Shown here: one piece after another, positions 1 to 64,000 of the stretch | Layout of the letters: every line of letters begins with the position of its first letter | How positions within the stretch are numbered: the first letter of the stretch is position 1 | Translations under genes and position numbers: made by a program | Notes under the pieces: model-generated | Databases searched by the model: none | What the model was told of the DNA's origin: nothing | Seen by the model: only the letters and a program-made list of their open reading frames with translations | Origin: Candidatus Binatia bacterium | GTDB lineage: Bacteria; Vulcanimicrobiota; Vulcanimicrobiia; Vulcanimicrobiales; Vulcanimicrobiaceae | Direction: 5' to 3' | NCBI GenBank assembly: GCA_035541935.1 | Contig: DATKMJ010000033.1 | Span: forward strand, 46,880 to 110,879 | DNA length: 64,000 nt

Positions 1-1
1 G

Positions 2-172
2 CTTCCGATCGTCTTGGTGCTCATGCTCTTGCTCGTCAATAACCGCAAGCTCATGGGCCGCTACGTTAACGGGCCCGTAACGAACGTCATCGCATGGGCG
101 ACGATCGTTGTCGTCGCCGTGCTCACGGTCGTCTCGACCGCGCAGATCGTCTTCCCCTCGCTCGGGAGTTAG
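2..172 (+). CDS. Nramp-family divalent metal transporter, C-terminal end (partial)
   Basis: The window opens inside this gene; only the last 56 residues are visible. They form two hydrophobic segments separated by the basic loop NNRKLMGRYVNGPVTN, which matches the end of Nramp/MntH proton-coupled Mn2+/Fe2+ transporters (a helix, the 'N-x-x-x-MG-x-x-x-N' loop, then a last helix). The frame ends at TAG 170-172, overlapping the stop of the convergent mutS by four bases. The catalytic metal-binding helices (DPGN and MPH motifs) lie outside the window, so the substrate cannot be judged. The family call rests on the loop and the membrane pattern only. Confidence 0.6.
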   Translation, partial: LPIVLVLMLLLVNNRKLMGRYVNGPVTNVIAWATIVVVAVLTVVSTAQIVFPSLGS

Positions 173-2646
173 CCAAGAAACGAGAGTTGGCGCTCGGACG
201 AGCGCTTGGGCAACTTCTTTCGCAGCGGGATTCTCGCTTCGATGTCCGCGTGGCCGGAGAGCTCGTCGGCAATATCCTTCGCGCGCTCGACGACCGCTTC
301 CGGCAGTCCGGCCATGCGCGCGACCTCGATGCCGAACGAGCGCGACGAGCTTCCGGGCTGCACCCGATGCGAGAAGACCGGCGAGCCGTCGCGAGCGGTG
401 TTCTCCACTGCGGTGATGTGAAAGTTTGCGACGAGCTTCCAATGTTCTTTTAGCGCGCAGAGCTCGTGAAAGTGCGTCGCAAAGAGCACGAGCGGCGCTT
501 GCTCTTCGAGACCGAGCAAGAACTCGCATATTGCCTGCGCGATCGCCAGCCCGTCGAGCGTGCCGGTGCCGCGTCCGACTTCGTCTATCAGCAAGAGCGA
601 ACGCTGCGTGCTGCGGCGCAGGATATTCGCCGCCTCGGCCATCTCCATATAGAAGGTGGATTCTCCCGATGCAAGATCGTCGCCGGCGCCGATGCGCGTG
701 AAGATGCGGTCAATCACGCCGAGTTCCATCCGCTTCGCGGGAACGTACGAGCCGATCTGCGCCATGATCGCCAGGAGCCCGGCCTGCCGGAGGTAGGTGG
801 ACTTTCCGCCCATGTTCGGCCCCGTCAACAGCACGAACCGCTGCTCGCCGGCGTGGAGTTCGAGGTCGTTCGGCACGAACTTCGCGTGGAGAATCGCTTC
901 CATGACCGGATGTCGGCCGTCTTCGATCGAGACGATGCTCTCCTCGACGAAGGACGGGCGAACGTAGCCGCGCTCCGCCGCGCACTGCGCGAGCGCCGCG
1001 AGCGCGTCGAGCTCGGCGATCGCAGTGGCCGCCTGCGATAGGTCGTCGGCCTTCGCCGCGATTCGCTCGAGGAGCGCGTCGAAGAGATCGCGCTCGAGCC
1101 GCTCCTGCCGCGTCTGCGCGGTCGCGATCGCGATCTCGAGCTCTTTTAACTCGGGGGTAACGTATCGCTCGCCGGTGCTCAACGTTTGCTTGCGAAGATA
1201 CTCCGGGGGCACCGCGCCGGTGTAGCTCTTGCCGATCTCGATCGCATACCCCAACGGGCTTGCATACTTTACTTTGAGATTTTTGATGCCGGTCCGGTCG
1301 CGCTCGCGCCGCTCCAACTCGGAGATCTGCGACCGCGCGTCGGTCCGCAGGAGAATGCACTCGGCGAGATCCGGATCGGCCTCGGGCCGGATCGCTCCGC
1401 CGTCGACGATCTGCGCGGGCGGGTCGTCGACGAGCGTCGCTTGCAGATCGGCGAGCATCTCGTCGAAATCGCCGATGCGCTCGACGATTGCCCGGAGCGA
1501 CGCGGGCGCGGCCTGCCGCAGCGGCCGCAAGATCTCGAGCGTCCGCCGAAGCGAAGCCAGGTCGCGCGGCGTCGCGCGGCGATAGCGAGCCTTCTGCGCG
1601 ATCCGCTCGAGATCGAACGCGCCTTTGAGGATCTCGCGAATCGTTTCGCGGCGGGCGTGCTCGGCGATGAGCGCGGCGACGGCCTCCTGGCGGGCCGCGA
1701 TCGCGTCGCGATCGACGAGCGGTGCGACGATCCAGCGCGCCAGCATGCGGGATCCCATCGATGTGACGCAGAGGTCGAGCGTTGCAAGCAGCGTCGCGCG
1801 GGGATTCGCCCCCTGCGCGCGCGTCAACTCGAGGTTCTTCCGCGTGGCGGGATCGAGATCGACGAACTGCCGGCGGCGATAGAATTGCGGCTCGGCCGCG
1901 TCGCTCGCGCCGTTGGTGACGCCGGTTCGGCGCACGAACGCGCCGAGAGCCTCGAGCGCACGGTGCATCGCAAGCGATTCGTCGAGCGAGAAGCCGTCGA
2001 TGCCCGCGCGGCTGCGCGCGTCGACGACGCCGAGGCCGGGCGTTGCGAGACGCGCACCGAGGCCTTCAACCGCCGTCGCCAGCGTCGCGCGCACCTCGGC
2101 GGGAACGTCGGCGACGATCTCCGAGGGCCCGATCCGCGCCAGCTCCGCAAGCAGCTCGTCGTAGGCATCGTCGCCGCCGATCGCCGTCGCGGCGGCGTAA
2201 CTCGTCGAGACGTCCGCGTACGCCAGCGCGATCGTATCGTCCACCATCGCGACCGCGGCGAGATAGTTGTTCTGTTTGCTTTCGAGCAGCTGGTCTTCGA
2301 TCAACGTCCCGGGCGTGACGAGCCGGACGACCTCGCGCCGAACGAGGCGATTCGGCTGCGGGATCTCCAACTGCTCGGCGAGGGCCACGATGAACCGTTG
2401 CTGCACGAGCTTCGCGAGGTATCCGGAGAGCGCGTGGTGCGGAACGCCCGCCATCGCAACGCGCTTGCCCGCGCCGGCCTCCTTGCTCGTCAGCGCGATC
2501 TGCAAGGCGCGGGCCACAATCTCCGCGTCCTCGCCGTAGGCTTCGTAGAAATCGCCGACCCGCGAGAGCAGAACCGCTTCGGGGTGCTTCGCCTTCATCC
2601 CGAAGTACTGCTCGAGCATCGGCGAGAACTTGGCGCCGGCCGCCAT
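169..2646 (-). CDS. mutS: DNA mismatch repair protein MutS
   Basis: This 825-residue protein is full length for bacterial MutS, which recognises mispairs and small loops and recruits MutL. The N-terminal mismatch-binding domain carries GDFYE, with the Phe that stacks on the mispair and the Glu that contacts it (usual form F-Y-E). The C-terminal ABC-type ATPase has Walker A GPNMGGKSTYLRQ (about residue 611), the STFYMEM signature region, Walker B LLLIDEVGRGT and the THFHEL motif. The protein ends in QLSFLG, resembling the beta-clamp-binding QLxLF motif. It lies 12 bp after miaB on the same strand, a pairing seen in several phyla. No mutL is in the window. Confidence 0.98.
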   Translation of the reverse strand: MAAGAKFSPMLEQYFGMKAKHPEAVLLSRVGDFYEAYGEDAEIVARALQIALTSKEAGAGKRVAMAGVPHHALSGYLAKLVQQRFIVALAEQLEIPQPNRLVRREVVRLVTPGTLIEDQLLESKQNNYLAAVAMVDDTIALAYADVSTSYAAATAIGGDDAYDELLAELARIGPSEIVADVPAEVRATLATAVEGLGARLATPGLGVVDARSRAGIDGFSLDESLAMHRALEALGAFVRRTGVTNGASDAAEPQFYRRRQFVDLDPATRKNLELTRAQGANPRATLLATLDLCVTSMGSRMLARWIVAPLVDRDAIAARQEAVAALIAEHARRETIREILKGAFDLERIAQKARYRRATPRDLASLRRTLEILRPLRQAAPASLRAIVERIGDFDEMLADLQATLVDDPPAQIVDGGAIRPEADPDLAECILLRTDARSQISELERRERDRTGIKNLKVKYASPLGYAIEIGKSYTGAVPPEYLRKQTLSTGERYVTPELKELEIAIATAQTRQERLERDLFDALLERIAAKADDLSQAATAIAELDALAALAQCAAERGYVRPSFVEESIVSIEDGRHPVMEAILHAKFVPNDLELHAGEQRFVLLTGPNMGGKSTYLRQAGLLAIMAQIGSYVPAKRMELGVIDRIFTRIGAGDDLASGESTFYMEMAEAANILRRSTQRSLLLIDEVGRGTGTLDGLAIAQAICEFLLGLEEQAPLVLFATHFHELCALKEHWKLVANFHITAVENTARDGSPVFSHRVQPGSSSRSFGIEVARMAGLPEAVVERAKDIADELSGHADIEARIPLRKKLPKRSSERQLSFLG

Positions 2647-2658
2647 CTAGGCCGCCAC

Positions 2659-4089
2659 CTAGATGAGGCTGAGCACCGGGCGCGGCACCGGCGTGCCGGC
2701 CGCATCGAACCGCTGCGCGCGAGCGACAACCCTTCCGGCGCACCCCCAGACGTGCGCCGTCTCGACCGCGACGTCGAGCCACGGCGAGTCCGCATACGGA
2801 TGCGCCTCGTCAGCCCGCGCTTGCGGATAGTCCGGCGGCTTCGGCGCGACGATCGTCACGTTGTCGAGCGCCTTGGCGGTCAATCGCGCCGGGTCTTTCT
2901 TCGAATCGCCGGAGATCAGCGCGCGAACGGTCTGCCCCAGCTTCCGATCGTGATAGGCTCGGGTCGCCGCGTTGAGCGCGTTGACGAGCCGCGTGAAGCG
3001 GTCGTGGGCGACCTCGCGGCTTACCTGCTCCCAACGCGCCGCCGGGGTGCCGCGCCGTATCGAGTAGATAAAGGTAAAGGCGTTCGCGAAGACGCCGCTG
3101 CCCGCATAGGCGAGCGTCTGCTCGAAATCGGCCTCGCTCTCGCCGGGGAAGCCGACGATGAGGTCGGTCGTAATCGCCGCCTGCGGTATGCGCGCGCGAA
3201 TCGCCCGAACGACCTCGTCGAACTTCGCGAGGGTATATTTGCGGTTCATCCGCCGCAGGACGGCGTCGCTTCCGGATTGGAGCGGAAGGTGGATGCGCGG
3301 ATTGAGCTGCGGTATCGCCGCGAGATCGTCGAGGATCTTCTCGGTAAAATCCTTTGGGTGCGGCGAGATGAACGTCAAGCGTTCGAAATTCGGCAGCCGC
3401 GCAACGGTCGCGCAGAGGTCGCCGAAGTCCGCGCCCGTCGCGGGATCGCGCCATGCGTTGACGGTCTGTCCGACGAGGGTGATGTCGCGCGCGCCCGCCG
3501 CGATTCGCGACGACGCCTCGGCAACGATCGCGGTGGCCGGACGGTGATCGAAGCGGCCGCGCACCTGTGGAACGATGCAGAAGGTGCAGTAGTACGAGCA
3601 TCCCCGCTGGACGTTGACGAAGGCGCGCAGGTGCGAGAAGGGCCCGGCGATGCCGCCGGCCGTTCCGCCGAGCGCGAAGCGCAGCATGTCGTCGGTCGCA
3701 GCGTCGGACGTCGCCGCAACGTCGTTTCGGAACGTCGGCTTCCACGCCGCGAGCTGATCGCCGAGCCTCGCGAGCTCGCGCGTGCCGAAGATCGCGTCGA
3801 CATGAGGGGCGAGGCGCCGCATGCGATCGCGGTCCTGCTCGGCGAGGCAGCCGGTCACGACGAGGCGCCGGCGGCGGTCTCCGCCGGTGAGAGCCTTGAA
3901 GTGGTTCATCCGGCCGTAAGCGCGCCGTTCCGCGCTATCGCGAACGGTGCAGGTGTTGAGAACGAGGACGCTCGCTTCTTCCGCCGCCGAGGCGATCGTG
4001 TAGCCAGCCTCGGCCGCTCGCTCGACGATGTAACGAGAATCGGCCTCATTCATCTGACAGCCGAAGGTTTCGATGTAGACGCTGGGCAT
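2659..4089 (-). CDS. miaB: tRNA-2-methylthio-N6-isopentenyladenosine-37 synthase MiaB
   Basis: A radical-SAM methylthiotransferase of 476 residues that adds the 2-methylthio group to i6A37 in tRNAs reading UNN codons. Three cysteines of the N-terminal UPF0004 domain lie in TFGCQMNEADS, LNTCTVRDSA and VVTGCLAEQD. The radical-SAM 4Fe-4S motif is CSYYCTFC. The C-terminus is a TRAM-like beta-barrel. The frame stays open to 4146, but MPSVYIETFGCQMN at 4089 is the family start, and it leaves only 32 bp to the divergent der. MiaB is preferred over MtaB/RimO because of the FGCQMNEADS signature. It is probably cotranscribed with mutS. Confidence 0.96.
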   Translation of the reverse strand: MPSVYIETFGCQMNEADSRYIVERAAEAGYTIASAAEEASVLVLNTCTVRDSAERRAYGRMNHFKALTGGDRRRRLVVTGCLAEQDRDRMRRLAPHVDAIFGTRELARLGDQLAAWKPTFRNDVAATSDAATDDMLRFALGGTAGGIAGPFSHLRAFVNVQRGCSYYCTFCIVPQVRGRFDHRPATAIVAEASSRIAAGARDITLVGQTVNAWRDPATGADFGDLCATVARLPNFERLTFISPHPKDFTEKILDDLAAIPQLNPRIHLPLQSGSDAVLRRMNRKYTLAKFDEVVRAIRARIPQAAITTDLIVGFPGESEADFEQTLAYAGSGVFANAFTFIYSIRRGTPAARWEQVSREVAHDRFTRLVNALNAATRAYHDRKLGQTVRALISGDSKKDPARLTAKALDNVTIVAPKPPDYPQARADEAHPYADSPWLDVAVETAHVWGCAGRVVARAQRFDAAGTPVPRPVLSLI

Positions 4090-4121
4090 GCTCGGAGAAC
4101 GCAGTTCGCGAAGGGGCCGAG

Positions 4122-5480
4122 ATGCTCCACCCGGCGACGGTCGCAATCGTGGGTCGGCCGAACGTCGGCAAGAGTGCGCTCTTCAACCGTCTGATCGGCC
4201 GCCGGCTGGCGATCGTCGAGGACAGCCCCGGCGTCACGCGCGATCGGCTCTACGCCCTGTGCGAGTGGCGCGCCCGCGAATTTAGCCTCGTGGACACCGC
4301 CGGCATCGATCCCGGGGCCGACGTCGCGCACGGCGCGGAGCTCGCCGAGGCAACGCGCCGCCAGGCGGAAGCGGCCGCCGACGAAGCCGACCTCATCATG
4401 ATGGTCGTGGACGCGCAAACGGGACTGCATCCCCTCGACGACGACGTCGCGCGCATCCTCCGCCGCAAGCAGAAACCGATCGTGCTCGTCGCCAACAAGG
4501 CCGAGGCTGCCGATGCCGCCGCCGCGGTTCACGCCGAGTTCGGGCGACTGGGTTTCGGCGAGCCGATCGCCGTTTCGGCGATCCACGGCGAAGGCACCGG
4601 CGACTTACTCGACCGCATCGTGGAGCGATTGCCGCCGCAGCCCGCCGAAGCGTTCGACGCGGCAGAGCTCGCGCTCGCCGTAATCGGACGCCCGAACGTC
4701 GGCAAGAGCTCGCTGGTCAACTCGCTGCTCGGCGAAGAACGGTCGCTCGTTTCGCAGATTCCGGGAACGACTCGCGACGCGGTCGACGGCATCTTCGACT
4801 GGCACGACCGCGCGTACCGTCTCGTCGATACGGCCGGCTTTCGAAAGAAGCCCGAGGCGCACGGCGCGATCGAGTACTACGCCGCGCTCCGCTCGCTCGC
4901 AGCGATCGCGCGCTGCGACATCGCGCTGCTCGTCTTCGATGCGATGAGCGGCATCATGGCGCAGGATCGCCGTCTCGCGGGGATCGCGATCGAAGAACGC
5001 AAGGGGCTCATCGTCGTCGGAAACAAGTGGGATCTCGTGCGCGAGCAGGGCGGCGACTTCAGCCAAGGCGAGCTTTCCAACGTCATACGCGAGCAGTTGC
5101 CGTTTGCAACGTTCGCGCCGATCACGTTTCTCTCGGCGAAGACGCAGCGCCGGCTCGGCAGCCTGATGCCGCTCGTCGCACGCGTAGCCGAGAATCTCGA
5201 TCGCCGCATTCCGACGCCGGAGCTCAACACGCTGATCCGCCGCGCGGTCCTCGCGCATCCGCCGCAAGTGACCGGCGGGAGGGTCTTCCGGATCTACTAC
5301 GCATCGCAACCGGCAACGCACCCGCCGCTCTTCCTCTTCCACTGCAACGACCCCGAGCTTGTGCAGTCGCACTACAAGCGCTTTCTAGAGAACACGATCC
5401 GCCGTCACGCCGATTTCGAAGGCGTCCCGCTCTCCCTCGAGTTTCGCGCGCGGCGCGAACGCGACGAGGAGCCGGCATGA
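4122..5480 (+). CDS. der: Ribosome biogenesis GTPase Der (EngA)
   Basis: A 452-residue tandem GTPase needed for late 50S assembly. The first G domain begins directly with GRPNVGKSALFN and has DTAG and NKAE. The second has GRPNVGKSSLVN, DTAGF and NKWD. A C-terminal KH-like domain carries the usual LNTLIRRAV segment and a short charged tail. Both G1 motifs are intact, so the protein should be active. The gene is divergent from miaB, and its stop overlaps the plsY start as ATGA, implying translational coupling. Confidence 0.98.
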   Translation: MLHPATVAIVGRPNVGKSALFNRLIGRRLAIVEDSPGVTRDRLYALCEWRAREFSLVDTAGIDPGADVAHGAELAEATRRQAEAAADEADLIMMVVDAQTGLHPLDDDVARILRRKQKPIVLVANKAEAADAAAAVHAEFGRLGFGEPIAVSAIHGEGTGDLLDRIVERLPPQPAEAFDAAELALAVIGRPNVGKSSLVNSLLGEERSLVSQIPGTTRDAVDGIFDWHDRAYRLVDTAGFRKKPEAHGAIEYYAALRSLAAIARCDIALLVFDAMSGIMAQDRRLAGIAIEERKGLIVVGNKWDLVREQGGDFSQGELSNVIREQLPFATFAPITFLSAKTQRRLGSLMPLVARVAENLDRRIPTPELNTLIRRAVLAHPPQVTGGRVFRIYYASQPATHPPLFLFHCNDPELVQSHYKRFLENTIRRHADFEGVPLSLEFRARRERDEEPA

Positions 5481-6085
5481 GCGATACCGGTCTCTCGATC
5501 GCCGCCTTCCTTTGCGCGCTCCTGATCGGCTCGATTCCGTTCGGATATATCGTCGGCCGGCTCTTCTATGGCGTGGACATCCGCCGTGCGGGCTCCGGGA
5601 ACATCGGCGCGATGAACGCGCTACGCACGCTCGGACGCGCCGGTGCGGCGCTCGTGTTGCTGCTCGACGCGCTCAAAGGCTTCGTGCCGACGATGTTCGC
5701 GCTCGTCTTATTCAATGGTACGCTCGCGTCGCTGACGGCGGCGGGCGCGGTGCTCGGCCACTGCTTCTCTCCGTGGCTCCGCTTTCGCGGCGGCAAAGGC
5801 GTCGCAACATCGTTCGGAGCAATCTTCGCGCTCTGCTGGCCGGCGGGACTCGTTGCCGTCGGCGGATGGTGTCTCGGCGCGGCGCTGACCGGATACTCCT
5901 CGGTCGGCTCGATCCTCGGCAGCGTCCTCGCGCCAATCGCGATTTGGTCGTTCGGCGCCGGGGTGCCCGAGACGGCGTACGGCGTCTTTGCCGCGCTGCT
6001 GATCCTTTTCACGCATCGCGAGAACGTTCGTCGCCTGCGCGAGGGAACCGAAAGCTCGATCCGAGCCGCCAAGCCACTCCCTTGA
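5477..6085 (+). CDS. plsY: Glycerol-3-phosphate acyltransferase PlsY
   Basis: A 202-residue inner-membrane enzyme that transfers an acyl group from acyl-phosphate to glycerol-3-phosphate, the first committed step of phospholipid synthesis. Family landmarks are visible: IGSIPFGYIVGR near the start, the SGNIGAMNALRTLG loop (usual S-G-N-x-G-x-T/M-N), LGHCFSPWLRFRGGKGVATS in the middle, and a THRENVRRL ending. Five to six membrane helices are evident. It starts at ATG 5477, overlapping the stop of der. Its partner PlsX is not in the window. Confidence 0.95.
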   Translation: MSDTGLSIAAFLCALLIGSIPFGYIVGRLFYGVDIRRAGSGNIGAMNALRTLGRAGAALVLLLDALKGFVPTMFALVLFNGTLASLTAAGAVLGHCFSPWLRFRGGKGVATSFGAIFALCWPAGLVAVGGWCLGAALTGYSSVGSILGSVLAPIAIWSFGAGVPETAYGVFAALLILFTHRENVRRLREGTESSIRAAKPLP

Positions 6086-6140
6086 CTTCGGGACGGCCGA
6101 CCAGGGCTTGCTCCATCGCGGCCCGTACTGTCTGGGACGC

Positions 6141-6701
6141 ATGATATCGTCAAACGATCTCCGTAACGGCGTGACCATCGTCGTGGATGGCCAGCTCTGG
6201 ACGGTCATCGAGTTCCTCCACGTGAAGCCCGGGAAGGGTTCGGCCTTCGTCCGCACGCGCTTGAAGAACGTCAAGAGCGGCACGACGCTCGAGCGCACGT
6301 TCCGCGCGGGTGAGAAGCTCGAGCGCGCAGTCGTCGACAACCGCCAGATGCAGATGCTCTACAACGATGCCGACGGCTACCACTTCATGGACCAGCAGAC
6401 GTTCGAGAACGTCACGCTGCAGCGCGACATCATCGGAGATCCGGCGGATTTCCTGAAGGACGGGATGGTCGTAGACGTCCAGTTCCACGATGGAACGGCG
6501 ATCGGCGTGGACCTGCCCGCACACGTGGAACTGCTGATCGTCGAGACCGATCCCGGGTTCCGCGGCGACACCGCGACGAACACGACGAAGCCGGCGAAGC
6601 TCGAGACCGGCGCGACCGTCAACGTGCCGCTCTTCGTCGAGACCGGCAACGTCATTCGCATAGACACGCGCGACCGCCGCTACATCGGCCGCGCCAACTA
6701 A
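6141..6701 (+). CDS. efp: Translation elongation factor P
   Basis: A 186-residue EF-P with three beta-barrel domains; it rescues ribosomes stalled at polyproline. The domain-I tip loop is KPGKGSAF with Lys32 at the apex, where EpmA-type lysylation or 5-aminopentanol modification occurs. No modification enzyme gene is adjacent. ATG 6141 gives the family start MISSNDLRNG; an upstream in-frame start at 6108 would add eleven residues not usual in the family. EF-P fits the locus: proline-rich proteins such as the stalk/barrel linker at 34.7 kb and the PHP tail at 59 kb would need it. Confidence 0.97.
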   Translation: MISSNDLRNGVTIVVDGQLWTVIEFLHVKPGKGSAFVRTRLKNVKSGTTLERTFRAGEKLERAVVDNRQMQMLYNDADGYHFMDQQTFENVTLQRDIIGDPADFLKDGMVVDVQFHDGTAIGVDLPAHVELLIVETDPGFRGDTATNTTKPAKLETGATVNVPLFVETGNVIRIDTRDRRYIGRAN

Positions 6702-6716
6702 AGCGCGCGGCGCCGA

Positions 6717-7487
6717 GTGCGCTTAGCACTGGAGCTTTTCTCGGCCGCCTTCTTCGCGAGCGTCTTCGGCTCGATGGTAGGCCTCGGCGGCGGGTTCGTC
6801 CTCGTTCCGATCCTCCGGCTCTTCTTAGGCTTCTCGCCGGCGTACGCCGCGGGAACCTCGCTCGTCCTCATCGTCGCCAACAGCGCGAGCGGCGCGGTCA
6901 CGTATCTGCTGCAGAAGCGCGTCCATCTCAAGATCGGTCTGCTCATTGCGGCGGGCGGTCTGCCGGGCAGCATACTCGGCGCGATCGCCTCCGTTCACAT
7001 TTCGGCGCGGCTCTTCGATACGGTCCTCGCCGCGATACTCGTCGTCGTCGCGATCGACATGGCGTGGAACGCCGAACGGCGGCTGGCGGGGCGCGTCGAG
7101 CACGAGCGCATCGAGTCGCTCAAGGGCATGTCGTATCGCGCCGCGTTCGCGCTCGGGTTCGTCGTCGGGATCTTCTCGAGTCTCTTTGGGCTCGGCGGCG
7201 GCATCGTGCTCGTCCCGACGTTCCTTTACTTCTCCGAGTTGCCGGCGCACGCGATCAGCGCGACGTCGCACTTCGCCATCCTGCTCACCTCGCCGGTAGG
7301 GCTCGCCGTCCACATCTTCCAGCGCGATATCGTCGGGCGCGACGTCGTGCCACTCGTCGCGGGCGGCCTGCTCGGCGGGCCGGTTGGAGCGCGGCTCTCG
7401 CTGCGCCTAAAATCCCCGCAGCTCCTCATCATCGTCGCCATCGCGCTCGTCACCGCGGCGGTGACGCTCGTCTGGCGCCAGCTCTAG
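6717..7487 (+). CDS. TauE/SafE-family membrane permease
   Basis: A 256-residue protein with about eight membrane helices in two similar halves. Each half starts with the family's glycine-rich motif: FGSMVGLGGGFVLVP near residue 17 and FSSLFGLGGGIVLVP near residue 154. TauE/SafE (DUF81) proteins export sulfite, sulfoacetate or related organic anions; the substrate here cannot be told. A GTG start lies 16 bp after efp, so it may be read through from that gene. Neighbours give no sulfur-metabolism context. Confidence 0.88.
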   Translation: MRLALELFSAAFFASVFGSMVGLGGGFVLVPILRLFLGFSPAYAAGTSLVLIVANSASGAVTYLLQKRVHLKIGLLIAAGGLPGSILGAIASVHISARLFDTVLAAILVVVAIDMAWNAERRLAGRVEHERIESLKGMSYRAAFALGFVVGIFSSLFGLGGGIVLVPTFLYFSELPAHAISATSHFAILLTSPVGLAVHIFQRDIVGRDVVPLVAGGLLGGPVGARLSLRLKSPQLLIIVAIALVTAAVTLVWRQL

Positions 7488-7503
7488 ATTTCGAAAACGC
7501 TCT

Positions 7504-7851
7504 CTACGTCGCCGGGAGCTGGCGCAGACCGACGGGCGTTCCCTCGGGATTCTTGACGATCGCGATCAACAAGCCGTAACCGACGTCGGTGACGTCCTGA
7601 ACGAGTTCCGCGCCGGCTGCGGTAAGACTCGCCAGCGAGGCTTTGATGTCGGGGATGTCCACGTAAGCAAGCGCGGCCGGCGGACCGCCGTCGCCTCGCT
7701 TCGGAACGAGGCCGATCTCGAAATCCCCGGCTTTGAAGCCGACGTACGGTTTGCCCTCGACGTACGGCTCGGTACCGAGCAACGTCGTGAAGAACGCTTT
7801 CGCCTTCGGCACGTCCGCGACGGAGTAGACGATGAGACGAACTGTATTCAT
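7504..7851 (-). CDS. VOC (glyoxalase/bleomycin-resistance fold) protein
   Basis: A 115-residue single-domain VOC protein. It opens with MNTVRLIVYSVADVPKAKAFF, the beta-alpha start typical of the fold, and has YVDIPDIKASL in the middle and KNPEGTPVGLRQ at the end, where a metal ligand often sits in VOC enzymes. The N-terminal metal His is not in its usual place (the start reads RLIVYSV), so it may be a binding protein rather than a glyoxalase. Convergent with the TauE/SafE gene. No specific substrate can be named. Confidence 0.85.
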   Translation of the reverse strand: MNTVRLIVYSVADVPKAKAFFTTLLGTEPYVEGKPYVGFKAGDFEIGLVPKRGDGGPPAALAYVDIPDIKASLASLTAAGAELVQDVTDVGYGLLIAIVKNPEGTPVGLRQLPAT

Positions 7852-8093
7852 TGCGTGCTCCTGCTCCCAGATGGTTGCCGCTTCCTGTCCGCCGCAGCCG
7901 CAGCGCGTGCCGCCTTGACCGGAACAAACCGGCCCGGCGAAACTACCCCAGACGTTCGGTGTGGCGCAAGTGGTCGGCGCCGGTATGCCGCCTGCAGCGC
8001 AACCCTTTTTAGTCCTGCGGGGTAGAGGGGCTTGTAAGCGCCATTTTTCGAGTGGTCGATGAGTAGCGCACCCACCGAAAGATAGGTATCGCC

Positions 8094-9284
8094 ATCCCCA
8101 TATTTCCAGAGCTTCCCCTGGATGCCGCCATACGTCGCGGCATCGAAGACCTCCACTATGTAGAGCCCACGCCCATCCAGCGCAACGCTATTCCCGTTGC
8201 CCTTGCCGGCCGCGACGTCTTTGCGAGCGCTCCAACCGGCAGCGGCAAAACCGCGGCCTTTGGCATTCCGCTGCTCCAGAACTTGCTCGAGCGGCGCGCC
8301 CACCGCCGTGCCGCGCTGGTCTTGACCCCGACTCGCGAGCTCGCGCAGCAAATTGCCGAGCATCTTCGGCAGTTGGCAAAACACACCAACCTACGCGTCA
8401 CGCCGATTTACGGAGGCGTGGCAATGAGACCGCAGATCAATGCCATGCGCCGCGGCACCGACGTCGTCGTCGCAACGCCCGGACGGCTCATCGATTTAAT
8501 GCAGCAGGGCGAAGCTTCTCTCGGCAACGTCGAGATCTTCGTGCTCGACGAAGCGGACCGTATGCTCGATATGGGGTTCTTACCGGCCGTAAAACGCATC
8601 GTCGCTAAACTCCCGGCCGACCGCCAAACGCTTTGTTTCTCGGCAACGCTCGCCGGCGCGGTGCTCGCGCTTGCGCGCGAGTTTCTCCGCGATCCCGTGC
8701 GCATCAACTTAGCGCCCCCGACGCCGGTAGAAACCGTAACCCAGTGGGTGTACGAAGTGGAGCCGCACAAGAAAACCGATCTCCTCGTGGACCTGCTCAA
8801 AGATGGACGCGTCTTCAATGCGCTCGTCTTTACGCGGACCAAGTCGCGGGCCGAGCGCGTTACCAGTGCCTTGGTGCGAAATCGCGTCGATGTCGAACGC
8901 ATCCACGGCGATCGTTCGCAGGCGCAGCGCTCGCGCGCTCTCGAGGCATTTAAGAAAGGACGCTATCGGGTCTTAGTCGCCACCGACGTCGCCGCGCGGG
9001 GCATCGACATCAACGATCTCGGGCACGTCATAAATTACGACGTTCCGGCGGAACCCGCCGATTACATACACCGTATCGGGCGCACGGCGCGCGCGCAAAA
9101 AGCCGGCGACGCAATTACGTTCGTTTCGCGCGACGAGGCCGGCTCGTTCGCACGCATCGAAGGCGCGATCGGCGCGCCCCTCAAGCGCAGCGAGCACGCC
9201 TTCATGGAACAGGGATCTGGTCGCGCGTCTACGGTCGAGCCGCAGGTGCGCCGCCGATCGTTTCAGCGCCGCCGCCGCCGCTGA
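8094..9284 (+). CDS. DEAD-box RNA helicase (RhlE-like), apparent ATC start
   Basis: An ATP-dependent RNA helicase. The first conventional start codon in frame is TTG 8283, but it lies after the ATP-binding motif. The same frame is open without a stop from 8067 and encodes FPELPLDAAIRRGIEDL, the Q motif VEPTPIQ and motif I APTGSGKTAAF upstream of 8283. Later motifs are PTRELAQQ (Ia), DEAD (II), SAT (III), VATDVAARGIDI (V) and HRIGRTAR (VI), followed by a short Arg-rich tail. The most sensible start is ATC 8094, seven bases after an AGG-containing Shine-Dalgarno-like stretch, giving about 396 residues. The stop at 8064-8066 excludes a longer protein. A sequencing error (ATG read as ATC, or an indel) is the alternative. 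Confidence 0.85.
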   Translation: MPIFPELPLDAAIRRGIEDLHYVEPTPIQRNAIPVALAGRDVFASAPTGSGKTAAFGIPLLQNLLERRAHRRAALVLTPTRELAQQIAEHLRQLAKHTNLRVTPIYGGVAMRPQINAMRRGTDVVVATPGRLIDLMQQGEASLGNVEIFVLDEADRMLDMGFLPAVKRIVAKLPADRQTLCFSATLAGAVLALAREFLRDPVRINLAPPTPVETVTQWVYEVEPHKKTDLLVDLLKDGRVFNALVFTRTKSRAERVTSALVRNRVDVERIHGDRSQAQRSRALEAFKKGRYRVLVATDVAARGIDINDLGHVINYDVPAEPADYIHRIGRTARAQKAGDAITFVSRDEAGSFARIEGAIGAPLKRSEHAFMEQGSGRASTVEPQVRRRSFQRRRRR

Positions 9285-9362
9285 AACTCGATCCGACAAA
9301 CCCCGAGAATGCGCACCGGCAGGTACGTCGCGGAGGAGCGGTCGACGACATCGAGCGTCAGG

Positions 9363-10331
9363 CTATCGCTGACCTTTGCTGACCGCCGAGCCGAACGGAT
9401 CGTTGAATCCGCCGATCGCTTTCGTCGGCGTACCACCGGCGGGGTATTTCCAGAACATGACGTTTTCGTTGCCGAGATTGGGCCCGATGAAGGTGTTGCC
9501 TTGGATGAAGAACTGAAAGATGCCGGTCGTGCCGGTGAGCGGAGTCTCGCCGACCACCGTGCCGACGGAGTGCGTGATTTTGACATGATAAATCACGGGG
9601 GTGCCCGTCCCGACGATGCCGCCTCCGTCTCCAACGGCTAGGTACTTACGGTCCCACTGTATGTTGGTGGCTTGGACGATCGTCTGATCGAACGCGATTG
9701 GGACGAGCGTTCCGCCGTTTTTGCGAAGCTCTGCCAGCCGGTACGCAAGCGACGAGTCGACTCCATTGGCGTAGAGGTTGCCTCTGTCGTCGTACGTCAC
9801 AAACAGAACGAACTGCATCTGGCTGTCGGTGTAGAGGGTCGGCGCGCCTTGAGCGTGAGCGTATACGGCGACACTTCCGGCGCCGGCACTCAAGGTCTGG
9901 GCGTTGGCAACGGCGAGGTTTCCCGTCGTCGGATCTACCGAGCAGCCTTCCGGAGCGTTGTTGGGATCGGTCAAGGTAGCGATCGGGATCGTGCCGCCGT
10001 GCGCGTATTCGACGATGTCGTTGGTTCCCTCTTCCACGATCCAGACGTCGCCGGTGCCGTCAACGCATTCACCCGCCGGGAAGCTCAAGCCGGTCAGCGT
10101 GCCCTGGAGCTTTGCATCCGGAAACGAGTACACGTACACGTTGCCGCTGCCGTCGTCTGAAAGGTAGAGAAGATCGCGCTTCGCCAAGCCCGAAGCCATC
10201 CACGATACGCCGCGTTTAAATAAATGCGCGCTCGCCGTCGGCAGCGCTTGCGATCCGCCGCTGCACCCGGCAACGGCGAGCGCGGCTGCCAATACGCCGG
10301 CAATCCAAGCGATAGTAAGAGGCGCTCTCAT
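9363..10331 (-). CDS. Secreted lipoprotein with NHL/SMP-30-like beta-propeller
   Basis: About 322 residues. A signal peptide with lipobox AVAGC (Cys near residue 22 from ATG 10331) marks a lipoprotein. The rest is built of blade-like repeats such as LLYLSDDGSGNVYVYSF, GECVDGTGDVWIVEEG and EGCSVDPTTGNLAVAN, the pattern of NHL/SMP-30-like propellers. No catalytic residues can be assigned. The frame extends to 10379, but MRAPLTIAWIAGVLAAA is the natural signal-peptide start. It is transcribed away from the divergent hydrolase gene at 10461. Function unknown; probably exported binding or scaffolding. Confidence 0.8.
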   Translation of the reverse strand: MRAPLTIAWIAGVLAAALAVAGCSGGSQALPTASAHLFKRGVSWMASGLAKRDLLYLSDDGSGNVYVYSFPDAKLQGTLTGLSFPAGECVDGTGDVWIVEEGTNDIVEYAHGGTIPIATLTDPNNAPEGCSVDPTTGNLAVANAQTLSAGAGSVAVYAHAQGAPTLYTDSQMQFVLFVTYDDRGNLYANGVDSSLAYRLAELRKNGGTLVPIAFDQTIVQATNIQWDRKYLAVGDGGGIVGTGTPVIYHVKITHSVGTVVGETPLTGTTGIFQFFIQGNTFIGPNLGNENVMFWKYPAGGTPTKAIGGFNDPFGSAVSKGQR

Positions 10332-10460
10332 CGGGCACTGGTTATTTAACGCCCGGCCGAAGCCTGCCCGGTTGGCCAACCAGCTCGGCGCCGCTGTAAA
10401 ACGCTGCAGCGGTGCGGGTGACAGGAAACTCTGCTTGTTTTTCGAGATGATACGTGCACG

Positions 10461-11471
10461 ATGGCGCTCGCGCTGGCAGTACTGGCTTTATTTCTCTCTA
10501 TTTGGATCGTGGTCCCGGGCCCGATCGTTCCGCTATTCGTTCTGACGGTCGGTGGTACCGAGCTGTGGCCGATCTTGACGGTTGTTAGCGCCGTCGTCCT
10601 GTTCGTCGCGTTGCGTTCGCGCAGCTCCACGCGACCCGCGGCCGTCATTATCGCGCTCGTCGCCCTGTTTTGCACGCTGGTCCCGCCGATTGCGTACGCG
10701 ATACAAGGCCCCCGTCTCCCGTTGACGGCTTGGCTCATGCCGCTTTCCGGACGTGCGCGCTCGACCGCCGTTCGCCCGGACGCTCCTTTCGTGCTCGCGA
10801 TTTATGGTGGCGCGTGGGAGCATGGTTCGCCAAGCAGCGACGCGCGATTCAACGCGATCGTCGCCTCTTGGGGCTATCGCGTCGTCCCGCTAAACTATCC
10901 GCACGCGCCTCGCGCGCGCTGGCCCGCGCAACGCGACGCGATCCTTCGCCAGATCGATTCACTGCCGGCCGGCCGCATCGCCGTGCTTGGGCATTCGTCC
11001 GGCGCTCAGTTGGCGATTATCGCGGCAGCTCTGCGGCCGCACCGCATCAGCGCCGTGATAACCTACGAGAGTCCGCTGGACCTTCGACTCGCCTATGAGT
11101 ATCCACCCAAGCCCGACTTGATCGACGTGCGCCAGGTGATGCTCGATCTTTGCGGCGGCACGCCGGAGCAGCAACCCGCATGCTATCGAAGCGCATCGCC
11201 CCGGTACGTCATTCATGCGGGCATGCCGCCGGTCCTCATGATCGCGGCAGGTCGCGACCACGTCGTCCAACCTGACGTGGAACGCTTCTTGCGCGACGAA
11301 CTGCGAAGTTACGGCGTGAGCGTTGCGTACGTCGAGCTGCCTTGGGCCGATCACGCCTTCGAGGATGTTGCCACCGGCTTTCACGACCGCGTCGCGCTGT
11401 GGTACGTCCGCCGGTTCCTGGAACTTCATTTCGGTACGGACCGCTCGCGGAGCGAGGGGCGTGGAATATGA
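10461..11471 (+). CDS. Membrane-anchored alpha/beta hydrolase (BD-FAE/esterase type)
   Basis: A 336-residue protein. Residues 1 to about 95 hold three hydrophobic segments; the remainder is an alpha/beta hydrolase, probably facing the periplasm. Visible motifs are the oxyanion-hole strand LAIYGGAWEHG, the nucleophile elbow GHSSGAQ, an acid loop AAGRDHVV and the catalytic His in WADHAF. This layout resembles BD-FAE/carboxylesterase-like enzymes. The substrate is unknown. Its stop overlaps the start of the exonuclease gene as ATGA, so the two are coupled despite unrelated functions. Confidence 0.85.
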   Translation: MALALAVLALFLSIWIVVPGPIVPLFVLTVGGTELWPILTVVSAVVLFVALRSRSSTRPAAVIIALVALFCTLVPPIAYAIQGPRLPLTAWLMPLSGRARSTAVRPDAPFVLAIYGGAWEHGSPSSDARFNAIVASWGYRVVPLNYPHAPRARWPAQRDAILRQIDSLPAGRIAVLGHSSGAQLAIIAAALRPHRISAVITYESPLDLRLAYEYPPKPDLIDVRQVMLDLCGGTPEQQPACYRSASPRYVIHAGMPPVLMIAAGRDHVVQPDVERFLRDELRSYGVSVAYVELPWADHAFEDVATGFHDRVALWYVRRFLELHFGTDRSRSEGRGI

Positions 11472-12334
11472 AGACCATCGTTCATCTCGTCGACGGAACC
11501 TACGAACTTTTCCGCCATTTCTATGGACTGCGCCGCGTCACCGATGGGAGGCCGCGACGCTACGGGGCTGCTGCCGGAGTGCTCAATACCGTGCTGCAAA
11601 TGATCGGCGAGGGTGCCACGCATGTCGGCGTCGCCACCGATCACGTTATCGAGTCCTTCCGCAACGCGCTTTGGAGCGGCTACAAAACAGGAGCAGGAAT
11701 CGATCCCGCGCTTCGCGCGCAGTTCGAGCCGCTCGAGGACGCGTTGCGGGCGATGGGCATTCCGGTTTGGGCGATGATCGAGCTCGAGGCAGATGATGCG
11801 TTGGCGTCGGCGGCCACAATCGCATCGCAGCAATCTCGCGTAGAGAAAGTCTGCATTTGGACGCCGGATAAGGATCTCGCACAATGCGTGCGCGAGGATC
11901 GCGTCGTGCAAATCGACCGAAGGAGCAAGATCGTCCGCGACGCTGCCGGCGTCCGAGCTAAGTTTGGGGTAGACCCCGACCTCATACCCGACTATCTTGC
12001 GCTCGTTGGCGATGCCGCCGACGGCTATCCCGGCATTCCGGGCATCGGGCCGAAGAGCGCAGCCGCTCTCCTCACGCGTTATGGCGCGATCGAACGGTTC
12101 CCGTCCGAGGTGCTCGGTGAGCGATACCGTCTCGCGCTGTTATTCAAAGAACTCGCAACGCTTCGAACCGATGCAAAACTCTTTGCAGACGTCGACGAGC
12201 TTGAGTGGCACGGGCCCACCGCCGGGTTTCCCGCGGCGTGCGAGCGGCTCGACGCCCCGGATCTTCTCGTGCGTGCTACCAGAGCCGCGCGAGCTCGTTA
12301 CGCAGAGGCGCGAGAAGATCCAGCGAACTTCTAA
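11468..12334 (+). CDS. Stand-alone 5'-3' exonuclease (PolI N-terminal / flap endonuclease type)
   Basis: A 288-residue FEN-superfamily nuclease without a polymerase domain. Visible are the N-terminal LVDGTYELFRHFYG (the first metal-binding Asp), the acidic cluster ELEADDALASAA, TPDKDLAQCV, and the helix-hairpin-helix GDAADGYPGIPGIGPKSAAALL that binds DNA behind the metal site. The usual DG(N/S) start motif is kept as VDGT. Such proteins remove RNA primers and flaps, or back up PolI. The start ATG 11468 overlaps the hydrolase stop; earlier in-frame codons lie inside the hydrolase gene and are rejected. Confidence 0.88.
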   Translation: MKTIVHLVDGTYELFRHFYGLRRVTDGRPRRYGAAAGVLNTVLQMIGEGATHVGVATDHVIESFRNALWSGYKTGAGIDPALRAQFEPLEDALRAMGIPVWAMIELEADDALASAATIASQQSRVEKVCIWTPDKDLAQCVREDRVVQIDRRSKIVRDAAGVRAKFGVDPDLIPDYLALVGDAADGYPGIPGIGPKSAAALLTRYGAIERFPSEVLGERYRLALLFKELATLRTDAKLFADVDELEWHGPTAGFPAACERLDAPDLLVRATRAARARYAEAREDPANF

Positions 12335-12444
12335 AGGGAAGTTCGTCCGTTCTCTTCTCGCGCCGTTTTCAGTCTTCTACTGGGGCTGGATCTACGAGGG
12401 GCGATACCGTAAGTTCCCGCGCATTCCAGCCTCTTCGGGTTGAC

Positions 12445-12606
12445 TTAGATCGACGAAGCTGTGGTACTGAACAGGCTGCTCAGATTCTTTCCGAGAGTCT
12501 GAACGGCGACCAGGGCAATCATCGCGATCAAGGCGACCAGCAGGCCGTACTCGACCATTGTAGCGCCTTCTTCGTCGCGAATCATTGAGGTGATTGTGGT
12601 CAGCAT
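12445..12606 (-). CDS. Flp-family type IVb pilin
   Basis: A 53-residue pilin too short for ordinary ORF calling. After a short basic leader it has the Flp core RDEEGATMVEYGLLVALIAM, followed by a hydrophobic helix and an NLSSLF tail. Flp prepilins are cleaved near the Gly before the hydrophobic stretch (here EEG^ATMVEYG), and Glu and Tyr of the VEYG motif are conserved. A good ribosome site (AAAGGACG) precedes ATG 12606. It is a close paralogue of the pilin just upstream. No tad secretion genes are in the window. Confidence 0.9.
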   Translation of the reverse strand: MLTTITSMIRDEEGATMVEYGLLVALIAMIALVAVQTLGKNLSSLFSTTASSI

Positions 12607-12616
12607 AACACGTCCT

Positions 12617-12778
12617 TTAGACTGAACCCGCTACGGTGCTGAACATGGAGCTTAAGTTGATTCCGAGAGTCTGCACCGCAATGAGCGCAATCATGGCAAT
12701 CAAGGCGACTAGGAGGCCGTACTCAACCATCGTGGCCCCGTCTTCGTCGCGGATGATGGGCTCGAAAATAGCAAACAT
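12617..12778 (-). CDS. Flp-family type IVb pilin (paralogue)
   Basis: A 53-residue Flp pilin with EDGATMVEYGLLVALIAM and the tail NLSSMFSTVAGSV. It is nearly identical through the hydrophobic core to the pilin at 12445-12606, with which it forms a tandem pair separated by 10 bp. The same ribosome-binding sequence (AAAGGAC) precedes both starts, as expected of a recent duplication. The frame stays open far upstream, but the spacing from the ribosome site and the family length support ATG 12778. It is first in the likely transcript. Confidence 0.9.
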   Translation of the reverse strand: MFAIFEPIIRDEDGATMVEYGLLVALIAMIALIAVQTLGINLSSMFSTVAGSV

Positions 12779-12864
12779 TAGATGTCCTTTAAGCCTCCGT
12801 GTGAGGCCCAATCGCAGAATCATAGGCCGCCAGCTGCTTAAGCGCAACCGGCTAACCTTGCCGT

Positions 12865-12894
12865 AACTATAGCACAACGCCCGGCGTGATGTCG
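12865..12894 (-). promoter_or_regulatory. Candidate sigma70-type promoter for the Flp pilin pair
   Basis: Read on the minus strand, TCGACA (12894-12889) and TATAGT (12870-12865) are 18 bases apart. Each differs by one base from the TTGACA and TATAAT consensus. They would start a transcript about 80 bases before the first pilin ATG. This is a pattern match in a high-GC background where such AT-rich hexamers are rare. Confidence 0.45.
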
Positions 12895-13250
12895 AACCTT
12901 TTTCGGCCACGAGAGCGCTTCGTCTATTGGCACCCGCAGTTCGTTCGGCTCGATGACGCCATGGACCGGAATGGATTTGCCGTTCTAGCCGATTTGCCGA
13001 CAAAATCCATGGCGTGCCACGACCTGCGGCAGCGGTCGTCGAGTTCGACGAACAATACCATGAAATCGGCCGTTCGTACTTTTTGCCGCATCCCAACAGA
13101 GCGACTGCGCCGTACGACCTGGCCCTCGATCCTGCGGACAACGAGATCTGGTTTAGCGGATTAAACGCCGAGCTGGGGCGCTTCAAGCCGCAAGAGAAGG
13201 CGCGGTTGAAGTTTCGGGTGCGGAACAGTCTTCTCGTTGACAAACGTTAG
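12886..13250 (+). pseudogene. Decayed fragment of a Vgb/NHL-like propeller (streptogramin-lyase-like)
   Basis: Two adjacent frames carry pieces that look like one propeller protein. One frame has MDRNGFAVLADLPTKSMA. The other has VVEFDEQYHEIGRSYFLP followed by PYDLALDPADNEIWFSGLNA. Vgb-like lyases and related propellers repeat just such units (D-x-x-G-x-x-W-F-x-x, then LP-x-P, then PY-x-x-x-DP). No complete signal peptide or further blades are present, and a frame change is needed between the two halves. The 258 bp downstream to the next gene show nothing else recognisable. Confidence 0.35.
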
Positions 13251-13508
13251 CGAGGTCGCGCCAGGCGCTCCTCCGCGCGGCGCAAGGTCGGGCGACCGAG
13301 CCCGCCGTATTTTCGGCATTGAGGGGCAGGCTGTTGCGGGCAACTTCGGGTGCCGCGCATCAGCATGGTTGGCAGCGCCAACGCCCGTCCGGCAGCCTAG
13401 TCATCGTAGCTGTGGCCACGACTTTGCCGCTTCACTACCTACGGAGATGCATGCTTGGCGCATCATCCATTTCCAGCCTGAAGGGGCTCGGAAGACTCAG
13501 GAGTTCAA

Positions 13509-14765
13509 GTGCACATTTCAACTTCGGCGCGCTACAGCCTCAGCGTTTGCGCGGCAATCGTCCTCGCTGCATGTAGCTCCAGCAACATCCCCGCATCGGC
13601 GCCTCTCTCCGGCGCATCGATCCCATCCTCGCTAGCAGCCGGCGCGGCATCGCCCCAGTCTCTCGTCCCGCAGCTGGCGTTTGGGCGATCCGCATCACAC
13701 CCGGCAATAAAAAACCTGAAGGAAACCGTCCTCTACAGCTTCGCCGGCGGTTCCGATGGAGCGAACCCCCAGGCCGGCCTCGTCAAGGTCGGCGGCATGC
13801 TATACGGCACGACGTACGAAGGTGGTACCGGCTCTTACGGCACGATCTTCGCGATCACCACCTCCGGCACGGAAAGCGTGCTCTACAGCTTCCAAGGTGG
13901 TTCCGATGGCATGAACCCACAGGTTCCCCTGATCAACGTCGGCGGCATGCTGTACGGCACGACCGAACTTTGCGGCGCGGACAACTACGGCACGGTCTTT
14001 TCAGTCACGCCGTCCGGCACCGAGACGGCGCTCTACGGCTTCGCCGGCGGGAGCGACGGCGCGGAGCCTGTTGCCGGCCTGATCAATCTCAAGGGTACGT
14101 TGTACGGCACGACCACTGTGGGAGGTACGAACAATGACGGCACGGTCTATTCGGTCACGCCGTCGGGCACCGAGAAGGTAGTCTACACTTTTGTCGGCGG
14201 GAGCGACGGCGCCCAGCCGGTTGCCGGTCTAATCAATCTCAAGGGCACGTTGTACGGCACGACCGCCGCGGGCGGTACGAATAACCAAGGCACGGTCTTT
14301 TCGATCACGCCGTCCGGCACCGAGACAGTACTCCATACCTTCGGCAGCGGGAGCGACGGCGCAGGCCCACAGGCTGGCCTGATCAACGTCAAGGGCACCC
14401 TCTACGGCACGACCCAAGCCGGCGGCACAAACGGCGACGGTACGATCTTCTCGATCACGCCGTCCGGCACCGAGACGGTGCTCTACAACTTCGCCGGCGG
14501 GAACGACGGCCAGAAACCCTTAGCCGGTTTGATAGACGTCAAGGGGACGCTGTACGGCACGACCCAAGCCGGCGGCGCAAACGGCGACGGTACGGTCTTT
14601 TCGGTCACGCGTTCCGGCACCGAGACGGTGCTCCATAGCTTCGGCGCCGGGAGCGACGGCCAAAACCCGCAGGCCGGGCTGTTCAACATCAAGCGCACCT
14701 TGTACGGCACGACCAGAGCCGGCGGCGCAAACGGCGACGGCACGGTATTTTCTGTGGCGTTGTAA
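13509..14765 (+). CDS. Lipoprotein made of GloVer tandem repeats
   Basis: A 418-residue protein with a signal peptide and lipobox LAACSSS. From about residue 70 it is almost entirely a tandem repeat of about 40 residues, eight units, with the consensus LYSFAGGSDGAxPxAGLI, then xxKGTLYGTTxxGG, then GTVFSxTPSGTE. This is the 'GloVer' anchor-linked repeat (named for the GL-V motif), predicted to form beta-propeller-like blades on surface proteins. Later repeats are close to identical at the DNA level, so the array is recent or homogenised. It starts at GTG 13509. A strong terminator follows. Function unknown; adhesion or surface display is plausible. Confidence 0.85.
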   Translation: MHISTSARYSLSVCAAIVLAACSSSNIPASAPLSGASIPSSLAAGAASPQSLVPQLAFGRSASHPAIKNLKETVLYSFAGGSDGANPQAGLVKVGGMLYGTTYEGGTGSYGTIFAITTSGTESVLYSFQGGSDGMNPQVPLINVGGMLYGTTELCGADNYGTVFSVTPSGTETALYGFAGGSDGAEPVAGLINLKGTLYGTTTVGGTNNDGTVYSVTPSGTEKVVYTFVGGSDGAQPVAGLINLKGTLYGTTAAGGTNNQGTVFSITPSGTETVLHTFGSGSDGAGPQAGLINVKGTLYGTTQAGGTNGDGTIFSITPSGTETVLYNFAGGNDGQKPLAGLIDVKGTLYGTTQAGGANGDGTVFSVTRSGTETVLHSFGAGSDGQNPQAGLFNIKRTLYGTTRAGGANGDGTVFSVAL

Positions 14766-14783
14766 GACGCTACGCTCGACGCG

Positions 14784-14818
14784 AAACGAGCCCGCCCCCG
14801 GCGGGCTCGTTTCATTTC
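14784..14818 (+). terminator. Rho-independent terminator
   Basis: A perfect 12-bp stem, AAACGAGCCCGC paired with GCGGGCTCGTTT, with a 5-base loop. It is followed by a short T-rich stretch and lies 18 bp after the GloVer-repeat gene. Confidence 0.85.
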
Positions 14819-15086
14819 CGTTTGCGTACATGTGAGGGCGGTTTCCGCGCTAAACACATTTAGCAAGTTCGAGAAATCCACGGCCTACACAAGCGGGTGA
14901 ACTACCTGCGTAGAGCAGACGGGGCCGCCGATCGGCGCCGTGGCCGCGTAGCCATGAGCCGAGGCGACCTTGGCAATCGGAGCTTGGCTGCACGGAACTG
15001 AGCGCAAAACGCCGAATATCTTTAGAACGGCCCCTGGCGAATCTTCTTAACCGCTGAATCCGTTCAGCTTCGGGGAGGGACGGCCC
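14819..15086. other. Intergenic region, no gene seen
   Basis: With the terminator at its left, this forms a non-coding gap of just over 300 bp between the two GloVer genes. The only signal found is a purine-rich ribosome site (GGGGAGGGA) just before the next start. Confidence 0.5.
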
Positions 15087-16385
15087 GTGAAAATGCAAGC
15101 AATCAACCGTTTTGCTCTAAGCGTCGGCGTCGCTGCGTTTCTCGCAAGCTGCGGCGGATCGCAGCCGCCAATCGCCGCGCCCGGCGCGATACCGCAAACT
15201 TCAGCATTCGCGGCGCACGCCAATGGCAGCAACTACAAGATCCTGTATAGCTTTGGCGCGGCCCCTGATGGGGAAAATCCTGTCGCGAGCTTGATCGACG
15301 TGGGCGGTACGCTCTACGGCACAACGGAATATGGCGGCTTGTATTCCCAGGGCTCGTACTACTACGGCTGCGGTGGGACCATCTTTAGCGTTACGACGGC
15401 CGGCACCGAAAAGGTGTTGCAGAGCTTTTGCCACGGGTACGACGGGGCACAGCCCCTAGCTGGCCTCGTTAACGTAAAGGGCGTGCTGTACGGCACAACG
15501 AGTTCCGGCGGCACGCACGATCGGGGCACGATCTTTGGTGCCACGCCGAGTGGTACGGAGAACGTGTTGAAGAGCTTCAGCGGCAAACGCGATGGAGGAA
15601 ACCCCACCGGCGCTCTGATCGACGTTGGCGGCAAGCTTTACGGCACGACGCGTGCCGGCGGCTCTCATAAAGCCAGGGGTGGTAAAGGCACCGTCTTTGT
15701 TATTACGACGGGCGGTGCAGAGAAGGTGCTACACAGGTTTAGTGGTGCGCCGGATGGCGAAAAACCCTACGCCGACCTCGTCGACGTCGGCGGCAAACTC
15801 TACGGTACGACGACGTTCGGAGGCGCATACGGAGGTGGCACCGTTTTTACGATCACGACGCGGGGCGCGGAGAAGGTTATATACAGCTTCAGAGGTTCGC
15901 CGGATGGCGAGCTGCCCGTGGCCGGACTCGTCGACGTAGGCGGCATGCTTTACGGCTCGACGACTGCGGGCGGCGCTTATACAAGTTGCGCTCGTGGCGG
16001 CTGCCGCAGGGTAGTATGCACGGGCGGCTGCGGCACCGTTTACAGCATCACTCCGAGTGGGAATGAAAAAGTGCTGCATAGTTTCGGTAATGGAGCCGAC
16101 GGCATCGATCCAACCGGATCTCTGGTCGCGGTAAAGGGCACGCTGTATGGCACGACGAGTGAGGGCGGCGCGGATACGTGCCCCTTCGGTTGCGGAACGG
16201 TATTCAGCATCACGATGAGCGGCGCGGAGAGCGTGGTGTATAGTTTTGGCACCTACCCCGACGGTAACACTCCCAGCGCGGGCCTCCTCGCCGTCGGCGG
16301 CACGCTCTACGGGACGACGACGTTCGGCGGTATGACCGGGAACGGAACGGTGTTCGCGTTGACCCCATCAAGCCGGCCAAAGTAA
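15087..16385 (+). CDS. Second GloVer-repeat lipoprotein
   Basis: A 432-residue lipoprotein with a signal peptide and lipobox LASCGGS. The body holds about eight GloVer repeats (xLIDVGGTLYGTTxxGG, GTIFSVTTAGTEKVL). They are more diverged from each other than in the neighbour, and several carry inserted loops rich in Cys and Tyr (SQGSYYYGCGG, CARGGCRR, CPFGCG). The paired cysteines could form disulfides in the periplasm or at the surface. The start is GTG 15087, or ATG 15093, behind a GGGGAGGGA ribosome site. Same family as the gene at 13509, so a local duplication followed by divergence. Confidence 0.85.
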   Translation: MKMQAINRFALSVGVAAFLASCGGSQPPIAAPGAIPQTSAFAAHANGSNYKILYSFGAAPDGENPVASLIDVGGTLYGTTEYGGLYSQGSYYYGCGGTIFSVTTAGTEKVLQSFCHGYDGAQPLAGLVNVKGVLYGTTSSGGTHDRGTIFGATPSGTENVLKSFSGKRDGGNPTGALIDVGGKLYGTTRAGGSHKARGGKGTVFVITTGGAEKVLHRFSGAPDGEKPYADLVDVGGKLYGTTTFGGAYGGGTVFTITTRGAEKVIYSFRGSPDGELPVAGLVDVGGMLYGSTTAGGAYTSCARGGCRRVVCTGGCGTVYSITPSGNEKVLHSFGNGADGIDPTGSLVAVKGTLYGTTSEGGADTCPFGCGTVFSITMSGAESVVYSFGTYPDGNTPSAGLLAVGGTLYGTTTFGGMTGNGTVFALTPSSRPK

Positions 16386-16512
16386 CGCGATACATTTTGC
16401 GCGCATGGAATGAAAAACACATGCGATACATAGCGTCTGGAGCTGACCCGGTTTCGTGGAGTCTTCCGCCTTGCGGAGAAGGACCAAGAATTCGTTATTC
16501 AACCAAGGGGAC

Positions 16513-17046
16513 ATGTCAAAGTTCGTAAACGTATTCCTTTTCATAATACTACTCGCTTCAAGTGCAGAGTGCCTGGCGGATACGCCGCTGGACAATCGAC
16601 AACTTTACATCGGCGTTTCGGGAAACAGCGCGGCCGGAGCGTCAGTAGATGGCGTTGCTCTGTCTCTAACATTACGGAACAGTACGGTTCAGGTTGGCCA
16701 GCCGATCTGGGCAACAGTAGAAGTTCGAAACGTTTCGGGTAAGACCCAGGGTGCTTGGTTCGGCCCTCGCAACTCAACTTACAGCTTTACGATCGTGAAT
16801 GTGCGGACGGGGAGCGTAGCCCCGGCAATACCGAACAACTTCGGCCTGGATCCAATCTCTGGCCCCTTAGATGGCCCCCCCGTGTCCGCAGGCGCATCTA
16901 TGTATGGTACGTTTCGTCTCGATCTAATGTATAAGATCAATGAAGCTGGCACTTATTCAGTGCGGGTTGCAGACGGCGTACCAATTGTGAGCGGAAAGCC
17001 GGTTCACCTACAGTCGAACACGATGACGCTTGTTGTTGCCCCTTGA
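16513..17046 (+). CDS. Secreted protein with Ig-like (BsuPI-like) domain, unknown function
   Basis: About 177 residues. It has a clear signal peptide (MSKFVNVFLFIILLASSAECLA). The mature part is a single beta-rich domain: LSLTLRNSTVQVGQPIWATV, VRNVSGKTQGAWF, and a closing NEAGTYSVRVAD. This pattern (a 'quality of being set up against something' strand pair, then GTY) recalls BsuPI-like or other Ig-like extracellular domains. The frame is open from 16456, but ATG 16513 with a GGGGA ribosome site gives the signal peptide. It has lower GC and fewer charged residues than its neighbours. I do not recognise a specific family. Confidence 0.6.
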   Translation: MSKFVNVFLFIILLASSAECLADTPLDNRQLYIGVSGNSAAGASVDGVALSLTLRNSTVQVGQPIWATVEVRNVSGKTQGAWFGPRNSTYSFTIVNVRTGSVAPAIPNNFGLDPISGPLDGPPVSAGASMYGTFRLDLMYKINEAGTYSVRVADGVPIVSGKPVHLQSNTMTLVVAP

Positions 17047-17123
17047 AATGAGCGGCGCCGGATGGGACCGCACGTTTGCGCGCTCTGGCCCGTATCCCCT
17101 CATCGCCGTCGCCTCGTCGATCG

Positions 17124-18518
17124 TTAGCCCGGGGCCGTCATCTTGGCGGGAACGACGATTCGGTCGAACTCTTCTTCGGTAACGTGGCCGAGCGAGAGCG
17201 CGGCCTTCTTCAGCGTGGTTTTCTCGTGATGCGCCTTCTTCGCGATCTCCGCGGCCTTGTCGTAGCCGATCTGCGGAGCGAGCGCGGTGACGACCATGAG
17301 CGACTCATCGAGGTATTTTCGGATCTGCTCTTCGTTGGCTTGAAGCCCCTCGACGGCGTGCTCGCGGAACATCGTGCAGGCGTCGCGCAGGAGCGTCGTC
17401 GAGTGCAGGAAGTTGTAGATGATGACCGGGTTGAAGACGTTGAGCTCGAAGTTGCCCTGCGAGGCGCCGAAACTGACGGCCAAGTCGTTGCCGTAGACTT
17501 GCACGCAGACCATCGTCATCGCCTCGGACTGCGTCGGATTCACTTTGCCGGGCATGATCGAGCTGCCCGGCTCGTTTTCGGGCAGAATCAACTCGCCGAT
17601 CCCCGCACGAGGACCCGATGCAAGCCAGCGGATATCGTTGGCGATCTTCATGAGCGCGGCGGCGAGCATCTTCAGCGCGCCCGACGCGAAGATGAAATCG
17701 TCGTGCGATGCAAGCGCGGTGAACTTGTTCGGGTGCGAACGGAACGGCAGGCCCGTCAGCTCCGCGATCTTCCTTGCGGTGCGCTCCCCAAACTCGGGAT
17801 GGGCGTTGAGACCGGTGCCGACCGCGGTACCGCCGATCGCGAGGTCGTAGAGCGAGTTCAGCGCCTCTTTACAGGCCGCGATCGCGCGGTCGAGCTGCGT
17901 GACGTACCCCGAGAACTCCTGGCCGAGCGTGATCGGCGTGGCGTCCTGGAGGTGCGTTCGGCCGACCTTGACGAGGTGCATCCAGCCTTCTGCCTTCGCC
18001 GAAAGCGCGTCGCGCAGGCGCTCGACCGCCGGCAGCATCTCGACGATTCCTTGCGCGCCGGCGACGTGCATCGCGGTCGGAAACGTGTCGTTCGACGACT
18101 GCGACATATTGACGTGATCGTTGGGATGCACGGGCTTCTTCGAGCCCATCTCGCCGCCCGCGATCTCGATCGCGCGATTCGAGATCACCTCGTTGACGTT
18201 CATGTTCGTCTGCGTCCCGGAGCCGGTCTGCCAGACGCGCAGCGGAAAGTGGGCGTCGAGCTTACCTTCCACCACCTCGTCGGCCGCACGGACGATCAGG
18301 TTCGTCTTTTCGTCGTCGAGTTTTCCGAGATCGTGGTTGACGAGTGCGGCTGCCTTCTTGAGCACGGCCATCGCTCTGATGACCTGGCGCGGCATGACGT
18401 CGCGCGGCCACGAGTCTTCGCCGATGTCGAAGTGCACCAGCGAACGCGCCGTCTGCGCGCCGTAGTACTTATCGCTCGGAACCTCGATCTTCCCCATGGA
18501 ATCGCTTTCGATGCGCAT
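17124..18518 (-). CDS. fumC: Class II fumarate hydratase
   Basis: A 464-residue fumarase that interconverts fumarate and L-malate in the TCA cycle without an Fe-S cluster. Visible are the substrate loop [34 protein letters not shown] and the superfamily signature [13 protein letters not shown] with the catalytic serine. The length and ending are typical. It is 4 bp downstream of the SprT-like gene on the same strand. The class II enzyme is oxygen- and iron-insensitive, consistent with an aerobic cell. Confidence 0.97.
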
Positions 18519-18522
18519 GAGG

Positions 18523-19131
18523 CTAGCTTCGTCGCGCCGGCAGGCCTTTCCGCGCCGCGGCCGGCGCGTCGAGGGTCGTTCCCGCCTCGCGCATCTCGAC
18601 GATCTCGTAGATCGTCAGCGGATAGCGCTCGTCGAAGCGACTTTTGTTGCAGCGCGGGCAACTCGACGCCCTGCGCGGGCGGCCGCGCCGCAACGCTTCG
18701 AACGAACAGCGCTCGCAACGGAGGATGTAGCGCTTTCCCGACTCCTTGAGCGGCGCAACGTTGCCGAGGTCGTGATAGATCGAGCTCAAGCCACACTCTC
18801 GAAGCTTCCGCTTGAAGGCCGCGCTATGGCCGGTGTCGCGGAAGCGAGCGAAACACCAGGCGTGGACCATCTCGTGGATCAGCGTCGCTTCGAGCGCATC
18901 CGGGTAGGAGCGAAAGTGTTTCGGCGAGAGCTCGATCAGCAGCGGCCGGCCGTAGCTGATGCGCCCGGCGGAGTTTGAGAAGCGCTCGTTGTAGCGGATC
19001 CGGCAGTCGGGCGCCTCGCCGTTAAAGAAACGCAGGTTGAGTTGCGCGAAGAGCAACTGGAGGTCGGCTTCGCTCGGCAGCGCAGCGGGCGTCACGGATG
19101 ATTTCATTCGCAGCACGTCCAACGAAGTCAT
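18523..19131 (-). CDS. SprT-like zinc metallopeptidase
   Basis: About 202 residues. The SprT/Spartan active site is HEMVHAW with a third His in the following [11 protein letters not shown]-terminal zinc ribbon has two CxxC pairs (CERC and CPRC). Such proteins resemble the protease domain of eukaryotic Spartan, which removes DNA-protein crosslinks; bacterial members are little studied. The start is uncertain: ATG 19131 follows a GGAAGG site, and 19146 (GTG) and 19107 are alternatives. Its 5' end abuts that of the divergent TPR gene. Confidence 0.85.
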
Positions 19132-19132
19132 C

Positions 19133-19555
19133 GTGCCTTCCGACACCGCGAACGGCCTTCCCCCGCGGATCTATCTGCCGATCGCCGCGATCTTCATCGC
19201 GCTCTTTCTCGGCATTATGGCGTATCTCGTCGCCGACGGATTCGGCGTCACGGGATCGGTCTTCGGAAACGCCGCCAAATCGCAGGCCGGCGCGCCGGCC
19301 GAGCGCCAAGGCTCGCAGAACAGCGTCGAAGGGGGACCGCCCGCGCCGGTGATGGCGCAACTCCAGTCGCTGCAGGCTCGCATCGCGACGCACCCCAACG
19401 ATGACGTCGCGCTGACGCAGCTCGGCGACATGTACCTCGCGGCAAACAAATTCGAGCAGGCGATTCCGCTCTACGAGCGCGCGCTGCGGGCGAACCCGCG
19501 CAACGTCGCCGCACAGACCGGCCTCGCCCAAGCGAAGGATGCGCTGCGTCAGTGA
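19133..19555 (+). CDS. Membrane-anchored TPR protein
   Basis: About 140 residues from GTG 19133. One membrane helix (IYLPIAAIFIALFLGIMAYLV) is followed by a Gly/Pro/Gln-rich linker and two TPR units: VALTQLGDMYLAANKFEQAI and PLYERALRANPRNVAAQTGL. This resembles the C-terminal TPR part of CcmH/CycH-type proteins, but no cytochrome c maturation genes are adjacent. Its TGA overlaps the GTG of the first M55 peptidase, suggesting a common transcript. The frame extends to 19037, but that part is antisense to the SprT-like gene. Confidence 0.75.
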   Translation: MPSDTANGLPPRIYLPIAAIFIALFLGIMAYLVADGFGVTGSVFGNAAKSQAGAPAERQGSQNSVEGGPPAPVMAQLQSLQARIATHPNDDVALTQLGDMYLAANKFEQAIPLYERALRANPRNVAAQTGLAQAKDALRQ

Positions 19556-20385
19556 ACGTCTACATCTCCGCCGACATGGAGGGGACGGCCGGCGTCTGCT
19601 CCTGGCGCCAGTGCGATCCGAGCGACGCGCACGAGTATCCGATCTACCGTTCGTACATGACCAAAGAAGTGCGCGCCGCGATCGACGGCGCGCGCGAGGG
19701 CGGCGCGGCCAAGATCGTCGTCAACGACTCGCATTGGTCCATGCGCAACCTACTGCTCGCCGAGCTGCCGGGCGACGACGATCTGCGCGTGATCTCTGGC
19801 GCACCGAAGCCGTGGAGCATGATGGAGGGCCTCGACGCCACGACCGATGCGGTCTTCTTCACCGGCTATCATGCGAAGGCCGGCGATCCGGCGACGCTCG
19901 CGCATACGTTCTCAGACGCCGTCTACTCCGTCGGCGTGAACGGGACGCTCTGCAGCGAGGCGCTGCTCAACGCCGCGCTCGCCGGCAGCCGCGGCGTTCC
20001 GGTCGTTCTCATTACCGGCGATCGCACGATCGTCGACGAGACGACGCGCGCGATGCCGTGGGTCGTCGGCGTTGCGGTGAAGGAGGCGATCGGCTACACC
20101 GCCGTCGATTCGATGACGCCCGAGGCGGCCCGCGAGGCGATTCGAGCCGGCGCGCGTGAAGCGGTCCGGCGCATCGGCAAAGCAAAGCCGTTTATCTTCG
20201 AGGCACCGTTCGAGTTGACGATCGAGACCGCGGCGGTCGAGCACGCCGACTTCATCGAGCTGATGCCGGGCTTCCAGCGCATCGGCGGCAGAGCGGTACG
20301 CTTTCACTCAAACCATTATCCGACGCTGCTCGCCGCGTTCATCGCGGCAACGCGGATCGCCGCCGCCGCGGACGCGCAAGCATGA
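19552..20385 (+). CDS. M55-family D-aminopeptidase (DppA-like)
   Basis: A 277-residue zinc peptidase of the DppA fold. DppA of Bacillus cleaves D-Ala-D-Ala-type peptides and acts as a self-compartmentalised decamer. The hallmark N-terminal SxDxEG motif is present as ISADMEGTAGV, followed by NDSHWSMRN, GYHAKAG (a His near the second metal) and LNAALAG. A GTG start overlaps the preceding TGA. A paralogue follows after 28 bp. Confidence 0.92.
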   Translation: MNVYISADMEGTAGVCSWRQCDPSDAHEYPIYRSYMTKEVRAAIDGAREGGAAKIVVNDSHWSMRNLLLAELPGDDDLRVISGAPKPWSMMEGLDATTDAVFFTGYHAKAGDPATLAHTFSDAVYSVGVNGTLCSEALLNAALAGSRGVPVVLITGDRTIVDETTRAMPWVVGVAVKEAIGYTAVDSMTPEAAREAIRAGAREAVRRIGKAKPFIFEAPFELTIETAAVEHADFIELMPGFQRIGGRAVRFHSNHYPTLLAAFIAATRIAAAADAQA

Positions 20386-20410
20386 GCCCTTCGACTCCGC
20401 TCAGGATAAC
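20386..20410. repeat. Short 'CCTTCGACTCCGCTCAGGAT' dispersed-repeat-like element
   Basis: The gap between the two M55 genes contains a form of the 'CCTTCGACTTCGCTCAGGATGACA' sequence that recurs between genes in many unrelated bacterial genomes. Its AGGA lies seven bases before the GTG of the next gene, so it seems to supply that gene's ribosome site. Only this one clear copy is in the window. Confidence 0.4.
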
Positions 20411-20413
20411 AAG

Positions 20414-21238
20414 GTGAGAATTTATATCTCAAGCGACATGGAGGGGGTGGCCGGCGTCTGCGCCTGGGACCAGGTTGACGCGCGCACGCCGCACCGCGAC
20501 TATCAGATCTATCGGCGCTTCTACACGCGCGAGGTGGCGAGCGCGATTGCCGGCGCGCGCGAGGGCGGAGCCGGCGAAGTGCTCGTCAACGACTCGCACG
20601 GCCCGATGCGTAATCTGTTGCTCGACGATCTGCCACCAGACGTTCGCGTGATCTTCGGGAACCGCAAGCCGCTCTCGATGGTCGAGGGCGCCGACGCAGG
20701 CTTCGACGGAGCCTTCTTCGTCGGCTATCACGGCGGCGCGGGCGAGGCCGATGCCGTGCTCTGCCACACGTACACGCCGTCGGTGATTTACGAAGTCCAC
20801 CTCAATGGCGTGCGCTGCAGCGAGGCGACGATCAACGCCGGCCTGCTAGGGCACTGGGGCGTTCCGCTGCTTCTCGTTACCGGCGACCGCACGACCGTCG
20901 AAGGCGTGCAGGCGCAGATGCCGTGGGTCCGCGGCGCGATCGTCAAAGAATCGATCGGCAATTTCGCCGCGGACTCGATGATGCCCGAGGCCGCGCAGCG
21001 CCTCATCCGGCGCGAAGCGCAAGCCGCCGTACGCGATCTTGCCTCGGCGAAACCCTATCGCTTCGAGCCTCCGATCGCGCTCGACGTGCAACTCGTCACC
21101 GCCGCCCAGGCGCATCTCGTCGCGACGATCCCCGGCTTCGAACGCACCGGCTCGCGCAGCGTGCGTTTCATCCACGATTCCTATCCGGTCGTCTTCAAAG
21201 CCTTCGTCGCAACCTGGCGCCTCGGCTCCCAAGCCTAA
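20414..21238 (+). CDS. Second M55-family D-aminopeptidase
   Basis: A 274-residue paralogue of the preceding gene, with ISSDMEGVAGVCAWDQ, NDSHGPMRNLLL, GYHGGAGEAD and a matching LVTGDRTTVEG. Differences cluster in loops around the active site (GYHGGAG against GYHAKAG), so the pair may have different substrates or form mixed rings. A GTG start follows the repeat-derived AGGA. Both genes lack signal peptides and should be cytoplasmic. A role in recycling D-amino-acid peptides is likely. Confidence 0.92.
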   Translation: MRIYISSDMEGVAGVCAWDQVDARTPHRDYQIYRRFYTREVASAIAGAREGGAGEVLVNDSHGPMRNLLLDDLPPDVRVIFGNRKPLSMVEGADAGFDGAFFVGYHGGAGEADAVLCHTYTPSVIYEVHLNGVRCSEATINAGLLGHWGVPLLLVTGDRTTVEGVQAQMPWVRGAIVKESIGNFAADSMMPEAAQRLIRREAQAAVRDLASAKPYRFEPPIALDVQLVTAAQAHLVATIPGFERTGSRSVRFIHDSYPVVFKAFVATWRLGSQA

Positions 21239-21253
21239 GCGCAATCTTGGGAG

Positions 21254-22645
21254 TTACGAGGCTTTGGCGGGGGTTCCGAGAGCGATCGCGATCTCGACGA
21301 CGTCGTCTTCGTTGAGGGAGAGCCTGCGCATCGCGCCTTCGTAGGCTTCGATCGTCTCTTCGCTCTTGCTCGATGCGGCGCGCTCTTCGCGCAGACGCTT
21401 GACCTCGTCGGTGACGCGATGCGCCAGTTCGCTCGTCGGCTCGACGCCGGCGCGCGCGAGACGGGCGCTCTGGCGGCGCAGCGTATCTTCGACGAGCGCG
21501 GCGCCGGTGTGCTTGCCGAAGACCCACGACGTCTGCGCGCCGACCAGCTCCGCGGGGACGGCCTCGTACATGCGATGATCTATGAGCATCGCCTGCGTGT
21601 GGATGCCGGATTCGTGGGCGAAGACCTTCGCTCCGACGATCGGCTCGTGCTGCTGCAGCGGAATTCCGCTCATGCGCTCCATGAACCGCGCGAGCTCGCG
21701 CAGCTTCGAATACTTGAAGCCCGGCAACTCGACGCCGTAGAGCACCCGCAGCGCCACGACGAACTCGTGCAGCTTGACGTTGCCGGCACGCTCGCCGTAT
21801 CCGTTCGCGGTGACCGAGATGACCTTGAACCCGCACGACGTCGCGGTGATCGCGTTGATCGTGCCGAGGCCGTAATCGTTGTGGAGGTGCGCGACGATCG
21901 GAAGGCCGGCGGGGAGCCCCTTGACGATCCGCGAGCAGTACCAGTTCGTCGCTTCGGGCGTCAGCGTGCCGACGGTGTCGGGCCACGCCGGGCGCGTTCC
22001 ACCCGCCGCAAGCCCGGCCTTGAAATACTCGACGAAGTAGTCCACGTCGCCGCGGCTGCCGTCCTCGGCGCCGAACTCAATCCGCTCGACCCCGCACTCG
22101 CGCGCGTGCGTAATCGCGTCGCACTGGAGCCGAATGTTCGCCTCGCGGTAGAACGAGAGCGGCAGGTCGAGCCAATCGCGCTCGTCGCGTCCTTCATAGC
22201 GCAATAGCGTCTTGCCGATCTTGTACTTGAGGTGCAGATCGCTTCCGCTGGTAAAGATAAAGAAGGTTACGTCGCGCGGCTCGACGCCGGCGTCGCGCAG
22301 CGTCTTCACCGTCACGTCGATGTCGCCGCGATTGCTGCGGCACATCACGACGATCTCAACGTCGCCCAGCTCGCCGCGGCGCTTCGCCTCCATGACGAGC
22401 TGGAGCGTCCGGCGATCTCCCTCGGACGCGGCCGGGAAGCCGACGCTCATCACGTGCACGCCGACGGCCGCAAGCGCTTTTGCGATCTCGACCTTCTGCA
22501 CCGGCGTGTAGCAGACGCCGGGCATCTGCTCGCCGTCGCGCAGCGTCTCGTCGTAGATTCTGATCTCGGCCGGGTTGGGGAAGCGCACCTCGCGCGTAAA
22601 TTCCTTGGGATCCCGGATGAGGCGCTCGATCGGTTCGCGGAGCAT
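21254..22645 (-). CDS. DRE-TIM metallolyase (isopropylmalate/homocitrate/citramalate synthase family)
   Basis: A 463-residue acetyl-CoA-dependent synthase. The TIM barrel begins with YDETLRDGEQMPGV (the catalytic DRE-type Arg-Asp pair) and has HLHNDYGLGTINA (metal His-x-His) and the AHESGIHTQAML lid. There is no C-terminal LeuA regulatory (allosteric leucine) domain; the protein ends about where the subdomains end. That favours an isopropylmalate-synthase-like, homocitrate or citramalate synthase without leucine feedback. No leuB/leuCD genes are adjacent. The alpha-keto acid substrate cannot be decided from sequence alone. Confidence 0.88.
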   Translation of the reverse strand: MLREPIERLIRDPKEFTREVRFPNPAEIRIYDETLRDGEQMPGVCYTPVQKVEIAKALAAVGVHVMSVGFPAASEGDRRTLQLVMEAKRRGELGDVEIVVMCRSNRGDIDVTVKTLRDAGVEPRDVTFFIFTSGSDLHLKYKIGKTLLRYEGRDERDWLDLPLSFYREANIRLQCDAITHARECGVERIEFGAEDGSRGDVDYFVEYFKAGLAAGGTRPAWPDTVGTLTPEATNWYCSRIVKGLPAGLPIVAHLHNDYGLGTINAITATSCGFKVISVTANGYGERAGNVKLHEFVVALRVLYGVELPGFKYSKLRELARFMERMSGIPLQQHEPIVGAKVFAHESGIHTQAMLIDHRMYEAVPAELVGAQTSWVFGKHTGAALVEDTLRRQSARLARAGVEPTSELAHRVTDEVKRLREERAASSKSEETIEAYEGAMRRLSLNEDDVVEIAIALGTPAKAS

Positions 22646-22657
22646 CTTCCAGGCGTT

Positions 22658-23953
22658 CTACGGCCGCGGGGCGGTTTCTTCGTGCGCGCCGCCTTGCCGC
22701 TCGCCGAAGCGCAGTTCGGCGGTGTCTCGCGGAAAGAGCAGTTCGAGCGTCCAGTCAAACGCGACGCGCAACTTCCGATCGAGGCCCGGCAGCCGCAGCA
22801 GGTAGTACGTTCTCCAGAAGAACCACGCGATGAAGCCGGTGATCACGATATCTCCGGGAAGCTGCGCGACAGCCTTGCGTCCGCCCAGCGCCGCCATCAT
22901 CCCGAGCGCCCGGTATCGGAACGGCCTCGGCTGCCGTCCGCGCAAGGCGGCCGTGAGGTTATCCGCGAGGACCGGCCCTTCGCGAATCGCGTGCTGCGCC
23001 GTCATCGGGTAGACGCCGCCCGCTTCGTCCGGAATCGCTGCGCAGTCGCCGAGCGCCCACACGCCGTCGCTCCCGGCGACGCGCATGTCGCGTCGCGTTT
23101 CGATCGCGCCGCGCTTCGTCTTCGGCAGATCGATCTTCGCGATCGTCGGCGAGGGTTTGACGCCCGCGCTCCAGATCACCGTCTCGCTCTCGATCCGCCG
23201 GCCGCTCCGCAGCTCGATCCCGTTCTCGTCCACCGACGTGACGCCGTCGCCGGTCAGCACCTCGATGCCGCGGCGCTCGAGAACGCGCCGCGCGTACGCG
23301 CCCATCTTCGCCGGCAGCCCCGCGAGCAGCACGGGACCCGCCTCGATGAGGACCACCTTGATTCGTTGGGGCTGCAGCCGCTTGTAGAAACGGATGACGC
23401 TGCGAAAGAGTTCGGCGATCTCGCCGGCCGTCTCGACGCCGGTGAATCCGCCGCCGACAACGACGATCGTCAAGAGGCGCTCGCGCCGGCTCTCGTCGTC
23501 GATCGTATCGGCCAACTCGAGGAGCCAGACCAGGTGATTGCGCAGCGCATCGGCGTCGTCGAGCGTCTTGAGCGCCCACGTGTGCTCTGCGACGCCGGGC
23601 AGCCCGAACGTCGACGTGGACGAACCGAGCGCGAGCACGACCTGATCGTATGGCTGAACGACGCGTTTACCGGTGAGAACGTGGTGATAGACGATCTCGC
23701 GGCGGTGCACGTCGATCTCGTCCACGTCGGCCAGCACGAAGCGCGTGCGCCGAAGCTGCGCGCGCACCGGGGTGACGACGTGGCGCACTTCGAGCTCGCC
23801 GGACGTTACCTCGGGGAGCATCGGCGTGAAGAGCGAGTAGTTCTCGCGGCTGAAGAGCACGATCTCGGCTTCGTCCGGGCGCAGCAGGCGCTCGAGCCGG
23901 CGGGCGACCGCGATCCCGGCGAAGCCTCCACCGACGACGACGATGAGCGGCAC
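22658..23953 (-). CDS. Type II NADH:quinone oxidoreductase (NDH-2)
   Basis: About 431 residues. Two Rossmann motifs are clear: VVVGGGFAGIAVARRLE for FAD and VVVGGGFTGVETAGEIAEL for NADH. The AQHAIREG and VWALGDCAAIPD segments are typical of single-subunit NADH dehydrogenases, with an amphipathic C-terminal region (FIAWFFWRTYYLLRLPG) for membrane attachment. It feeds electrons to quinone without pumping protons. GTG 23953 is preferred because it starts just before the first motif and avoids overlapping the divergent gene; 23995 is the longer alternative. Confidence 0.92.
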   Translation of the reverse strand: MPLIVVVGGGFAGIAVARRLERLLRPDEAEIVLFSRENYSLFTPMLPEVTSGELEVRHVVTPVRAQLRRTRFVLADVDEIDVHRREIVYHHVLTGKRVVQPYDQVVLALGSSTSTFGLPGVAEHTWALKTLDDADALRNHLVWLLELADTIDDESRRERLLTIVVVGGGFTGVETAGEIAELFRSVIRFYKRLQPQRIKVVLIEAGPVLLAGLPAKMGAYARRVLERRGIEVLTGDGVTSVDENGIELRSGRRIESETVIWSAGVKPSPTIAKIDLPKTKRGAIETRRDMRVAGSDGVWALGDCAAIPDEAGGVYPMTAQHAIREGPVLADNLTAALRGRQPRPFRYRALGMMAALGGRKAVAQLPGDIVITGFIAWFFWRTYYLLRLPGLDRKLRVAFDWTLELLFPRDTAELRFGERQGGAHEETAPRP

Positions 23954-23976
23954 GCGGTGCGGTTGAAGAGGGTCGC

Positions 23977-24792
23977 GTGGAATACCTCCCGCCACCCTCG
24001 GCCCCCGAACCGGAGTCGCCGAAGTCCGTGCAGCGGCGCCGTGGGGGCATCGGCGCGATCCTCGCCGCGATCGTCGCGTTTCTCCTGAAGTTCAAAGCCG
24101 TACTCGTCGGCGCGAAGTTCTTCGGCCTCACGTGGACGTTCTTGCTCTCGCTATGGATCTACGTCGTGATCTTCGGCTGGAAGCTCGCCGTCGTCGTGAT
24201 GCTGCTCTTGCTCGCGCACGAGTTGGGGCACTACTTTGCCTTCCGAGCCTACGGATTGCCGGTGCGGCTGCCGTCGTTCGTCCCGCTGCTCGGCGCGTTC
24301 ACCGCCGGCGCCGCGCCCGACGATCTCGAACAAGATGCCTACATCGCGCTCGCGGGTCCGCTCGTCGGCCTCGGCCTGGCGGCGGTCTGTTTCGCGATCG
24401 GCGACGCGACCCACGATCGCTTCTGGTTCGCGTGCGCGGATCTCTCGGCGTTCTTGAACCTCTTCAACATGATCCCGACGCCGCCGTTCGACGGCGGGCG
24501 AATCATCGGCGCGCTCTGGCCGCCGCTGTGGATCGCCGGCTTCGCCCTCTTCTTCGTCGCCGCGCTCGCGATGCACATCCCGATCCTCTTCGTCCTCATC
24601 ATCGGCTTGCTCGGACTTCCGTCGATTCTCGGGGCGTGGGGCCGAACCGATCCGCGCGCCGCGCGCATGACGCTCAATGCGCGCGTGCGCGTGAGCCTCT
24701 GGTATCTCGCGACCGTCGCCGGACTCTTCGTCGTCATGGCGCAGTCGCACGCGATCGCGACGCCCGGATCGTCGGGCAGCCCGATCTGGTGA
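23977..24792 (+). CDS. Site-2 protease family membrane metalloprotease
   Basis: About 271 residues with five or six membrane helices. The zinc site is HELGHYFAFRAYG, with the third ligand in NMIPTPPFDGGRIIG (the N-P-x-x-x-x-DGG motif of S2P/RseP-like proteins). There is no PDZ domain, so it belongs to the small group-III-like branch often annotated as 'site-2 protease family protein'. A possible role is intramembrane cleavage of an anti-sigma factor or signal peptide, but no partner is adjacent. GTG 23977; the last codons overlap the next start. Confidence 0.9.
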   Translation: MEYLPPPSAPEPESPKSVQRRRGGIGAILAAIVAFLLKFKAVLVGAKFFGLTWTFLLSLWIYVVIFGWKLAVVVMLLLLAHELGHYFAFRAYGLPVRLPSFVPLLGAFTAGAAPDDLEQDAYIALAGPLVGLGLAAVCFAIGDATHDRFWFACADLSAFLNLFNMIPTPPFDGGRIIGALWPPLWIAGFALFFVAALAMHIPILFVLIIGLLGLPSILGAWGRTDPRAARMTLNARVRVSLWYLATVAGLFVVMAQSHAIATPGSSGSPIW

Positions 24793-26186
24793 CGCACCGG
24801 GCGCTTCTCGCTGCGGCGCTTCTCTCGATCCTCGTCGCCGCGCTCGCAGCGCGACCGCACGCAGTACCGGGCCCACATCTGCGCGACTTCGAGGCCTACT
24901 GGGCGGCGGGCGCGACGTGGAACGCGCGCGAGGACGCCTATTCGCCTGCGATCTGGAATGCCGAGCGCGTCGTTCCGGGCGTCGACGCGCGGCGCGACGA
25001 GATCTTGCCGTTCGTCGGTCCGCCGGCGACGCTGCTCGCGTGGAGCCTCTTCGCGCGCCTGCCATATGCGACGGCCGCATCGCTCTGGTCCGCTTTCGAA
25101 GTCGCCGCGGCGATCGCCCTCGTCGCCGGCGTCGCGCTCGGGAGCCATGCGCGCATGGATCTCTTCACGCTGGCCGCCGTAACGGCGCTGGGGCTCGCCT
25201 GCGCCCCCGTAAGCAGCGCGATCGTGCTCGGCCAACTCGCCCTGCCGGCATTCGCCGCGGCCGCACTGCTGGTGCCGCTCGCCTCGCGATCGCTCTTCGC
25301 CGCCGCGGCGGCCGCGATCATCGCGTTCGCACAACCGAACGCGTCGCTCGGATTGCTCTCGCAACTCGGGCGCAACCGGATAACGATCGCGCTTGCGTGC
25401 GCGGCGCTCGCATCGTACGCGCTCGGCGCGGTCGCCGCCGGTTGGGGGTGGCCGGCGGCATACGCGCGCATCGTCGCCGCCCAGCTCGCGGCCGAGCGCT
25501 TCGACGCGATACAGTTGACGCCGGCCGCGATCGCCTACGGATTCGGCGCCGCGCCCGCACAGGCGCGCCTCATCGGCTTAGCAGTCGCGGCGCTCGCGAT
25601 CGTGGCGGCCGTCCTTATCGCGATTGCCGTCCGCGGGCGCTTCGCTCGCTTCGCCGCGTTTTCCGCGCTCGTGCCGTTCGTCGCCGCGTTCGTCCACGAA
25701 CACGACCTCGTCGTCGCTGCCGCAGCCGCGCCCTGGTGCGCGCTGCGGACGCGCGGGGCGACGCGCGCGATCGCGCTGACCGGAACGCTGCTGCTCTGCG
25801 TTGACTGGCTCGGCCTCGCGCAGCGGCCGAGCGCCGCGGTGCAAAGCGCGCTGCTTCTCTTCGCCGCGCTCGCCGCATTCGCGTCGCTCGGCGAGACGCG
25901 CGAACTGCGCGCCGGCGCGGTTATCGGGGCGGTCGTCGCGTGCGCGTTGGCGGCTGCGGTTTGGCTCGCTTACGGTCATCCGGCGCCGATCTGGCCCGAC
26001 GCCCTCGGCTCGTTCCAAGCGCCAAACGGCGCGTCTGCGGCCGCGATCTGGTCGCAAGAGCAGCGCGCGACGGGGTTGTTCGCAGTGAACCCGGCGTGGG
26101 CCGCGCTGCGTTCGGCCCCGCTGCTCGGGTGCGCTCTACTCGCTTACGCTATATATCGACGTCCATCACGTTGTCGAACGGCGTGA
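24789..26186 (+). CDS. GT87-like polyprenol-linked glycosyltransferase, membrane
   Basis: About 465 residues with some ten membrane helices. After the first helix it has DFEAYWAAGATWNAREDAY, the typical loop of GT87/DUF2029 mannosyltransferases (acidic D plus Y-W-x-x-G). These use lipid-linked mannose outside the membrane. The frame is open further 5', but GTG 24789 overlaps the preceding TGA and is the natural start. Its 3' end overlaps the end of the convergent peptide-binding lipoprotein gene by 38 bp. Its substrate is unknown. Confidence 0.75.
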   Translation: MTHRALLAAALLSILVAALAARPHAVPGPHLRDFEAYWAAGATWNAREDAYSPAIWNAERVVPGVDARRDEILPFVGPPATLLAWSLFARLPYATAASLWSAFEVAAAIALVAGVALGSHARMDLFTLAAVTALGLACAPVSSAIVLGQLALPAFAAAALLVPLASRSLFAAAAAAIIAFAQPNASLGLLSQLGRNRITIALACAALASYALGAVAAGWGWPAAYARIVAAQLAAERFDAIQLTPAAIAYGFGAAPAQARLIGLAVAALAIVAAVLIAIAVRGRFARFAAFSALVPFVAAFVHEHDLVVAAAAAPWCALRTRGATRAIALTGTLLLCVDWLGLAQRPSAAVQSALLLFAALAAFASLGETRELRAGAVIGAVVACALAAAVWLAYGHPAPIWPDALGSFQAPNGASAAAIWSQEQRATGLFAVNPAWAALRSAPLLGCALLAYAIYRRPSRCRTA

Positions 26187-27792
26187 GCGCGTTGGGGTGG
26201 AAGTTCTTGAGGTCCTTGTTGTAGCCGTCGATGTCCTCGCGCAGCGACGTGACGACGATTGGAACGTCCTTCACGAGCTCTTGCTGGACCACCAGCATGT
26301 CCTTGTTGCGCTGCTGCTGTTCGTAGTGCGTGAAGAGCGCATCCATCGCCGCCTGCGCGCGAGGATTGCACCAGCGCACGTCGTTCTGACCGTTGGGCGG
26401 CAGCGAGCGGCAGGAGTAGAGCGGAGACATGTCCCCGATCGCGTCGTTCACCCACGCAAACGCGATGACGTCCCAGCGCGTCGAGTAGACGATGCCGCCC
26501 TGCTCGAGCGGCGCGAAAAACATCGCCGGTGGGTAATGACGCACGGTGAGATCGACGCCAATCTCCTTCCACCACGAACGGATCAGCTCGATCTGCTCGT
26601 CGACGTCCTGCGAGCCCGCGACGGTCGCGAAGTCGAGCAGCAGCCTCACGCCGTTCTTCTGCCGAATGCCGTCGGCGCCGCGCGTCCATCCGTCCTTGTC
26701 GAGGAGCGCGTTGGCGCGCGCGATGTCGAACGGCGTGACCGGGATCGACGACACGTAGTACGGCGCGTTCTTCGGCGTCGTCACTTCTTGGAGGATGCCG
26801 ACGCCGCGCCCGATCTTGTTGATGATCGTCTGACGATCGAGCGCGAGGCGGAGCGCCTGCCGCACGATCGGATCGCGCAGGGCCGGCCGTCCCGTTTCGA
26901 AATCGAGATGGTTGAACAAATAGCTCGGTTGACGGAGGATCGAGATCCCCGGGATAGCTTGCACCCGGGCGAGATACGCGCCGGGTACGAGAGTCCACAT
27001 ATCGATCTCTTTGGCCTCGAGCTGGGCGAGCACGGTGTCGCGATCCGGGATGATCTTGTAGACGATCTTCTTGAGTTTCGGCTGGCCGCGCCAGTAGAGC
27101 GGATTGGGCACGAGCACGATGTCCTGCGCGCGCTCCCAGCGCAGATACTTAAACGGCCCGATGCCGATTGGAAGCGAATTGTACGCAACGTGGTTGATGT
27201 TCGGATATTGCGCCAGCAAATGCTTGGGAAGGATGCACGGGTTCGCGCCCGCGGTCGAGAAGAACGTCTCGATGAACGGCGAGTAGGGCTTGCGGAGATG
27301 GTAGACGACCGTGTATTTGTCGGGCTCGTCTATGCTCGTGATCTGATCCCAGCCGAGACGCCCGACCTCGTTGTTCGCGGGGTTGAGAACGACTTTGGTC
27401 GAGAAGACGACGTCGTCGGCATCGAACGGAGCGCCGTCCGACCAGCGCACGCCCTTGCGAATATGGTAGGTAATCGTCAGCCCATCTTTGCTGACGCCGC
27501 CGTTCGTCGTATCCGGCACCTCCGTGGCGAGCTCCGGATAGGGGTTGTTGTGCTCGTCCCATTTGATCAGATACGCCATCGTCATCGACGAGAGGTAGCC
27601 GATGTCCAGAACCTGGCCGAGGTGGGGGTTGAGCGTGTTCACGTCGCCCGCGTCGGCGAAGCGCAGCACGTGCGGCTGCGTCCAGGCGTTCGCGCGGCCG
27701 CCGGCGCCGCTCGCGCCCCCGGTCTTCGTGCATGCGGCCAGCCCCGCGAGCGCGGCGGCACAGAGCGCGATGGTGTAAAGACGTTGCTTCAT
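26149..27792 (-). CDS. ABC transporter peptide-binding lipoprotein (SBP family 5)
   Basis: About 547 residues with a signal peptide and lipobox LAACTK. The body is a DppA/OppA-type family-5 solute-binding protein: LRFADAGDVNTLNPHLGQ near the start, the ITYHIRKGVRWSDGAPFDADDV signature, and VVYHLRKPYSPFIET. It is the second of a tandem pair, 14 bp after its paralogue, and no permease or ATPase genes are near. The ligand is unknown; peptides, oligosaccharides and nickel are all known in the family. Start ATG 27792. Confidence 0.92.
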   Translation of the reverse strand: MKQRLYTIALCAAALAGLAACTKTGGASGAGGRANAWTQPHVLRFADAGDVNTLNPHLGQVLDIGYLSSMTMAYLIKWDEHNNPYPELATEVPDTTNGGVSKDGLTITYHIRKGVRWSDGAPFDADDVVFSTKVVLNPANNEVGRLGWDQITSIDEPDKYTVVYHLRKPYSPFIETFFSTAGANPCILPKHLLAQYPNINHVAYNSLPIGIGPFKYLRWERAQDIVLVPNPLYWRGQPKLKKIVYKIIPDRDTVLAQLEAKEIDMWTLVPGAYLARVQAIPGISILRQPSYLFNHLDFETGRPALRDPIVRQALRLALDRQTIINKIGRGVGILQEVTTPKNAPYYVSSIPVTPFDIARANALLDKDGWTRGADGIRQKNGVRLLLDFATVAGSQDVDEQIELIRSWWKEIGVDLTVRHYPPAMFFAPLEQGGIVYSTRWDVIAFAWVNDAIGDMSPLYSCRSLPPNGQNDVRWCNPRAQAAMDALFTHYEQQQRNKDMLVVQQELVKDVPIVVTSLREDIDGYNKDLKNFHPNALTPFDNVMDVDI

Positions 27793-27806
27793 CGTTGCGG
27801 AGCTCC

Positions 27807-29477
27807 TTAGATCGAGTAATCCCAAGGATCCCAGAACGCCGAGATCACGGGCGAGGGTTTAAAGCCTTTGAGATCGGTATTGTAAACGAACGGAAAGCGG
27901 TTGAAGTAGAGGATGATCGTCGGCATGTCGAGTGCGAGCTGTTGCTGCACGACGACGTAATCGTGCTTTCGGCGCTTTTGATCGATCGTTTTGAGGGCGT
28001 CGTTCATCGCGTCGGTCGCGACGCGGTTGTTCCAGAACATCGCGTTCTGGCCTTTCGGTGCCAGGTTGTCGCCGGAGTAGATCGGGCTGTCGTCGGGATC
28101 GGCGGCGCCGATCCAACTGAAGAGCGCGACGTCGTAGTGCCCTCCCTGCAGAACGCCGTTTGTCGAGTTGTCGAAGAATTGGTCGGTCGGATAGTTCTTG
28201 ATGTCGGCCTGGACGCCCACGTCGCGCCACTGGCGCTGTAGAACCGTCTCGTTCTCCTTCCCGACGTTGGACTCGGTCTGCGTGCTCATGACGAACTCCA
28301 GCCGCTGACCGTCCTTTACGCGAATCCCGCCGGGCCCGACATTCCAGCCGTCCGCGTCGAGGAGCGCTCGCGCCTTTGCCGGGTCGAACGGATAGTGCGC
28401 GACGTCGTCGGTATAGGCCCACGAGAAGTGCGGCTGCTGGTCGGTGTTCGCCGGGATCCCGGATCCGTGGAGGATCTTCGCGATGATCTCGTTCTTGTCG
28501 GTCGCGTAGGCCAGCGCACGGCGCACCTGCACGTCGTTGACGATCGGGTGCTTGAGGTTAAAGTCGACGTGCGACCACGAGAAGGCGTCGACGCGGAGGG
28601 CCGTGAGCCCGTTGCGCGGATCGGCGGCGATCTGCTGATAGATCGGCCACTTGAGGCCGCTGCCCAGCGCGAGCATGTCCACCTCGTGGGTCTGCAACTG
28701 CGTTATGACCGTATTCTCGTCGGGCAGGATCTTATAGATCACTTCCTTGAGCTTCGGCGCGCCGAGATAGAAGTCGGGATTGGCGACGAGCTTCACGTCC
28801 TGGCCGCGGTTCCACTCGACGATCTTGAACGCGCCGCTGCCGACCGGCAGCGCGTTGTACGGTGCGGTGTTGAACGAGCCTTTGTCGTCGTTGTACTTCG
28901 CTAAGATGTGCTCGGGCAGGATCGGCGCGTTGCCGTTGACGCTCCAGAGCTGCTGCAAGAACGGCGCGTAGAGTTTCTTCATGTGGATGACGGCGACGTA
29001 GGGGTTCGAGCAATCGATGCTGCCGATGTCTTTAAAGCCATCGGTCGTGATGACGTTGTTGTGCTTGTTCATCACGGCCTGCCAGGTGAACTTGAGATCG
29101 TTGCACGTGACCGGCGGGCCGTCTTGCCACTTCATGTTCTTGCGCAGCTTGTAGATCAGCGTACGGCCGTCTTTGCTGACGTCGCCGTTCGCGACGGTCG
29201 GGATCTCCGAGAGCGCGTCGGGGACCGGCCGGCCCTTGTCGTCGTAGCGCACCGTCCACGAATAGGCGAACATCGCGATGTCGAGGGTCGGGCTTGCCGA
29301 AGCGAGCATCGGGTTGAGGTTCTTCGGATCCGCAAACTCGGAGAAGCGCAGGACGCCGGGGATCGTCCACGGATGGCGCGTCCCCGCGGGAGCGTTTCCG
29401 GTGGAGACCTTCGTGCAGCCGGCGGCGACGGCACCCAGTGCCAGCACGGCGGCAACGCGCGCCCATCCAGCGCTCAA
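27807..29477 (-). CDS. ABC transporter peptide-binding lipoprotein (SBP family 5, paralogue)
   Basis: A 556-residue family-5 solute-binding lipoprotein with lipobox AVAAGCTK. It has LRFSEFADPKNLNPMLAS, LIYKLRKNMKWQDGPPVTCNDL and the late ALFSWIGAADPDDSPIYSGD segment shared with the other two copies in the window. It is 14 bp upstream of its paralogue, and its start overlaps the AhbA/AhbB-like gene, so the three genes probably form one transcript. No inner-membrane ABC components are present. Confidence 0.92.
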   Translation of the reverse strand: MSAGWARVAAVLALGAVAAGCTKVSTGNAPAGTRHPWTIPGVLRFSEFADPKNLNPMLASASPTLDIAMFAYSWTVRYDDKGRPVPDALSEIPTVANGDVSKDGRTLIYKLRKNMKWQDGPPVTCNDLKFTWQAVMNKHNNVITTDGFKDIGSIDCSNPYVAVIHMKKLYAPFLQQLWSVNGNAPILPEHILAKYNDDKGSFNTAPYNALPVGSGAFKIVEWNRGQDVKLVANPDFYLGAPKLKEVIYKILPDENTVITQLQTHEVDMLALGSGLKWPIYQQIAADPRNGLTALRVDAFSWSHVDFNLKHPIVNDVQVRRALAYATDKNEIIAKILHGSGIPANTDQQPHFSWAYTDDVAHYPFDPAKARALLDADGWNVGPGGIRVKDGQRLEFVMSTQTESNVGKENETVLQRQWRDVGVQADIKNYPTDQFFDNSTNGVLQGGHYDVALFSWIGAADPDDSPIYSGDNLAPKGQNAMFWNNRVATDAMNDALKTIDQKRRKHDYVVVQQQLALDMPTIILYFNRFPFVYNTDLKGFKPSPVISAFWDPWDYSI

Positions 29478-30577
29478 GCAGACGCTCCTTCCTCGCCCTC
29501 ATCGGCGCGCATCGTTTCCGGATCGATACCGCGAGCCGCACAGAACTCGCGATAGGCCTCCGGCGCAATCTCCGACGGCTTGATCTCGCTGCGGCCGCCC
29601 CAAAAGACGTTGGTGTACGCAAACTCGATGCCGGCTTCCCGCAGGTGGGCGTCGATCGCCGCTTTATGCGCGAGCACCGCCTGTTTCTCCATTCCGTGGG
29701 CCACGGCCATGACGTTGACGTCGTGAAACTCGGGACCTCCCTCGCGCCAATAGGCGTGCGTGATGACGTAGTGACGGCCGACCTCACAGCCCGCCTCGAT
29801 CTCACGCCCCGGCGGGACCGCCCAATGGAAGAGCGCGTTGTAGCGCGTCGCGCGTTCGTCGCCGGCCGTCGCCTTCACGTGCTCGAGGAAGGTCGAGAAG
29901 CGGCCGATGACGCCGCGGCGCTGCAGGGCGCTCGCAACCTCAACGAACGCGTCGAGATCGAGGCCGGCTTCGCGAGCGCGGGCCTCCCAGAGATTGCGGA
30001 CGATCTCGTCGAGCGCGAACTCGCGCTTGAGCGCGACGAGCACGCGCCACTCGAGGTCCGAGAGTTCGACGAGCGTCGTCTGCAGCGGCCGCGCCGGCTC
30101 GTCGGCGCGGGCGCCGGGCTGCAGGCCTCGACGGCGTACGTGCCCGACGCCGAGCGTGAAGAGCATCTTAGCAGGCATCAATCGAAAGCGCCGCGCGCCG
30201 ACGCGCTCGCCGAGCCACTGCGCGTGTTTGCGTATCGAGAATCCCTGCGGCACTTTCAACGTCGTCCAGAGGCGATAGGTGCTCCCGGCGGAGACCGCAT
30301 CGGTCGTGCGGATCACGACGTGACCCGAGAACGGATCCTCGCGAACCATGTAGTCGAAGGCGGCGTCGAGCCGCTCGGGATCGACCTCCCACGCGCAGAG
30401 CGCGCCGTTGGCCAAGCTCGTCGCGAGCAGCGTCTGGCGGACGCGGCGGATCGTGCCCGCGCGCAGCATCGCGGCGACGCGTTCGAGCACCGTCTCGACC
30501 GAGACGCCGCTGCGGGCGGCTATTTCGCCGAACGGGTCTACTTGAAATCCGGAGAGACGGTCCTCGGAGATCGCCAA
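29474..30577 (-). CDS. Two-repeat Lrp/AsnC-like protein of the siroheme decarboxylase (AhbA/AhbB, NirD/L) family
   Basis: About 367 residues in two similar halves. Each half has a winged-helix segment followed by an Lrp-type beta-alpha fold. The first half has GTIRRVRQTLLATSLANGALCAWEV and STYRLWTTLKVP; the second has GVIGRFSTFLEHV and HYVITHAYWREGGPEFHDVN. These match the AhbA/AhbB and NirD/NirL pattern (R-x-G-I-x-x-R, then W-x-V-P, then NLW-x-x-x-x-x-P). Characterised members decarboxylate siroheme. The N-terminus is cut: the frame upstream of TTG 30577 continues as DPINSAIL, the expected first helix, with no ATG/GTG/TTG. A regulatory role cannot be excluded. Confidence 0.65.
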   Translation of the reverse strand: MAISEDRLSGFQVDPFGEIAARSGVSVETVLERVAAMLRAGTIRRVRQTLLATSLANGALCAWEVDPERLDAAFDYMVREDPFSGHVVIRTTDAVSAGSTYRLWTTLKVPQGFSIRKHAQWLGERVGARRFRLMPAKMLFTLGVGHVRRRGLQPGARADEPARPLQTTLVELSDLEWRVLVALKREFALDEIVRNLWEARAREAGLDLDAFVEVASALQRRGVIGRFSTFLEHVKATAGDERATRYNALFHWAVPPGREIEAGCEVGRHYVITHAYWREGGPEFHDVNVMAVAHGMEKQAVLAHKAAIDAHLREAGIEFAYTNVFWGGRSEIKPSEIAPEAYREFCAARGIDPETMRADEGEEGASA

Positions 30578-30635
30578 GATCGCCGAGTTGATCGGGTCGG
30601 AGATCGTCGCCGGTACGCCGGAGACTCCCGCCTCA

Positions 30636-32201
30636 CTAGATTTGGACGTCGCTAATTCCGGTGGCGTAGAGATAGTTCTGTTCGGCCGTTCGCACGCCGT
30701 AGAGCGCGGTGATGTACGACGATTGCGCGGTCGTCAGATTCGCCTCGGCGGTCACGACGTTGAGAATCGTCGTCGCGCCGACTTTGTATTGCGCCTGCGT
30801 CGCGTCGAGCGAGACCTGGGCGGCGGTCAACTCCGAACGGGCCTGCACGAGCGAGGCGCGCGCCGAGATCAGCGTCGCGAGCGCCGAACGAACGTCGGAT
30901 TCCACGGTGAGCTTCGTCGAGTTCAGCGTCGCGTACGCCTGATCGAGTTGCGATGCGGCCACCGCGACGTTGTAGTTCGTCTCGCCCGAATCGTAGATCG
31001 GCACGGTTAAGCTGAGGCCGATCGCCTTGTCGTTCGACCACGCAGCCTGCCCCGGACAGACCGAGCTGGTGGCCGTCGTGATGCAGTCGAGAAACGTTCG
31101 GCTGACGCCGTCGCTCGCGCCGGCGGCGAGGATGGGGAATCGCGCCAACTTCGCGTAGCGCAGGTTCTCCTTCGCGGAGTCGACGTTGTACTCGGCCGAG
31201 ATGTAATCGGGGCGCATGATCATCGCCCGCTTCAGCGATGCGGTGTAGGTTGGATTCGGCGCGGCCGGCTGCGCGGTGATCTGCTTCGGAACGACCTGCG
31301 CGTCGGCGTCGAGGCCGAGCGTCGTCGCAAAGGTGGCTTGCGCTCCGATCGCCGCGCCCTGCGCGGTTACGAGATTGCCGCGCGCCTGCGCGGTCTGAAA
31401 CTGTGCCGCGGCGATGTCGGAACGTGCGGCGGCGCCGTTGCGGATCTGCGCCGCGACCGAGGCTTCGTTCACCTCGAATTCGTGCACGAGCTGCGCGTCC
31501 GCGGTGACGGTGGCGTTGTCTTCCAATACCGCGTAGTACGCGTTGGCGACGTTGAGCGCGAGCGTCTGCAACTGACGCAGCAGCGTCGCGCGTCCGGCGA
31601 CGTCGGCTGCCTTCGCCGATCGAATGTTCGCGATCGTCCGGCCGCCGTCGTAGATCAGCTGCGTGATCGAGATCGTCGCCGATTCGGTCGTGATCGTGCT
31701 CTGGCTGTAGGTCCCGAACGACGGCTTCGTCGGCGCCGGGTTGGGAACCGCGGGCGGCGGCGTCGGGCTGCTGACCGACGACGACGTTCCGTTCGTGTAA
31801 TTCTTGCCGGCCTGGCCGTTGCCGCTCACGGTCGGATAGTAGGCTTGCACCGACGACGTGTATCGCGCGTGAATCGCCGCCCACTGTGCGTTCTCGAGGG
31901 CGAACGTCGGTGAGAGCGCGACGCCGATGCGCACCGCATCTGCCAAGGAGATCGACTGGGGCACGCCCTTCTTCGCCTTGAGCGCCGCAACGTCGGGTGC
32001 GGGCGCGCCGTATGCCGGATAGGGCAGCGGCGTGCCGCTGATCGTCGGTTGCGGTTGCGGTGAGGGCATCTCGATGCCGCGCAACGGCGACGCGTCCTGG
32101 TTCGTAGCCGTCTGCGCCGGCGCGATGCCGGTGACGAGTCCGCCCAGCGCGAGCGCCACGACGAGCGCGCGCGCGGGGAGCCTTTGTGCCTTCATCCTCA
32201 A
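30636..32201 (-). CDS. TolC-family outer-membrane efflux protein
   Basis: A 521-residue protein with a signal peptide. It contains the repeated TolC helical hairpins (SLADAVRIGVALSPTFALENA, then ESATISITQLIYDGGRT, and later GLSLTVPIYDSGETNYNV), each followed by long coiled-coil stretches. Between them the Gln/Ala-rich helices (QFQTAQARGNLVTAQG; SLVQARSELTAAQVSLDATQ) are typical of the periplasmic tunnel. It is coupled to the adaptor gene upstream (4-bp overlap). Such trimers form the outer channel of tripartite pumps; a secretion role is possible. Start 32201, or 32195 from the second Met. Confidence 0.92.
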   Translation of the reverse strand: MRMKAQRLPARALVVALALGGLVTGIAPAQTATNQDASPLRGIEMPSPQPQPTISGTPLPYPAYGAPAPDVAALKAKKGVPQSISLADAVRIGVALSPTFALENAQWAAIHARYTSSVQAYYPTVSGNGQAGKNYTNGTSSSVSSPTPPPAVPNPAPTKPSFGTYSQSTITTESATISITQLIYDGGRTIANIRSAKAADVAGRATLLRQLQTLALNVANAYYAVLEDNATVTADAQLVHEFEVNEASVAAQIRNGAAARSDIAAAQFQTAQARGNLVTAQGAAIGAQATFATTLGLDADAQVVPKQITAQPAAPNPTYTASLKRAMIMRPDYISAEYNVDSAKENLRYAKLARFPILAAGASDGVSRTFLDCITTATSSVCPGQAAWSNDKAIGLSLTVPIYDSGETNYNVAVAASQLDQAYATLNSTKLTVESDVRSALATLISARASLVQARSELTAAQVSLDATQAQYKVGATTILNVVTAEANLTTAQSSYITALYGVRTAEQNYLYATGISDVQI

Positions 32202-33469
32202 TGCACCGAACCCGCCTGCGACGCGGCGCCGCCGCTCACGGCGACGACGCTCCCATCCTTGAGCGCATCGGGCCGGGTCGTGATGACCATCGTGCCGGGC
32301 TGCACCTTCGGACTGATGACCTGCGACATCGTGTCGGTCTGCACGCCGACGCGCACCGGAACCGCTTGCGCTTTGTTATCGGCGACGACGTAGACGATGC
32401 TGCCGGCCGGCGTCTGCGCGACCGCGCTTCGCGGCACGACGATCGCGCCGACGGCCCTTGCCTTTGTGACGGTTACCGTCACGAGCATGCCGCCCCGCAG
32501 GACGTAGCCGGGGTTGCGCAGTTGGAGCCGCGCAAGGTACGAGAGCGTACCCGCGGTCGGAACAAGGTTCACGGTCTGCACGGGGCCGCTGAACTTCCGG
32601 CCGGGCAACGAGGTCGAGGCGAACGCGACCGAGATTCCGGGATGGACGTACGCGAGATCCTCGTCGGGAACGTTGACGTTAATCCACACTTGGTCGACGC
32701 GCGCGACCTGCAGCACCGGCTGCGACGGCGACGCGTACGCGCCGGGATCGACGAGCCGGTTTGCGACGACCGCGTCGTACGGCGCGTAGAGGAACGTCTG
32801 CGAGAGCTGCGTGCTGAGCAACTGCGCTTGCGCGCTGGCCGCTGCGGCCTGCGCCTGCTGCGACTTCACGTTCTCCGCGCTGACGGCGTTGTTTCGCAGG
32901 CCGACGACGGAGTTATTGTAGGTCTGCTGCGCCTGAACGTAATTCGCTTGCGACTGCTGGAGCGTCGTCTCCGAGACGTAGCCCTGTTTGTAGAGCTGCT
33001 GGTTCTGATCGTAGACGAGCTTCGCGTTGTCGAGCGACGCCTTCGCGGTCTGGACCGCGGCGTTGTTGGTCTGCACCTGGACGGGGTATCCGACGACAGA
33101 ACCTTGCGCGGCCGCCGAGAACTGCGAGGCCTGCGCTCGCGCCTGCGCGAGCTGCGCCTCGAGCGTCCGCGGATCGATCGTCGCCAGCAACTGGCCCTTA
33201 TGGACCATATCGCCGATATTGACGTTGATCTTCAGAATCGTGCCGCTCTGCTGGAAGGCGAGCGTGGACTGCTCGAGGGGGGCGATCTGCCCGTCGAGGG
33301 TGAGGTAGGTGGCGATATTCTGCCGCGATGCGGCGGCGGCGTCGACGGTCAGCGGCGGGGGGCCCTGGGGCGGCTTCTTGCCGCAGCCCGCAAGGGGCAG
33401 CGCCGCGGCAGCCGCGACCGCCAAGAGCGCCGCCTTCAAAGGAACGGGGAGGGCTGTCATCCTGAGCAT
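32198..33469 (-). CDS. Efflux periplasmic adaptor lipoprotein (RND/HlyD type)
   Basis: About 423 residues, with a signal peptide and lipobox LAGCGKK. It follows the MFP layout: a lipoyl half-motif (GTILKINVNIGDMVHKGQLLATID), a long coiled-coil hairpin rich in Ala and Gln, the second lipoyl half (QTFLYAPYDAVV), then barrel and membrane-proximal domains. It would bridge a pump and the TolC channel encoded just after it. ATG 33469 has an AGGAAAGAG ribosome site; ATG 33460 is an alternative, and the open frame to 33580 is leader. No RND or MacB pump gene is next to it. Confidence 0.92.
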   Translation of the reverse strand: MLRMTALPVPLKAALLAVAAAAALPLAGCGKKPPQGPPPLTVDAAAASRQNIATYLTLDGQIAPLEQSTLAFQQSGTILKINVNIGDMVHKGQLLATIDPRTLEAQLAQARAQASQFSAAAQGSVVGYPVQVQTNNAAVQTAKASLDNAKLVYDQNQQLYKQGYVSETTLQQSQANYVQAQQTYNNSVVGLRNNAVSAENVKSQQAQAAAASAQAQLLSTQLSQTFLYAPYDAVVANRLVDPGAYASPSQPVLQVARVDQVWINVNVPDEDLAYVHPGISVAFASTSLPGRKFSGPVQTVNLVPTAGTLSYLARLQLRNPGYVLRGGMLVTVTVTKARAVGAIVVPRSAVAQTPAGSIVYVVADNKAQAVPVRVGVQTDTMSQVISPKVQPGTMVITTRPDALKDGSVVAVSGGAASQAGSVH

Positions 33470-33615
33470 CTCTTTCCTAAAGAAACGGTCCTTCATGGTC
33501 TCATATACGGCGCCCAGGGGCCTTTGATTCAAAGCAAACGCGGTGGGCGCCTGGCTCACAGACTCCCACAACCGCGGCATGAGGTAATCGGCTGCAAGGC
33601 GTATCTCCCGGGGGC

Positions 33616-34011
33616 ATGAGCGCGAAACTCGACATCGGCCGCTCGTACAGCCTTCAGAGCCGCGTCGAGGAGTGGATGACAGCCGAGAAGGCCGGGAACA
33701 AGGGCGTCGACGTGCTCTCCACCTCGATGCTCGTTCAATTGGTTGAGAGCGCCGCGATCCATTGCGTCGAGCCGCTCTTGCGGGCCGGCCAGGTTACCCT
33801 TGGCACGCACGTCGATCTCGAGCACAAAAAGCCCGTGCCCGTCGGCTTTATCGTGCGCACCGAAGTTGAAGTCGTCATGCTCGACGGACCCCGCGTGAGC
33901 TTCGCCGTCCACGTCTTCGACGAACAGGAAGAGGTGGCCGAGGGGACCCACGAGCGGTACGTCATCGAAAAGGCCAAATTCCTGGCAAAGCTGCGCGAAA
34001 AGCTTGCCTGA
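33616..34011 (+). CDS. Hotdog-fold thioesterase (FlK-like)
   Basis: A 131-residue hotdog protein. STSMLVQLVESAAIHCVEPLL, GTHVDLEHKKPVPVGF and EGTHERYVIEK give the FlK/4HBT layout, in which the conserved Thr/Ser, Glu and His act on the acyl-CoA thioester (Ser/Thr near 37, Glu near 45, His near 70). FlK itself hydrolyses fluoroacetyl-CoA; most homologues are of unknown substrate. It is divergent from the efflux genes. The next gene is separated by a structured non-coding leader. Confidence 0.85.
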   Translation: MSAKLDIGRSYSLQSRVEEWMTAEKAGNKGVDVLSTSMLVQLVESAAIHCVEPLLRAGQVTLGTHVDLEHKKPVPVGFIVRTEVEVVMLDGPRVSFAVHVFDEQEEVAEGTHERYVIEKAKFLAKLREKLA

Positions 34012-34043
34012 GCAGGCTCCCACTGCAGGGGAGGCAATCGCCC

Positions 34044-34097
34044 GTCCCCGAAAAGGGGACGTCAAAGGTCACCTGGAGCAGCCCCACGGGGGTCAGG
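34044..34097 (+). promoter_or_regulatory. Structured 5' leader (possible riboswitch-like element)
   Basis: Between the thioesterase stop and the stalk/barrel gene lies a perfect hairpin GTCCCC-GAAAA-GGGGAC (34044-34060). A second nested stem follows: CCTG (34072-34075) paired with CAGG (34094-34097), enclosing a C-rich/G-rich hairpin. The joint ACGTCAAAGGTCACC and the GAAA-like loop recall the c-di-GMP-I (GEMM) core GGGACGCAAAGCC, but the match is loose. An AGGAGG ribosome site follows at 34130-34135. A structured leader is visible; its ligand is not. Confidence 0.3.
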
Positions 34098-34140
34098 ACG
34101 GTAAGGCCTTAAGTCTCAATTAACTAGCTAGGAGGACAGA

Positions 34141-35469
34141 TTGAAGCGACTGAGCACTGGAATCCTGACCGCGCTCATGGCGGCCGGTCTTGGATTCAAC
34201 GCGGTCGCAGCCCAGCCCGGAGCGTCGCATGGCAACATTGGAACCAAAGCGATCGCGCAGGACCAGGGTGCGATGGCTGCTCCGCCGGCGAACTTCGGGT
34301 CCCCGCCGTCGGGACAGTATCCGATTCTCTATAACGACCATCACGTCTACTCGAAGCCCGACATCCTGAAGCAGGGTCGTGTGCTGGCCGCTCTCGTGAA
34401 GAACGGCACGCTCCTCATCCCGCTTCGTTCGATGTTCGAGCAAATGGGCGCAACCGTCTCGTACGACGGCGGCACCAAGACCGTGACGGTCAGCAAACCA
34501 GGCGCCGAGGTCAAGGTGATCGTCGGTAAGCCGGAAGTGGTCATCAACGGTGAGTCGCGTCCGCTGGACGTGCCGCCCGAGATCTATCAAGGCACCGTTC
34601 TCGTTCCGGTCCGCGTGATCTCGGAAGGCATGGGCGCCTACGTGCTATGGGTCGCCGACAAGCGTCTCGTGGTCGTGCGCTATATCCCGGCGACACCGGC
34701 TCCGCCGCCGCCGGCCCCTCCGCCGCCGCCGCCGCCGGCCCCAACGCCGACTCCCACTCCGCCGCCCTACTACGACTTCTACGTCGCCGGTGACTACATC
34801 ATCTCACCGAAGGTGTACAACGAGTTCGTACCGGGCAGCAGCAGCAACAACAACATCGGCGGGTTCTCGTACCGCATTCACGGTGCAATCGAAATCCCGG
34901 TGATGAACCTTCCGTGGATGGTTGAAGTCGACTATCGCCAGTACAACTGGAATCACGCCTGCGGTGGCAGCAGTGATCCGGAGTGCTACGTGACGACGAT
35001 CGGCGGGCTCGGTCAATCGGCCGTGCCGGCCTTCAACGGTAAGGACTACGCGGGCGACGTACGGCTGGGCCTTCGGATCCTCAAGCCGCGCATCTACCTC
35101 GTAGGAGGCTACATGTGGCGTCGCAGCAACTACGGTTATCCGAATGAAGGCGGCGCCGGCGTGGGTCTCGAGAAACTTCCGGACCTGGATCGCGTCTTCT
35201 CGTTCTACGGAAGCGCAATCTACTACTTCGGCGTCGACGGCAACTACCAGAGCGGTGCGTTGGCCTGCGGCAGTCCGGGTGGTGGTGGATGCACGTACAA
35301 CGTAGGATACGACGTCCTTCGCTACGATCTCGGAGTCAGCTACACGTTCCCGGGATTCCCGCTCTTCATCGAAGCGGGCTTCCTTGGAGACAGGGGTTGG
35401 AACAACATAGCCGCCCCGATCGGCTTCTCCGAAAGCGGTCCGTACGCAGGCATCGGCCTGAAGCTCTAA
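34141..35469 (+). CDS. Stalk-domain (copper amine oxidase N-like) protein with C-terminal outer-membrane barrel
   Basis: A 442-residue secreted protein, TTG start with a perfect AGGAGG site. After a signal peptide, residues about 80-180 form a stalk domain: NGTLLIPLRSMFEQMGATVSY, KTVTVSKPGAEVKVIVGK, and GTVLVPVRVISEGMGAYV (Cu_amine_oxidN1 pattern). A proline-rich linker follows (about residues 184-205). The remaining 235 residues are Gly/Tyr-rich alternating strands ending in SGPYAGIGLKL, as in small outer-membrane barrels. This suggests a periplasmic part tethered to an outer-membrane barrel. Function unknown. It is followed by a strong terminator and has a structured leader, so it is probably highly and specifically expressed. 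Confidence 0.75.
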   Translation: MKRLSTGILTALMAAGLGFNAVAAQPGASHGNIGTKAIAQDQGAMAAPPANFGSPPSGQYPILYNDHHVYSKPDILKQGRVLAALVKNGTLLIPLRSMFEQMGATVSYDGGTKTVTVSKPGAEVKVIVGKPEVVINGESRPLDVPPEIYQGTVLVPVRVISEGMGAYVLWVADKRLVVVRYIPATPAPPPPAPPPPPPPAPTPTPTPPPYYDFYVAGDYIISPKVYNEFVPGSSSNNNIGGFSYRIHGAIEIPVMNLPWMVEVDYRQYNWNHACGGSSDPECYVTTIGGLGQSAVPAFNGKDYAGDVRLGLRILKPRIYLVGGYMWRRSNYGYPNEGGAGVGLEKLPDLDRVFSFYGSAIYYFGVDGNYQSGALACGSPGGGGCTYNVGYDVLRYDLGVSYTFPGFPLFIEAGFLGDRGWNNIAAPIGFSESGPYAGIGLKL

Positions 35470-35491
35470 GCTTCAGCGCCAATACCGAATC

Positions 35492-35524
35492 GAAAGCCCC
35501 CGCAAACGCGGGGGCTTTCTTTCT
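35492..35524 (+). terminator. Rho-independent terminator
   Basis: A perfect 12-bp stem, GAAAGCCCCCGC paired with GCGGGGGCTTTC, with a 4-base loop AAAC. It is followed by TTTCTT and lies 22 bp after the stalk/barrel gene. Confidence 0.92.
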
Positions 35525-35537
35525 TACTATGCGGGAG

Positions 35538-36209
35538 CTACGGATTAGCGGACGTGCACGGCGGCGCCATCACCTGCACCGCGGGATGATCCGCGGTAGC
35601 CGGCATGGGCGTCGCGGTTGGGTCGGGCTTCGCGCCGGCGGTTGCCGGCGGACAGGCTTGCGCATCCGCGAACCAGTGCTCGGTGAATCCGCTTGCCATC
35701 GCGGACTTCACCTGTTTCCCGAAGTACGTATTCGGATATTTGTGGACGATGATCTGCATGAACTGCCACGTTCGCTCTTGCTCGGGCTTCGTGTAGACCT
35801 TCTGCATCACGAGGTAGCCGAGGTAGTAACTGCGCGCGAGCTCCGGATCGTTCGGGTATTTCGCGGCCCAACGCTGCAGCGCTTCGGTCGCGAAGTCGAG
35901 CTTCGAGATGAGCTTCGGATCGGTCGTATAGACGCCGGCGCTGATGGCCCCGTCCTTGTACGTGTTGTCGATGCCGAGATAGCTCATCTTCATTCGCCCG
36001 AAGTATTCGTCCCCTGGCGCCGATTCCTTGAACTGCTCGCATTTGAGGTGTGCCCACTTGCTCTGGGTTGCACTGCATGCGTCCTTGGTCTTGGCAGGTG
36101 TCGACGTCGGCTGCGGCGTGGCGGCAACCCCGCCGAGCGGCGACGCCACGACCAATAGTCCGACGCTCGCAACATAAGCAGCAAGCGACAATGTTGGTGT
36201 GCGTTTCAC
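35538..36209 (-). CDS. Secreted helical (TPR-like) protein, unknown function
   Basis: A 223-residue protein with a signal peptide (VGLLVVASPLGGVAA). A short PTSTPAKTK linker is followed by a helical domain: CEQFKESAPGDEYFGRMKMS, then DFATEALQRWAAKYPNDPELA and RTWQFMQIIVHKYPNTYFGK. The two Y-P-N turns resemble TPR boundaries. The tail is Pro/Thr-rich. Three or four Cys could form disulfides in the periplasm. I do not recognise a named family. It is convergent with the stalk/barrel gene across the terminator. Confidence 0.6.
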   Translation of the reverse strand: MKRTPTLSLAAYVASVGLLVVASPLGGVAATPQPTSTPAKTKDACSATQSKWAHLKCEQFKESAPGDEYFGRMKMSYLGIDNTYKDGAISAGVYTTDPKLISKLDFATEALQRWAAKYPNDPELARSYYLGYLVMQKVYTKPEQERTWQFMQIIVHKYPNTYFGKQVKSAMASGFTEHWFADAQACPPATAGAKPDPTATPMPATADHPAVQVMAPPCTSANP

Positions 36210-36319
36210 GTTGTCTAATCTCCTTCGGGCGCTTCACACAAGACCGCAGCACCCTTTTCGGGAGTACCTCTTAACCGCATCGAGGCTCGCAGCCTGCTCG
36301 GACCGAACCCTCCGGCAGC

Positions 36320-37600
36320 ATGGCTCGCTCCATCCGCGCTGCCGCGGTGCAGCTTCGAGCGCACGACCGCGCCGACTTCCGCGCATCGCTCGACCGCATC
36401 GTCGACGCCGTTCGAGCGGCGGCCGCGACCGCCGACCTCGTCGTGCTTCCCGAAGGAACGCTGCCCGGATACGTGCTCGGCGACGCGCCGATTGACGAGC
36501 GCGAGATCGCCGGCGCGATCGATAGGCTGCGGGAGGTGGCGACGCGCTCGCGGACGGTCATCGTCGCCGGCGCCGCGGTCGCCGCGCAAGGCGGCGTGCG
36601 AAATTCCGCCCTCGTCATCGATGCGGACGGGGCGCTCGCGGGGCGCGCCGATAAGTTCTTTCTCTGGCACTTCGACCGCCGCTGGTTCGCGCGCGGCGAG
36701 GATCTAGCGCCGATCGCGACGGCGATCGGCGTGCTCGGCGTCTTCGTCTGCGCGGACGGGCGCATTCCGACGATCGCGCGCGCGCTCGTCGACCGGGGAG
36801 CCGAGGTGCTCGTGATGCCGACCGCGTGGGTTACGAGCGGACGGGATCCCGACGCGCTCGAGAACGTTCAAGCCGATCTCCTCGCGCGAGTGCGCGCCTA
36901 CGAAAACGGCGTTCCGTTCGTTGCCGCAAACAAATGCGGAAGCGAGCTCGGGATGGTCGCCTATTGCGGCAAGAGTCAGATCGTCGACGCGAGCGGCGAG
37001 CGCCTGGCGATCGCAAGCCAGCACGACCCCGAAACGGTCGCGGCCCAGTTCGAGATCGCGGCGGCGAAGCCGCACCGGACGCCGATCCGGCCGATCGAGC
37101 GGCGCGCGAGCGAAACCCGCGCTCCCGTCCGCATCGCGATCTCCTTCGACGCGCTCCCTGCGGACATCGACGACCGGCTGCGGCTGCTCGACGATCGGTA
37201 CGCCCTCTCGCCGTCGGATCCGCAGCGTCTCTCCGCGCTCGATCGCGACGTTCCGCTCGCGCGCGTCGAGGACGGCGTCGTCCTCGATCCCGCGGGGCTC
37301 GTCGCATATCGGCGCGCCGGCTATCAATTGATCTGCTGGACGACCGATCTCGCCGCGCCGTGGTCGGAACGAATCGCTCGCGCGCGCGCGCTCGAGCTGC
37401 GCATCTATCTCGTCGTCTTCGACCGTCCCCGGCGGCGCGCGTTCGCGGTCGATCCCGACGGAGCGATCCTCGCGGGCACCTTCGACGGCTACCTGATCGC
37501 CGGCTTCGCGCTCGATCCTCGGCGCACGCTCCAGACGCTCGTCGCCCCCGGCACCGACGTGGCCGAGGGGCTGGAACGCGTGAGCGCGATCCTTACGTGA
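36320..37600 (+). CDS. Nitrilase-superfamily amidohydrolase with degenerate second half
   Basis: A 426-residue protein. Residues 1 to about 255 form a carbon-nitrogen hydrolase domain with all three catalytic residues: Glu in VVLPEGTLPGY, Lys in DKFFLWHF and Cys in GVFVCADGRIPT. The rest (about 275-426) resembles a shrunken second nitrilase-like half: LEDGVVLDPAG, ARALELRIYLVVF, DPDGAILAGTFDGYLIAGF, and the D-P-R-R-x-L-Q end. The catalytic Lys and Cys are absent there. Two-half proteins of this kind occur in some amidases and NAD synthetase-like proteins. Substrate unknown. The stop overlaps the next gene. Confidence 0.75.
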   Translation: MARSIRAAAVQLRAHDRADFRASLDRIVDAVRAAAATADLVVLPEGTLPGYVLGDAPIDEREIAGAIDRLREVATRSRTVIVAGAAVAAQGGVRNSALVIDADGALAGRADKFFLWHFDRRWFARGEDLAPIATAIGVLGVFVCADGRIPTIARALVDRGAEVLVMPTAWVTSGRDPDALENVQADLLARVRAYENGVPFVAANKCGSELGMVAYCGKSQIVDASGERLAIASQHDPETVAAQFEIAAAKPHRTPIRPIERRASETRAPVRIAISFDALPADIDDRLRLLDDRYALSPSDPQRLSALDRDVPLARVEDGVVLDPAGLVAYRRAGYQLICWTTDLAAPWSERIARARALELRIYLVVFDRPRRRAFAVDPDGAILAGTFDGYLIAGFALDPRRTLQTLVAPGTDVAEGLERVSAILT

Positions 37601-38139
37601 ACGAAGACGCGAGCGCGCCCGCGCGCGGCGGGAAACCGATCGTCTCGCTGCTGACGGCGATTCTCGCCGTCTTGGCGGCGCTCGGAACGCTCTTCGCCCA
37701 CCATCGGTCGATCTCGGCGCTCGCCGTCAAGAACGCAGCGATCCTGGCGCAAGCGCGCGCGAGCGACACGTACAACTCCTACGAGTCCAAGCAGATCCGG
37801 TACAATATCTACCGCGCGCTGCTCGCGAGCGATCTCGTGCGCGGCGCCGAGACGAAGGCTCGGTTGACGGCGGTCGCCGAGCAGGAGCACGGCTCGTCAC
37901 CCGCGGTGCTCGAGAAGGCTCGCGCGCTCGAGGATCAATCCGTCCGCGACGACGAGCGCTCCGAAACAATTCTCAAATCCTACGAGACCCTGCAGTTCGC
38001 AACGACGGCCTTTCAGATCGCCATCGTGCTCGTCTCGATCTCGGCATTTGCGGGAACTCGCCTCATCCTGCCGCTCGGGTGCGTCCTGAGCGGCGTCGGG
38101 CTCGTCCTCTTCCTTGCGGGTCTGCTGCAGAGCCGTTAG
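37597..38139 (+). CDS. DUF4337-family membrane protein
   Basis: A 180-residue protein, GTG start overlapping the nitrilase stop. It has one N-terminal membrane helix (IVSLLTAILAVLAALGTLFA), a long charged coiled-coil middle (NSYESKQIRYNIYRALLASD; HGSSPAVLEKARALEDQSV) and two C-terminal helices (TTAFQIAIVLVSISAFAG; LPLGCVLSGVGLVLFLAG). This matches the DUF4337 family, whose role is unknown. The overlap on both sides ties it to a run of co-directional genes from the nitrilase to the glycosidase. Confidence 0.7.
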   Translation: MNEDASAPARGGKPIVSLLTAILAVLAALGTLFAHHRSISALAVKNAAILAQARASDTYNSYESKQIRYNIYRALLASDLVRGAETKARLTAVAEQEHGSSPAVLEKARALEDQSVRDDERSETILKSYETLQFATTAFQIAIVLVSISAFAGTRLILPLGCVLSGVGLVLFLAGLLQSR

Positions 38140-39367
38140 GGCGGCGGCGCTCGCCGCCGCCCTGCTCGCCTTCACCGGGGCCGCCGCGCGAAATCAGCCG
38201 GCGCATCTTGCGACCGGCCGGATCGCGACGACCTCGTGGCCCTACCTTCCCGGAAGCCTGATCCCGCTGCGCGTCAACGGATTCAATCCGCCGTATTACT
38301 CGGTGCTGCTCGGTCCGGGAAGCCTCTCGAGCGACGGATCGTACGAGATTCCCTCGGGCGCCTCCGGAACGGCGTTCCTCGTCGCCGGCAATACGACCGG
38401 ACTCGCGGCGACGAAACTGCGAATCGCGCCGCCGCCGCCGCTCGATCGGCCGCTGCTCGTCGTCGCCTCGTACGACGACGGCTTGATATTCCACGACGGA
38501 CTCGATTTTGCGGTGCGCGGCGTTCTCGCCACCGGCGGAACGCCGGCCGACGCCGCGGTCGATCGATCCGGGAAGATCGCTGCCGCCGACACGCAAGGCT
38601 CTTCGCTCACGCTCGCAACGCTCGCCTCGTGGAGCGTCACGCGCGTCGACGGCGTCGTGCTCGGCGACGAGATCGCGATCGACTCGACGACGCAGGCCGT
38701 TTTCGTCACCGATCGGGACTCGAACGGAAGCGGCGCGCTGACGCGGGTGGATGCCGCCGGAAGCGTCGCGCGCGTGGCGACCGGCGCGACCGCCGAGGGC
38801 CTGGCGATCGACGAGCGCCGCGGGCTCGTCTACGTCGCCAACGCGAACGACGGGACGATTGCGGTCGTCGACGGACGTTCGATGCGCGTGCTGCGCAGGT
38901 TCCACGCCGTCGACCGGATCTTCTCGCTCGCGCTCTCGCCGGACGGCAATCGGCTCTACGGAGTCTCGAATGAGAGCACCGGCTCGCCGTTCGGTGCGGC
39001 CGGGTCGGCCGTCGCGATCGCGCTGCGCGGTCCGTCGCCGCGAATCGTCGCTCGCAGCCCCGACCTCGACTTTCCGCTCGGCGTCGCGCTCGATCCCCGC
39101 ACGGCCACGCTCTTCGTTACCGACGAATCGCGCAACGTGGTCGACGTCCTCGACGCGGGCACGCTTCGGCCGAGGCGCGCGCCCCTGCGAACGTGCGCGA
39201 CGCCGTGGAAGCCCACGCTCGATCCGGAGAGCGAGCGGCTTTACGTACCCTGCGCGGGATCGAACGCGATCGATGCGTTCGATCTGCGGACGCTGCGGCG
39301 CGTGCCGCGAGCCCCGTTCGCGACCGGGAGTTATCCGCTCGCGGTCGCAATATGGCATCCGAGATGA
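38114..39367 (+). CDS. Secreted YVTN-type beta-propeller protein
   Basis: About 417 residues, overlapping the DUF4337 end. An N-terminal hydrophobic segment (AAALAAALLAFTGAAA) looks like a signal peptide. The rest has propeller units typical of the YVTN family: LAIDERRGLVYVANANDGT, FSLALSPDGNRLYGVSN, GVALDPRTATLFVTDESRN and LDPESERLYVPCAGSNA. These are also seen in surface-layer and quinoprotein-like proteins. The TTG 38114 start is the only conventional one and lies inside the preceding gene without a clear ribosome site, so the true start is uncertain. The stop overlaps the glycosidase ATG. Confidence 0.78.
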   Translation: MRVCCRAVRAAALAAALLAFTGAAARNQPAHLATGRIATTSWPYLPGSLIPLRVNGFNPPYYSVLLGPGSLSSDGSYEIPSGASGTAFLVAGNTTGLAATKLRIAPPPPLDRPLLVVASYDDGLIFHDGLDFAVRGVLATGGTPADAAVDRSGKIAAADTQGSSLTLATLASWSVTRVDGVVLGDEIAIDSTTQAVFVTDRDSNGSGALTRVDAAGSVARVATGATAEGLAIDERRGLVYVANANDGTIAVVDGRSMRVLRRFHAVDRIFSLALSPDGNRLYGVSNESTGSPFGAAGSAVAIALRGPSPRIVARSPDLDFPLGVALDPRTATLFVTDESRNVVDVLDAGTLRPRRAPLRTCATPWKPTLDPESERLYVPCAGSNAIDAFDLRTLRRVPRAPFATGSYPLAVAIWHPR

Positions 39368-41475
39368 AGCGGATCGCTGCGACCGCACTCTTCGTTCTCG
39401 CGACGACGTTCGCGGCGCGCGCGGATCAACTGCCGGCGCGTATCGCCCCGAGCCCACCGTTTCCGCGAATTCTCCAGCAAGCGCCGACGGTCGAGCCGAT
39501 CGCTCCCGGAATCGAGTACGGCGAGTATCAGCTCGTCACCGCGGCCGGCCCGTTGAGCGTCCACGTGATCGCGATCGCGCCCCACCGCGACGACGTGCGC
39601 ATCGAGAGCGTGCTCGCGAGCGACGCGCTCGCGTCGCGCGGCGAGACCGTCGGTGCGATGGCGCAGCGGACCCGCGCGGTCGCCGGGATCAACGGCGACT
39701 ACTTCGATATCGGCAACACGAACCGGCCGCAGAACATCGTCGTCCGCAACGGCGCGCTCCTGCAACTACCGACGAAGCGCTACGCGCTTGCGATCGGCCG
39801 CGACGGCATGCCGCACATCGCGCAGTTTACGTTCTCCGGCGAGCTCGACATCGACCAGCGCACGATGCCGCTCGACGGCGTCGAGGTGCTCCCGCCGCCG
39901 GGCGGCGGCCTCTCGCTCGTCACGCCGGAGTTCGGTCGCGTGCGGCCGCTCGATAACGTCACCCTCGTCGGGCTCGCGCCGCTCGGCGGCACGCCGCCGT
40001 TCACGCGCTATCGCGTCACCGGCGTCGCCGACAACGGATCGCCGCAGCCGCCCGGCTACTATCTCGCGATCGGATTGAACGATTACGGCGTCGTCGGCGT
40101 CCCGGACGCCGGCGCGATCGTCGCCGCCGGCGGCGAGCTCACGCCGCTCGGCCTCGCAAACATGGAGACGGCGATCGGCGGAGGTCCGCTCATCCTGCAC
40201 GACGGCGCCTGGTACAACGACGACACCGGACCGAGCGGCAGAGAGTTTGCGAAACGAATTCCTTGCTCGGGCGTCGCGATTGCGCCCGACGGAAGGCTCT
40301 TTCTCATCGAGGTGGACGGGCGCCAGCGCGACGTCAGCGCCGGCCTGCTGCGGCCCGAATTCGCCGAGCTGATGCGATCGCTCGGCGCGACCGAAGGCAT
40401 GGCGCTCGACGGCGGAGGCTCCTCGACGATCGTCGTGCGCCGTCTCGGCGATAGCGATGCGGCCGTGGCGAACTCGCCATCCGACCGCATCGAACGCCCG
40501 GTGGGCGACGGTCTCTTCGTCTACAGCACCGCGCCCGTTGGGCCCCCGGTTCGCCTCGTCGCGCGGCCGAGCGCCGTCCGCGCGGTCGGAGGCGCCGAGG
40601 TGCCGTTGCGGATCGCGGCGGTAGACGCGGCGAACCACGTTGCCGCGCCCGCCGGAACGCTGCAGACGAGCGTCGTGCCGGCTTCGCTGGGGATCGTGCG
40701 CGACGGCGCGTTCGTCGCGCTCCGTCCCGGTACCGGACGACTGCTCCTGCGCGAAGATCGCCTCAAAGGCGACGTGCCGATCGAGGTCGCGGCTTCGCCC
40801 GCTCGCAGTAAGATTGCGCCGGCGCGACCGAACGTGGAGGCGAACGCGACGATCCCGCTCGCCGCGAAAGCCTACGACGCGGATGGCTATGCGCTCGCCC
40901 TTCCCGCGCAGTTGCAATGGAGCGCGACCGGCGGAACGATCGACGGGCGAGGCTTCTATCGAGCGGGCTCGCACAATGCGAACGTCGCCGTGCGAATCGG
41001 CGACACCGTCGCCACGGCTCGCGTGACCGTCGGCTCGCACGAGGTTCCGCTCGCATTCGCCGATCGCGCGCACTTCGTCACGATTCCGCACGGCGGACAG
41101 GGATCGCTGGTCAACGACGCCGGCTGCGACGGTTGCCTAAAGCTGGCCTTCTCCTTCAGCCCCGGCGAGCGCGCCGCTTACGCGATGAGCGACCTCGCGC
41201 TGCCGCCCGATACGATCGGCGTCTCGTTCGACCTCCAAGACGACGGCAGCGAAGCGCGCCTTCGCGTCGCGGTGCGCAACGACATCAACGAAGAGACGCT
41301 GCTCGACGCGACGCAGCTCGGAACGCCTGGCTGGCGCAACGTCGTCGTCCGCTTCCCTGCCGACACCGAAGGGAAGCGGCTAACCGCGATCTACGTTCTG
41401 CCCGCCCGAGGGCTCGAGCTCTCCGAGGGCAGCTTCGTCCTGCGAAACGTGCGGGCGATCGTCGCCGGCCAGTAG
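39364..41475 (+). CDS. Phosphodiester glycosidase (NAGPA/DUF2233) with C-terminal beta domains
   Basis: A 703-residue secreted protein. After a signal peptide, the NAGPA-like domain runs to about residue 400, with RTRAVAGINGDYFDIG, GGGPLILHDG, DGRLFLIEVDG and EGMALDGGGSSTIVV, the highly conserved LDGGGSST end. Human NAGPA uncovers mannose-6-phosphate; bacterial homologues act on surface polysaccharides. The C-terminal 300 residues are Ig-like beta sheets and perhaps a carbohydrate-binding domain. ATG 39364 overlaps the preceding TGA. Its 3' end overlaps the convergent gene by 96 bp. Confidence 0.85.
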   Translation: MKRIAATALFVLATTFAARADQLPARIAPSPPFPRILQQAPTVEPIAPGIEYGEYQLVTAAGPLSVHVIAIAPHRDDVRIESVLASDALASRGETVGAMAQRTRAVAGINGDYFDIGNTNRPQNIVVRNGALLQLPTKRYALAIGRDGMPHIAQFTFSGELDIDQRTMPLDGVEVLPPPGGGLSLVTPEFGRVRPLDNVTLVGLAPLGGTPPFTRYRVTGVADNGSPQPPGYYLAIGLNDYGVVGVPDAGAIVAAGGELTPLGLANMETAIGGGPLILHDGAWYNDDTGPSGREFAKRIPCSGVAIAPDGRLFLIEVDGRQRDVSAGLLRPEFAELMRSLGATEGMALDGGGSSTIVVRRLGDSDAAVANSPSDRIERPVGDGLFVYSTAPVGPPVRLVARPSAVRAVGGAEVPLRIAAVDAANHVAAPAGTLQTSVVPASLGIVRDGAFVALRPGTGRLLLREDRLKGDVPIEVAASPARSKIAPARPNVEANATIPLAAKAYDADGYALALPAQLQWSATGGTIDGRGFYRAGSHNANVAVRIGDTVATARVTVGSHEVPLAFADRAHFVTIPHGGQGSLVNDAGCDGCLKLAFSFSPGERAAYAMSDLALPPDTIGVSFDLQDDGSEARLRVAVRNDINEETLLDATQLGTPGWRNVVVRFPADTEGKRLTAIYVLPARGLELSEGSFVLRNVRAIVAGQ

Positions 41476-42378
41476 CGCGCGCCGCGAAGCGACGAGCGTT
41501 ACGAGCCCGCCGCCGACGAGCAGCGCGCCGATCGCCGTCGCGAAGAGGTTGGGCGCCGCGAGAATCTCGACGCCCGGATAGCTCGCGACCGTCGCGCGCA
41601 ACGAGAGTCCGCCGGCGATAACCGCGTTGCCGCCCGCGCTCAACCCAATCGCATGCGCCAACGGCCGCTCGTTCTCGTCGTCGACGGCAAAGAGCACCGC
41701 CGGCTCGCCGATTGCGCCGCCGCGCAGCATCGCGGATTGCGCGGCGTTGAAGAGAACGGCCTTCACGACGCGGCGCGCCGCCGGAACGTTGAACGAGTCG
41801 TAGGGCAAGTTGATCCCCGCGATCGTTTGACGGTGCACCATCATCAGCACCGGCGACAGGAAGACCGTGCCGGTCGGCTGCGTGATCGTGAGGCGGCTGC
41901 CGCGCGCGTCGCGCGCTTCGACGAATGCCACGTCGCGCTGGAACGTACGCAGGATGAAGTTGCCGACGTCGCGCCGCCGCTCGCCGATCGCGACGCTGCC
42001 GGCGGACCGCTCGAGGCTCACCGTCGTCGTCTGCGTGCCGGCTTGCGCGTATGGAAAGGCGAAGACTCCGAGCCCCTCGACGCGGATGCGCGCTCCCGGC
42101 GCGCCGATCGCCATCTGATCGTCGGGGGCGAAGAGACCGTGCACGATCCCCGCAAATCCGGCTACCACGGCTCCGGCGACGATCGCGATCGTCGCGACGC
42201 GAGCCCGCGCGTGCCTGGTTCGCTTGACGGCTCGCCGGCCCGCTGCGACGGCAACGACGAGGAGTGCGCAGAGCGCGACGTTATACCAGCCGGCGTGGTA
42301 GACCGGTTGACCGGGGAGAACGATCTCGACAACGACCGCGACGATCGCAAGGATCGCCGCTACCGCCGCTTCGATCAA
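41380..42378 (-). CDS. Membrane protein paired with TlpA, possible ResB-like
   Basis: About 332 residues, TTG start overlapping the TlpA stop (TTGA). There are three membrane helices near the start (AAVAAILAIVAVVVEIVL; VALCALLVVAVAA; VATIAIVAGAVVAGFAGI), a soluble beta-rich middle (GARIRVEGLGVFAFPY, then RLTITQPTGTVFLSPVLMM) and one or two C-terminal helices. The overall layout (helices, a large periplasmic part, a helix) and the thioredoxin partner recall ResB/Ccs1 of cytochrome c maturation. The sequence match is weak and no ccsA is near. The last 32 codons are antisense to the glycosidase gene, so the true end may be shorter. Confidence 0.55.
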   Translation of the reverse strand: MIEAAVAAILAIVAVVVEIVLPGQPVYHAGWYNVALCALLVVAVAAGRRAVKRTRHARARVATIAIVAGAVVAGFAGIVHGLFAPDDQMAIGAPGARIRVEGLGVFAFPYAQAGTQTTTVSLERSAGSVAIGERRRDVGNFILRTFQRDVAFVEARDARGSRLTITQPTGTVFLSPVLMMVHRQTIAGINLPYDSFNVPAARRVVKAVLFNAAQSAMLRGGAIGEPAVLFAVDDENERPLAHAIGLSAGGNAVIAGGLSLRATVASYPGVEILAAPNLFATAIGALLVGGGLVTLVASRRALLAGDDRPHVSQDEAALGELEPSGGQNVDRG

Positions 42379-42902
42379 TGCGTCTTCGCCACGGACGCGA
42401 CCGCCGTGCGCATCTGCTCGAACGTCAGCGCGCCGTCGAAGCTCAGCGCGACCGCCCCGCTGCGGTCGAGGAGGACCGTCGTCGGGAGTCCGGCGGCGGC
42501 GTACGTGCGTCCGTAACGCTCCCCGTCGTCGATCCAGATCGGAAACCGAATCCGAAGCGAGTCGGCGAAGGCTCGTGCGCGATCGGCCGATTCGCCCTCG
42601 TTGACGCCGACGACGACGAGCCCGTCGCGCTCGTAGTCGTTTGCGAGGCGCTGGAGATCGGGCATCTCGGCGCGGCACGGCGGACACCACGACGCCCACA
42701 GATTCATCAGCACGATGCGACCCCGGTATTGGTCGAGCGAGACCGAAGCGCCGCTATCGTCGCGCAGCGGGAATACCGGCGCGGGCCGGCCGACGAGGCC
42801 GACCGCCATGCCCGACCGCTGCGAAAAGAAGTACGGCGCGACGACGACGGTGCCGACGCCCAACGCCAGCGCGACGATCGCCCAGAGGATATAACGGGAC
42901 AT
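42375..42902 (-). CDS. TlpA/ResA-like membrane-anchored thioredoxin
   Basis: About 175 residues. One N-terminal membrane helix (ILWAIVALALGVGTVVVAPY) is followed by a periplasmic thioredoxin fold with LMNLWASWCPPCRAEMPDL (the CPPC active site of the ResA/TlpA group) and GLPTTVLLDRSG (cis-Pro). Such proteins reduce disulfides of apocytochrome c or of other periplasmic proteins. Start ATG 42902; ATG 42908 is also possible. It is transcribed divergently from folD, 61 bp apart, and is coupled to the membrane protein after it. Confidence 0.9.
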   Translation of the reverse strand: MSRYILWAIVALALGVGTVVVAPYFFSQRSGMAVGLVGRPAPVFPLRDDSGASVSLDQYRGRIVLMNLWASWCPPCRAEMPDLQRLANDYERDGLVVVGVNEGESADRARAFADSLRIRFPIWIDDGERYGRTYAAAGLPTTVLLDRSGAVALSFDGALTFEQMRTAVASVAKTH

Positions 42903-42963
42903 TCCCACCGCCTCTGCTGTGGGCGCTAGGTTCTCCTCCTCCGGCGACCGAAACGGCGACGGC

Positions 42964-43785
42964 GTGCCCGCCCGAATTCTCGATGGAAAGAGCCTCGCCG
43001 CCGAGCTGCGCGCCGATCTCGCCGCGCGCGCGACGGCGCTGCGCGAGCGCGGGATTCACCCCAAGCTCGTCATCGTCTTCGTGGGAGAGGACGAATCGAG
43101 CCGCGCCTACGTGCAGGCGCTCTCTCGGACCGGCACGCAGGTCGGCGTCGACGTCGTCGTCGATCAATTGCCCGCCGAGGCGACCGCAGCCGAAATCCGC
43201 GCGCGCTTGAACGAGCTGCGAACGGATCCGGCCGTGCACGGCGTGATGATCCAGCAGCCGCTTCCGCCGCATCTCTCGATGCGCGAGATCGCCGCCGCAA
43301 TTCCGCCCGAGAAAGACGTAGACGGCGCCAATCCGGCCGGCGGCGCGGTCCCCGCGACGCCCGCCGCCGTGATGCTGCTGCTCGAGCGCAGCCCGCATTG
43401 GCCGCTGCGCGGCCGCCGTGCCGTCGTCGTCGGACGATCGAACGTCGTCGGGAAGCCGGTCGCAATGCTGATGCTTGCGGCCGACGCGTCGGTGACGATC
43501 TTACACAGCAAATCGGGCGATCTGCGCCCGTATCTCAAGGACGCCGACGTCGTCGTCGCCGCCTCCGGCGTTCCGGGTTTGATTCGCGGCGGCGATCTCA
43601 AGCCGGGCGCGACGGTCGTCGACGTCGGCACCACCGTCGTCGGCGGCTCGCTGCAGGGGGACGTGGACTTCGAGAGTGCGCTCGAAATCGCCGGCGCGAT
43701 CACGCCGGTTCCCGGCGGCGTCGGGCCGGTGACGAACGTCGCGCTGCTGCGCAACGTCGTCGCGGCGGCCGAGCGCAGAGAGTGA
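42964..43785 (+). CDS. folD: FolD-like methylene-THF dehydrogenase, catalytic Lys replaced
   Basis: About 273 residues of the FolD family, which makes 10-formyl-THF from methylene-THF in two steps. It has MIQQPLPPHLS, PEKDVDGANPAG, GRSNVVGKPVAMLML and TPVPGGVGPVTNVALL. The catalytic motif is SRAYVQALSR. In the family the fourth residue after the Tyr is the Lys that drives the cyclohydrolase step (Lys54 in E. coli, Lys56 in human); here it is Leu53. The Gln of QQPLP and the Asp of DVDG are kept. It starts at GTG 42964; the frame opens at 42919, but GDRNGDG is not family-like. Confidence 0.85.
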   Translation: MPARILDGKSLAAELRADLAARATALRERGIHPKLVIVFVGEDESSRAYVQALSRTGTQVGVDVVVDQLPAEATAAEIRARLNELRTDPAVHGVMIQQPLPPHLSMREIAAAIPPEKDVDGANPAGGAVPATPAAVMLLLERSPHWPLRGRRAVVVGRSNVVGKPVAMLMLAADASVTILHSKSGDLRPYLKDADVVVAASGVPGLIRGGDLKPGATVVDVGTTVVGGSLQGDVDFESALEIAGAITPVPGGVGPVTNVALLRNVVAAAERRE

Positions 43786-44264
43786 CGACCGCAGTCGAGT
43801 TCCGGCACGCGATGCGCCACGTTCCGACGGGAGTGACGGTCGTGACGTCGCTGAAGGACGGCGAGCCCCGCGGGATCACGGTCAACGCCTTCGCGAGCGT
43901 CTCGCTCGATCCGCCGTCGCTCCTGATCTGCGTCAATCGCGAGGCGCGCAGTTATCTCTTTATCGCAACCTCGCGCATCTTCTGCGTCAACGTGCTCGCC
44001 GGGAATCAGCGCGCGCTCGCCGAGCACTTTTCGGGGAAGGTGCGCGAGCGGCAGTTCGCCGAGATAGCCTACACGGTCGGCGCGACCGGAGCGCCCGTGC
44101 TCGCCGACGCGATCGCGCACTTCGACTGCGAACTCGCCAACGAGTACAAACTGGGCTCGCACTCGATCCTCGTCGGCCACGTTCTCTCGTGCGGAGCCCG
44201 TCCGGGATCGCCGCTCGGCTATTTCAACGGCGGCTTTCACGACTTCGGAATCCACGTGGATTGA
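43782..44264 (+). CDS. Flavin reductase-like protein (FMN split-barrel)
   Basis: About 160 residues. VTVVTSLKDGEPRGITVNAFASVSLDPPSLLICV is the hallmark of the flavin-reductase-like split-barrel family (here seen in pieces: TGVTVVTS, GITVNAF, SLDPPSLLICV), followed by FCVNVLAGNQ and GHVLSC. They supply reduced FMN to monooxygenases or reduce flavins with NAD(P)H. A GTG start overlaps the folD TGA and the stop overlaps the MBL TTG, so the folD to thpR block is one translationally coupled run. The partner enzyme is not evident. Confidence 0.88.
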   Translation: MTTAVEFRHAMRHVPTGVTVVTSLKDGEPRGITVNAFASVSLDPPSLLICVNREARSYLFIATSRIFCVNVLAGNQRALAEHFSGKVRERQFAEIAYTVGATGAPVLADAIAHFDCELANEYKLGSHSILVGHVLSCGARPGSPLGYFNGGFHDFGIHVD

Positions 44265-44902
44265 TCGCGCACACCTTTGCGGCCGGACCGCTCGACTGCA
44301 ACTGCACGATCCTCGCAGACGAGGCGAGCCACGAGGCGATCGTCGTCGACGGGGGCGACGGCGTCGACGAGGTCGTCGCCTGGCTGCAGCGCAACGGATT
44401 CAAAGCGACGTACCTGCTGCATACGCACGCGCACATCGACCACATCGGCGACCTCGGACGGCTGCGCGAGCAGACCGGAGGCAGCGGGCTGCTCCATCCG
44501 GCCGATCTGCCGCTCTACTCGACGCTGGCGCTACAGGCGCGGTGGATCGGCCTCGCGCACGTCCCAGCGGTCGTCCCCCTCGACGGCGAGCTGCGCGACG
44601 GCGATCGCTTCCAACTCGGATCGCTGCGCTGCGCCGTGCTCCACACGCCGGGCCACACGCCCGGAAGCGTCTGCTTCGAAATCGACGACGGCAAGAGCAC
44701 CACGCTCCTCACCGGCGACACGCTCTTCGCCGGATCGATCGGGCGCTGGGACCTCGGCGGAACCTCGATGGCCGACATCGTTCGCTCGATCGAGACGAAA
44801 CTATTGCCGTATCCCGATGCGACGCCGGTGATTCCCGGGCACGGAGAGTTCACGACGATCGGGATCGAGCGCGGCTCGAACCCATACCTCGTCAATGGCT
44901 GA
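44261..44902 (+). CDS. Metallo-beta-lactamase-fold hydrolase (glyoxalase II-like)
   Basis: About 213 residues, TTG start overlapping the preceding TGA. The zinc motif is THAHIDHIGD (H-x-H-x-D-H), followed by LHTPGHTPGS (His), LLTGDTLF (Asp) and VIPGHGEFT (His). This set is complete for a two-metal MBL enzyme. The group contains hydroxyacylglutathione hydrolase-like and unknown thioesterases. The usual GloB C-terminal substrate domain is missing, so the true thioester is not known. Confidence 0.88.
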   Translation: MIAHTFAAGPLDCNCTILADEASHEAIVVDGGDGVDEVVAWLQRNGFKATYLLHTHAHIDHIGDLGRLREQTGGSGLLHPADLPLYSTLALQARWIGLAHVPAVVPLDGELRDGDRFQLGSLRCAVLHTPGHTPGSVCFEIDDGKSTTLLTGDTLFAGSIGRWDLGGTSMADIVRSIETKLLPYPDATPVIPGHGEFTTIGIERGSNPYLVNG

Positions 44903-45449
44903 CGCCGCCCGGCGGCTCTTCATCGGCATCGAACTCGACGAGGATGTGCGCGGCGCATGCGCCGCCGTCGGCGAATCGTTGCGAAAGACGGGTTTCGCGG
45001 CGAGGTACGAGTCGCCGGAGAAACTTCACGTCACGCTCGCCTTTCTCGGCAACGTCGAAGCGTCGCGGTACGACGAAGTGGCCGGCGCGTTGACAACCGC
45101 GGTCGCGCCGCTCGGGGCCTTCGCGGTAGTGCTCGACCGGCTCGGCGCGTTCCCGCACGAGCGCAAGCCGCGCGTCGTTTACGTCGGCGCTCGGGAGCAG
45201 GGCGCCGCCTTTCGCGCGCTCGCGCGCTCGGTGCGCGACGCCTACGCCGGGCTCGGCTTTACCTTCGAAACCGATGCGATCGCGCACGTCACGATCGCGC
45301 GCGTCAAAGAATCGAAGCGCCCGCTCCCGCTCCTCGAACTCCCGCCGATCGACGTCCGCGTCGGTGAAGTCGCGCTCTTTGAGTCCCACTTCGACCCAAG
45401 AAGCAACACGTCGCGCTACGACATCACCGCAACTGCAAGGTTGCGATAG
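44895..45449 (+). CDS. thpR: RNA 2',3'-cyclic phosphodiesterase (2H family, ThpR)
   Basis: A 184-residue 2H phosphoesterase. The two signature motifs are HVTLAFLG (about residue 45) and HVTIARV (about 135), whose His-x-Thr pairs open 2',3'-cyclic phosphates; the family was formerly called 2'-5' RNA ligase (LigT). RLFIGIELDEDV at the start is typical. Its start overlaps the end of the MBL gene by 8 bp, making it the last gene of the folD run. Confidence 0.93.
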   Translation: MADAARRLFIGIELDEDVRGACAAVGESLRKTGFAARYESPEKLHVTLAFLGNVEASRYDEVAGALTTAVAPLGAFAVVLDRLGAFPHERKPRVVYVGAREQGAAFRALARSVRDAYAGLGFTFETDAIAHVTIARVKESKRPLPLLELPPIDVRVGEVALFESHFDPRSNTSRYDITATARLR

Positions 45450-45768
45450 CCAGTCGCCACGTCTTCCACCTCCAGAAGAGGCCCTGACGATCGCTGCTTC
45501 TCACATCGCCGAAGGTCCTGTCCGGCCGATGCGTTCCCGCATCGGGCAGCCAGGAATATGAAGAGCTTGGGAGTGAGCCGCTGCGCGCTAAGCAGCTGCC
45601 TCGTTTCTGGGATGATCCCAAAACGTGCGACGACGCGCTTCTAATAAGGCGGATCGGACCGATCTTCGGGTGCCACCTTCAACCAAAAGAAGTGCCACGG
45701 GTGCCGGAGCGCCGAGGCGGCAGCGGAGATCCCGTTGCCGCCTCATAACTTCCACTCGCGAGAGCGAG
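45450..45768. other. Intergenic region with one strong hairpin
   Basis: No gene was supported here. A perfect 8-bp inverted repeat (CCGATGCG at 45526-45533 and CGCATCGG at 45538-45545, loop TTCC) may be a terminator for the folD-thpR run, though no T tract follows. A frame open for about 60 codons after 45557 lacks a start and family likeness. Confidence 0.4.
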
Positions 45769-46353
45769 CTACGCGGTGCTGCCTTGTCGCGGCGTTGTCG
45801 CGGAGTGCACCGACCGGAGCCTGAAGGCGACCGCCGCCTGCACAAGTCCGTACAGTAGAAAATATATGCCGATGAGGTATGCTGTAGCGTTGACGCCTTG
45901 CGCTCCACTGCGGAACACCCACACGCCAAACGCGATCGAGATGATCCCGCCGACGATGAAGAGCCACTCGTTATTGACTATATCGCGTAGTTGTATTCCG
46001 GCCGCGATTTGAAAAATACCCGATACAATCCACCATGCCGCGATGAAGTAGACAAACGCAAGCGTGCTGGCGATCGGCCAAAACCATATAATGCACGCAG
46101 CGACAATACTAAGGATGCCTTCAAGCAGCAATGCCCACCAGTAATCGCCGGCGGCACCTGCTACGGCTGCGGCGATTGCGAAAACGCCGGCCACAAACGC
46201 GTAAATGCCGAGGACGAGTACGAGCGCAACGAGGGCGTCGCTAGGATGTACGAACGCGATCACCGCGACGACGATCGCCGCCAGACCGCGCAAGAGCAAT
46301 AGCCACCAATTGCCGGTGATATTACTAAGTTTACTACTCATCGCTTGAACCAT
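45769..46353 (-). CDS. HdeD-like (DUF308) membrane protein
   Basis: About 194 residues with six membrane helices in three similar helical pairs. NWWLLLLRGLAAIVVAVIAF, YWWALLLEGILSIVAACIIW and EWLFIVGGIISIAFGVWVF show the repeat, each with the (W)-x-x-x-L-x-G-I-x-x-I-x-x-G core of HdeD/DUF308. HdeD is linked to acid resistance in E. coli, but most homologues have no known role. ATG 46353 has a GGAGG site seven bases before it; ATG 46368 lies too close to its GGAG. Isolated between non-coding stretches. Confidence 0.85.
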   Translation of the reverse strand: MVQAMSSKLSNITGNWWLLLLRGLAAIVVAVIAFVHPSDALVALVLVLGIYAFVAGVFAIAAAVAGAAGDYWWALLLEGILSIVAACIIWFWPIASTLAFVYFIAAWWIVSGIFQIAAGIQLRDIVNNEWLFIVGGIISIAFGVWVFRSGAQGVNATAYLIGIYFLLYGLVQAAVAFRLRSVHSATTPRQGSTA

Positions 46354-46729
46354 GATGGGAGCCTCCATTTCTCCTTAGCTTCGACGGCCTCGTGGTCTTA
46401 CGGATGAAGGTTGATTATGGCGTAGTACGACCGCTTGGCCTAGGATGCAGCTATCGTCGCTAGAAGTTTTGAATTTTTGAAGAATATATCGTCCACGTTC
46501 GCAACCAAATCTCCCGATGACCGAGGACCGTAAAGCGAGGCCACCCCCCGCGTCGGCAAGTCCCCGCACGACCCATAAGCTGACCGCAGAGCGCTTTTGT
46601 ACGGAATTCCCTTAACGGCGGCTGCAGCCTCTTACCTCGCCCTCGCAGGTCGAAACCGGGAGTTTGGACGCTGAAAAGAGCCCAATTGCATCGCGCAACC
46701 GCATGCATTTCGGTGAGAGAGTGTAGCTG
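46354..46729. other. Intergenic region, AT-richer patch, no gene seen
   Basis: About 375 bp between HdeD and the IscU-like gene. There is a locally AT-rich patch (about 46462-46490) that could hold a promoter for hdeD, but no convincing -35/-10 pair was found. No coding frame with a start, a ribosome site and family likeness exists on either strand. Confidence 0.4.
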
Positions 46730-47218
46730 CTAGCGGAGGTTGATGAGCAGCTTTCCGTTGTCGGCGCCCGATACGGGTGCCGCGGGTGGGGGCGGCGCCG
46801 CCGGCTTTGCGACGCGGGGCATCGCGGAGTAATCGGGTACGCTTCCGGCGCCGACCTTGGCGCGGTAATCGTCGAGCGCGACGTGAAGCGCCTCGAGCGC
46901 GCGCTCGGGATAATCCTTCTTCTTCTCGGGATAGCCGTCGAGTTGCGCCTCGATGTCGGCGGGCGTGATCGCCGCGGCCTCGTCGATCGTCTTGCCCTTG
47001 GCGAGTTCGACGACCAGACTACACGTCGCCGTTCCGAATCCGCAGCCGGTCGTGAAGTACGAGATCTCCTCGATCACCGCGCCCGGCCCGACCTTCAGGA
47101 AGAAGTTATACATGTCGCCGCACGAGTCGCTAAAGTACTCGCCGCTCGCGGTCGGGCTCTCCATCGTGCGAAAGCCGCTGCGCTCTTCGACCAGACGTTG
47201 AAATTTCGGAAAATCCAC
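46730..47218 (-). CDS. IscU/NifU-type Fe-S scaffold with unusual cysteine set
   Basis: A 162-residue protein of the IscU/NifU-N fold, on which Fe-S clusters are built. DSCGDMYNFFLKV (Cys33) and FTTGCGFGTATCSLVVELAKGK (Cys59, Cys66, seen in parts) are recognisable, with the KGKT-x-DEA turn. The third canonical ligand Cys (in K-L-H-C near residue 105) is absent; that region reads RALEALHVALDD. Cys66 may substitute. A Pro/Ala-rich tail is added. It is 3 bp downstream of sufR and divergent from the main suf operon. Confidence 0.8.
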   Translation of the reverse strand: MDFPKFQRLVEERSGFRTMESPTASGEYFSDSCGDMYNFFLKVGPGAVIEEISYFTTGCGFGTATCSLVVELAKGKTIDEAAAITPADIEAQLDGYPEKKKDYPERALEALHVALDDYRAKVGAGSVPDYSAMPRVAKPAAPPPPAAPVSGADNGKLLINLR

Positions 47219-47221
47219 TTG

Positions 47222-47866
47222 TTAACTGACTCCCTGAGTTGCCGGATGAAGCTCGAAGCAGCACTCTTTCCCGCCGTGGGCGAGCGACTCCGTCTGCTCG
47301 TGTTCGCCGCCGATCGTCTCGTCGATGACGTTATGGATCACTTGGCAGACTTCGGGGTGCTCCTTGGCGGCGTTCGAGTACGGACAGCTGTGTTCGTGCA
47401 GCGCGAAGCCGCCGTCGATCAGACTATACTCCGCAACGACGCCGCTCTTGCGCAGCATCTCGGTAAGCTGCGCGACGCGCTCTTCCGGCCGTTCGGCCGT
47501 GACTGCCAGACGCGCGCGCTCGACCGTGCGCTTTGAGAGACCGTCGAAGACGCGCGAAACGGCCTCCTCGCCGAACTGCGTGCGCACCTCGCGCAGCACC
47601 GCGCTCAGCATCTTGTCGTAGGCCTGCGGGAAGAGCCGGTCTGCGTCGGGCGTGAGCGAGAACTCATACGTCGGCTTGGTCGGGCCGCGCCGCACCGAGG
47701 TCTCGGCGACGAGGCCATCGCGCTCGAGGACCATCAACTGTTGGCGGACCGCGTTGGGCGAGAGACCGAACGACCGCGCCAGATCGGTGGCCGAGGCCGA
47801 GCCTCGCCGGCGGAGTTCGCTTACGATCTTCCCTCGCGTGGTCTGGAAGAAGCGATCGGCGTGCAT
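47222..47866 (-). CDS. sufR: SufR-like Fe-S-sensing transcriptional regulator
   Basis: A 214-residue regulator. The N-terminal winged helix (SASATDLARSFGLSPNAVRQ QLMVLERDGLV in two parts) binds DNA. The C-terminal part has four Cys in HSCPYSNAAKEHPEVCQ and KECCFELHP, like the C-x12-C...C cluster ligands of SufR. In cyanobacteria and mycobacteria, SufR represses suf operons when its cluster is intact. It is divergent from sufC with an 84-bp gap, the usual arrangement for such control. Confidence 0.9.
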   Translation of the reverse strand: MHADRFFQTTRGKIVSELRRRGSASATDLARSFGLSPNAVRQQLMVLERDGLVAETSVRRGPTKPTYEFSLTPDADRLFPQAYDKMLSAVLREVRTQFGEEAVSRVFDGLSKRTVERARLAVTAERPEERVAQLTEMLRKSGVVAEYSLIDGGFALHEHSCPYSNAAKEHPEVCQVIHNVIDETIGGEHEQTESLAHGGKECCFELHPATQGVS

Positions 47867-47913
47867 CTGCGGGCTATCCTAGCACGAAGGCGGGTAGATA
47901 GTAAAGTTTTTCC

Positions 47914-47943
47914 TTGACTTTCTAAGAGAGCCTCGGCTACCAT
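47914..47943 (+). promoter_or_regulatory. Candidate suf operon promoter (near-leaderless)
   Basis: TTGACT (47914-47919) and TACCAT (47938-47943) are 18 bp apart, a good sigma70-like pair. The expected start falls at or within a base or two of the sufC ATG (47951), and no ribosome site precedes it, so the mRNA is probably leaderless. The flanking AAAGT/ACTTT arms around the -35 could be a SufR operator; only five bases match in each arm. Confidence 0.5.
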
Positions 47944-47950
47944 AAAGCGC

Positions 47951-48718
47951 ATGCCCAACCAAGGCCTCGTCATCAAGAATCTCCGCTGCCGCGTCGCCGG
48001 CAACGAGATCCTCAAAGGAATCGACCTGACGGTCGAGCCCGGGCGCGTCCACGCGCTGATGGGCCCGAACGGCAGCGGGAAATCCACGCTCGCCTTCTCG
48101 CTGACCGGCCATCCGCAGTACGAGGTGAGCGGCAGCGTCGAGCTCGACGGCGAGGACGTTCTCGCGCTCTCTCCCGACAAGCGCGCCCGCGCCGGGCTCT
48201 TTCTCTCGTTTCAATACCCGGCCGCGATACCGGGAGTGAAGGTCGCCAACTTTCTGCACGCGGCGCGTCAAGCGGAGCGCCCCGGCGATCTCTCTCCGTC
48301 GAAGTTCAGGGCGCTGCTGGTCGAAAAGATGGAACAGCTCGGCATCGATCCGTCGTTCATGGGGCGGTACCTCAACGACGGCTTCTCCGGCGGCGAGAAA
48401 AAGCGCCTCGAGATGCTCCAGTTGGCGGTGCTCGCGCCGAAGTACGCAATTCTCGACGAGACCGACTCCGGACTCGACATCGACGCGCTCAAAGACGTCG
48501 GCAGTTCGATCGCGGCGCTGCGCGCGAGCGACGAAGGGCGCAACACCGGCTTCCTGATCATCACGCACTACCCGCGCATTTTGCAGTACGTCGTACCCGA
48601 CGTCGTGCACGTCATGATCGACGGACGCATCGTGAAGACGGGCGGTCACGATCTGGCGCATCGCATCGAGCAAGATGGCTACGACAAGATTCGGGAGGAG
48701 ACGCAGGCCGTTGTCTAG
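47951..48718 (+). CDS. sufC: Fe-S assembly ATPase SufC
   Basis: A 255-residue ABC-type ATPase. It has Walker A MGPNGSGKSTL, the Q-loop in FLSFQYPAAIPG, signature FSGGEKKRLEML and Walker B YAILDETDSGLDID (SufC-type D-E-T-D-S-G). It would energise SufBD scaffolds during cluster assembly. It starts the operon directly after the divergent sufR. Uniquely here, sufB is missing before it. Confidence 0.97.
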   Translation: MPNQGLVIKNLRCRVAGNEILKGIDLTVEPGRVHALMGPNGSGKSTLAFSLTGHPQYEVSGSVELDGEDVLALSPDKRARAGLFLSFQYPAAIPGVKVANFLHAARQAERPGDLSPSKFRALLVEKMEQLGIDPSFMGRYLNDGFSGGEKKRLEMLQLAVLAPKYAILDETDSGLDIDALKDVGSSIAALRASDEGRNTGFLIITHYPRILQYVVPDVVHVMIDGRIVKTGGHDLAHRIEQDGYDKIREETQAVV

Positions 48719-49907
48719 CGCGCTGACGTCCGCACCGCAGCGGACGCACGAGCTCTACCGGCACCTCTTGCCGCTCGACGCGGCGATACTCCCCGTCGAG
48801 GAGCGCACCCGCCTCCTCGATCGTTTCTTCGCGACCCCGAGCGGCAGAGAGAAGCCGGGCAGATTCTGGCGCATGGATTTCGAGTCGCTCGAGCCCGGCG
48901 CACACGCGTTCGATCGTCGCGGCGCAACGACGTTCGCGACGAGCGATCGCGCCGTGCTCGTCTGCGACCTCGCGACCGCCGCCCGGGAACATCCACGGCT
49001 GCTCGCGCGGGCCTTTGCGCGGACCGACCTCACCGCAACGAAATTCGGTGCGCTCGCGACGGCCTTTGCCGGCAGCGGCGTCTTCGTCTACGTGCCTGCC
49101 GATCACGCGTGCGACGAGCCGATCCGCGTTCGTCTCGAGGCGCCCGCGGATTCCGCCTTCTTCCCCCGCGTCATCGTGCTCGCCGAGCGCGGCGCGCGAG
49201 CGACGGTCATCGAGCGCCTTACGAGCGGCGAGAACGCGTTCGTCTGCGGCGCCGTCGAAATCGTCGGCGAGGAAAACTCCGATATCACCTATGCGTCGGT
49301 GCAGGAAGCCGGCGACGGCGCGCGCACCCTCTTCGGCCGCGCCGCGCGGCCGGGGCGCGACGCCCGGATCGCGTGGGCGTGCGCGGAGCTTGGCGCCGAA
49401 CTCGCCGCGGCCGATATCTCCGTCTCGTTCGAAGCGCCGGGCGCGGAGGCGAGCATAGCGGCGCTCTTCTTTCCGCGGGCCTCCCAGCACGTCGACGTCG
49501 TCAGCACCGTCGAGCATAAGGCCGGCGATGCAACCTCGGAGACGCTCGTCAAATCGGCGGCCCGCGAACGCGGCCAAGCGCGGTTCCTCGGAAACATCCG
49601 GATCGCCCCGCACGCTCAGGGCAGCGACGCGCGTCTTCGCGACGACGCGCTCTTGCTCTCGGCGACCGCGCACGTCGACTCCGTTCCCGCGCTCGAGATC
49701 GGCGCCAACGACGTCAAGGCGTATCACGGAGCGACGGTCGGCGCGCTCGACGCGGAGCAGATCTTCTACATGGAGAGCCGCGGCATCGAACGCGACGCCG
49801 CCGAACGGATGATCGCGCTCGGATTTTTCGAGCCGGCGATCGAGCGCTTTCCCACCGGCGACCTGCGCGACGAGATTCGCGCCGCCGTGGCGGCGAAGCT
49901 GACGTGA
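48711..49907 (+). CDS. sufD: SufB/SufD-family Fe-S scaffold (SufD-like)
   Basis: About 398 residues. The first third is helical and variable, and the rest is a right-handed beta-helix: GGE-x-x-x-like repeats, ARATVIERLTSG, DITYASVQEAGDGA and the conserved C-terminal SVPALEIGANDVKAYHGATVG (in parts), IGANDV-K-AYHGA being the SufB/SufD signature with the ligand His. SufD length and ending are better matched than SufB. TTG 48711 follows a GGGAGGAG site and overlaps sufC by 8 bp. Confidence 0.9.
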   Translation: MSSALTSAPQRTHELYRHLLPLDAAILPVEERTRLLDRFFATPSGREKPGRFWRMDFESLEPGAHAFDRRGATTFATSDRAVLVCDLATAAREHPRLLARAFARTDLTATKFGALATAFAGSGVFVYVPADHACDEPIRVRLEAPADSAFFPRVIVLAERGARATVIERLTSGENAFVCGAVEIVGEENSDITYASVQEAGDGARTLFGRAARPGRDARIAWACAELGAELAAADISVSFEAPGAEASIAALFFPRASQHVDVVSTVEHKAGDATSETLVKSAARERGQARFLGNIRIAPHAQGSDARLRDDALLLSATAHVDSVPALEIGANDVKAYHGATVGALDAEQIFYMESRGIERDAAERMIALGFFEPAIERFPTGDLRDEIRAAVAAKLT

Positions 49908-51163
49908 CCGTCGCGCGCTTCTCGGCCCAGGACGCCCTGAAGACCGACCGGATCGTCGCCGACTTTCCGATTCTCGCGCGCCCGACGTCGCGGGGAAAAC
50001 GGCTCGTCTACCTCGACTCCGCCGCCACGTCGCAGAAGCCGCGCGCCGTGATCGATGCGCTCGTCGAATACTACGAGCAGTATAACGCAAACATTCATCG
50101 CGGCGTCTACGAGATCGCCGAGCGCGCGACCGCCGAGTACGAGCGAGCGCGGGTAAAGGTCGCCCGTTTCATCGGCGCGGACGTTCCCGAAGTGATCTGG
50201 GTTCGCAATACGACCGAAGCGATCAACCTCGTCGCCTATTCCTGGGGCAACGCCAACGTACGCGCCGGCGACGCGATCCTTCTCAGCGAACTCGAACATC
50301 ACTCCGATCTCGTGCCGTGGCAGCTCCTCGCGGAGCGGACCGGCGCGCAACTGCGCTTCATTCCGATCGACGACCGCGGCGGATACGTGCTCGACGATCT
50401 CGACGAGCTGCTCGACGGCTGCAGGCTCGTCGCGGTGGCGCACGTTAGCAACACGCTCGGAACGATCGCGCCGCTCGAGACGATCGTGCCGCGGGCGCAC
50501 GCCGCAGGTGCCCTCGTGCTCGTGGACGGAGCGCAAGGCGCCCCGCACCTGCCGCTCGACGTCAAGGCGCTCGACGCCGACTTCTACGCCTTCAGCGGCC
50601 ACAAGATGCTCGGGCCGACCGGCATCGGCGCGCTCTACGGCAAGCGCGCGATCCTCGAAGCGATGCCGCCCTTCTTCTCCGGCGGCGATATGATCCGTAA
50701 GGTCGAGTACGCTCGCACGACGTTCAACGAACCGCCGCGCAAATTCGAGGCGGGGACGAGCAACATCGCCGACGCGATCGCCTTCGGCGTCGCGGTCGAG
50801 TATCTCGAAGCGGTCGGCATGGAGTGGGTGCGCGACCACGAGCAATTGTTGACCGCCTACGCGCTCGAACGGCTCGCGCCGCTCGAGCAGCGCGGGCTTG
50901 CGATCTACGGCCCGCGCGATCCTGCGCGCATCTCGGGGGTGCTCTCGTTCAACTTCGCCGACGTCCACCCGCACGATCTCGCATCCATCCTCGATACCGA
51001 AGGCATCTGCGTGCGCGCCGGCCATCACTGCACGATGCCGTTGATGGAAAAGATGGGCTGGGCCGCGACGGCGCGCGCTTCTTTCTACATCTACAACACC
51101 GAGGCCGACGTCGACGCGCTCTACGGAGGCATCGAAAAGGCCGCACGCGTCTTCGGCGTCTAG
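49904..51163 (+). CDS. sufS: SufS-type cysteine desulfurase
   Basis: A 419-residue PLP enzyme that removes sulfur from cysteine for Fe-S clusters. The PLP Lys lies in FSGHKMLGPTG and the catalytic Cys in RAGHHCTMPLM. The class-V aminotransferase core (LDSAATSQKP, NANIHRGVYEI, RNTTEAINLV) is complete. GTG 49904 overlaps the sufD stop. SufS plus the following SufU is the two-protein sulfur-transfer pair known from Gram-positive bacteria. Confidence 0.97.
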   Translation: MTVARFSAQDALKTDRIVADFPILARPTSRGKRLVYLDSAATSQKPRAVIDALVEYYEQYNANIHRGVYEIAERATAEYERARVKVARFIGADVPEVIWVRNTTEAINLVAYSWGNANVRAGDAILLSELEHHSDLVPWQLLAERTGAQLRFIPIDDRGGYVLDDLDELLDGCRLVAVAHVSNTLGTIAPLETIVPRAHAAGALVLVDGAQGAPHLPLDVKALDADFYAFSGHKMLGPTGIGALYGKRAILEAMPPFFSGGDMIRKVEYARTTFNEPPRKFEAGTSNIADAIAFGVAVEYLEAVGMEWVRDHEQLLTAYALERLAPLEQRGLAIYGPRDPARISGVLSFNFADVHPHDLASILDTEGICVRAGHHCTMPLMEKMGWAATARASFYIYNTEADVDALYGGIEKAARVFGV

Positions 51164-51173
51164 GGAACCCGGC

Positions 51174-51563
51174 GTGGACGACTTCTACCGCGACTTCATC
51201 CTCGATCACTACCGCAATCCCCGCAACTTCGGCACCCTCGACCACCCCGACGCGCAAGCCGAAGATCTCAATCCTCTCTGCGGCGATCAGATTCGTATGG
51301 AGCTGAAGGTTGACGACGGCGTCGTCAGCGACGTGCGTTTCTCGGGCAAAGGCTGCGCGATCAGCCAGGCCTCAGCCTCGATGTTAACCGAGCGCGTCAA
51401 GGGAATGCGCCTGGCCGACGTCGCGAAACTCTCGAAGGACGCGGTGCTCGAGGACGTCGGCATCGGCATCAGCCCGACGCGCATGAAGTGCGCGATGCTC
51501 GGCCTGCGCGTTCTCAAGAGCGCCGCGATCGGCCGGCTCGCCGCCTGGCCGGACGAGGAGTAA
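51174..51563 (+). CDS. sufU: SufU-type Fe-S scaffold/sulfur-transfer protein
   Basis: A 129-residue SufU. Three Cys ligands are in LNPLCGDQI, GKGCAISQAS and MKCAMLG, and the Asp of CGD is kept; together they bind zinc and take sulfur from SufS. The start MDDFYRDFILDHYRNPRN is typical. Ten bp after sufS. Its stop overlaps the DUF485 ATG, so acetate-transport genes may be on the same transcript. Confidence 0.95.
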   Translation: MDDFYRDFILDHYRNPRNFGTLDHPDAQAEDLNPLCGDQIRMELKVDDGVVSDVRFSGKGCAISQASASMLTERVKGMRLADVAKLSKDAVLEDVGIGISPTRMKCAMLGLRVLKSAAIGRLAAWPDEE

Positions 51564-51895
51564 TGCATCACGTCAAACCGGACCGCTGGGACGAGCTCGC
51601 GGCCGCGCCGGAGTTCCGCGCGCTCGTGCGGGCGCGGCGCCGCTTCGTAATTCCGGCGACGCTCTTCTTCATCGCCTACTATCTGGCGTTGCCGATCTCG
51701 GTCGGCGTGGCGCCGGCTCTGATGAGCCGGCCGGTGGCCGGACCGGTGACGCTCGCATACTGCTTCGCGCTCTCGCAATTCGCGATGGCCTGGATTCTGC
51801 TCGCGCTCTATCTGCGCGCCGCGCGAAGCTTCGATCTCGCCGCCGCCCGCATCCGCCGCCAAGAGACCCGCGAACTCGAAGACCGGAAACGATGA
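51563..51895 (+). CDS. DUF485 membrane protein
   Basis: A 110-residue protein with two membrane helices (FVIPATLFFIAYYLALPI; LAYCFALSQFAMAWILLALY). DUF485 proteins typically sit just before actP-like symporters, as here (4-bp overlap), and are thought to be their partner subunit. The ATG is embedded in the sufU stop (TAATG). Confidence 0.88.
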   Translation: MHHVKPDRWDELAAAPEFRALVRARRRFVIPATLFFIAYYLALPISVGVAPALMSRPVAGPVTLAYCFALSQFAMAWILLALYLRAARSFDLAAARIRRQETRELEDRKR

Positions 51896-53520
51896 TCGCC
51901 CAGCAGACGCTCGTGATGTTCGGAATCTTCGTCGGCATCACGCTGATCGTCACGTATTGGGCCTCCGGGCAGAGCACGACCGATCGCGGTTTCTACGTCG
52001 CGCACCGGCGCATCGGCGGCTTGCAGAACGGCTGGGCGATCGCCGGAGATTACGTCTCGGCCGCGGCCTTTCTCGGCATCACCGGGCTCGTCGCGTTCTA
52101 CGGGTTCGACGGCTTCGTCTACTCGGTCGGCTGGCTCGTCGCGTACCTCGCCGTGCTCTTTCTCGTCGCCGAACCGTTGCGCAACACCGGCAAGTACACG
52201 CTCGCAGATCTGATCTCGTTCCGCCTGCGCGGCCGCGGCGTCCGCGCCATCGCCGCCGTCTCGACGCTCGCAATCACGCTCTTCTATCTCATCGCGCAGA
52301 TGGTCGGCGTCGCCGCGCTGGTAAACGTGCTGCTCCCGCGATTCGGGGAGATTCCGGCGATCGCGGGCGTCGGCGTGCTGATGCTCGTCTACGTCATGTT
52401 CGGCGGCATGATCGCGACGACGTGGGTGCAGATCATCAAAGCCGGGTTGCTTCTCTGCACCGCGATCGGGCTCACGCTGCTGACGCTCGCGCACTTCCAC
52501 TTCTCGCTGAGCGAGTTCGCGAACGCCGCCGGCGCGGTTCCGATCAAAGGCAGCCCGACGAACCTTTTCGCCCCCGGTCTGCTCTTTCACGGTCCGCTCG
52601 GCGCGTGGAATCTCGCCTCGCTCGGCATCGCGCTCGTGCTGGGAACGGCCGGACTCCCGCACATCCTCATGCGCTTCTTCACGGTGCCGACGGCGAAGGC
52701 GGCGCGCATCTCCGTCGCGTGGGCGATGGTGCTCGTCGGCACCTTCTATCTGACGACGTCGTTCATGGGCCTCGGCGCGGCGACGATCGTCGGCGAAGAG
52801 CACATCGGGCGCAGACTCTACGCCGGGCAGGCTATCGGATACATCGCGCACCACCCCGAGCAAGAGACGCGCCTCAACGCGCAGCTCACGCACGACGGAT
52901 ACATCGTTCCGAGCGCCGATAGCAATCTTGCGGCGCCGTTGCTCGCCGCCAATCTCGGCGGCTCGCTTCTCACCGCCTTCGTCGCCGCGGTTGCCTTCGC
53001 GACGATTCTCGCGGTCGTGGCCGGGCTCACGCTCACGGCCTCGTCGGCGTTCGCGCACGACATCTGGTTCAGCCTGGTTCGCAACGGCCGCGGCGACGAG
53101 ACCGAGTATCTCTTCATCGCGCGCTCGACGGCGCTCGTCGTCGGGGTTTTGGCGATCGCACTCTCGGTCGCGCTGCGCGGCTTCAACGTCGCGTTCTTGG
53201 TCGGCCTCGCTTTCGCGGTCGCGGCGAGCGCGAACGTGCCGGCGATCCTTCTGGCGCTCTCGTGGCGGCGCTTCTCGCGCTACGGCGCGATCGCCGGGAT
53301 GCTCTGCGGCTTGATCTCCTCGCTCGTGCTCATCGCGCTAAGCCCGGTCGCATTGGGACGCCACGCGATCTTCCCGCTCGAGAATCCGGGCATCGTCTCG
53401 ATACCGATCGGCTTCGCCGGCGCCGTGCTTGGAACGCTGCTCTGGCGCGACCGGGAATCGGAGGCGATGTTCGACCAGTTCCACGTCCGCGCGACGACCG
53501 GCCTGGGCGCAGAGATGTAA
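51892..53520 (+). CDS. Cation/acetate symporter (ActP-like, SSS family)
   Basis: A 542-residue sodium/solute symporter with about 13 membrane helices. GDYVSAAAFLGITGLVAFYG and GTAGLPHILMRFFTVPTAK (in parts) match the ActP branch, which takes up acetate and related short acids. A larger-than-usual loop with TRLNAQLTHDGYIVPSADS sits between helices, as in many ActP proteins. Coupled to the DUF485 gene. No acs gene is in the window. Confidence 0.92.
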   Translation: MIAQQTLVMFGIFVGITLIVTYWASGQSTTDRGFYVAHRRIGGLQNGWAIAGDYVSAAAFLGITGLVAFYGFDGFVYSVGWLVAYLAVLFLVAEPLRNTGKYTLADLISFRLRGRGVRAIAAVSTLAITLFYLIAQMVGVAALVNVLLPRFGEIPAIAGVGVLMLVYVMFGGMIATTWVQIIKAGLLLCTAIGLTLLTLAHFHFSLSEFANAAGAVPIKGSPTNLFAPGLLFHGPLGAWNLASLGIALVLGTAGLPHILMRFFTVPTAKAARISVAWAMVLVGTFYLTTSFMGLGAATIVGEEHIGRRLYAGQAIGYIAHHPEQETRLNAQLTHDGYIVPSADSNLAAPLLAANLGGSLLTAFVAAVAFATILAVVAGLTLTASSAFAHDIWFSLVRNGRGDETEYLFIARSTALVVGVLAIALSVALRGFNVAFLVGLAFAVAASANVPAILLALSWRRFSRYGAIAGMLCGLISSLVLIALSPVALGRHAIFPLENPGIVSIPIGFAGAVLGTLLWRDRESEAMFDQFHVRATTGLGAEM

Positions 53521-53529
53521 GTTCTCGCG

Positions 53530-54276
53530 CTACTGTGCCTTGATGGCGTAGTGGTCGGTGATCTGATACCCAGCGGCGCCCGACTCGACCGTGAAGACCG
53601 CGTAGTATTCGCCGCCGCGAGTCTGGACGTCGGCCGTCACGCGGTAGCTGTGAGCGCCCGAGTTCAAGGCCTGGACGGATTCGACGCGCGCGTCGGGCGT
53701 CATAAAGGTCTCGGTGGGAACGCCGTGGGCTAAGTACGTCGTCGCCGTGCCGCGGTCGCCGTGACCGAGAGCGTCGAGATAGGCGCGCACGATATCGCTC
53801 GCGCGGTCGGCGCCGCTCGCGGCGGGCGCGACCGTCGGCGCGGCCGGCGCGGAGGCCGCAGGCTTGGCGGTCGCGGCCGGCGCCGGCGAGACCTTCGGTT
53901 TTGGCGTCGCGCTCGGCGCGGCGCTCGGTTTGGGTGTCGGCTTCGCGCTCGGTGCGACGGTCGGTTTCGCGCTCGGCGTGACGGTCGGCTTCGCGCTCGG
54001 GCTTAGGCTCGGCGAGGGTGTCGCGCTCGCGACGGGCGTCGCGCTCGGCGACGGAGCGAGCGACGGCTCAGGCGTTGCGAGCTGCGCAGTGGCGGTCGGT
54101 GCCGGCGTAACCGGCGCGGGCGAGGCCACCGCGCTCGCGGAGCCGCCGAAGAAATGCGCGAGCACGCCGCCGAGCAAGAGTCCGGCCAAGATGACGACGA
54201 GAATAAGCGGGAAGAGCGGCAGACCGCCTCCGGTCGGTTCGTCGTCGGATCGCCGACGACGCGGAGGCTCTCTCAT
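53530..54276 (-). CDS. Membrane-anchored protein with PSAKPT-type linker and NTF2-like domain
   Basis: A 248-residue protein. A basic N-terminus (RRRRSDDE) leads to one membrane helix (FPLILVVILAGLLLGGVLAHFF), then about 110 residues of Pro/Ala/Ser/Thr-rich linker built on PSAKPTV units, and a C-terminal domain (SDIVRAYLDALGHGDRGTAT through YQITDHYAIKA) with an NTF2-like or DUF4878-like helix-strand pattern. The linker would span the periplasm. Its start overlaps the next gene's stop by 4 bp. Confidence 0.65.
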   Translation of the reverse strand: MREPPRRRRSDDEPTGGGLPLFPLILVVILAGLLLGGVLAHFFGGSASAVASPAPVTPAPTATAQLATPEPSLAPSPSATPVASATPSPSLSPSAKPTVTPSAKPTVAPSAKPTPKPSAAPSATPKPKVSPAPAATAKPAASAPAAPTVAPAASGADRASDIVRAYLDALGHGDRGTATTYLAHGVPTETFMTPDARVESVQALNSGAHSYRVTADVQTRGGEYYAVFTVESGAAGYQITDHYAIKAQ

Positions 54277-54680
54277 CCGCTCGGCGTTGCGCTCCGCGTC
54301 AGGCGCTCTGCGAGTCCGTCCCGCAAGACGGGGGGCAGCAGCACGATCAGATCCGGACGCTGCGCGACGAACTCAGTCGTCGCTTCCTTGATCAGGTCGG
54401 GGTTCTCGCGCGCGTAGCGCAGGAGCGCCGTCACCGCGACGCCGTCGCGCCGCGCGACGGCATCTACCGTCGTGCCCGCGCCCTCGGCTGCATCCTCGGA
54501 CGACTCGCCGCGTTCGCGGAACGCGCCGAAGAGCGCCTCGACGAAGGCGGGATATGCATCCTGCGGCATCTTCGAAAGCTCGCGCTCGTAGAAGGCGACG
54601 AGATCGGCCTCGTCCATCTTCGCGAGAAGCTTCTCGACGGCGCCTGCCAGCATGTCAGCCGGCACGTTCCCGAAGGACAT
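54273..54680 (-). CDS. Hypothetical cytoplasmic helical protein
   Basis: About 135 residues with no signal peptide or membrane segment. It is strongly helical and charged: DMLAGAVEKLLAKMDEADL, EALFGAFRERGESSED, and a late RYARENPDLIKEATTEFVAQ. No family was recognised. The frame extends upstream past 54680, but ATG 54680 (MSFGNVPADM) has an open site and avoids the opposite-strand gene. It is translationally coupled to the linker protein after it. Confidence 0.55.
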   Translation of the reverse strand: MSFGNVPADMLAGAVEKLLAKMDEADLVAFYERELSKMPQDAYPAFVEALFGAFRERGESSEDAAEGAGTTVDAVARRDGVAVTALLRYARENPDLIKEATTEFVAQRPDLIVLLPPVLRDGLAERLTRSATPSG

Positions 54681-54744
54681 TCGCGCCTCATTTATCCCTG
54701 ACGGCAGGCAGCTCCTCGATGCGGCAGAAAATGTCGTTTTCAAG

Positions 54745-55062
54745 ATGATCCGCGTCAAGGTTCCGCTCGACCTCCATGCCGTCGCACTCGGCGGCTCGGG
54801 CGCCTTCGCGCTTGCCACGCCCCTGCGCATCCGGGACTTGCTGGCATACGCCGTTCGCGAAGCGATCGGACGGCGGGCCCCGCACGACAAGTTCCTGCGG
54901 AGCGTGCACCGCACGCTCGCGGGCCTCGCGGCTGGGGACTTCACGATCGTCGTCGATGGGCGCAGTTTCGCCGACGCCGAGGCGGTCGTCGTCTGCGAAC
55001 GGACGGCCGACGTCCGGTTCTTCATCGGCAAGCGCCGGCGGACGGTGCTGCACTCGCGCTGA
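54745..55062 (+). CDS. Hypothetical small protein
   Basis: About 105 residues from ATG 54745. It has alternating strand-helix character (MIRVKVPLDLHAVALGGSGA; RIRDLLAYAVREAIGRRAP; DFTIVVDGRSFADAEAVVV). No family was recognised. A minus-strand frame covers much the same region, but only the plus-strand frame gives a balanced composition and a start away from the neighbour. Coding status is likely but not certain. Confidence 0.45.
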   Translation: MIRVKVPLDLHAVALGGSGAFALATPLRIRDLLAYAVREAIGRRAPHDKFLRSVHRTLAGLAAGDFTIVVDGRSFADAEAVVVCERTADVRFFIGKRRRTVLHSR

Positions 55063-55133
55063 GCTTCTCGCTCGCTCTTGCAGCGAGTGGTATTCTTAGA
55101 GAAAGCCTCTCCCCCTGAGAAACGGAGTTCGCA

Positions 55134-55913
55134 ATCAAGTTCGGGATCGCTCTAGCCGCTGCGCTCTTCATAGTGCCGCGTGCGGCTTTTGCCGACTTGC
55201 AATACCAGACGACGGGAGAGGACGTCTACCGCGTCGCGTCCGCCGGAACGATGTCGCGCGTCTCCTATGCCGGGACGGAGCGGCTGAGCGTTCGGTCGAG
55301 CGGGAAGAACCTGCGCTTCGAGGCGCGTGCCGACTACACGCGCGATGGTCCCGACGGAAAGAGCCGCGGCAACGCGGCTTTCGTTCAGGTGCTGCTCCCC
55401 AACGGCTCGTTCGAGAACCGTGACGACGGCGATCCCGATTTCCTGACGGTCCTCAACCAACCGTTCGCCGTGCGGCTCGATGCGGCGACGCTCCGCGACT
55501 TGCGGGTTCTTCACGGGAGCGTTCCGTTCTCGGCGACCTCACCGCTCGGCGGGCAGACGATCTTGCGCGGCTACCTCCGCCCGGGAACGAACGGGCCGAT
55601 CGGCGGACGCCCGACGGTTGCCGTGCGCTTCGAGGCGGACGGCCCGATGAACGGCGACCTGCCGGGCCACACGGACGCGACCGTTACGGGAACGATGCGG
55701 ATGGACGGGACCGCGTACTACGCTCTGCACGGGGCGACGCTGCTCGCGCTGACCGTGACCTTAACGCTCGACGCTCGGCTGACGCCGGGGCACGGCTCGA
55801 CGGCGATGCCCGTGACGATTATCTACCGGCGCTCGATGCGAGCGACGGCTAAAACGCCCCCACCAGTTCCACTTGCAACGGGTGGCGGAACGGCTGCTCG
55901 CGCAACTCCGTAA
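55134..55913 (+). CDS. Secreted beta-rich protein, apparent ATC start
   Basis: About 259 residues if read from ATC 55134. The codons from there encode a textbook signal peptide (IKFGIALAAALFIVPRAAFA) that would be cut in half by the first conventional start (GTG 55173). A GGAG ribosome site lies six bases before the ATC, and an in-frame TGA at 55116 closes the frame before it. The mature part is all beta: YAGTERLSVRSSGKNLRFEA, PNGSFENRDDGDPDFL and TVTGTMRMDGTAYYALHG. No family was recognised. The last 65 bp overlap the convergent gene. Confidence 0.65.
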   Translation: MKFGIALAAALFIVPRAAFADLQYQTTGEDVYRVASAGTMSRVSYAGTERLSVRSSGKNLRFEARADYTRDGPDGKSRGNAAFVQVLLPNGSFENRDDGDPDFLTVLNQPFAVRLDAATLRDLRVLHGSVPFSATSPLGGQTILRGYLRPGTNGPIGGRPTVAVRFEADGPMNGDLPGHTDATVTGTMRMDGTAYYALHGATLLALTVTLTLDARLTPGHGSTAMPVTIIYRRSMRATAKTPPPVPLATGGGTAARATP

Positions 55914-56241
55914 GCGGGGTGAAGGCGAGGTGGTTCTGATGGCAGTCGATCAGCATCTCGATTCCGCGCTTCACGCACCCCGTCTCCTCGACGTACTTTG
56001 CGAGCTTCCTCTTGAAGTACGCCCGGGGGTCGCGTAAGACTTTCGCGTAGTAGGGGTCGTCCGTCAGGCCGGCGGGATCGACGCCCTCTTTCGGGACGAG
56101 CCAAACGAACCACGGATCTTCGCTCTGACGGTAGCCGATGAGCACGAGCGGGAGCGCTCGCGACGAGTGGATATCCGGCAGAAAACTGCACATCGTGTAG
56201 GCATCCAGCGAAATCTCCGTGGGCTCGATGGCTTGCTGCAT
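55849..56241 (-). CDS. Hypothetical protein
   Basis: A 130-residue soluble protein starting at ATG 56241 behind a GAGG ribosome site. It has ISLDAYTMCSFLPDIHSSRA, SEDPWFVWLVPKEGVDPAGL and KRKLAKYVEETGCVKRGIEM. Three Cys and several Trp give it a folded-enzyme look, but no family was recognised. The frame is open further 5' across a hairpin-rich non-coding stretch; that part is not coding in style. Confidence 0.55.
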   Translation of the reverse strand: MQQAIEPTEISLDAYTMCSFLPDIHSSRALPLVLIGYRQSEDPWFVWLVPKEGVDPAGLTDDPYYAKVLRDPRAYFKRKLAKYVEETGCVKRGIEMLIDCHQNHLAFTPLTELREQPFRHPLQVELVGAF

Positions 56242-56278
56242 TAACGCACCTCTGTAGTCGGCTCGCAGGCGTAAACAA

Positions 56279-56310
56279 AAACCGCTTGCTCGTTGAGAGC
56301 GAAGCGGTTT
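56279..56310. other. Inverted repeat in the gap before the sigma-factor operon
   Basis: AAACCGCTT (56279-56287) pairs with AAGCGGTTT (56302-56310), with further pairing in the loop. It sits between the divergent hypothetical gene and the ECF sigma gene, in a GC-rich gap that has several other hairpins up to 56420. It may be a terminator or part of a structured leader; no T tract decides it. Confidence 0.35.
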
Positions 56311-56434
56311 GACTCTAACCAGTTCCGGGGCGGCGCCCCACCGAAAGCGGCATGGCGTTCCTTTAGGAGCACCGCGCCAAACCCCTTTCGACTGGCCGCT
56401 GCGCGGCCGCTCAGGAGTTTTCCGGCGCGGGCGT

Positions 56435-56462
56435 GAAACCACAACCCTAGTGGAGGCGGTCC
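56435..56462 (+). promoter_or_regulatory. Candidate ECF-type autoregulatory promoter
   Basis: GAAACC (56435-56440) and CGGTCC (56457-56462) are 16 bp apart, close to the GGAACC-N16-CGTC layout that many ECF sigma factors recognise at their own promoter. It lies 10 bp before ATG 56473 and 46 bp before the alternative GTG 56509. The call is by pattern only. Confidence 0.4.
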
Positions 56463-56472
56463 GGGGCACTGT

Positions 56473-57141
56473 ATGAGCGCGCTCGCACCACTCCTTACGG
56501 GAGTACACGTGCCAACAGCGATGACGCCGGGACGGACGGCTCCAGTGCCGCCCCCGAGCGATTCCGCTCCGAGCGCGGAGAGGTTCGAGAGGATCGTCGA
56601 CGACTACCAGCGGCGCCTCTACGGCTTTGCTCTGCGCATGACGGGCAATCGCGAGGACGCCGAGGAGATCGTCCAGGATGCGTTCGTGCGCGCCTATCGC
56701 GCCCTCGGAAAGATGTCACCCGAGCAGCGAGCCGACCTCCGGCTTCAGCCCTGGCTCTACACGATCACCCTGAACGTCACGCGCAACCGGCTGCGGAGCA
56801 AGCGGCCGTCGAACGTGGCGCTCGACGCGCTCGCCGATCCCGACGCCATTCTCCGCGAGTCGAACGAGGGACCGCCGCAACCCGAGGCGATCGTCGAGCA
56901 GAACACCGAGATCGCGCTCGTCGAGCGCGCCCTCTTGCAGCTGCCGATGCATCTGCGCGCGGCGGCGACCCTTCGATTCATCGAAGGGCGCAGCCATCCC
57001 GAGATCGCCGAGATCCTCAATCAGCCGATCGGCACCGTTAAATCTCACGTCCACCGGGCCGTGCGGATTCTACGCCGCATACTCGGTCCCCAGATCGGAC
57101 GATTTGCCCCCGAAGGAGTCCCCGCACATGCGTTGTCGTGA
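56473..57141 (+). CDS. ECF (RpoE-like) RNA polymerase sigma factor
   Basis: A 222-residue sigma factor (210 residues if it starts at GTG 56509, which has a GGGAG site five bases before it). Sigma2 is in LYGFALRMTGNREDAEEIVQ and QPWLYTITLNVTRNRLRSK; sigma4 is in HLRAAATLRFIEGRSHPEIA and GTVKSHVHRAVRILRR. No regulatory extension is seen beyond a Pro-rich head. Its last 14 bp overlap the anti-sigma/alkyltransferase fusion, the usual arrangement of an ECF factor with its cognate anti-sigma. It may direct its own operon from the promoter just upstream. Confidence 0.95.
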   Translation: MSALAPLLTGVHVPTAMTPGRTAPVPPPSDSAPSAERFERIVDDYQRRLYGFALRMTGNREDAEEIVQDAFVRAYRALGKMSPEQRADLRLQPWLYTITLNVTRNRLRSKRPSNVALDALADPDAILRESNEGPPQPEAIVEQNTEIALVERALLQLPMHLRAAATLRFIEGRSHPEIAEILNQPIGTVKSHVHRAVRILRRILGPQIGRFAPEGVPAHALS

Positions 57142-57859
57142 CGTAGAGGCGCTGTGGGACGATCTGCGCGGCGAGTGTCAAGCCTCGCTCAAGCAGACCG
57201 TCAGCACTCATCTGCGCGCCTGCCCCTCGTGTCAGGAGATGTTTGAAGAGTACGAAGGCGTCGCCTACTGCCTCTCGTGCCTGCCGCCGCCCGAGCCCTC
57301 GTGCGACTTGGCAAAGAAGGTCGTGCAGCACATCGCCGCACTCAAAGGCAAGGTCTATCCGCCAATCGTCCTCTCCGCTGTGACGACGCCGGTGGGTCGC
57401 CTCTACGTCGGCTTTAAATCGAATCGCATCGCGTATCTCAGCCTCGATACGGGCGAGTCGCCCGACGAGGTGATGCAACGCGCGCAGCGCCGGCTGCACC
57501 GTCCGGTAGTGCTCGGTGAGGCGCCGCACTGGCTGACCGGCATGCTCGAGCGCTTCTTTAGCACGTGGACCGTCGACGATGCCGTCGTAGACATCAGCGA
57601 CCTGACGCCGTTCGAGCAGGCCGCGCTGCGAGCCGCGGCGCGCATCCCGCCCGGCGAGGTGCGTTCCTACGCATGGGTCGCGACGCAGATCGGCCGCCCG
57701 AAAGCGGCGCGTGCGGTCGGCCGCGTGATGGCCCGCAATCCGCTGCCGCTGCTCTTTCCCTGCCACCGCGTCGTCGACTCGTCCGGCGATCTGCACAACT
57801 ATTTCTACGGTCTCGAGATGAAAGCTCGCCTACTTGAAATGGAGGGCTACCGGGGCTAG
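57128..57859 (+). CDS. Anti-sigma zinc-finger (ZAS) fused to O6-alkylguanine-DNA alkyltransferase
   Basis: A 243-residue fusion. Residues 1 to about 45 form a zinc-binding anti-sigma (zf-HC2) domain: Cys3, then His28-x3-Cys32-x2-Cys35 in STHLRACPSCQEMFEEY. After a linker with further Cys48, Cys51 and Cys59, residues about 80-243 are a complete MGMT/Ogt: TTPVGRLYVGF, IPPGEVRSYAWVA, the Arg finger in RAVGRVMARNPLP, the active site FPCHRVV (Cys212), and the NYFYGLEMKARLLEME ending. MGMT takes the alkyl group from O6-alkylguanine irreversibly onto this Cys. It lies just after its probable sigma partner. ATG 57128 follows an AAGGAG site. Nothing suggests a frameshift joining two genes. Confidence 0.9.
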   Translation: MRCRDVEALWDDLRGECQASLKQTVSTHLRACPSCQEMFEEYEGVAYCLSCLPPPEPSCDLAKKVVQHIAALKGKVYPPIVLSAVTTPVGRLYVGFKSNRIAYLSLDTGESPDEVMQRAQRRLHRPVVLGEAPHWLTGMLERFFSTWTVDDAVVDISDLTPFEQAALRAAARIPPGEVRSYAWVATQIGRPKAARAVGRVMARNPLPLLFPCHRVVDSSGDLHNYFYGLEMKARLLEMEGYRG

Positions 57860-57877
57860 ACGCCAACCATAGCGAGC

Positions 57878-59365
57878 GTGGATCCTCGGATCGCGGCCAT
57901 TCCTGACGTTCACGGCCACGCGAAGGGCGAACACCGTCCCTACACTGAGGAGCGACCGATTGCGTATTCTGCGCGGATGCTCTTCCTTTGGTTTTTCCAT
58001 GCCTGCCGGCGCGAATCGCCGCGCTTCTTGATGGTCGCCGACCACGCCAACTACCTGACGTTCGAAGACCCCGGCGCCGTGAACACGGTTCGCCGCGCCT
58101 TGAAACTGGCACAGGCCGGCGACCTGCTCGGCGCGGCCGAGACCGCGAGCGTCGATATCGCGCACGCGGCGGTCGTCTCCGAGGGGCTGCGGCGCGGCAT
58201 GCGCTTCTCGATCGGCGCCGAGATAGATAACGATCCGCGCGCGCGTCCCGACGCGCAGAACATCGTCGACGCGATGCGACCCGACGGTATCATTCGTTCC
58301 GTCCACTTCGTTCCGATCCAGCACCCGGAGAAGGGAGCCGATTGGCTCTGGCCGTTCGACAACGAGGAGTTCAGCAGTCTCCACGACGTCGTCGGAACCG
58401 AGAAGCTCTGGGAGCTCTACATGGCCAGGTTGCTCGACGACCTCGAGAAGCTGCCGGGACATATCGTCGGGCACTTCTACGTGCCCGCGACGTTCGGCAA
58501 GTGGCCCGTCCAAAAGAAACTCGAAGAGCACGAAGACCGCATGCTCGACGTCGCGCATCGCCGCGGGCTCGCCGTCGAGGTCAACACGCGCTTCCTCTAC
58601 CGCGACCACCCGGAAGATCGCAAGAAGAAATATCTCGAAGCGAACGCGCGGCTCGTCCGCAAAGCGAAGGCCCGCGGCGTCGGCATCGCGATCGGTTCGG
58701 ACGCGCACAGCCCGAAGGATCAGGGACACGCGTTCGACCTCGTGCTCAAGATGCTCGACGACGCCCGCATCAACGAGGTCGTCTTTCCGGTCGGCGGACG
58801 TCTGGCGCGGGTCGCGCTGCGCGCCACCCGCGAACATCTCGAAGCGCAGGCAAAGGCTCGCCGAACGACGGCAGCGCCGGGGAGCAGCATTACGGGCTAC
58901 AGCCGAGCCGAGCTCGGCCTTCCCGAAGAGGCCGAGGCCGCGCGCCGCGCGCGCGTTCTGGGCCCGAAGAAGCGCACGACCGCAAGCACGTCGCGGCGGG
59001 GCGCCGACTCGTCGCCGGCGGGCAAGGCGAAGGGCGCTGCCCGCGGCGCAAAGCCCGCCCCTTCGCCGAAAAAGAAGAGCCCCGCGAGCCGCCCCGCGCC
59101 CCCGAAGAAGCGCCTGGCCAGCCCGAAGCCCGCTCCAAAGGCGAAGAAGCCCGCTCCGCCGGCCAAGAAGGCCGCGGTGAAAAAACCCGCCGCCCGCAAG
59201 CCTGCGCCGAAGAAGCCGGCCAAGAAGACCCCGGCAAAGAAAGCCCCGGCCAAAAAAGCGCCGGCCCGCGCCCTTCGCAAGATGAATCCGCAGAAGGCGG
59301 CGCCCGCGAAGAAGAGCGCCAAGAAGAGCGTCAAAAAGAAAAAGCCCGCGGCCAAGCGCCGCTAG
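57878..59365 (+). CDS. PHP-domain phosphoesterase with histone-H1-like lysine-rich tail
   Basis: A 495-residue protein, GTG 57878, 18 bp after the fusion gene. The PHP metal ligands are all visible: His12 and His14 (VHGH), Asp55-His56 (VADHANY), Glu115 (GAEIDND), His143, His199 and Asp275-His277 (SDAHSPKD). PHP domains hydrolyse phosphoesters, including proofreading in some DNA polymerases and repair in PolX. From about residue 355 the protein is a 140-residue tail of KKPAP/AKKAP repeats like histone H1 or Hc1, which should bind DNA. The tail suggests a nucleic acid or nucleoid-bound substrate, and the operon suggests alkylation stress. No known PHP protein combines these features to my knowledge. 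Confidence 0.85.
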   Translation: MDPRIAAIPDVHGHAKGEHRPYTEERPIAYSARMLFLWFFHACRRESPRFLMVADHANYLTFEDPGAVNTVRRALKLAQAGDLLGAAETASVDIAHAAVVSEGLRRGMRFSIGAEIDNDPRARPDAQNIVDAMRPDGIIRSVHFVPIQHPEKGADWLWPFDNEEFSSLHDVVGTEKLWELYMARLLDDLEKLPGHIVGHFYVPATFGKWPVQKKLEEHEDRMLDVAHRRGLAVEVNTRFLYRDHPEDRKKKYLEANARLVRKAKARGVGIAIGSDAHSPKDQGHAFDLVLKMLDDARINEVVFPVGGRLARVALRATREHLEAQAKARRTTAAPGSSITGYSRAELGLPEEAEAARRARVLGPKKRTTASTSRRGADSSPAGKAKGAARGAKPAPSPKKKSPASRPAPPKKRLASPKPAPKAKKPAPPAKKAAVKKPAARKPAPKKPAKKTPAKKAPAKKAPARALRKMNPQKAAPAKKSAKKSVKKKKPAAKRR

Positions 59366-59393
59366 CCACCGTTTCTGATAGGGGACTACTGCA

Positions 59394-61421
59394 TTGGCGG
59401 ATATCGCGCGCCTTAGAAACGTTGCTTTCGTCGGACCGCACCATGGCGGGAAGACGACGCTGGTCGAGGCGATCCTCGCCCACACCGGGACGATCCCTCG
59501 GCGCGGCTCGATCGCCGACGGCACGACCGTCACCGACCACGAGCCGGAAGATGCGGCTCACCTGCAATCGACGACGGTCGGGTTCGCGCACGCCGCGGCA
59601 AACGACGTCGAGATCACGCTCGTCGACACCCCCGGGTTCGTCGACTTCTTCGAAGAGACGAAGCAGGCGCTGGCGGGCGTCGATGCAGCGGTCGTCGTCG
59701 TCGAAGCCGATCCCGGCCGAATCGTTCAGACGCAGGCGATCGTCGATCATCTCGAATCGACGCGCATGCCGCACATCTTCGTCGTCAACAAGATGGACCG
59801 CCCCGGCGCCGACTTCGCGCAGACGCTCGCCGCGCTGCAGAACGCCTACGGCCGGCACGTCGTCGCCGAACAGCTCCCGCTCGGAAGCGCGGAGCAGTTC
59901 GCAGGCTACGTGGATCTCGCGCAGATGAAGGCCTATCGCGCCGACAAAGAGGACGCGATTCCCGCCGAGCTCATCGAGACCGCGCAACGGATGCACGTCG
60001 AACTGCTCGAAGCGATGGCCGATTTCGACGACCACCTCATGGAAGAGCTGCTCGAGGGCGTCGAGCCTCCGCTCGAGGAGATCGAGCGCGATCTCTGCAG
60101 CGAATGCTCGCACGATCAGGTCGTGCCCGTGCTCGTCGCATCGGGCGCATCCGGCGCCGGCATCGGCGCGCTCGTGCGCGCGATCGAAAAGTGGTTTCCC
60201 TCGCCCGCCGACGCACCGATGCTCGATGCCGAGGGGCGGCCGATCGCACCCGATCCCAGCGGTCCCGTCATCGCCCGGGTCATCAAGACCTCGATCCATC
60301 CGCAGAGCGGCAAGGTCTCGATCGCGCGCGTTCTCTCCGGAACGATCAAATCCGACGCGACGCTGACCAACATCAGCAAACGCGACGAAAAGGCGCGCCT
60401 CGGCGGACTCTACCGGCTCCAAGGCAAGAAGCAAGAGCCGATCGCCGAAGCCGGCCCCGGCGCGATCGTCGCCCTCGCTCGCCTCGACGCCGTCGCGACC
60501 GGCGACACGCTGACGTCGAACGCGCATAAGGTGCTCCTGCCGCGTGTTCCGGTCGCCGACCCCGTCTTCGCCGTCGCGATCAAGCCGAAGGAGCGCATCG
60601 ACGAGGCAAAGATCTCGCAGATGCTCGCGCGCATCGTCGACGAAGACCCCGCGCTTCGGCTCGACCGCGCCGACGTCACGCACGAGTTGCTGCTCCTCGG
60701 CAGCGGCGAACAGCACGTCTCGATCGCCGTCGAGCGGCTCGCTCGCAAGTACAAGGTCGAGGTCGAGACCGCGGCGCCGACGATTCCCTATCTCGAAACG
60801 ATCACCGGCGGAACCGAGATCCACTCGCGCTACAAGCATCAGACCGGCGGCCACGGTCAGTTCGCCGACGTCTGGCTCAGATTCGAGCCGCGCGAGCGCG
60901 GCGCGGGCGTCACCTTCGAAGAGAAGATCGTCGGCGGCGTCGTTCCGCGCCAGTTCATTCCGGCCGTCGAGAAGGGCGTCCGCGAGGCGGTGACGCACGG
61001 CACGAGCGGTTATCCCGTCACCGACATGCACGTCACGCTCTTCGACGGCCAGTATCACGACGTCGACTCGAGCGAGCAGTCGTTCAAGACCGCCGCGGGC
61101 ATGGGCGTCCGCGAAGCGTTACCGAAGTGCAATCCCGTCGTGCTCGAGCCGATCGCGCACGTCCGCGTGACCGTGCCCAACGCGTACACGTCGACCGTCA
61201 TCCAGCAGCTGACCGGAAAGCGCGGCCAGATCCTCGGGATGAATCCGGCCGAAGACCGCGCCGGCTTCGACGTCGTCGAGGCGTACGTCCCGGCGGTCGA
61301 GTTGTCGCGTTACATCACGGAGTTGCGCACCGCGACGCAGGGGCTTGGAACGTACGCGTGGCGCCACGAACGGTACGATCCGGTGCCCGGGAACCGCGTC
61401 GCTCCCAAAGCCGCGGTGTAG
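59394..61421 (+). CDS. EF-G-like translation factor (EF-G2 paralogue)
   Basis: A 675-residue translational GTPase, TTG start behind an AGGGGA site. The P-loop is GPHHGGKTTLVE (EF-G1: AHIDAGKTT), NKMD is kept, and the switch-I RGITI of EF-G1 is replaced by a QSTTVG-type sequence, which is typical of the EF-G2 group. All five EF-G domains are present. EF-G2 paralogues vary in GTPase strength and are of uncertain role (possibly recycling or stress translation). No ribosomal-protein context is nearby. Confidence 0.88.
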   Translation: MADIARLRNVAFVGPHHGGKTTLVEAILAHTGTIPRRGSIADGTTVTDHEPEDAAHLQSTTVGFAHAAANDVEITLVDTPGFVDFFEETKQALAGVDAAVVVVEADPGRIVQTQAIVDHLESTRMPHIFVVNKMDRPGADFAQTLAALQNAYGRHVVAEQLPLGSAEQFAGYVDLAQMKAYRADKEDAIPAELIETAQRMHVELLEAMADFDDHLMEELLEGVEPPLEEIERDLCSECSHDQVVPVLVASGASGAGIGALVRAIEKWFPSPADAPMLDAEGRPIAPDPSGPVIARVIKTSIHPQSGKVSIARVLSGTIKSDATLTNISKRDEKARLGGLYRLQGKKQEPIAEAGPGAIVALARLDAVATGDTLTSNAHKVLLPRVPVADPVFAVAIKPKERIDEAKISQMLARIVDEDPALRLDRADVTHELLLLGSGEQHVSIAVERLARKYKVEVETAAPTIPYLETITGGTEIHSRYKHQTGGHGQFADVWLRFEPRERGAGVTFEEKIVGGVVPRQFIPAVEKGVREAVTHGTSGYPVTDMHVTLFDGQYHDVDSSEQSFKTAAGMGVREALPKCNPVVLEPIAHVRVTVPNAYTSTVIQQLTGKRGQILGMNPAEDRAGFDVVEAYVPAVELSRYITELRTATQGLGTYAWRHERYDPVPGNRVAPKAAV

Positions 61422-61472
61422 TGGTTCTGCGTCGTCTCTTTGCCGGCAGTCACACCGGTTTCGGGTCGCTCG

Positions 61473-61496
61473 GCGCGTCACATCCGTGTGACGCGC
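61473..61496. other. Perfect 10-bp hairpin after the EF-G2 gene
   Basis: GCGCGTCACA and TGTGACGCGC are perfectly complementary with a 4-base loop TCCG. It lies 52 bp after the EF-G2 stop. It could be a terminator without a T tract, or the TGTGA-containing palindrome may be an operator for the following lipoprotein gene. Confidence 0.4.
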
Positions 61497-61535
61497 CTGC
61501 TACGCCGCGCTCGCGCCACCTGCTGATGTAGCGTC

Positions 61536-63230
61536 ATGACATCCTGTCAATGGCGCTCGCGTCGGAGTCCCCTCAACCGGTGTGACTCCCGGCTCGAGAC
61601 TTTTCAGATTTTGGTGTTGGGCCTGGTCGCGGCGTTGTGTGTGACGGGGTGCAGTAAGGTTGGGGGTGGCGGGGTTGGGGGGCGGCATGCGTGGACGAAG
61701 CCGGGGCTGGTGCGCGTCGCCGTGCAGGGCGATCTCAAGAACCTCAATCCGCTGCTCAACTCGAACACGACCGACGTTTTCGTGGACCGGTTCATGTTCG
61801 AGCCGCTGCTGACGGCCGATCCGAACGGGAATCCGCTGCCGATGCTCGCGGTGCGGGTGCCGACGCTTGAGAATCGGGATATCAGCGCCGATGGTTTGGC
61901 GATTACGTATCGGCTGCGCCGCGACGCTCGCTGGACCGACGGCGTGGCGGTGACTTCGCAGGACGTGAAATGGTCCTGGCAGGCGATCATGAATCCGGAT
62001 AACAACGTCGTCTCGCGCCACGGCTACGATTTCATCTCGTCGATCGACACGCCGAATCCGTACACGGTCGTCGTGCATTTGAAGCGGCGCTTCGCGCCGT
62101 TCGTCAACACGTTCTTCGCGGAGAGCGACCAGCCGTACATGGTCGCGCCGGCGCACGTTCTCTCAAAGTATGCCAACCTCAACCAGGTTCCGTTCAACGG
62201 CGCGCCGACCGTCAGCGACGGGCCGTTTAAGTTTCTCGAGTGGGCGCACGGCGACCACATCTCGGTCGTCCGCAACGATAAGTTCTTCATGGGAAGGCCG
62301 AAGCTGAACCGGGTGGATGTAAAAGTCATTCCGGACGAGGACACGGCGGTCAACTTACTGCGCACGCACGGGATAGACTTCATGTTTCAGGCGTCGCAGG
62401 AGACCTACGATCAGGTGCGCTCGCTCGACGGGATTCGGATCGTCTGGGTAAACGTCAACGGTTACTCCTACGTTCAGATGAATCTAGCGCGGCCGATTCT
62501 CAGCGATCCGCGCGTCCGGCTGGCGATCGCCTACGCGATCGATAAGCGGGAGTTGGTCAAAACGCTCACCTTCGGAACGCAGACGATCGCGACCGCGGAT
62601 ATTCCGGAGTGGATGTGGGCCTTCAATCCGCGCGTCCGCTCCTACCCGCACGACCCGGCGACGGCGCGCTCGCTCCTACGCTCGGCCGGCTGGTCGCCCG
62701 GGCCCGACGGCATCATGCGAAAGAACGGTGAGCGGCTCTCGCTCGTGCTCGCCACGAACAACTCGAACGTGACGCGGCGCCGGGAGTCGCTCGAGATTCA
62801 GGCGATGCTGCGCCAGATCGGCGTAGATACGGAGATCAAGTCGTATCCCGGCGACGTGCTCTTCGCGCCGGCCGGCATGGGCGGGATCCTACAGCTGGGC
62901 CGCTTCGATCTCACCGTCTCGGGCTGGTACGCGGGGATCGATCCCGACGACAGCAGTCAGTACGCCTGCGAGAACTTCCCGCCGAGCGGCTACAACTACT
63001 CGCGCTACTGCAGCCCCAAGATGCAGGCGGCGCAGCGCATCGCGCTCACGCGCTACGACCGCCCGTCGCGCACCGCCGCCTACTATCAAATTCAAGAGCT
63101 GCTCGTGCGCGACAATCCGGCGCTCTTCATCTACTATCTGCGGCAGATGGAACCCGTCAGCGTCGACTTTCAGGGGTTCGAGCCGAACCCCGTCGTCGAG
63201 AATTGGAACGCGTGGCAATGGAACATTTAG
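61536..63230 (+). CDS. ABC transporter peptide-binding lipoprotein (SBP family 5), third copy
   Basis: A 564-residue family-5 solute-binding lipoprotein. The lipobox is CVTGCSK, about 40 residues from ATG 61536, so the true start may be later. It has RVAVQGDLKNLNPLLNSNTT, TYRLRRDARWTDGVAVTSQD, and SGWYAGIDPDDSSQYACENF, the last matching the segment shared by the two copies at 26-29 kb. It is an orphan too: no permease, ATPase or other transporter part is next to it. Its end overlaps pyrE. Confidence 0.9.
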   Translation: MTSCQWRSRRSPLNRCDSRLETFQILVLGLVAALCVTGCSKVGGGGVGGRHAWTKPGLVRVAVQGDLKNLNPLLNSNTTDVFVDRFMFEPLLTADPNGNPLPMLAVRVPTLENRDISADGLAITYRLRRDARWTDGVAVTSQDVKWSWQAIMNPDNNVVSRHGYDFISSIDTPNPYTVVVHLKRRFAPFVNTFFAESDQPYMVAPAHVLSKYANLNQVPFNGAPTVSDGPFKFLEWAHGDHISVVRNDKFFMGRPKLNRVDVKVIPDEDTAVNLLRTHGIDFMFQASQETYDQVRSLDGIRIVWVNVNGYSYVQMNLARPILSDPRVRLAIAYAIDKRELVKTLTFGTQTIATADIPEWMWAFNPRVRSYPHDPATARSLLRSAGWSPGPDGIMRKNGERLSLVLATNNSNVTRRRESLEIQAMLRQIGVDTEIKSYPGDVLFAPAGMGGILQLGRFDLTVSGWYAGIDPDDSSQYACENFPPSGYNYSRYCSPKMQAAQRIALTRYDRPSRTAAYYQIQELLVRDNPALFIYYLRQMEPVSVDFQGFEPNPVVENWNAWQWNI

Positions 63231-63748
63231 GCCTCCCCGAGCTGACCTGGCTGCGCAAAATCATCGTCGAGCGGGCTCTGACGCGCGGCGATTACGTGCT
63301 CGCCGGCGGCGCCCGCAGCGATTATTACATCGACAAGTTCAGCCTCTTCTCCGACCCGACGATCCTGCGGCGCATCGCGCGGCTCTTCACGCCGATCGTC
63401 TCGGAGGTCAGTCCGGATCTCATCGCGGGAACCGAACTGGGCGGCGTCGTTATCGCTACCGCCGTCTCGCAACTCTCCGGCATACCGATGATCGCCGTCC
63501 GCAAGAAGCCGAAAGCGTACGGAGCCTTCGCCAACGATTACGTCGAGGGGCCGTACGAGGAGGGGCAGCACGTGTTGCTGCTCGAGGACGTCGTGACGAA
63601 CGGGCGCGAACTGCTGTCGGCCGCCGCGCGATTGCGCGAGCTAGGCCTGCGCGTGACGCCCTACGCGCTGATCAGCCGCGGGCTCGCTCCGGTCCGCGCG
63701 CTCATTCAGTTCTCGCTGCCGAACGACGACCCGAAGACCGAGAACTGA
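63218..63748 (+). CDS. pyrE: Orotate phosphoribosyltransferase
   Basis: About 176 residues. It adds ribose-phosphate to orotate in pyrimidine synthesis. The type-I PRTase signature is VLLLEDVVTNGREL (the PRPP loop, usually V-V-E-D-V-x-T-T/S-G), with AGTELGGVVIATAVS for substrate binding and FSLFSDPTILRRIA in the hood. The Thr-Gly of the loop reads N-G here. The start ATG 63218 lies inside the preceding gene; 63203 is an alternative. No other pyr gene is adjacent. Confidence 0.9.
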   Translation: MEHLGLPELTWLRKIIVERALTRGDYVLAGGARSDYYIDKFSLFSDPTILRRIARLFTPIVSEVSPDLIAGTELGGVVIATAVSQLSGIPMIAVRKKPKAYGAFANDYVEGPYEEGQHVLLLEDVVTNGRELLSAAARLRELGLRVTPYALISRGLAPVRALIQFSLPNDDPKTEN

Positions 63749-63756
63749 TCGCAGCG

Positions 63757-64000
63757 TCAGGGCAGAGATGCCAAGACGTCCTCGGCGTGGTCGTTCACGT
63801 TCACCTTCGGCCAGACTTTTCGGATCGTGCCGTCGGCGTCGATGAGAAAGGTCGAGCGCGCGTTGACGCCGAGCGCTTTATAGAGTTCTGAGCGCGTGTC
63901 GGCCAGCAGCGCGAACGGAATCGAGTACTTCTTCTTGAAGCGCTGGTGCGACTCGACGGAGTCGCGGCTGACGCCGACGATGCGCGCCTTCTTCGCTTCG
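63757..64000 (-). CDS. BCP/AhpC-type thiol peroxidase, C-terminal part (partial)
   Basis: Only the last 80 codons are in the window. They read IVGVSRDSVESHQRFKKKY, IPFALLADTRSELYKALGV, STFLIDADGTIRKVWPKV and the ending DVLASLP. This is the second half of a bacterioferritin-comigratory-type peroxiredoxin. The peroxidatic Cys (in TPGCT) lies past the window edge. Transcribed toward pyrE. Confidence 0.85.
   Translation of the reverse strand, partial: EAKKARIVGVSRDSVESHQRFKKKYSIPFALLADTRSELYKALGVNARSTFLIDADGTIRKVWPKVNVNDHAEDVLASLP

What the first reader, a model, noticed from the sequence alone, without database searches (positions are those of the whole stretch)
57128..57859. Anti-sigma zinc-finger domain fused to a DNA-repair alkyltransferase: a candidate alkylation-sensing anti-sigma factor
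Seen: an intact ZAS motif (His28-x3-Cys32-x2-Cys35, with Cys3) and a complete MGMT with PCHRV Cys212, Tyr181 and the Arg finger, in one frame, overlapping an ECF sigma gene. Known: MGMT transfers alkyl groups irreversibly to its Cys, and E. coli Ada uses self-methylation of such Cys residues to switch transcription. Inferred: alkylation of Cys212, or of the extra Cys48/51/59 next to the zinc site, changes the fold and frees the sigma factor, so the repair event is the signal. This would be an Ada analogue built from a sigma/anti-sigma pair. I know of no described example of this fusion.
Basis: partly seen in the sequence, partly recalled or inferred. Interest (0 to 1): 0.93.

Follow-up and report, generated by a model that had tools for sequence, protein, structure and literature searches.

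The report
Anti-sigma factor built on DNA repair
In uncultured Eremiobacterota a zinc domain resembling those that hold sigma factors inactive is fused to a predicted single-use enzyme for repairing alkylated DNA, and the gene overlaps a sigma-factor gene, so using up the enzyme on damaged DNA would likely switch on that sigma factor.

Summary
Window 57128-57859 (+) encodes a 243-aa protein: an N-terminal CHCC zinc anti-sigma (ZAS) module (Cys3, His28, Cys32, Cys35) fused to a complete O6-methylguanine-DNA methyltransferase (MGMT, residues 78-242, Cys212). It overlaps an ECF sigma gene by 14 nt. The fusion is no artefact: 93 of 103 genomes of two families of one order carry it full length, and in 95 of 95 loci examined it lies directly behind the same sigma gene. 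Over 326 distinct homologues Tyr181, Asn204, Cys212, His213, Arg214 and Glu239 never vary; the zinc ligands vary in one intact copy. A conserved ECF-type promoter sits before the sigma gene. Related sigma genes in the order (14 loci) and in three Actinomycetota are followed by an MGMT without ZAS but with an Ada-type zinc (phosphotriester-sensor) domain: the zinc module differs, the alkyltransferase stays. This favours alkylation as the signal. Prior art: a review lists group ECF122 beside MGMT genes, without anti-sigma factor, mechanism unknown. Sigma binding, release on alkylation and the regulon are untested; a redox role of the CHCC module remains the main rival.

The parts
56434..56461 (+). 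Predicted autoregulatory ECF-type promoter TGAAACC-N17-GGTC before the sigma gene
   Evidence: match at C33:103313-103340, one of 3 sites of the strict motif in the genome; the arrangement in 75 of 91 upstream regions, 18 of the 19 other orders of the -35 letters 0-1, the order CGAAA 14.
56499..56504 (+). Likely Shine-Dalgarno GGGAGT of the sigma gene
   Evidence: Read; a GGAG...GTG arrangement recurs in many of the upstream regions printed (by eye).
56509..57141 (+). ECF sigma factor (Sigma70_r2 and r4); ORF open from ATG 56473, likely start GTG 56509
   Evidence: Sigma70_r2 1e-16, Sigma70_r4_2 6.5e-14; TIGR02937 97.1 bits; one search matches at E up to 1e-30 in 92 of 147 genomes.
57128..57859 (+). 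ZAS-MGMT fusion protein, 243 aa, predicted anti-sigma factor
57128..57352 (+). CHCC-type zinc anti-sigma-like module, residues 1-75 (Cys3, His28, Cys32, Cys35; invariant His68 in its last predicted helix, 59-72)
   Evidence: (RsiW 2.3e-4), conservation, helices 3-15, 21-31, 33-41, 43-50, 59-72 at low confidence.
57359..57853 (+). Complete O6-methylguanine-DNA methyltransferase, residues 78-242
57761..57763 (+). Codon of predicted alkyl-acceptor Cys212
   Evidence: Cys in 326 of 326 distinct homologues.
57878..59365 (+). PHP-domain protein, next gene downstream (18 nt gap), possible operon member
   Evidence: (below Pfam cut-off); found downstream on the same strand in 88 of 91 loci with 500 nt or more of downstream sequence, gap 18-1682 nt.

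Best explanation
The gene encodes an anti-sigma-like zinc module fused to a complete O6-methylguanine-DNA methyltransferase, which likely holds the overlapping-gene ECF sigma factor inactive until alkyl transfer onto Cys212 would release it. Shown by sequence: the fusion, its order-wide conservation, the near-invariant zinc ligands and invariant alkyltransferase residues, the coupling to the sigma gene and the conserved promoter-like sequence. Inferred: (1) the module, with its last helix, binds the sigma factor as class I anti-sigma domains do; (2) the MGMT part takes the alkyl group from DNA once and irreversibly; (3) alkylation opens or destabilises the protein, as reported for other alkyltransferases, and frees the sigma factor; (4) the sigma factor transcribes its own operon from TGAAACC-N17-GGTC, making new sensor and enzyme, until unreacted protein binds it again. 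The consumed repair enzyme would thus itself be the signal for its replacement. Related sigma genes elsewhere are followed by MGMT with an Ada-type zinc domain, so alkylation damage is the likely signal of the clade.
Against: No experiment. The CHCC ligand set is the one that lets RsrA sense disulfide stress (PMC4960319, passages), so the zinc module alone could be the sensor. zf-HC2 is below Pfam's cut-off for this protein; in an alignment of 64 proteins, 4 of them MGMT-AdaZn, 33 match it at E up to 0.1. The zinc module is modelled at low confidence (pLDDT 38-68 in blocks; 53 alone). No second target of the promoter motif was established, and 16 of 91 upstream regions lack the motif. The MGMT-AdaZn proteins lack the ZAS, so if they are anti-sigma factors they must bind by another part; a shared last helix was not significant (hhalign probability 2.3%). 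One sigma relative inside the clade (L118) has no MGMT behind it; for another (L124) the contig leaves little sequence downstream. Four free-standing MGMTs of sister family f3 without a sigma hit nearby group with the second type.
Confidence: 0.6

Rival explanations
1. Redox or electrophile sensor with a repair payload: the CHCC zinc module itself is the sensor, as in RsrA (disulfide stress, or direct alkylation of its zinc thiolates), and the MGMT part is only the repair enzyme made in step with it.
For: Cys3, the fourth ligand that makes a ZAS redox-responsive in RsrA, is invariant in complete copies (PMC4960319 passages); Cys48 and Cys51 are frequent (298 and 278 of 326).
Against: In related sigma operons the ZAS is absent while the MGMT stays and an Ada alkylation-sensor domain is present; fusion would not be needed for mere co-expression in an overlapping operon (inference).
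Confidence: 0.2
2. DNA-lesion binding, not alkyl transfer, is the signal: binding of the MGMT part to alkylated DNA competes with sigma binding, and Cys212 merely repairs the lesion.
For: Tyr181, Arg195 and Asn204 are as conserved as Cys212 (326, 325, 326 and 326 of 326).
Against: Cys212, His213 and Glu239 are invariant; a pure binding sensor could lose the cysteine, as alkyltransferase-like proteins do (recalled).
Confidence: 0.1
3. Recruitment instead of inhibition: the zinc module tethers the repair enzyme to sigma or RNA polymerase so that transcribed DNA is repaired; it is not an inhibitor.
For: Translational coupling and strict co-occurrence fit any stable partnership.
Against: The zinc module looks like RsiW, an inhibitor of its sigma factor (PMC4960319 passages); a sigma factor leaves soon after initiation (recalled), so it would be an odd tether.
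Confidence: 0.05

Closest known systems
RsrA / ChrR / RslA / RsiW (zinc anti-sigma factors, class I)
   Same: HxxxCxxC with the fourth ligand 25 residues before the His (CHCC as in RsrA), gene directly behind the ECF gene; ChrR also has an additional sensor domain (cupin-like; PMC4960319 passages)
   Different: The additional domain here is a predicted single-use DNA repair alkyltransferase
E. coli Ada
   Same: MGMT domain with an alkyl-acceptor cysteine; Tyr227 fills the position of Ada Trp160, which narrows the pocket (PMC10779285 passages; position mapped by alignment)
   Different: No Ada zinc motif (0 of 240) and no AraC helix-turn-helix match; would act through a sigma factor
ECF122 (Cellulomonas sp. 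Root930)
   Same: ECF gene with a conserved MGMT neighbour (PMC8999054 passages)
ECF + MGMT-AdaZn operons of Rubrobacter, Nonomuraea, Streptomyces and some Eremiobacterota
   Same: Related sigma factors, MGMT core, coupled or abutting genes, similar promoter read by eye
   Different: No ZAS; Ada zinc domain at the C-terminus

Membership tests
Zinc anti-sigma factor (ZAS, class I) | HxxxCxxC with a fourth Cys/His ligand 23-26 residues upstream (definition in PMC4960319) | tested here: met
   Cys3 is 25 residues before His28; all four ligands in 93 of 93 loci
Zinc anti-sigma factor (ZAS, class I) | Gene directly downstream of an ECF sigma gene | tested here: met
   95 of 95 loci examined
Zinc anti-sigma factor (ZAS, class I) | Sequence-profile similarity to solved ZAS domains | tested here: met
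   RsiW E 2.3e-4 and 3hug_B E 0.022, the two best PDB hits
Zinc anti-sigma factor (ZAS, class I) | Three-helix bundle plus fourth helix | tested here: inconclusive
   Helices in the expected order but pLDDT 38-68 and 53 alone
Zinc anti-sigma factor (ZAS, class I) | Binds and inhibits the cognate sigma factor | not testable with these tools
   Needs biochemistry
Pfam zf-HC2 (PF13490) | Gathering score 22.2 bits | tested here: not met
   18.5 bits; not filed as a Pfam zf-HC2 member
O6-methylguanine-DNA methyltransferase | DNA_binding_1 domain over its cut-off and PCHRV acceptor motif | tested here: met
   100.6 bits against 27; PCHRV
O6-methylguanine-DNA methyltransferase | Catalytic Cys-His-Glu, Tyr and Asn, and both domains of the fold | tested here: met
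O6-methylguanine-DNA methyltransferase | Alkyl transfer activity | not testable with these tools
   Needs biochemistry
Ada | Ada_Zn_binding domain and AraC-type helix-turn-helix | tested here: not met
   Neither among Pfam matches; Ada CxxxC..CxxC 0 of 240. Works like Ada only by inference.
ECF122 | Sigma sequence grouped with ECF122 | not testable with these tools
   Classification paper not held; only PMC8999054 passages seen

The most novel reading that the evidence does not exclude
A bacterial alkylation-damage response run by a sigma factor: the suicide repair reaction itself releases the sigma factor from a ZAS-MGMT anti-sigma factor, and a whole ECF clade spanning Eremiobacterota and Actinomycetota (possibly including ECF122) is dedicated to alkylation, each branch fitting a different zinc module to the same alkyltransferase core.
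Probability: 0.5. Interest if true: 0.93.

Novelty: new variant of a known kind. Interest (0 to 1): 0.82.

Why it matters
Ada is the textbook case of a repair protein that reports its own reaction. Here the same logic would be wired to a sigma factor, solving the supply problem of a single-use enzyme: spent sensor frees the sigma factor that orders its replacement. It would also give a testable mechanism for ECF groups recorded beside MGMT genes without a known regulator, and a ready single-use alkylation switch for laboratory use.

Tried and rejected
Regulon: the strict motif TGAAACYN{17,18}GGTY gives 3 sites in the genome (backward control 1), the relaxed motif 22 (control 11). Of the 22, 21 gave a row (L176 none; one search was a first, partial run). 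All 21 rows, the operon's own promoter included, have some frame of 100 aa or more over the site on one strand or the other, so that test does not separate promoters from chance. Eight sites besides the operon have a frame starting within 250 nt; only L171 was looked at, without a family search, and none was tested for conservation. No regulon is claimed or excluded.

Extra cysteines as the switch: rejected, not conserved. Shared last helix between ZAS-MGMT and MGMT-AdaZn: hhalign probability 2.3%. Model of the zinc module alone: mean pLDDT 53, not searched further. The pdb_via table shows no anti-sigma structure, but its rows cover residues 76-243 only, so this says nothing.

Fusion outside Eremiobacterota: none shown. 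The genome-contig scan gave 16 loci, 15 titled Eremiobacterota or Eremiobacteria and one 'bacterium' (a single protein finds close relatives only); 0 of 399 plasmid records with a match cover 80% of the query in one place. Three close proteins bear other names (Babeliales P0033, Acidoferrales P0102, Dormibacteraeota P0126), perhaps misnamed bins; not followed up. Protein searches list only the best 120, so a remote fusion could be missed.

Literature: ten searches, seen as listings. Passages seen of PMC8999054, PMC7406223, PMC10779285 and PMC4960319; PMC8103513 was searched for four terms with no hit. No listed title or start of abstract points to a ZAS-MGMT fusion; most listed papers were not opened, and most subscription papers are not held.

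Trees: the 99/95 sigma clade contains long branches (Rubrobacter above all), which the tool warns about; L117 was not put in, and 7 of 13 own-genome ECF loci gave no match to the query and were left out. The MGMT tree joins window type, second type, Actinomycetota and f3 at 87/80 only.

Full report

Conservation. In a search of 149 genomes of the phylum, 93 of the 103 genomes of families f1 and f2 (one order) hold a full-length match, 5 a partial one (G045, G064, G070, G090, G127) and 5 none (G049, G063, G068, G114, G123); all ten are listed below 90% completeness. None of the 46 others holds one (best E there 4.6e-23); sister family f3 shows only MGMTs without the module (counted by me from the table). 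The 95 loci examined, 93 full length and 2 cut by a contig end, all have the same ECF gene directly upstream; C-terminal fragments of four genomes were not examined. The overlap is 14 nt in 77 of the 93 and between +11 and -8 nt in the rest. Down to about 45% identity, zinc ligands and catalytic residues stay: in 326 distinct sequences Tyr181, Asn204, Pro205, Cys212, His213, Arg214, Lys232, Glu239 and also His68 are 326 of 326, Arg195 325; the ligand set is broken only by one H28Q (P0023) and three proteins with short N-termini (P0127, P0186, P0215). By contrast Cys48 is 298, Cys51 278, Cys59 179 and Cys17 155 of 326. Tyr227 (317 of 326) sits where Ada has Trp160, which blocks bulky alkyl groups (PMC10779285 passages; position mapped through the alignment, human numbering recalled), so a preference for methyl is predicted.

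Promoter. Before the sigma gene lies TGAAACC-N17-GGTC (56434-56461). GAAAC-Y-N15-18-G[GT]T occurs in 75 of 91 upstream regions; of the 19 other orders of the five letters 18 give 0 or 1 and CGAAA gives 14, which can fall on the same sites when a C precedes GAAAC. 16 regions lack it, 12 of them among L068-L083. Read by eye, upstream regions of second-type and Actinomycetota operons have tG[A/C/T]AAC with a CGTGTT or GGTGTT element in most cases; L112 and L114 show none that I could read. Autoregulation is therefore likely; no other target was established.

A second architecture. The sigma search together exposed a second kind of operon; in the regions I fetched it is present in 14 genomes of the order: a related ECF gene followed by an MGMT gene (in L117 the sigma frame has an internal stop). 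The four of these MGMTs that I scanned have no ZAS match but a C-terminal Ada_Zn_binding match (E 9.3e-11, 5.6e-9, 4.7e-15 and, below cut-off, 0.0019); the others show the cysteine pattern by eye. Among the best plasmid matches of the window's MGMT and of its sigma factor are neighbouring genes of Rubrobacter radiotolerans and Nonomuraea gerenzanensis, and a Streptomyces plasmid has the same pair; all three proteins are MGMT-AdaZn by their sequence. Of 122 such proteins (the Rubrobacter protein, its best 120 hits and the Streptomyces protein) all have PCHR and CxxxC..CxxC and none HxxxCxxC near the start; of 240 window-type proteins 238 have HxxxCxxC and none the Ada motif. In a 43-row sigma tree 33 rows (window type, second type and the three Actinomycetota) form one clade (99/95) apart from SigW, four other plasmid ECFs and five other ECFs of the own genome (long branches are a caution). 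Exceptions: L118, a sigma relative without MGMT, L124, where the contig leaves little downstream, and four f3 MGMTs with no sigma hit in their loci, which group with the second type in the MGMT tree.

Mechanism. What the two architectures share is an ECF factor and an MGMT with its acceptor cysteine. The simplest reading is that alkylation is the signal and that the ZAS marks the window's protein as an anti-sigma factor. MGMTs are reported to be destabilised on alkylation and to lose contacts between their domains (PMC10779285 passages), which offers a release step; ChrR is a precedent for a ZAS with an additional sensor domain (PMC4960319 passages), and class I domains grip sigma regions 2 and 4 (PMC7406223 passages). 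Release would switch on the operon's own promoter and refill the pool of unreacted enzyme, which would then capture the sigma factor again. The steps for this protein are all inferred. The main rival is a redox role of the CHCC site, which cannot be excluded, and both inputs could act together.

Prior art. PMC8999054 (passages only) names ECF122, represented by a Cellulomonas protein, as an ECF group without an anti-sigma factor whose conserved neighbour is a 6-O-methylguanine DNA methyltransferase, mechanism unknown. The link between ECF and MGMT is thus recorded; in the listings of ten searches of the held library nothing pointed to the ZAS fusion, the Ada-domain architecture or the release model. 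I rate it a new variant of a known kind.

Noticed in passing
L109-L117, L119-L123 (G029, G030, G031, G058, G076, G078, G119, G120, G122, G123, G124, G126, G127, G129): Second ECF operon with an MGMT protein carrying a C-terminal Ada zinc domain, reversed relative to E. coli Ada.
   Followed up: yes
L116, L119-L123, about 75-250 nt before the conserved sigma core: Conserved 50-58 aa ORF with one hydrophobic stretch, ending WND(E/D)xERRxLRxR...W, between promoter and sigma gene; possibly a small membrane regulator.
   Followed up: partly
window 55849-56241 (-): Divergent gene of unknown family (no Pfam match for the longer ORF 55849-56508), 54-92% identical in many of the loci.
   Followed up: partly
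window 57878-59365 (+): PHP-domain protein kept downstream in 88 of 91 loci with enough sequence; could be an output of the operon or mere synteny.
   Followed up: partly
G000:C68:56318 (L097): MGMT-like protein with PAHRVV in place of PCHRV, as in alkyltransferase-like proteins.
   Followed up: no
G000:C18:84994 (L096): AraC-type helix-turn-helix fused to MGMT, without an Ada zinc domain match.
   Followed up: no
L118 (G052:C85): Copy of the sigma factor (57% identical) followed by a UspA-like ORF (by eye) instead of MGMT.
   Followed up: partly
residue His68 of the fusion (window 57329-57331): His invariant in 326 of 326 proteins within the module's last predicted helix; not one of the four ZAS ligands, role unknown.
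   Followed up: no
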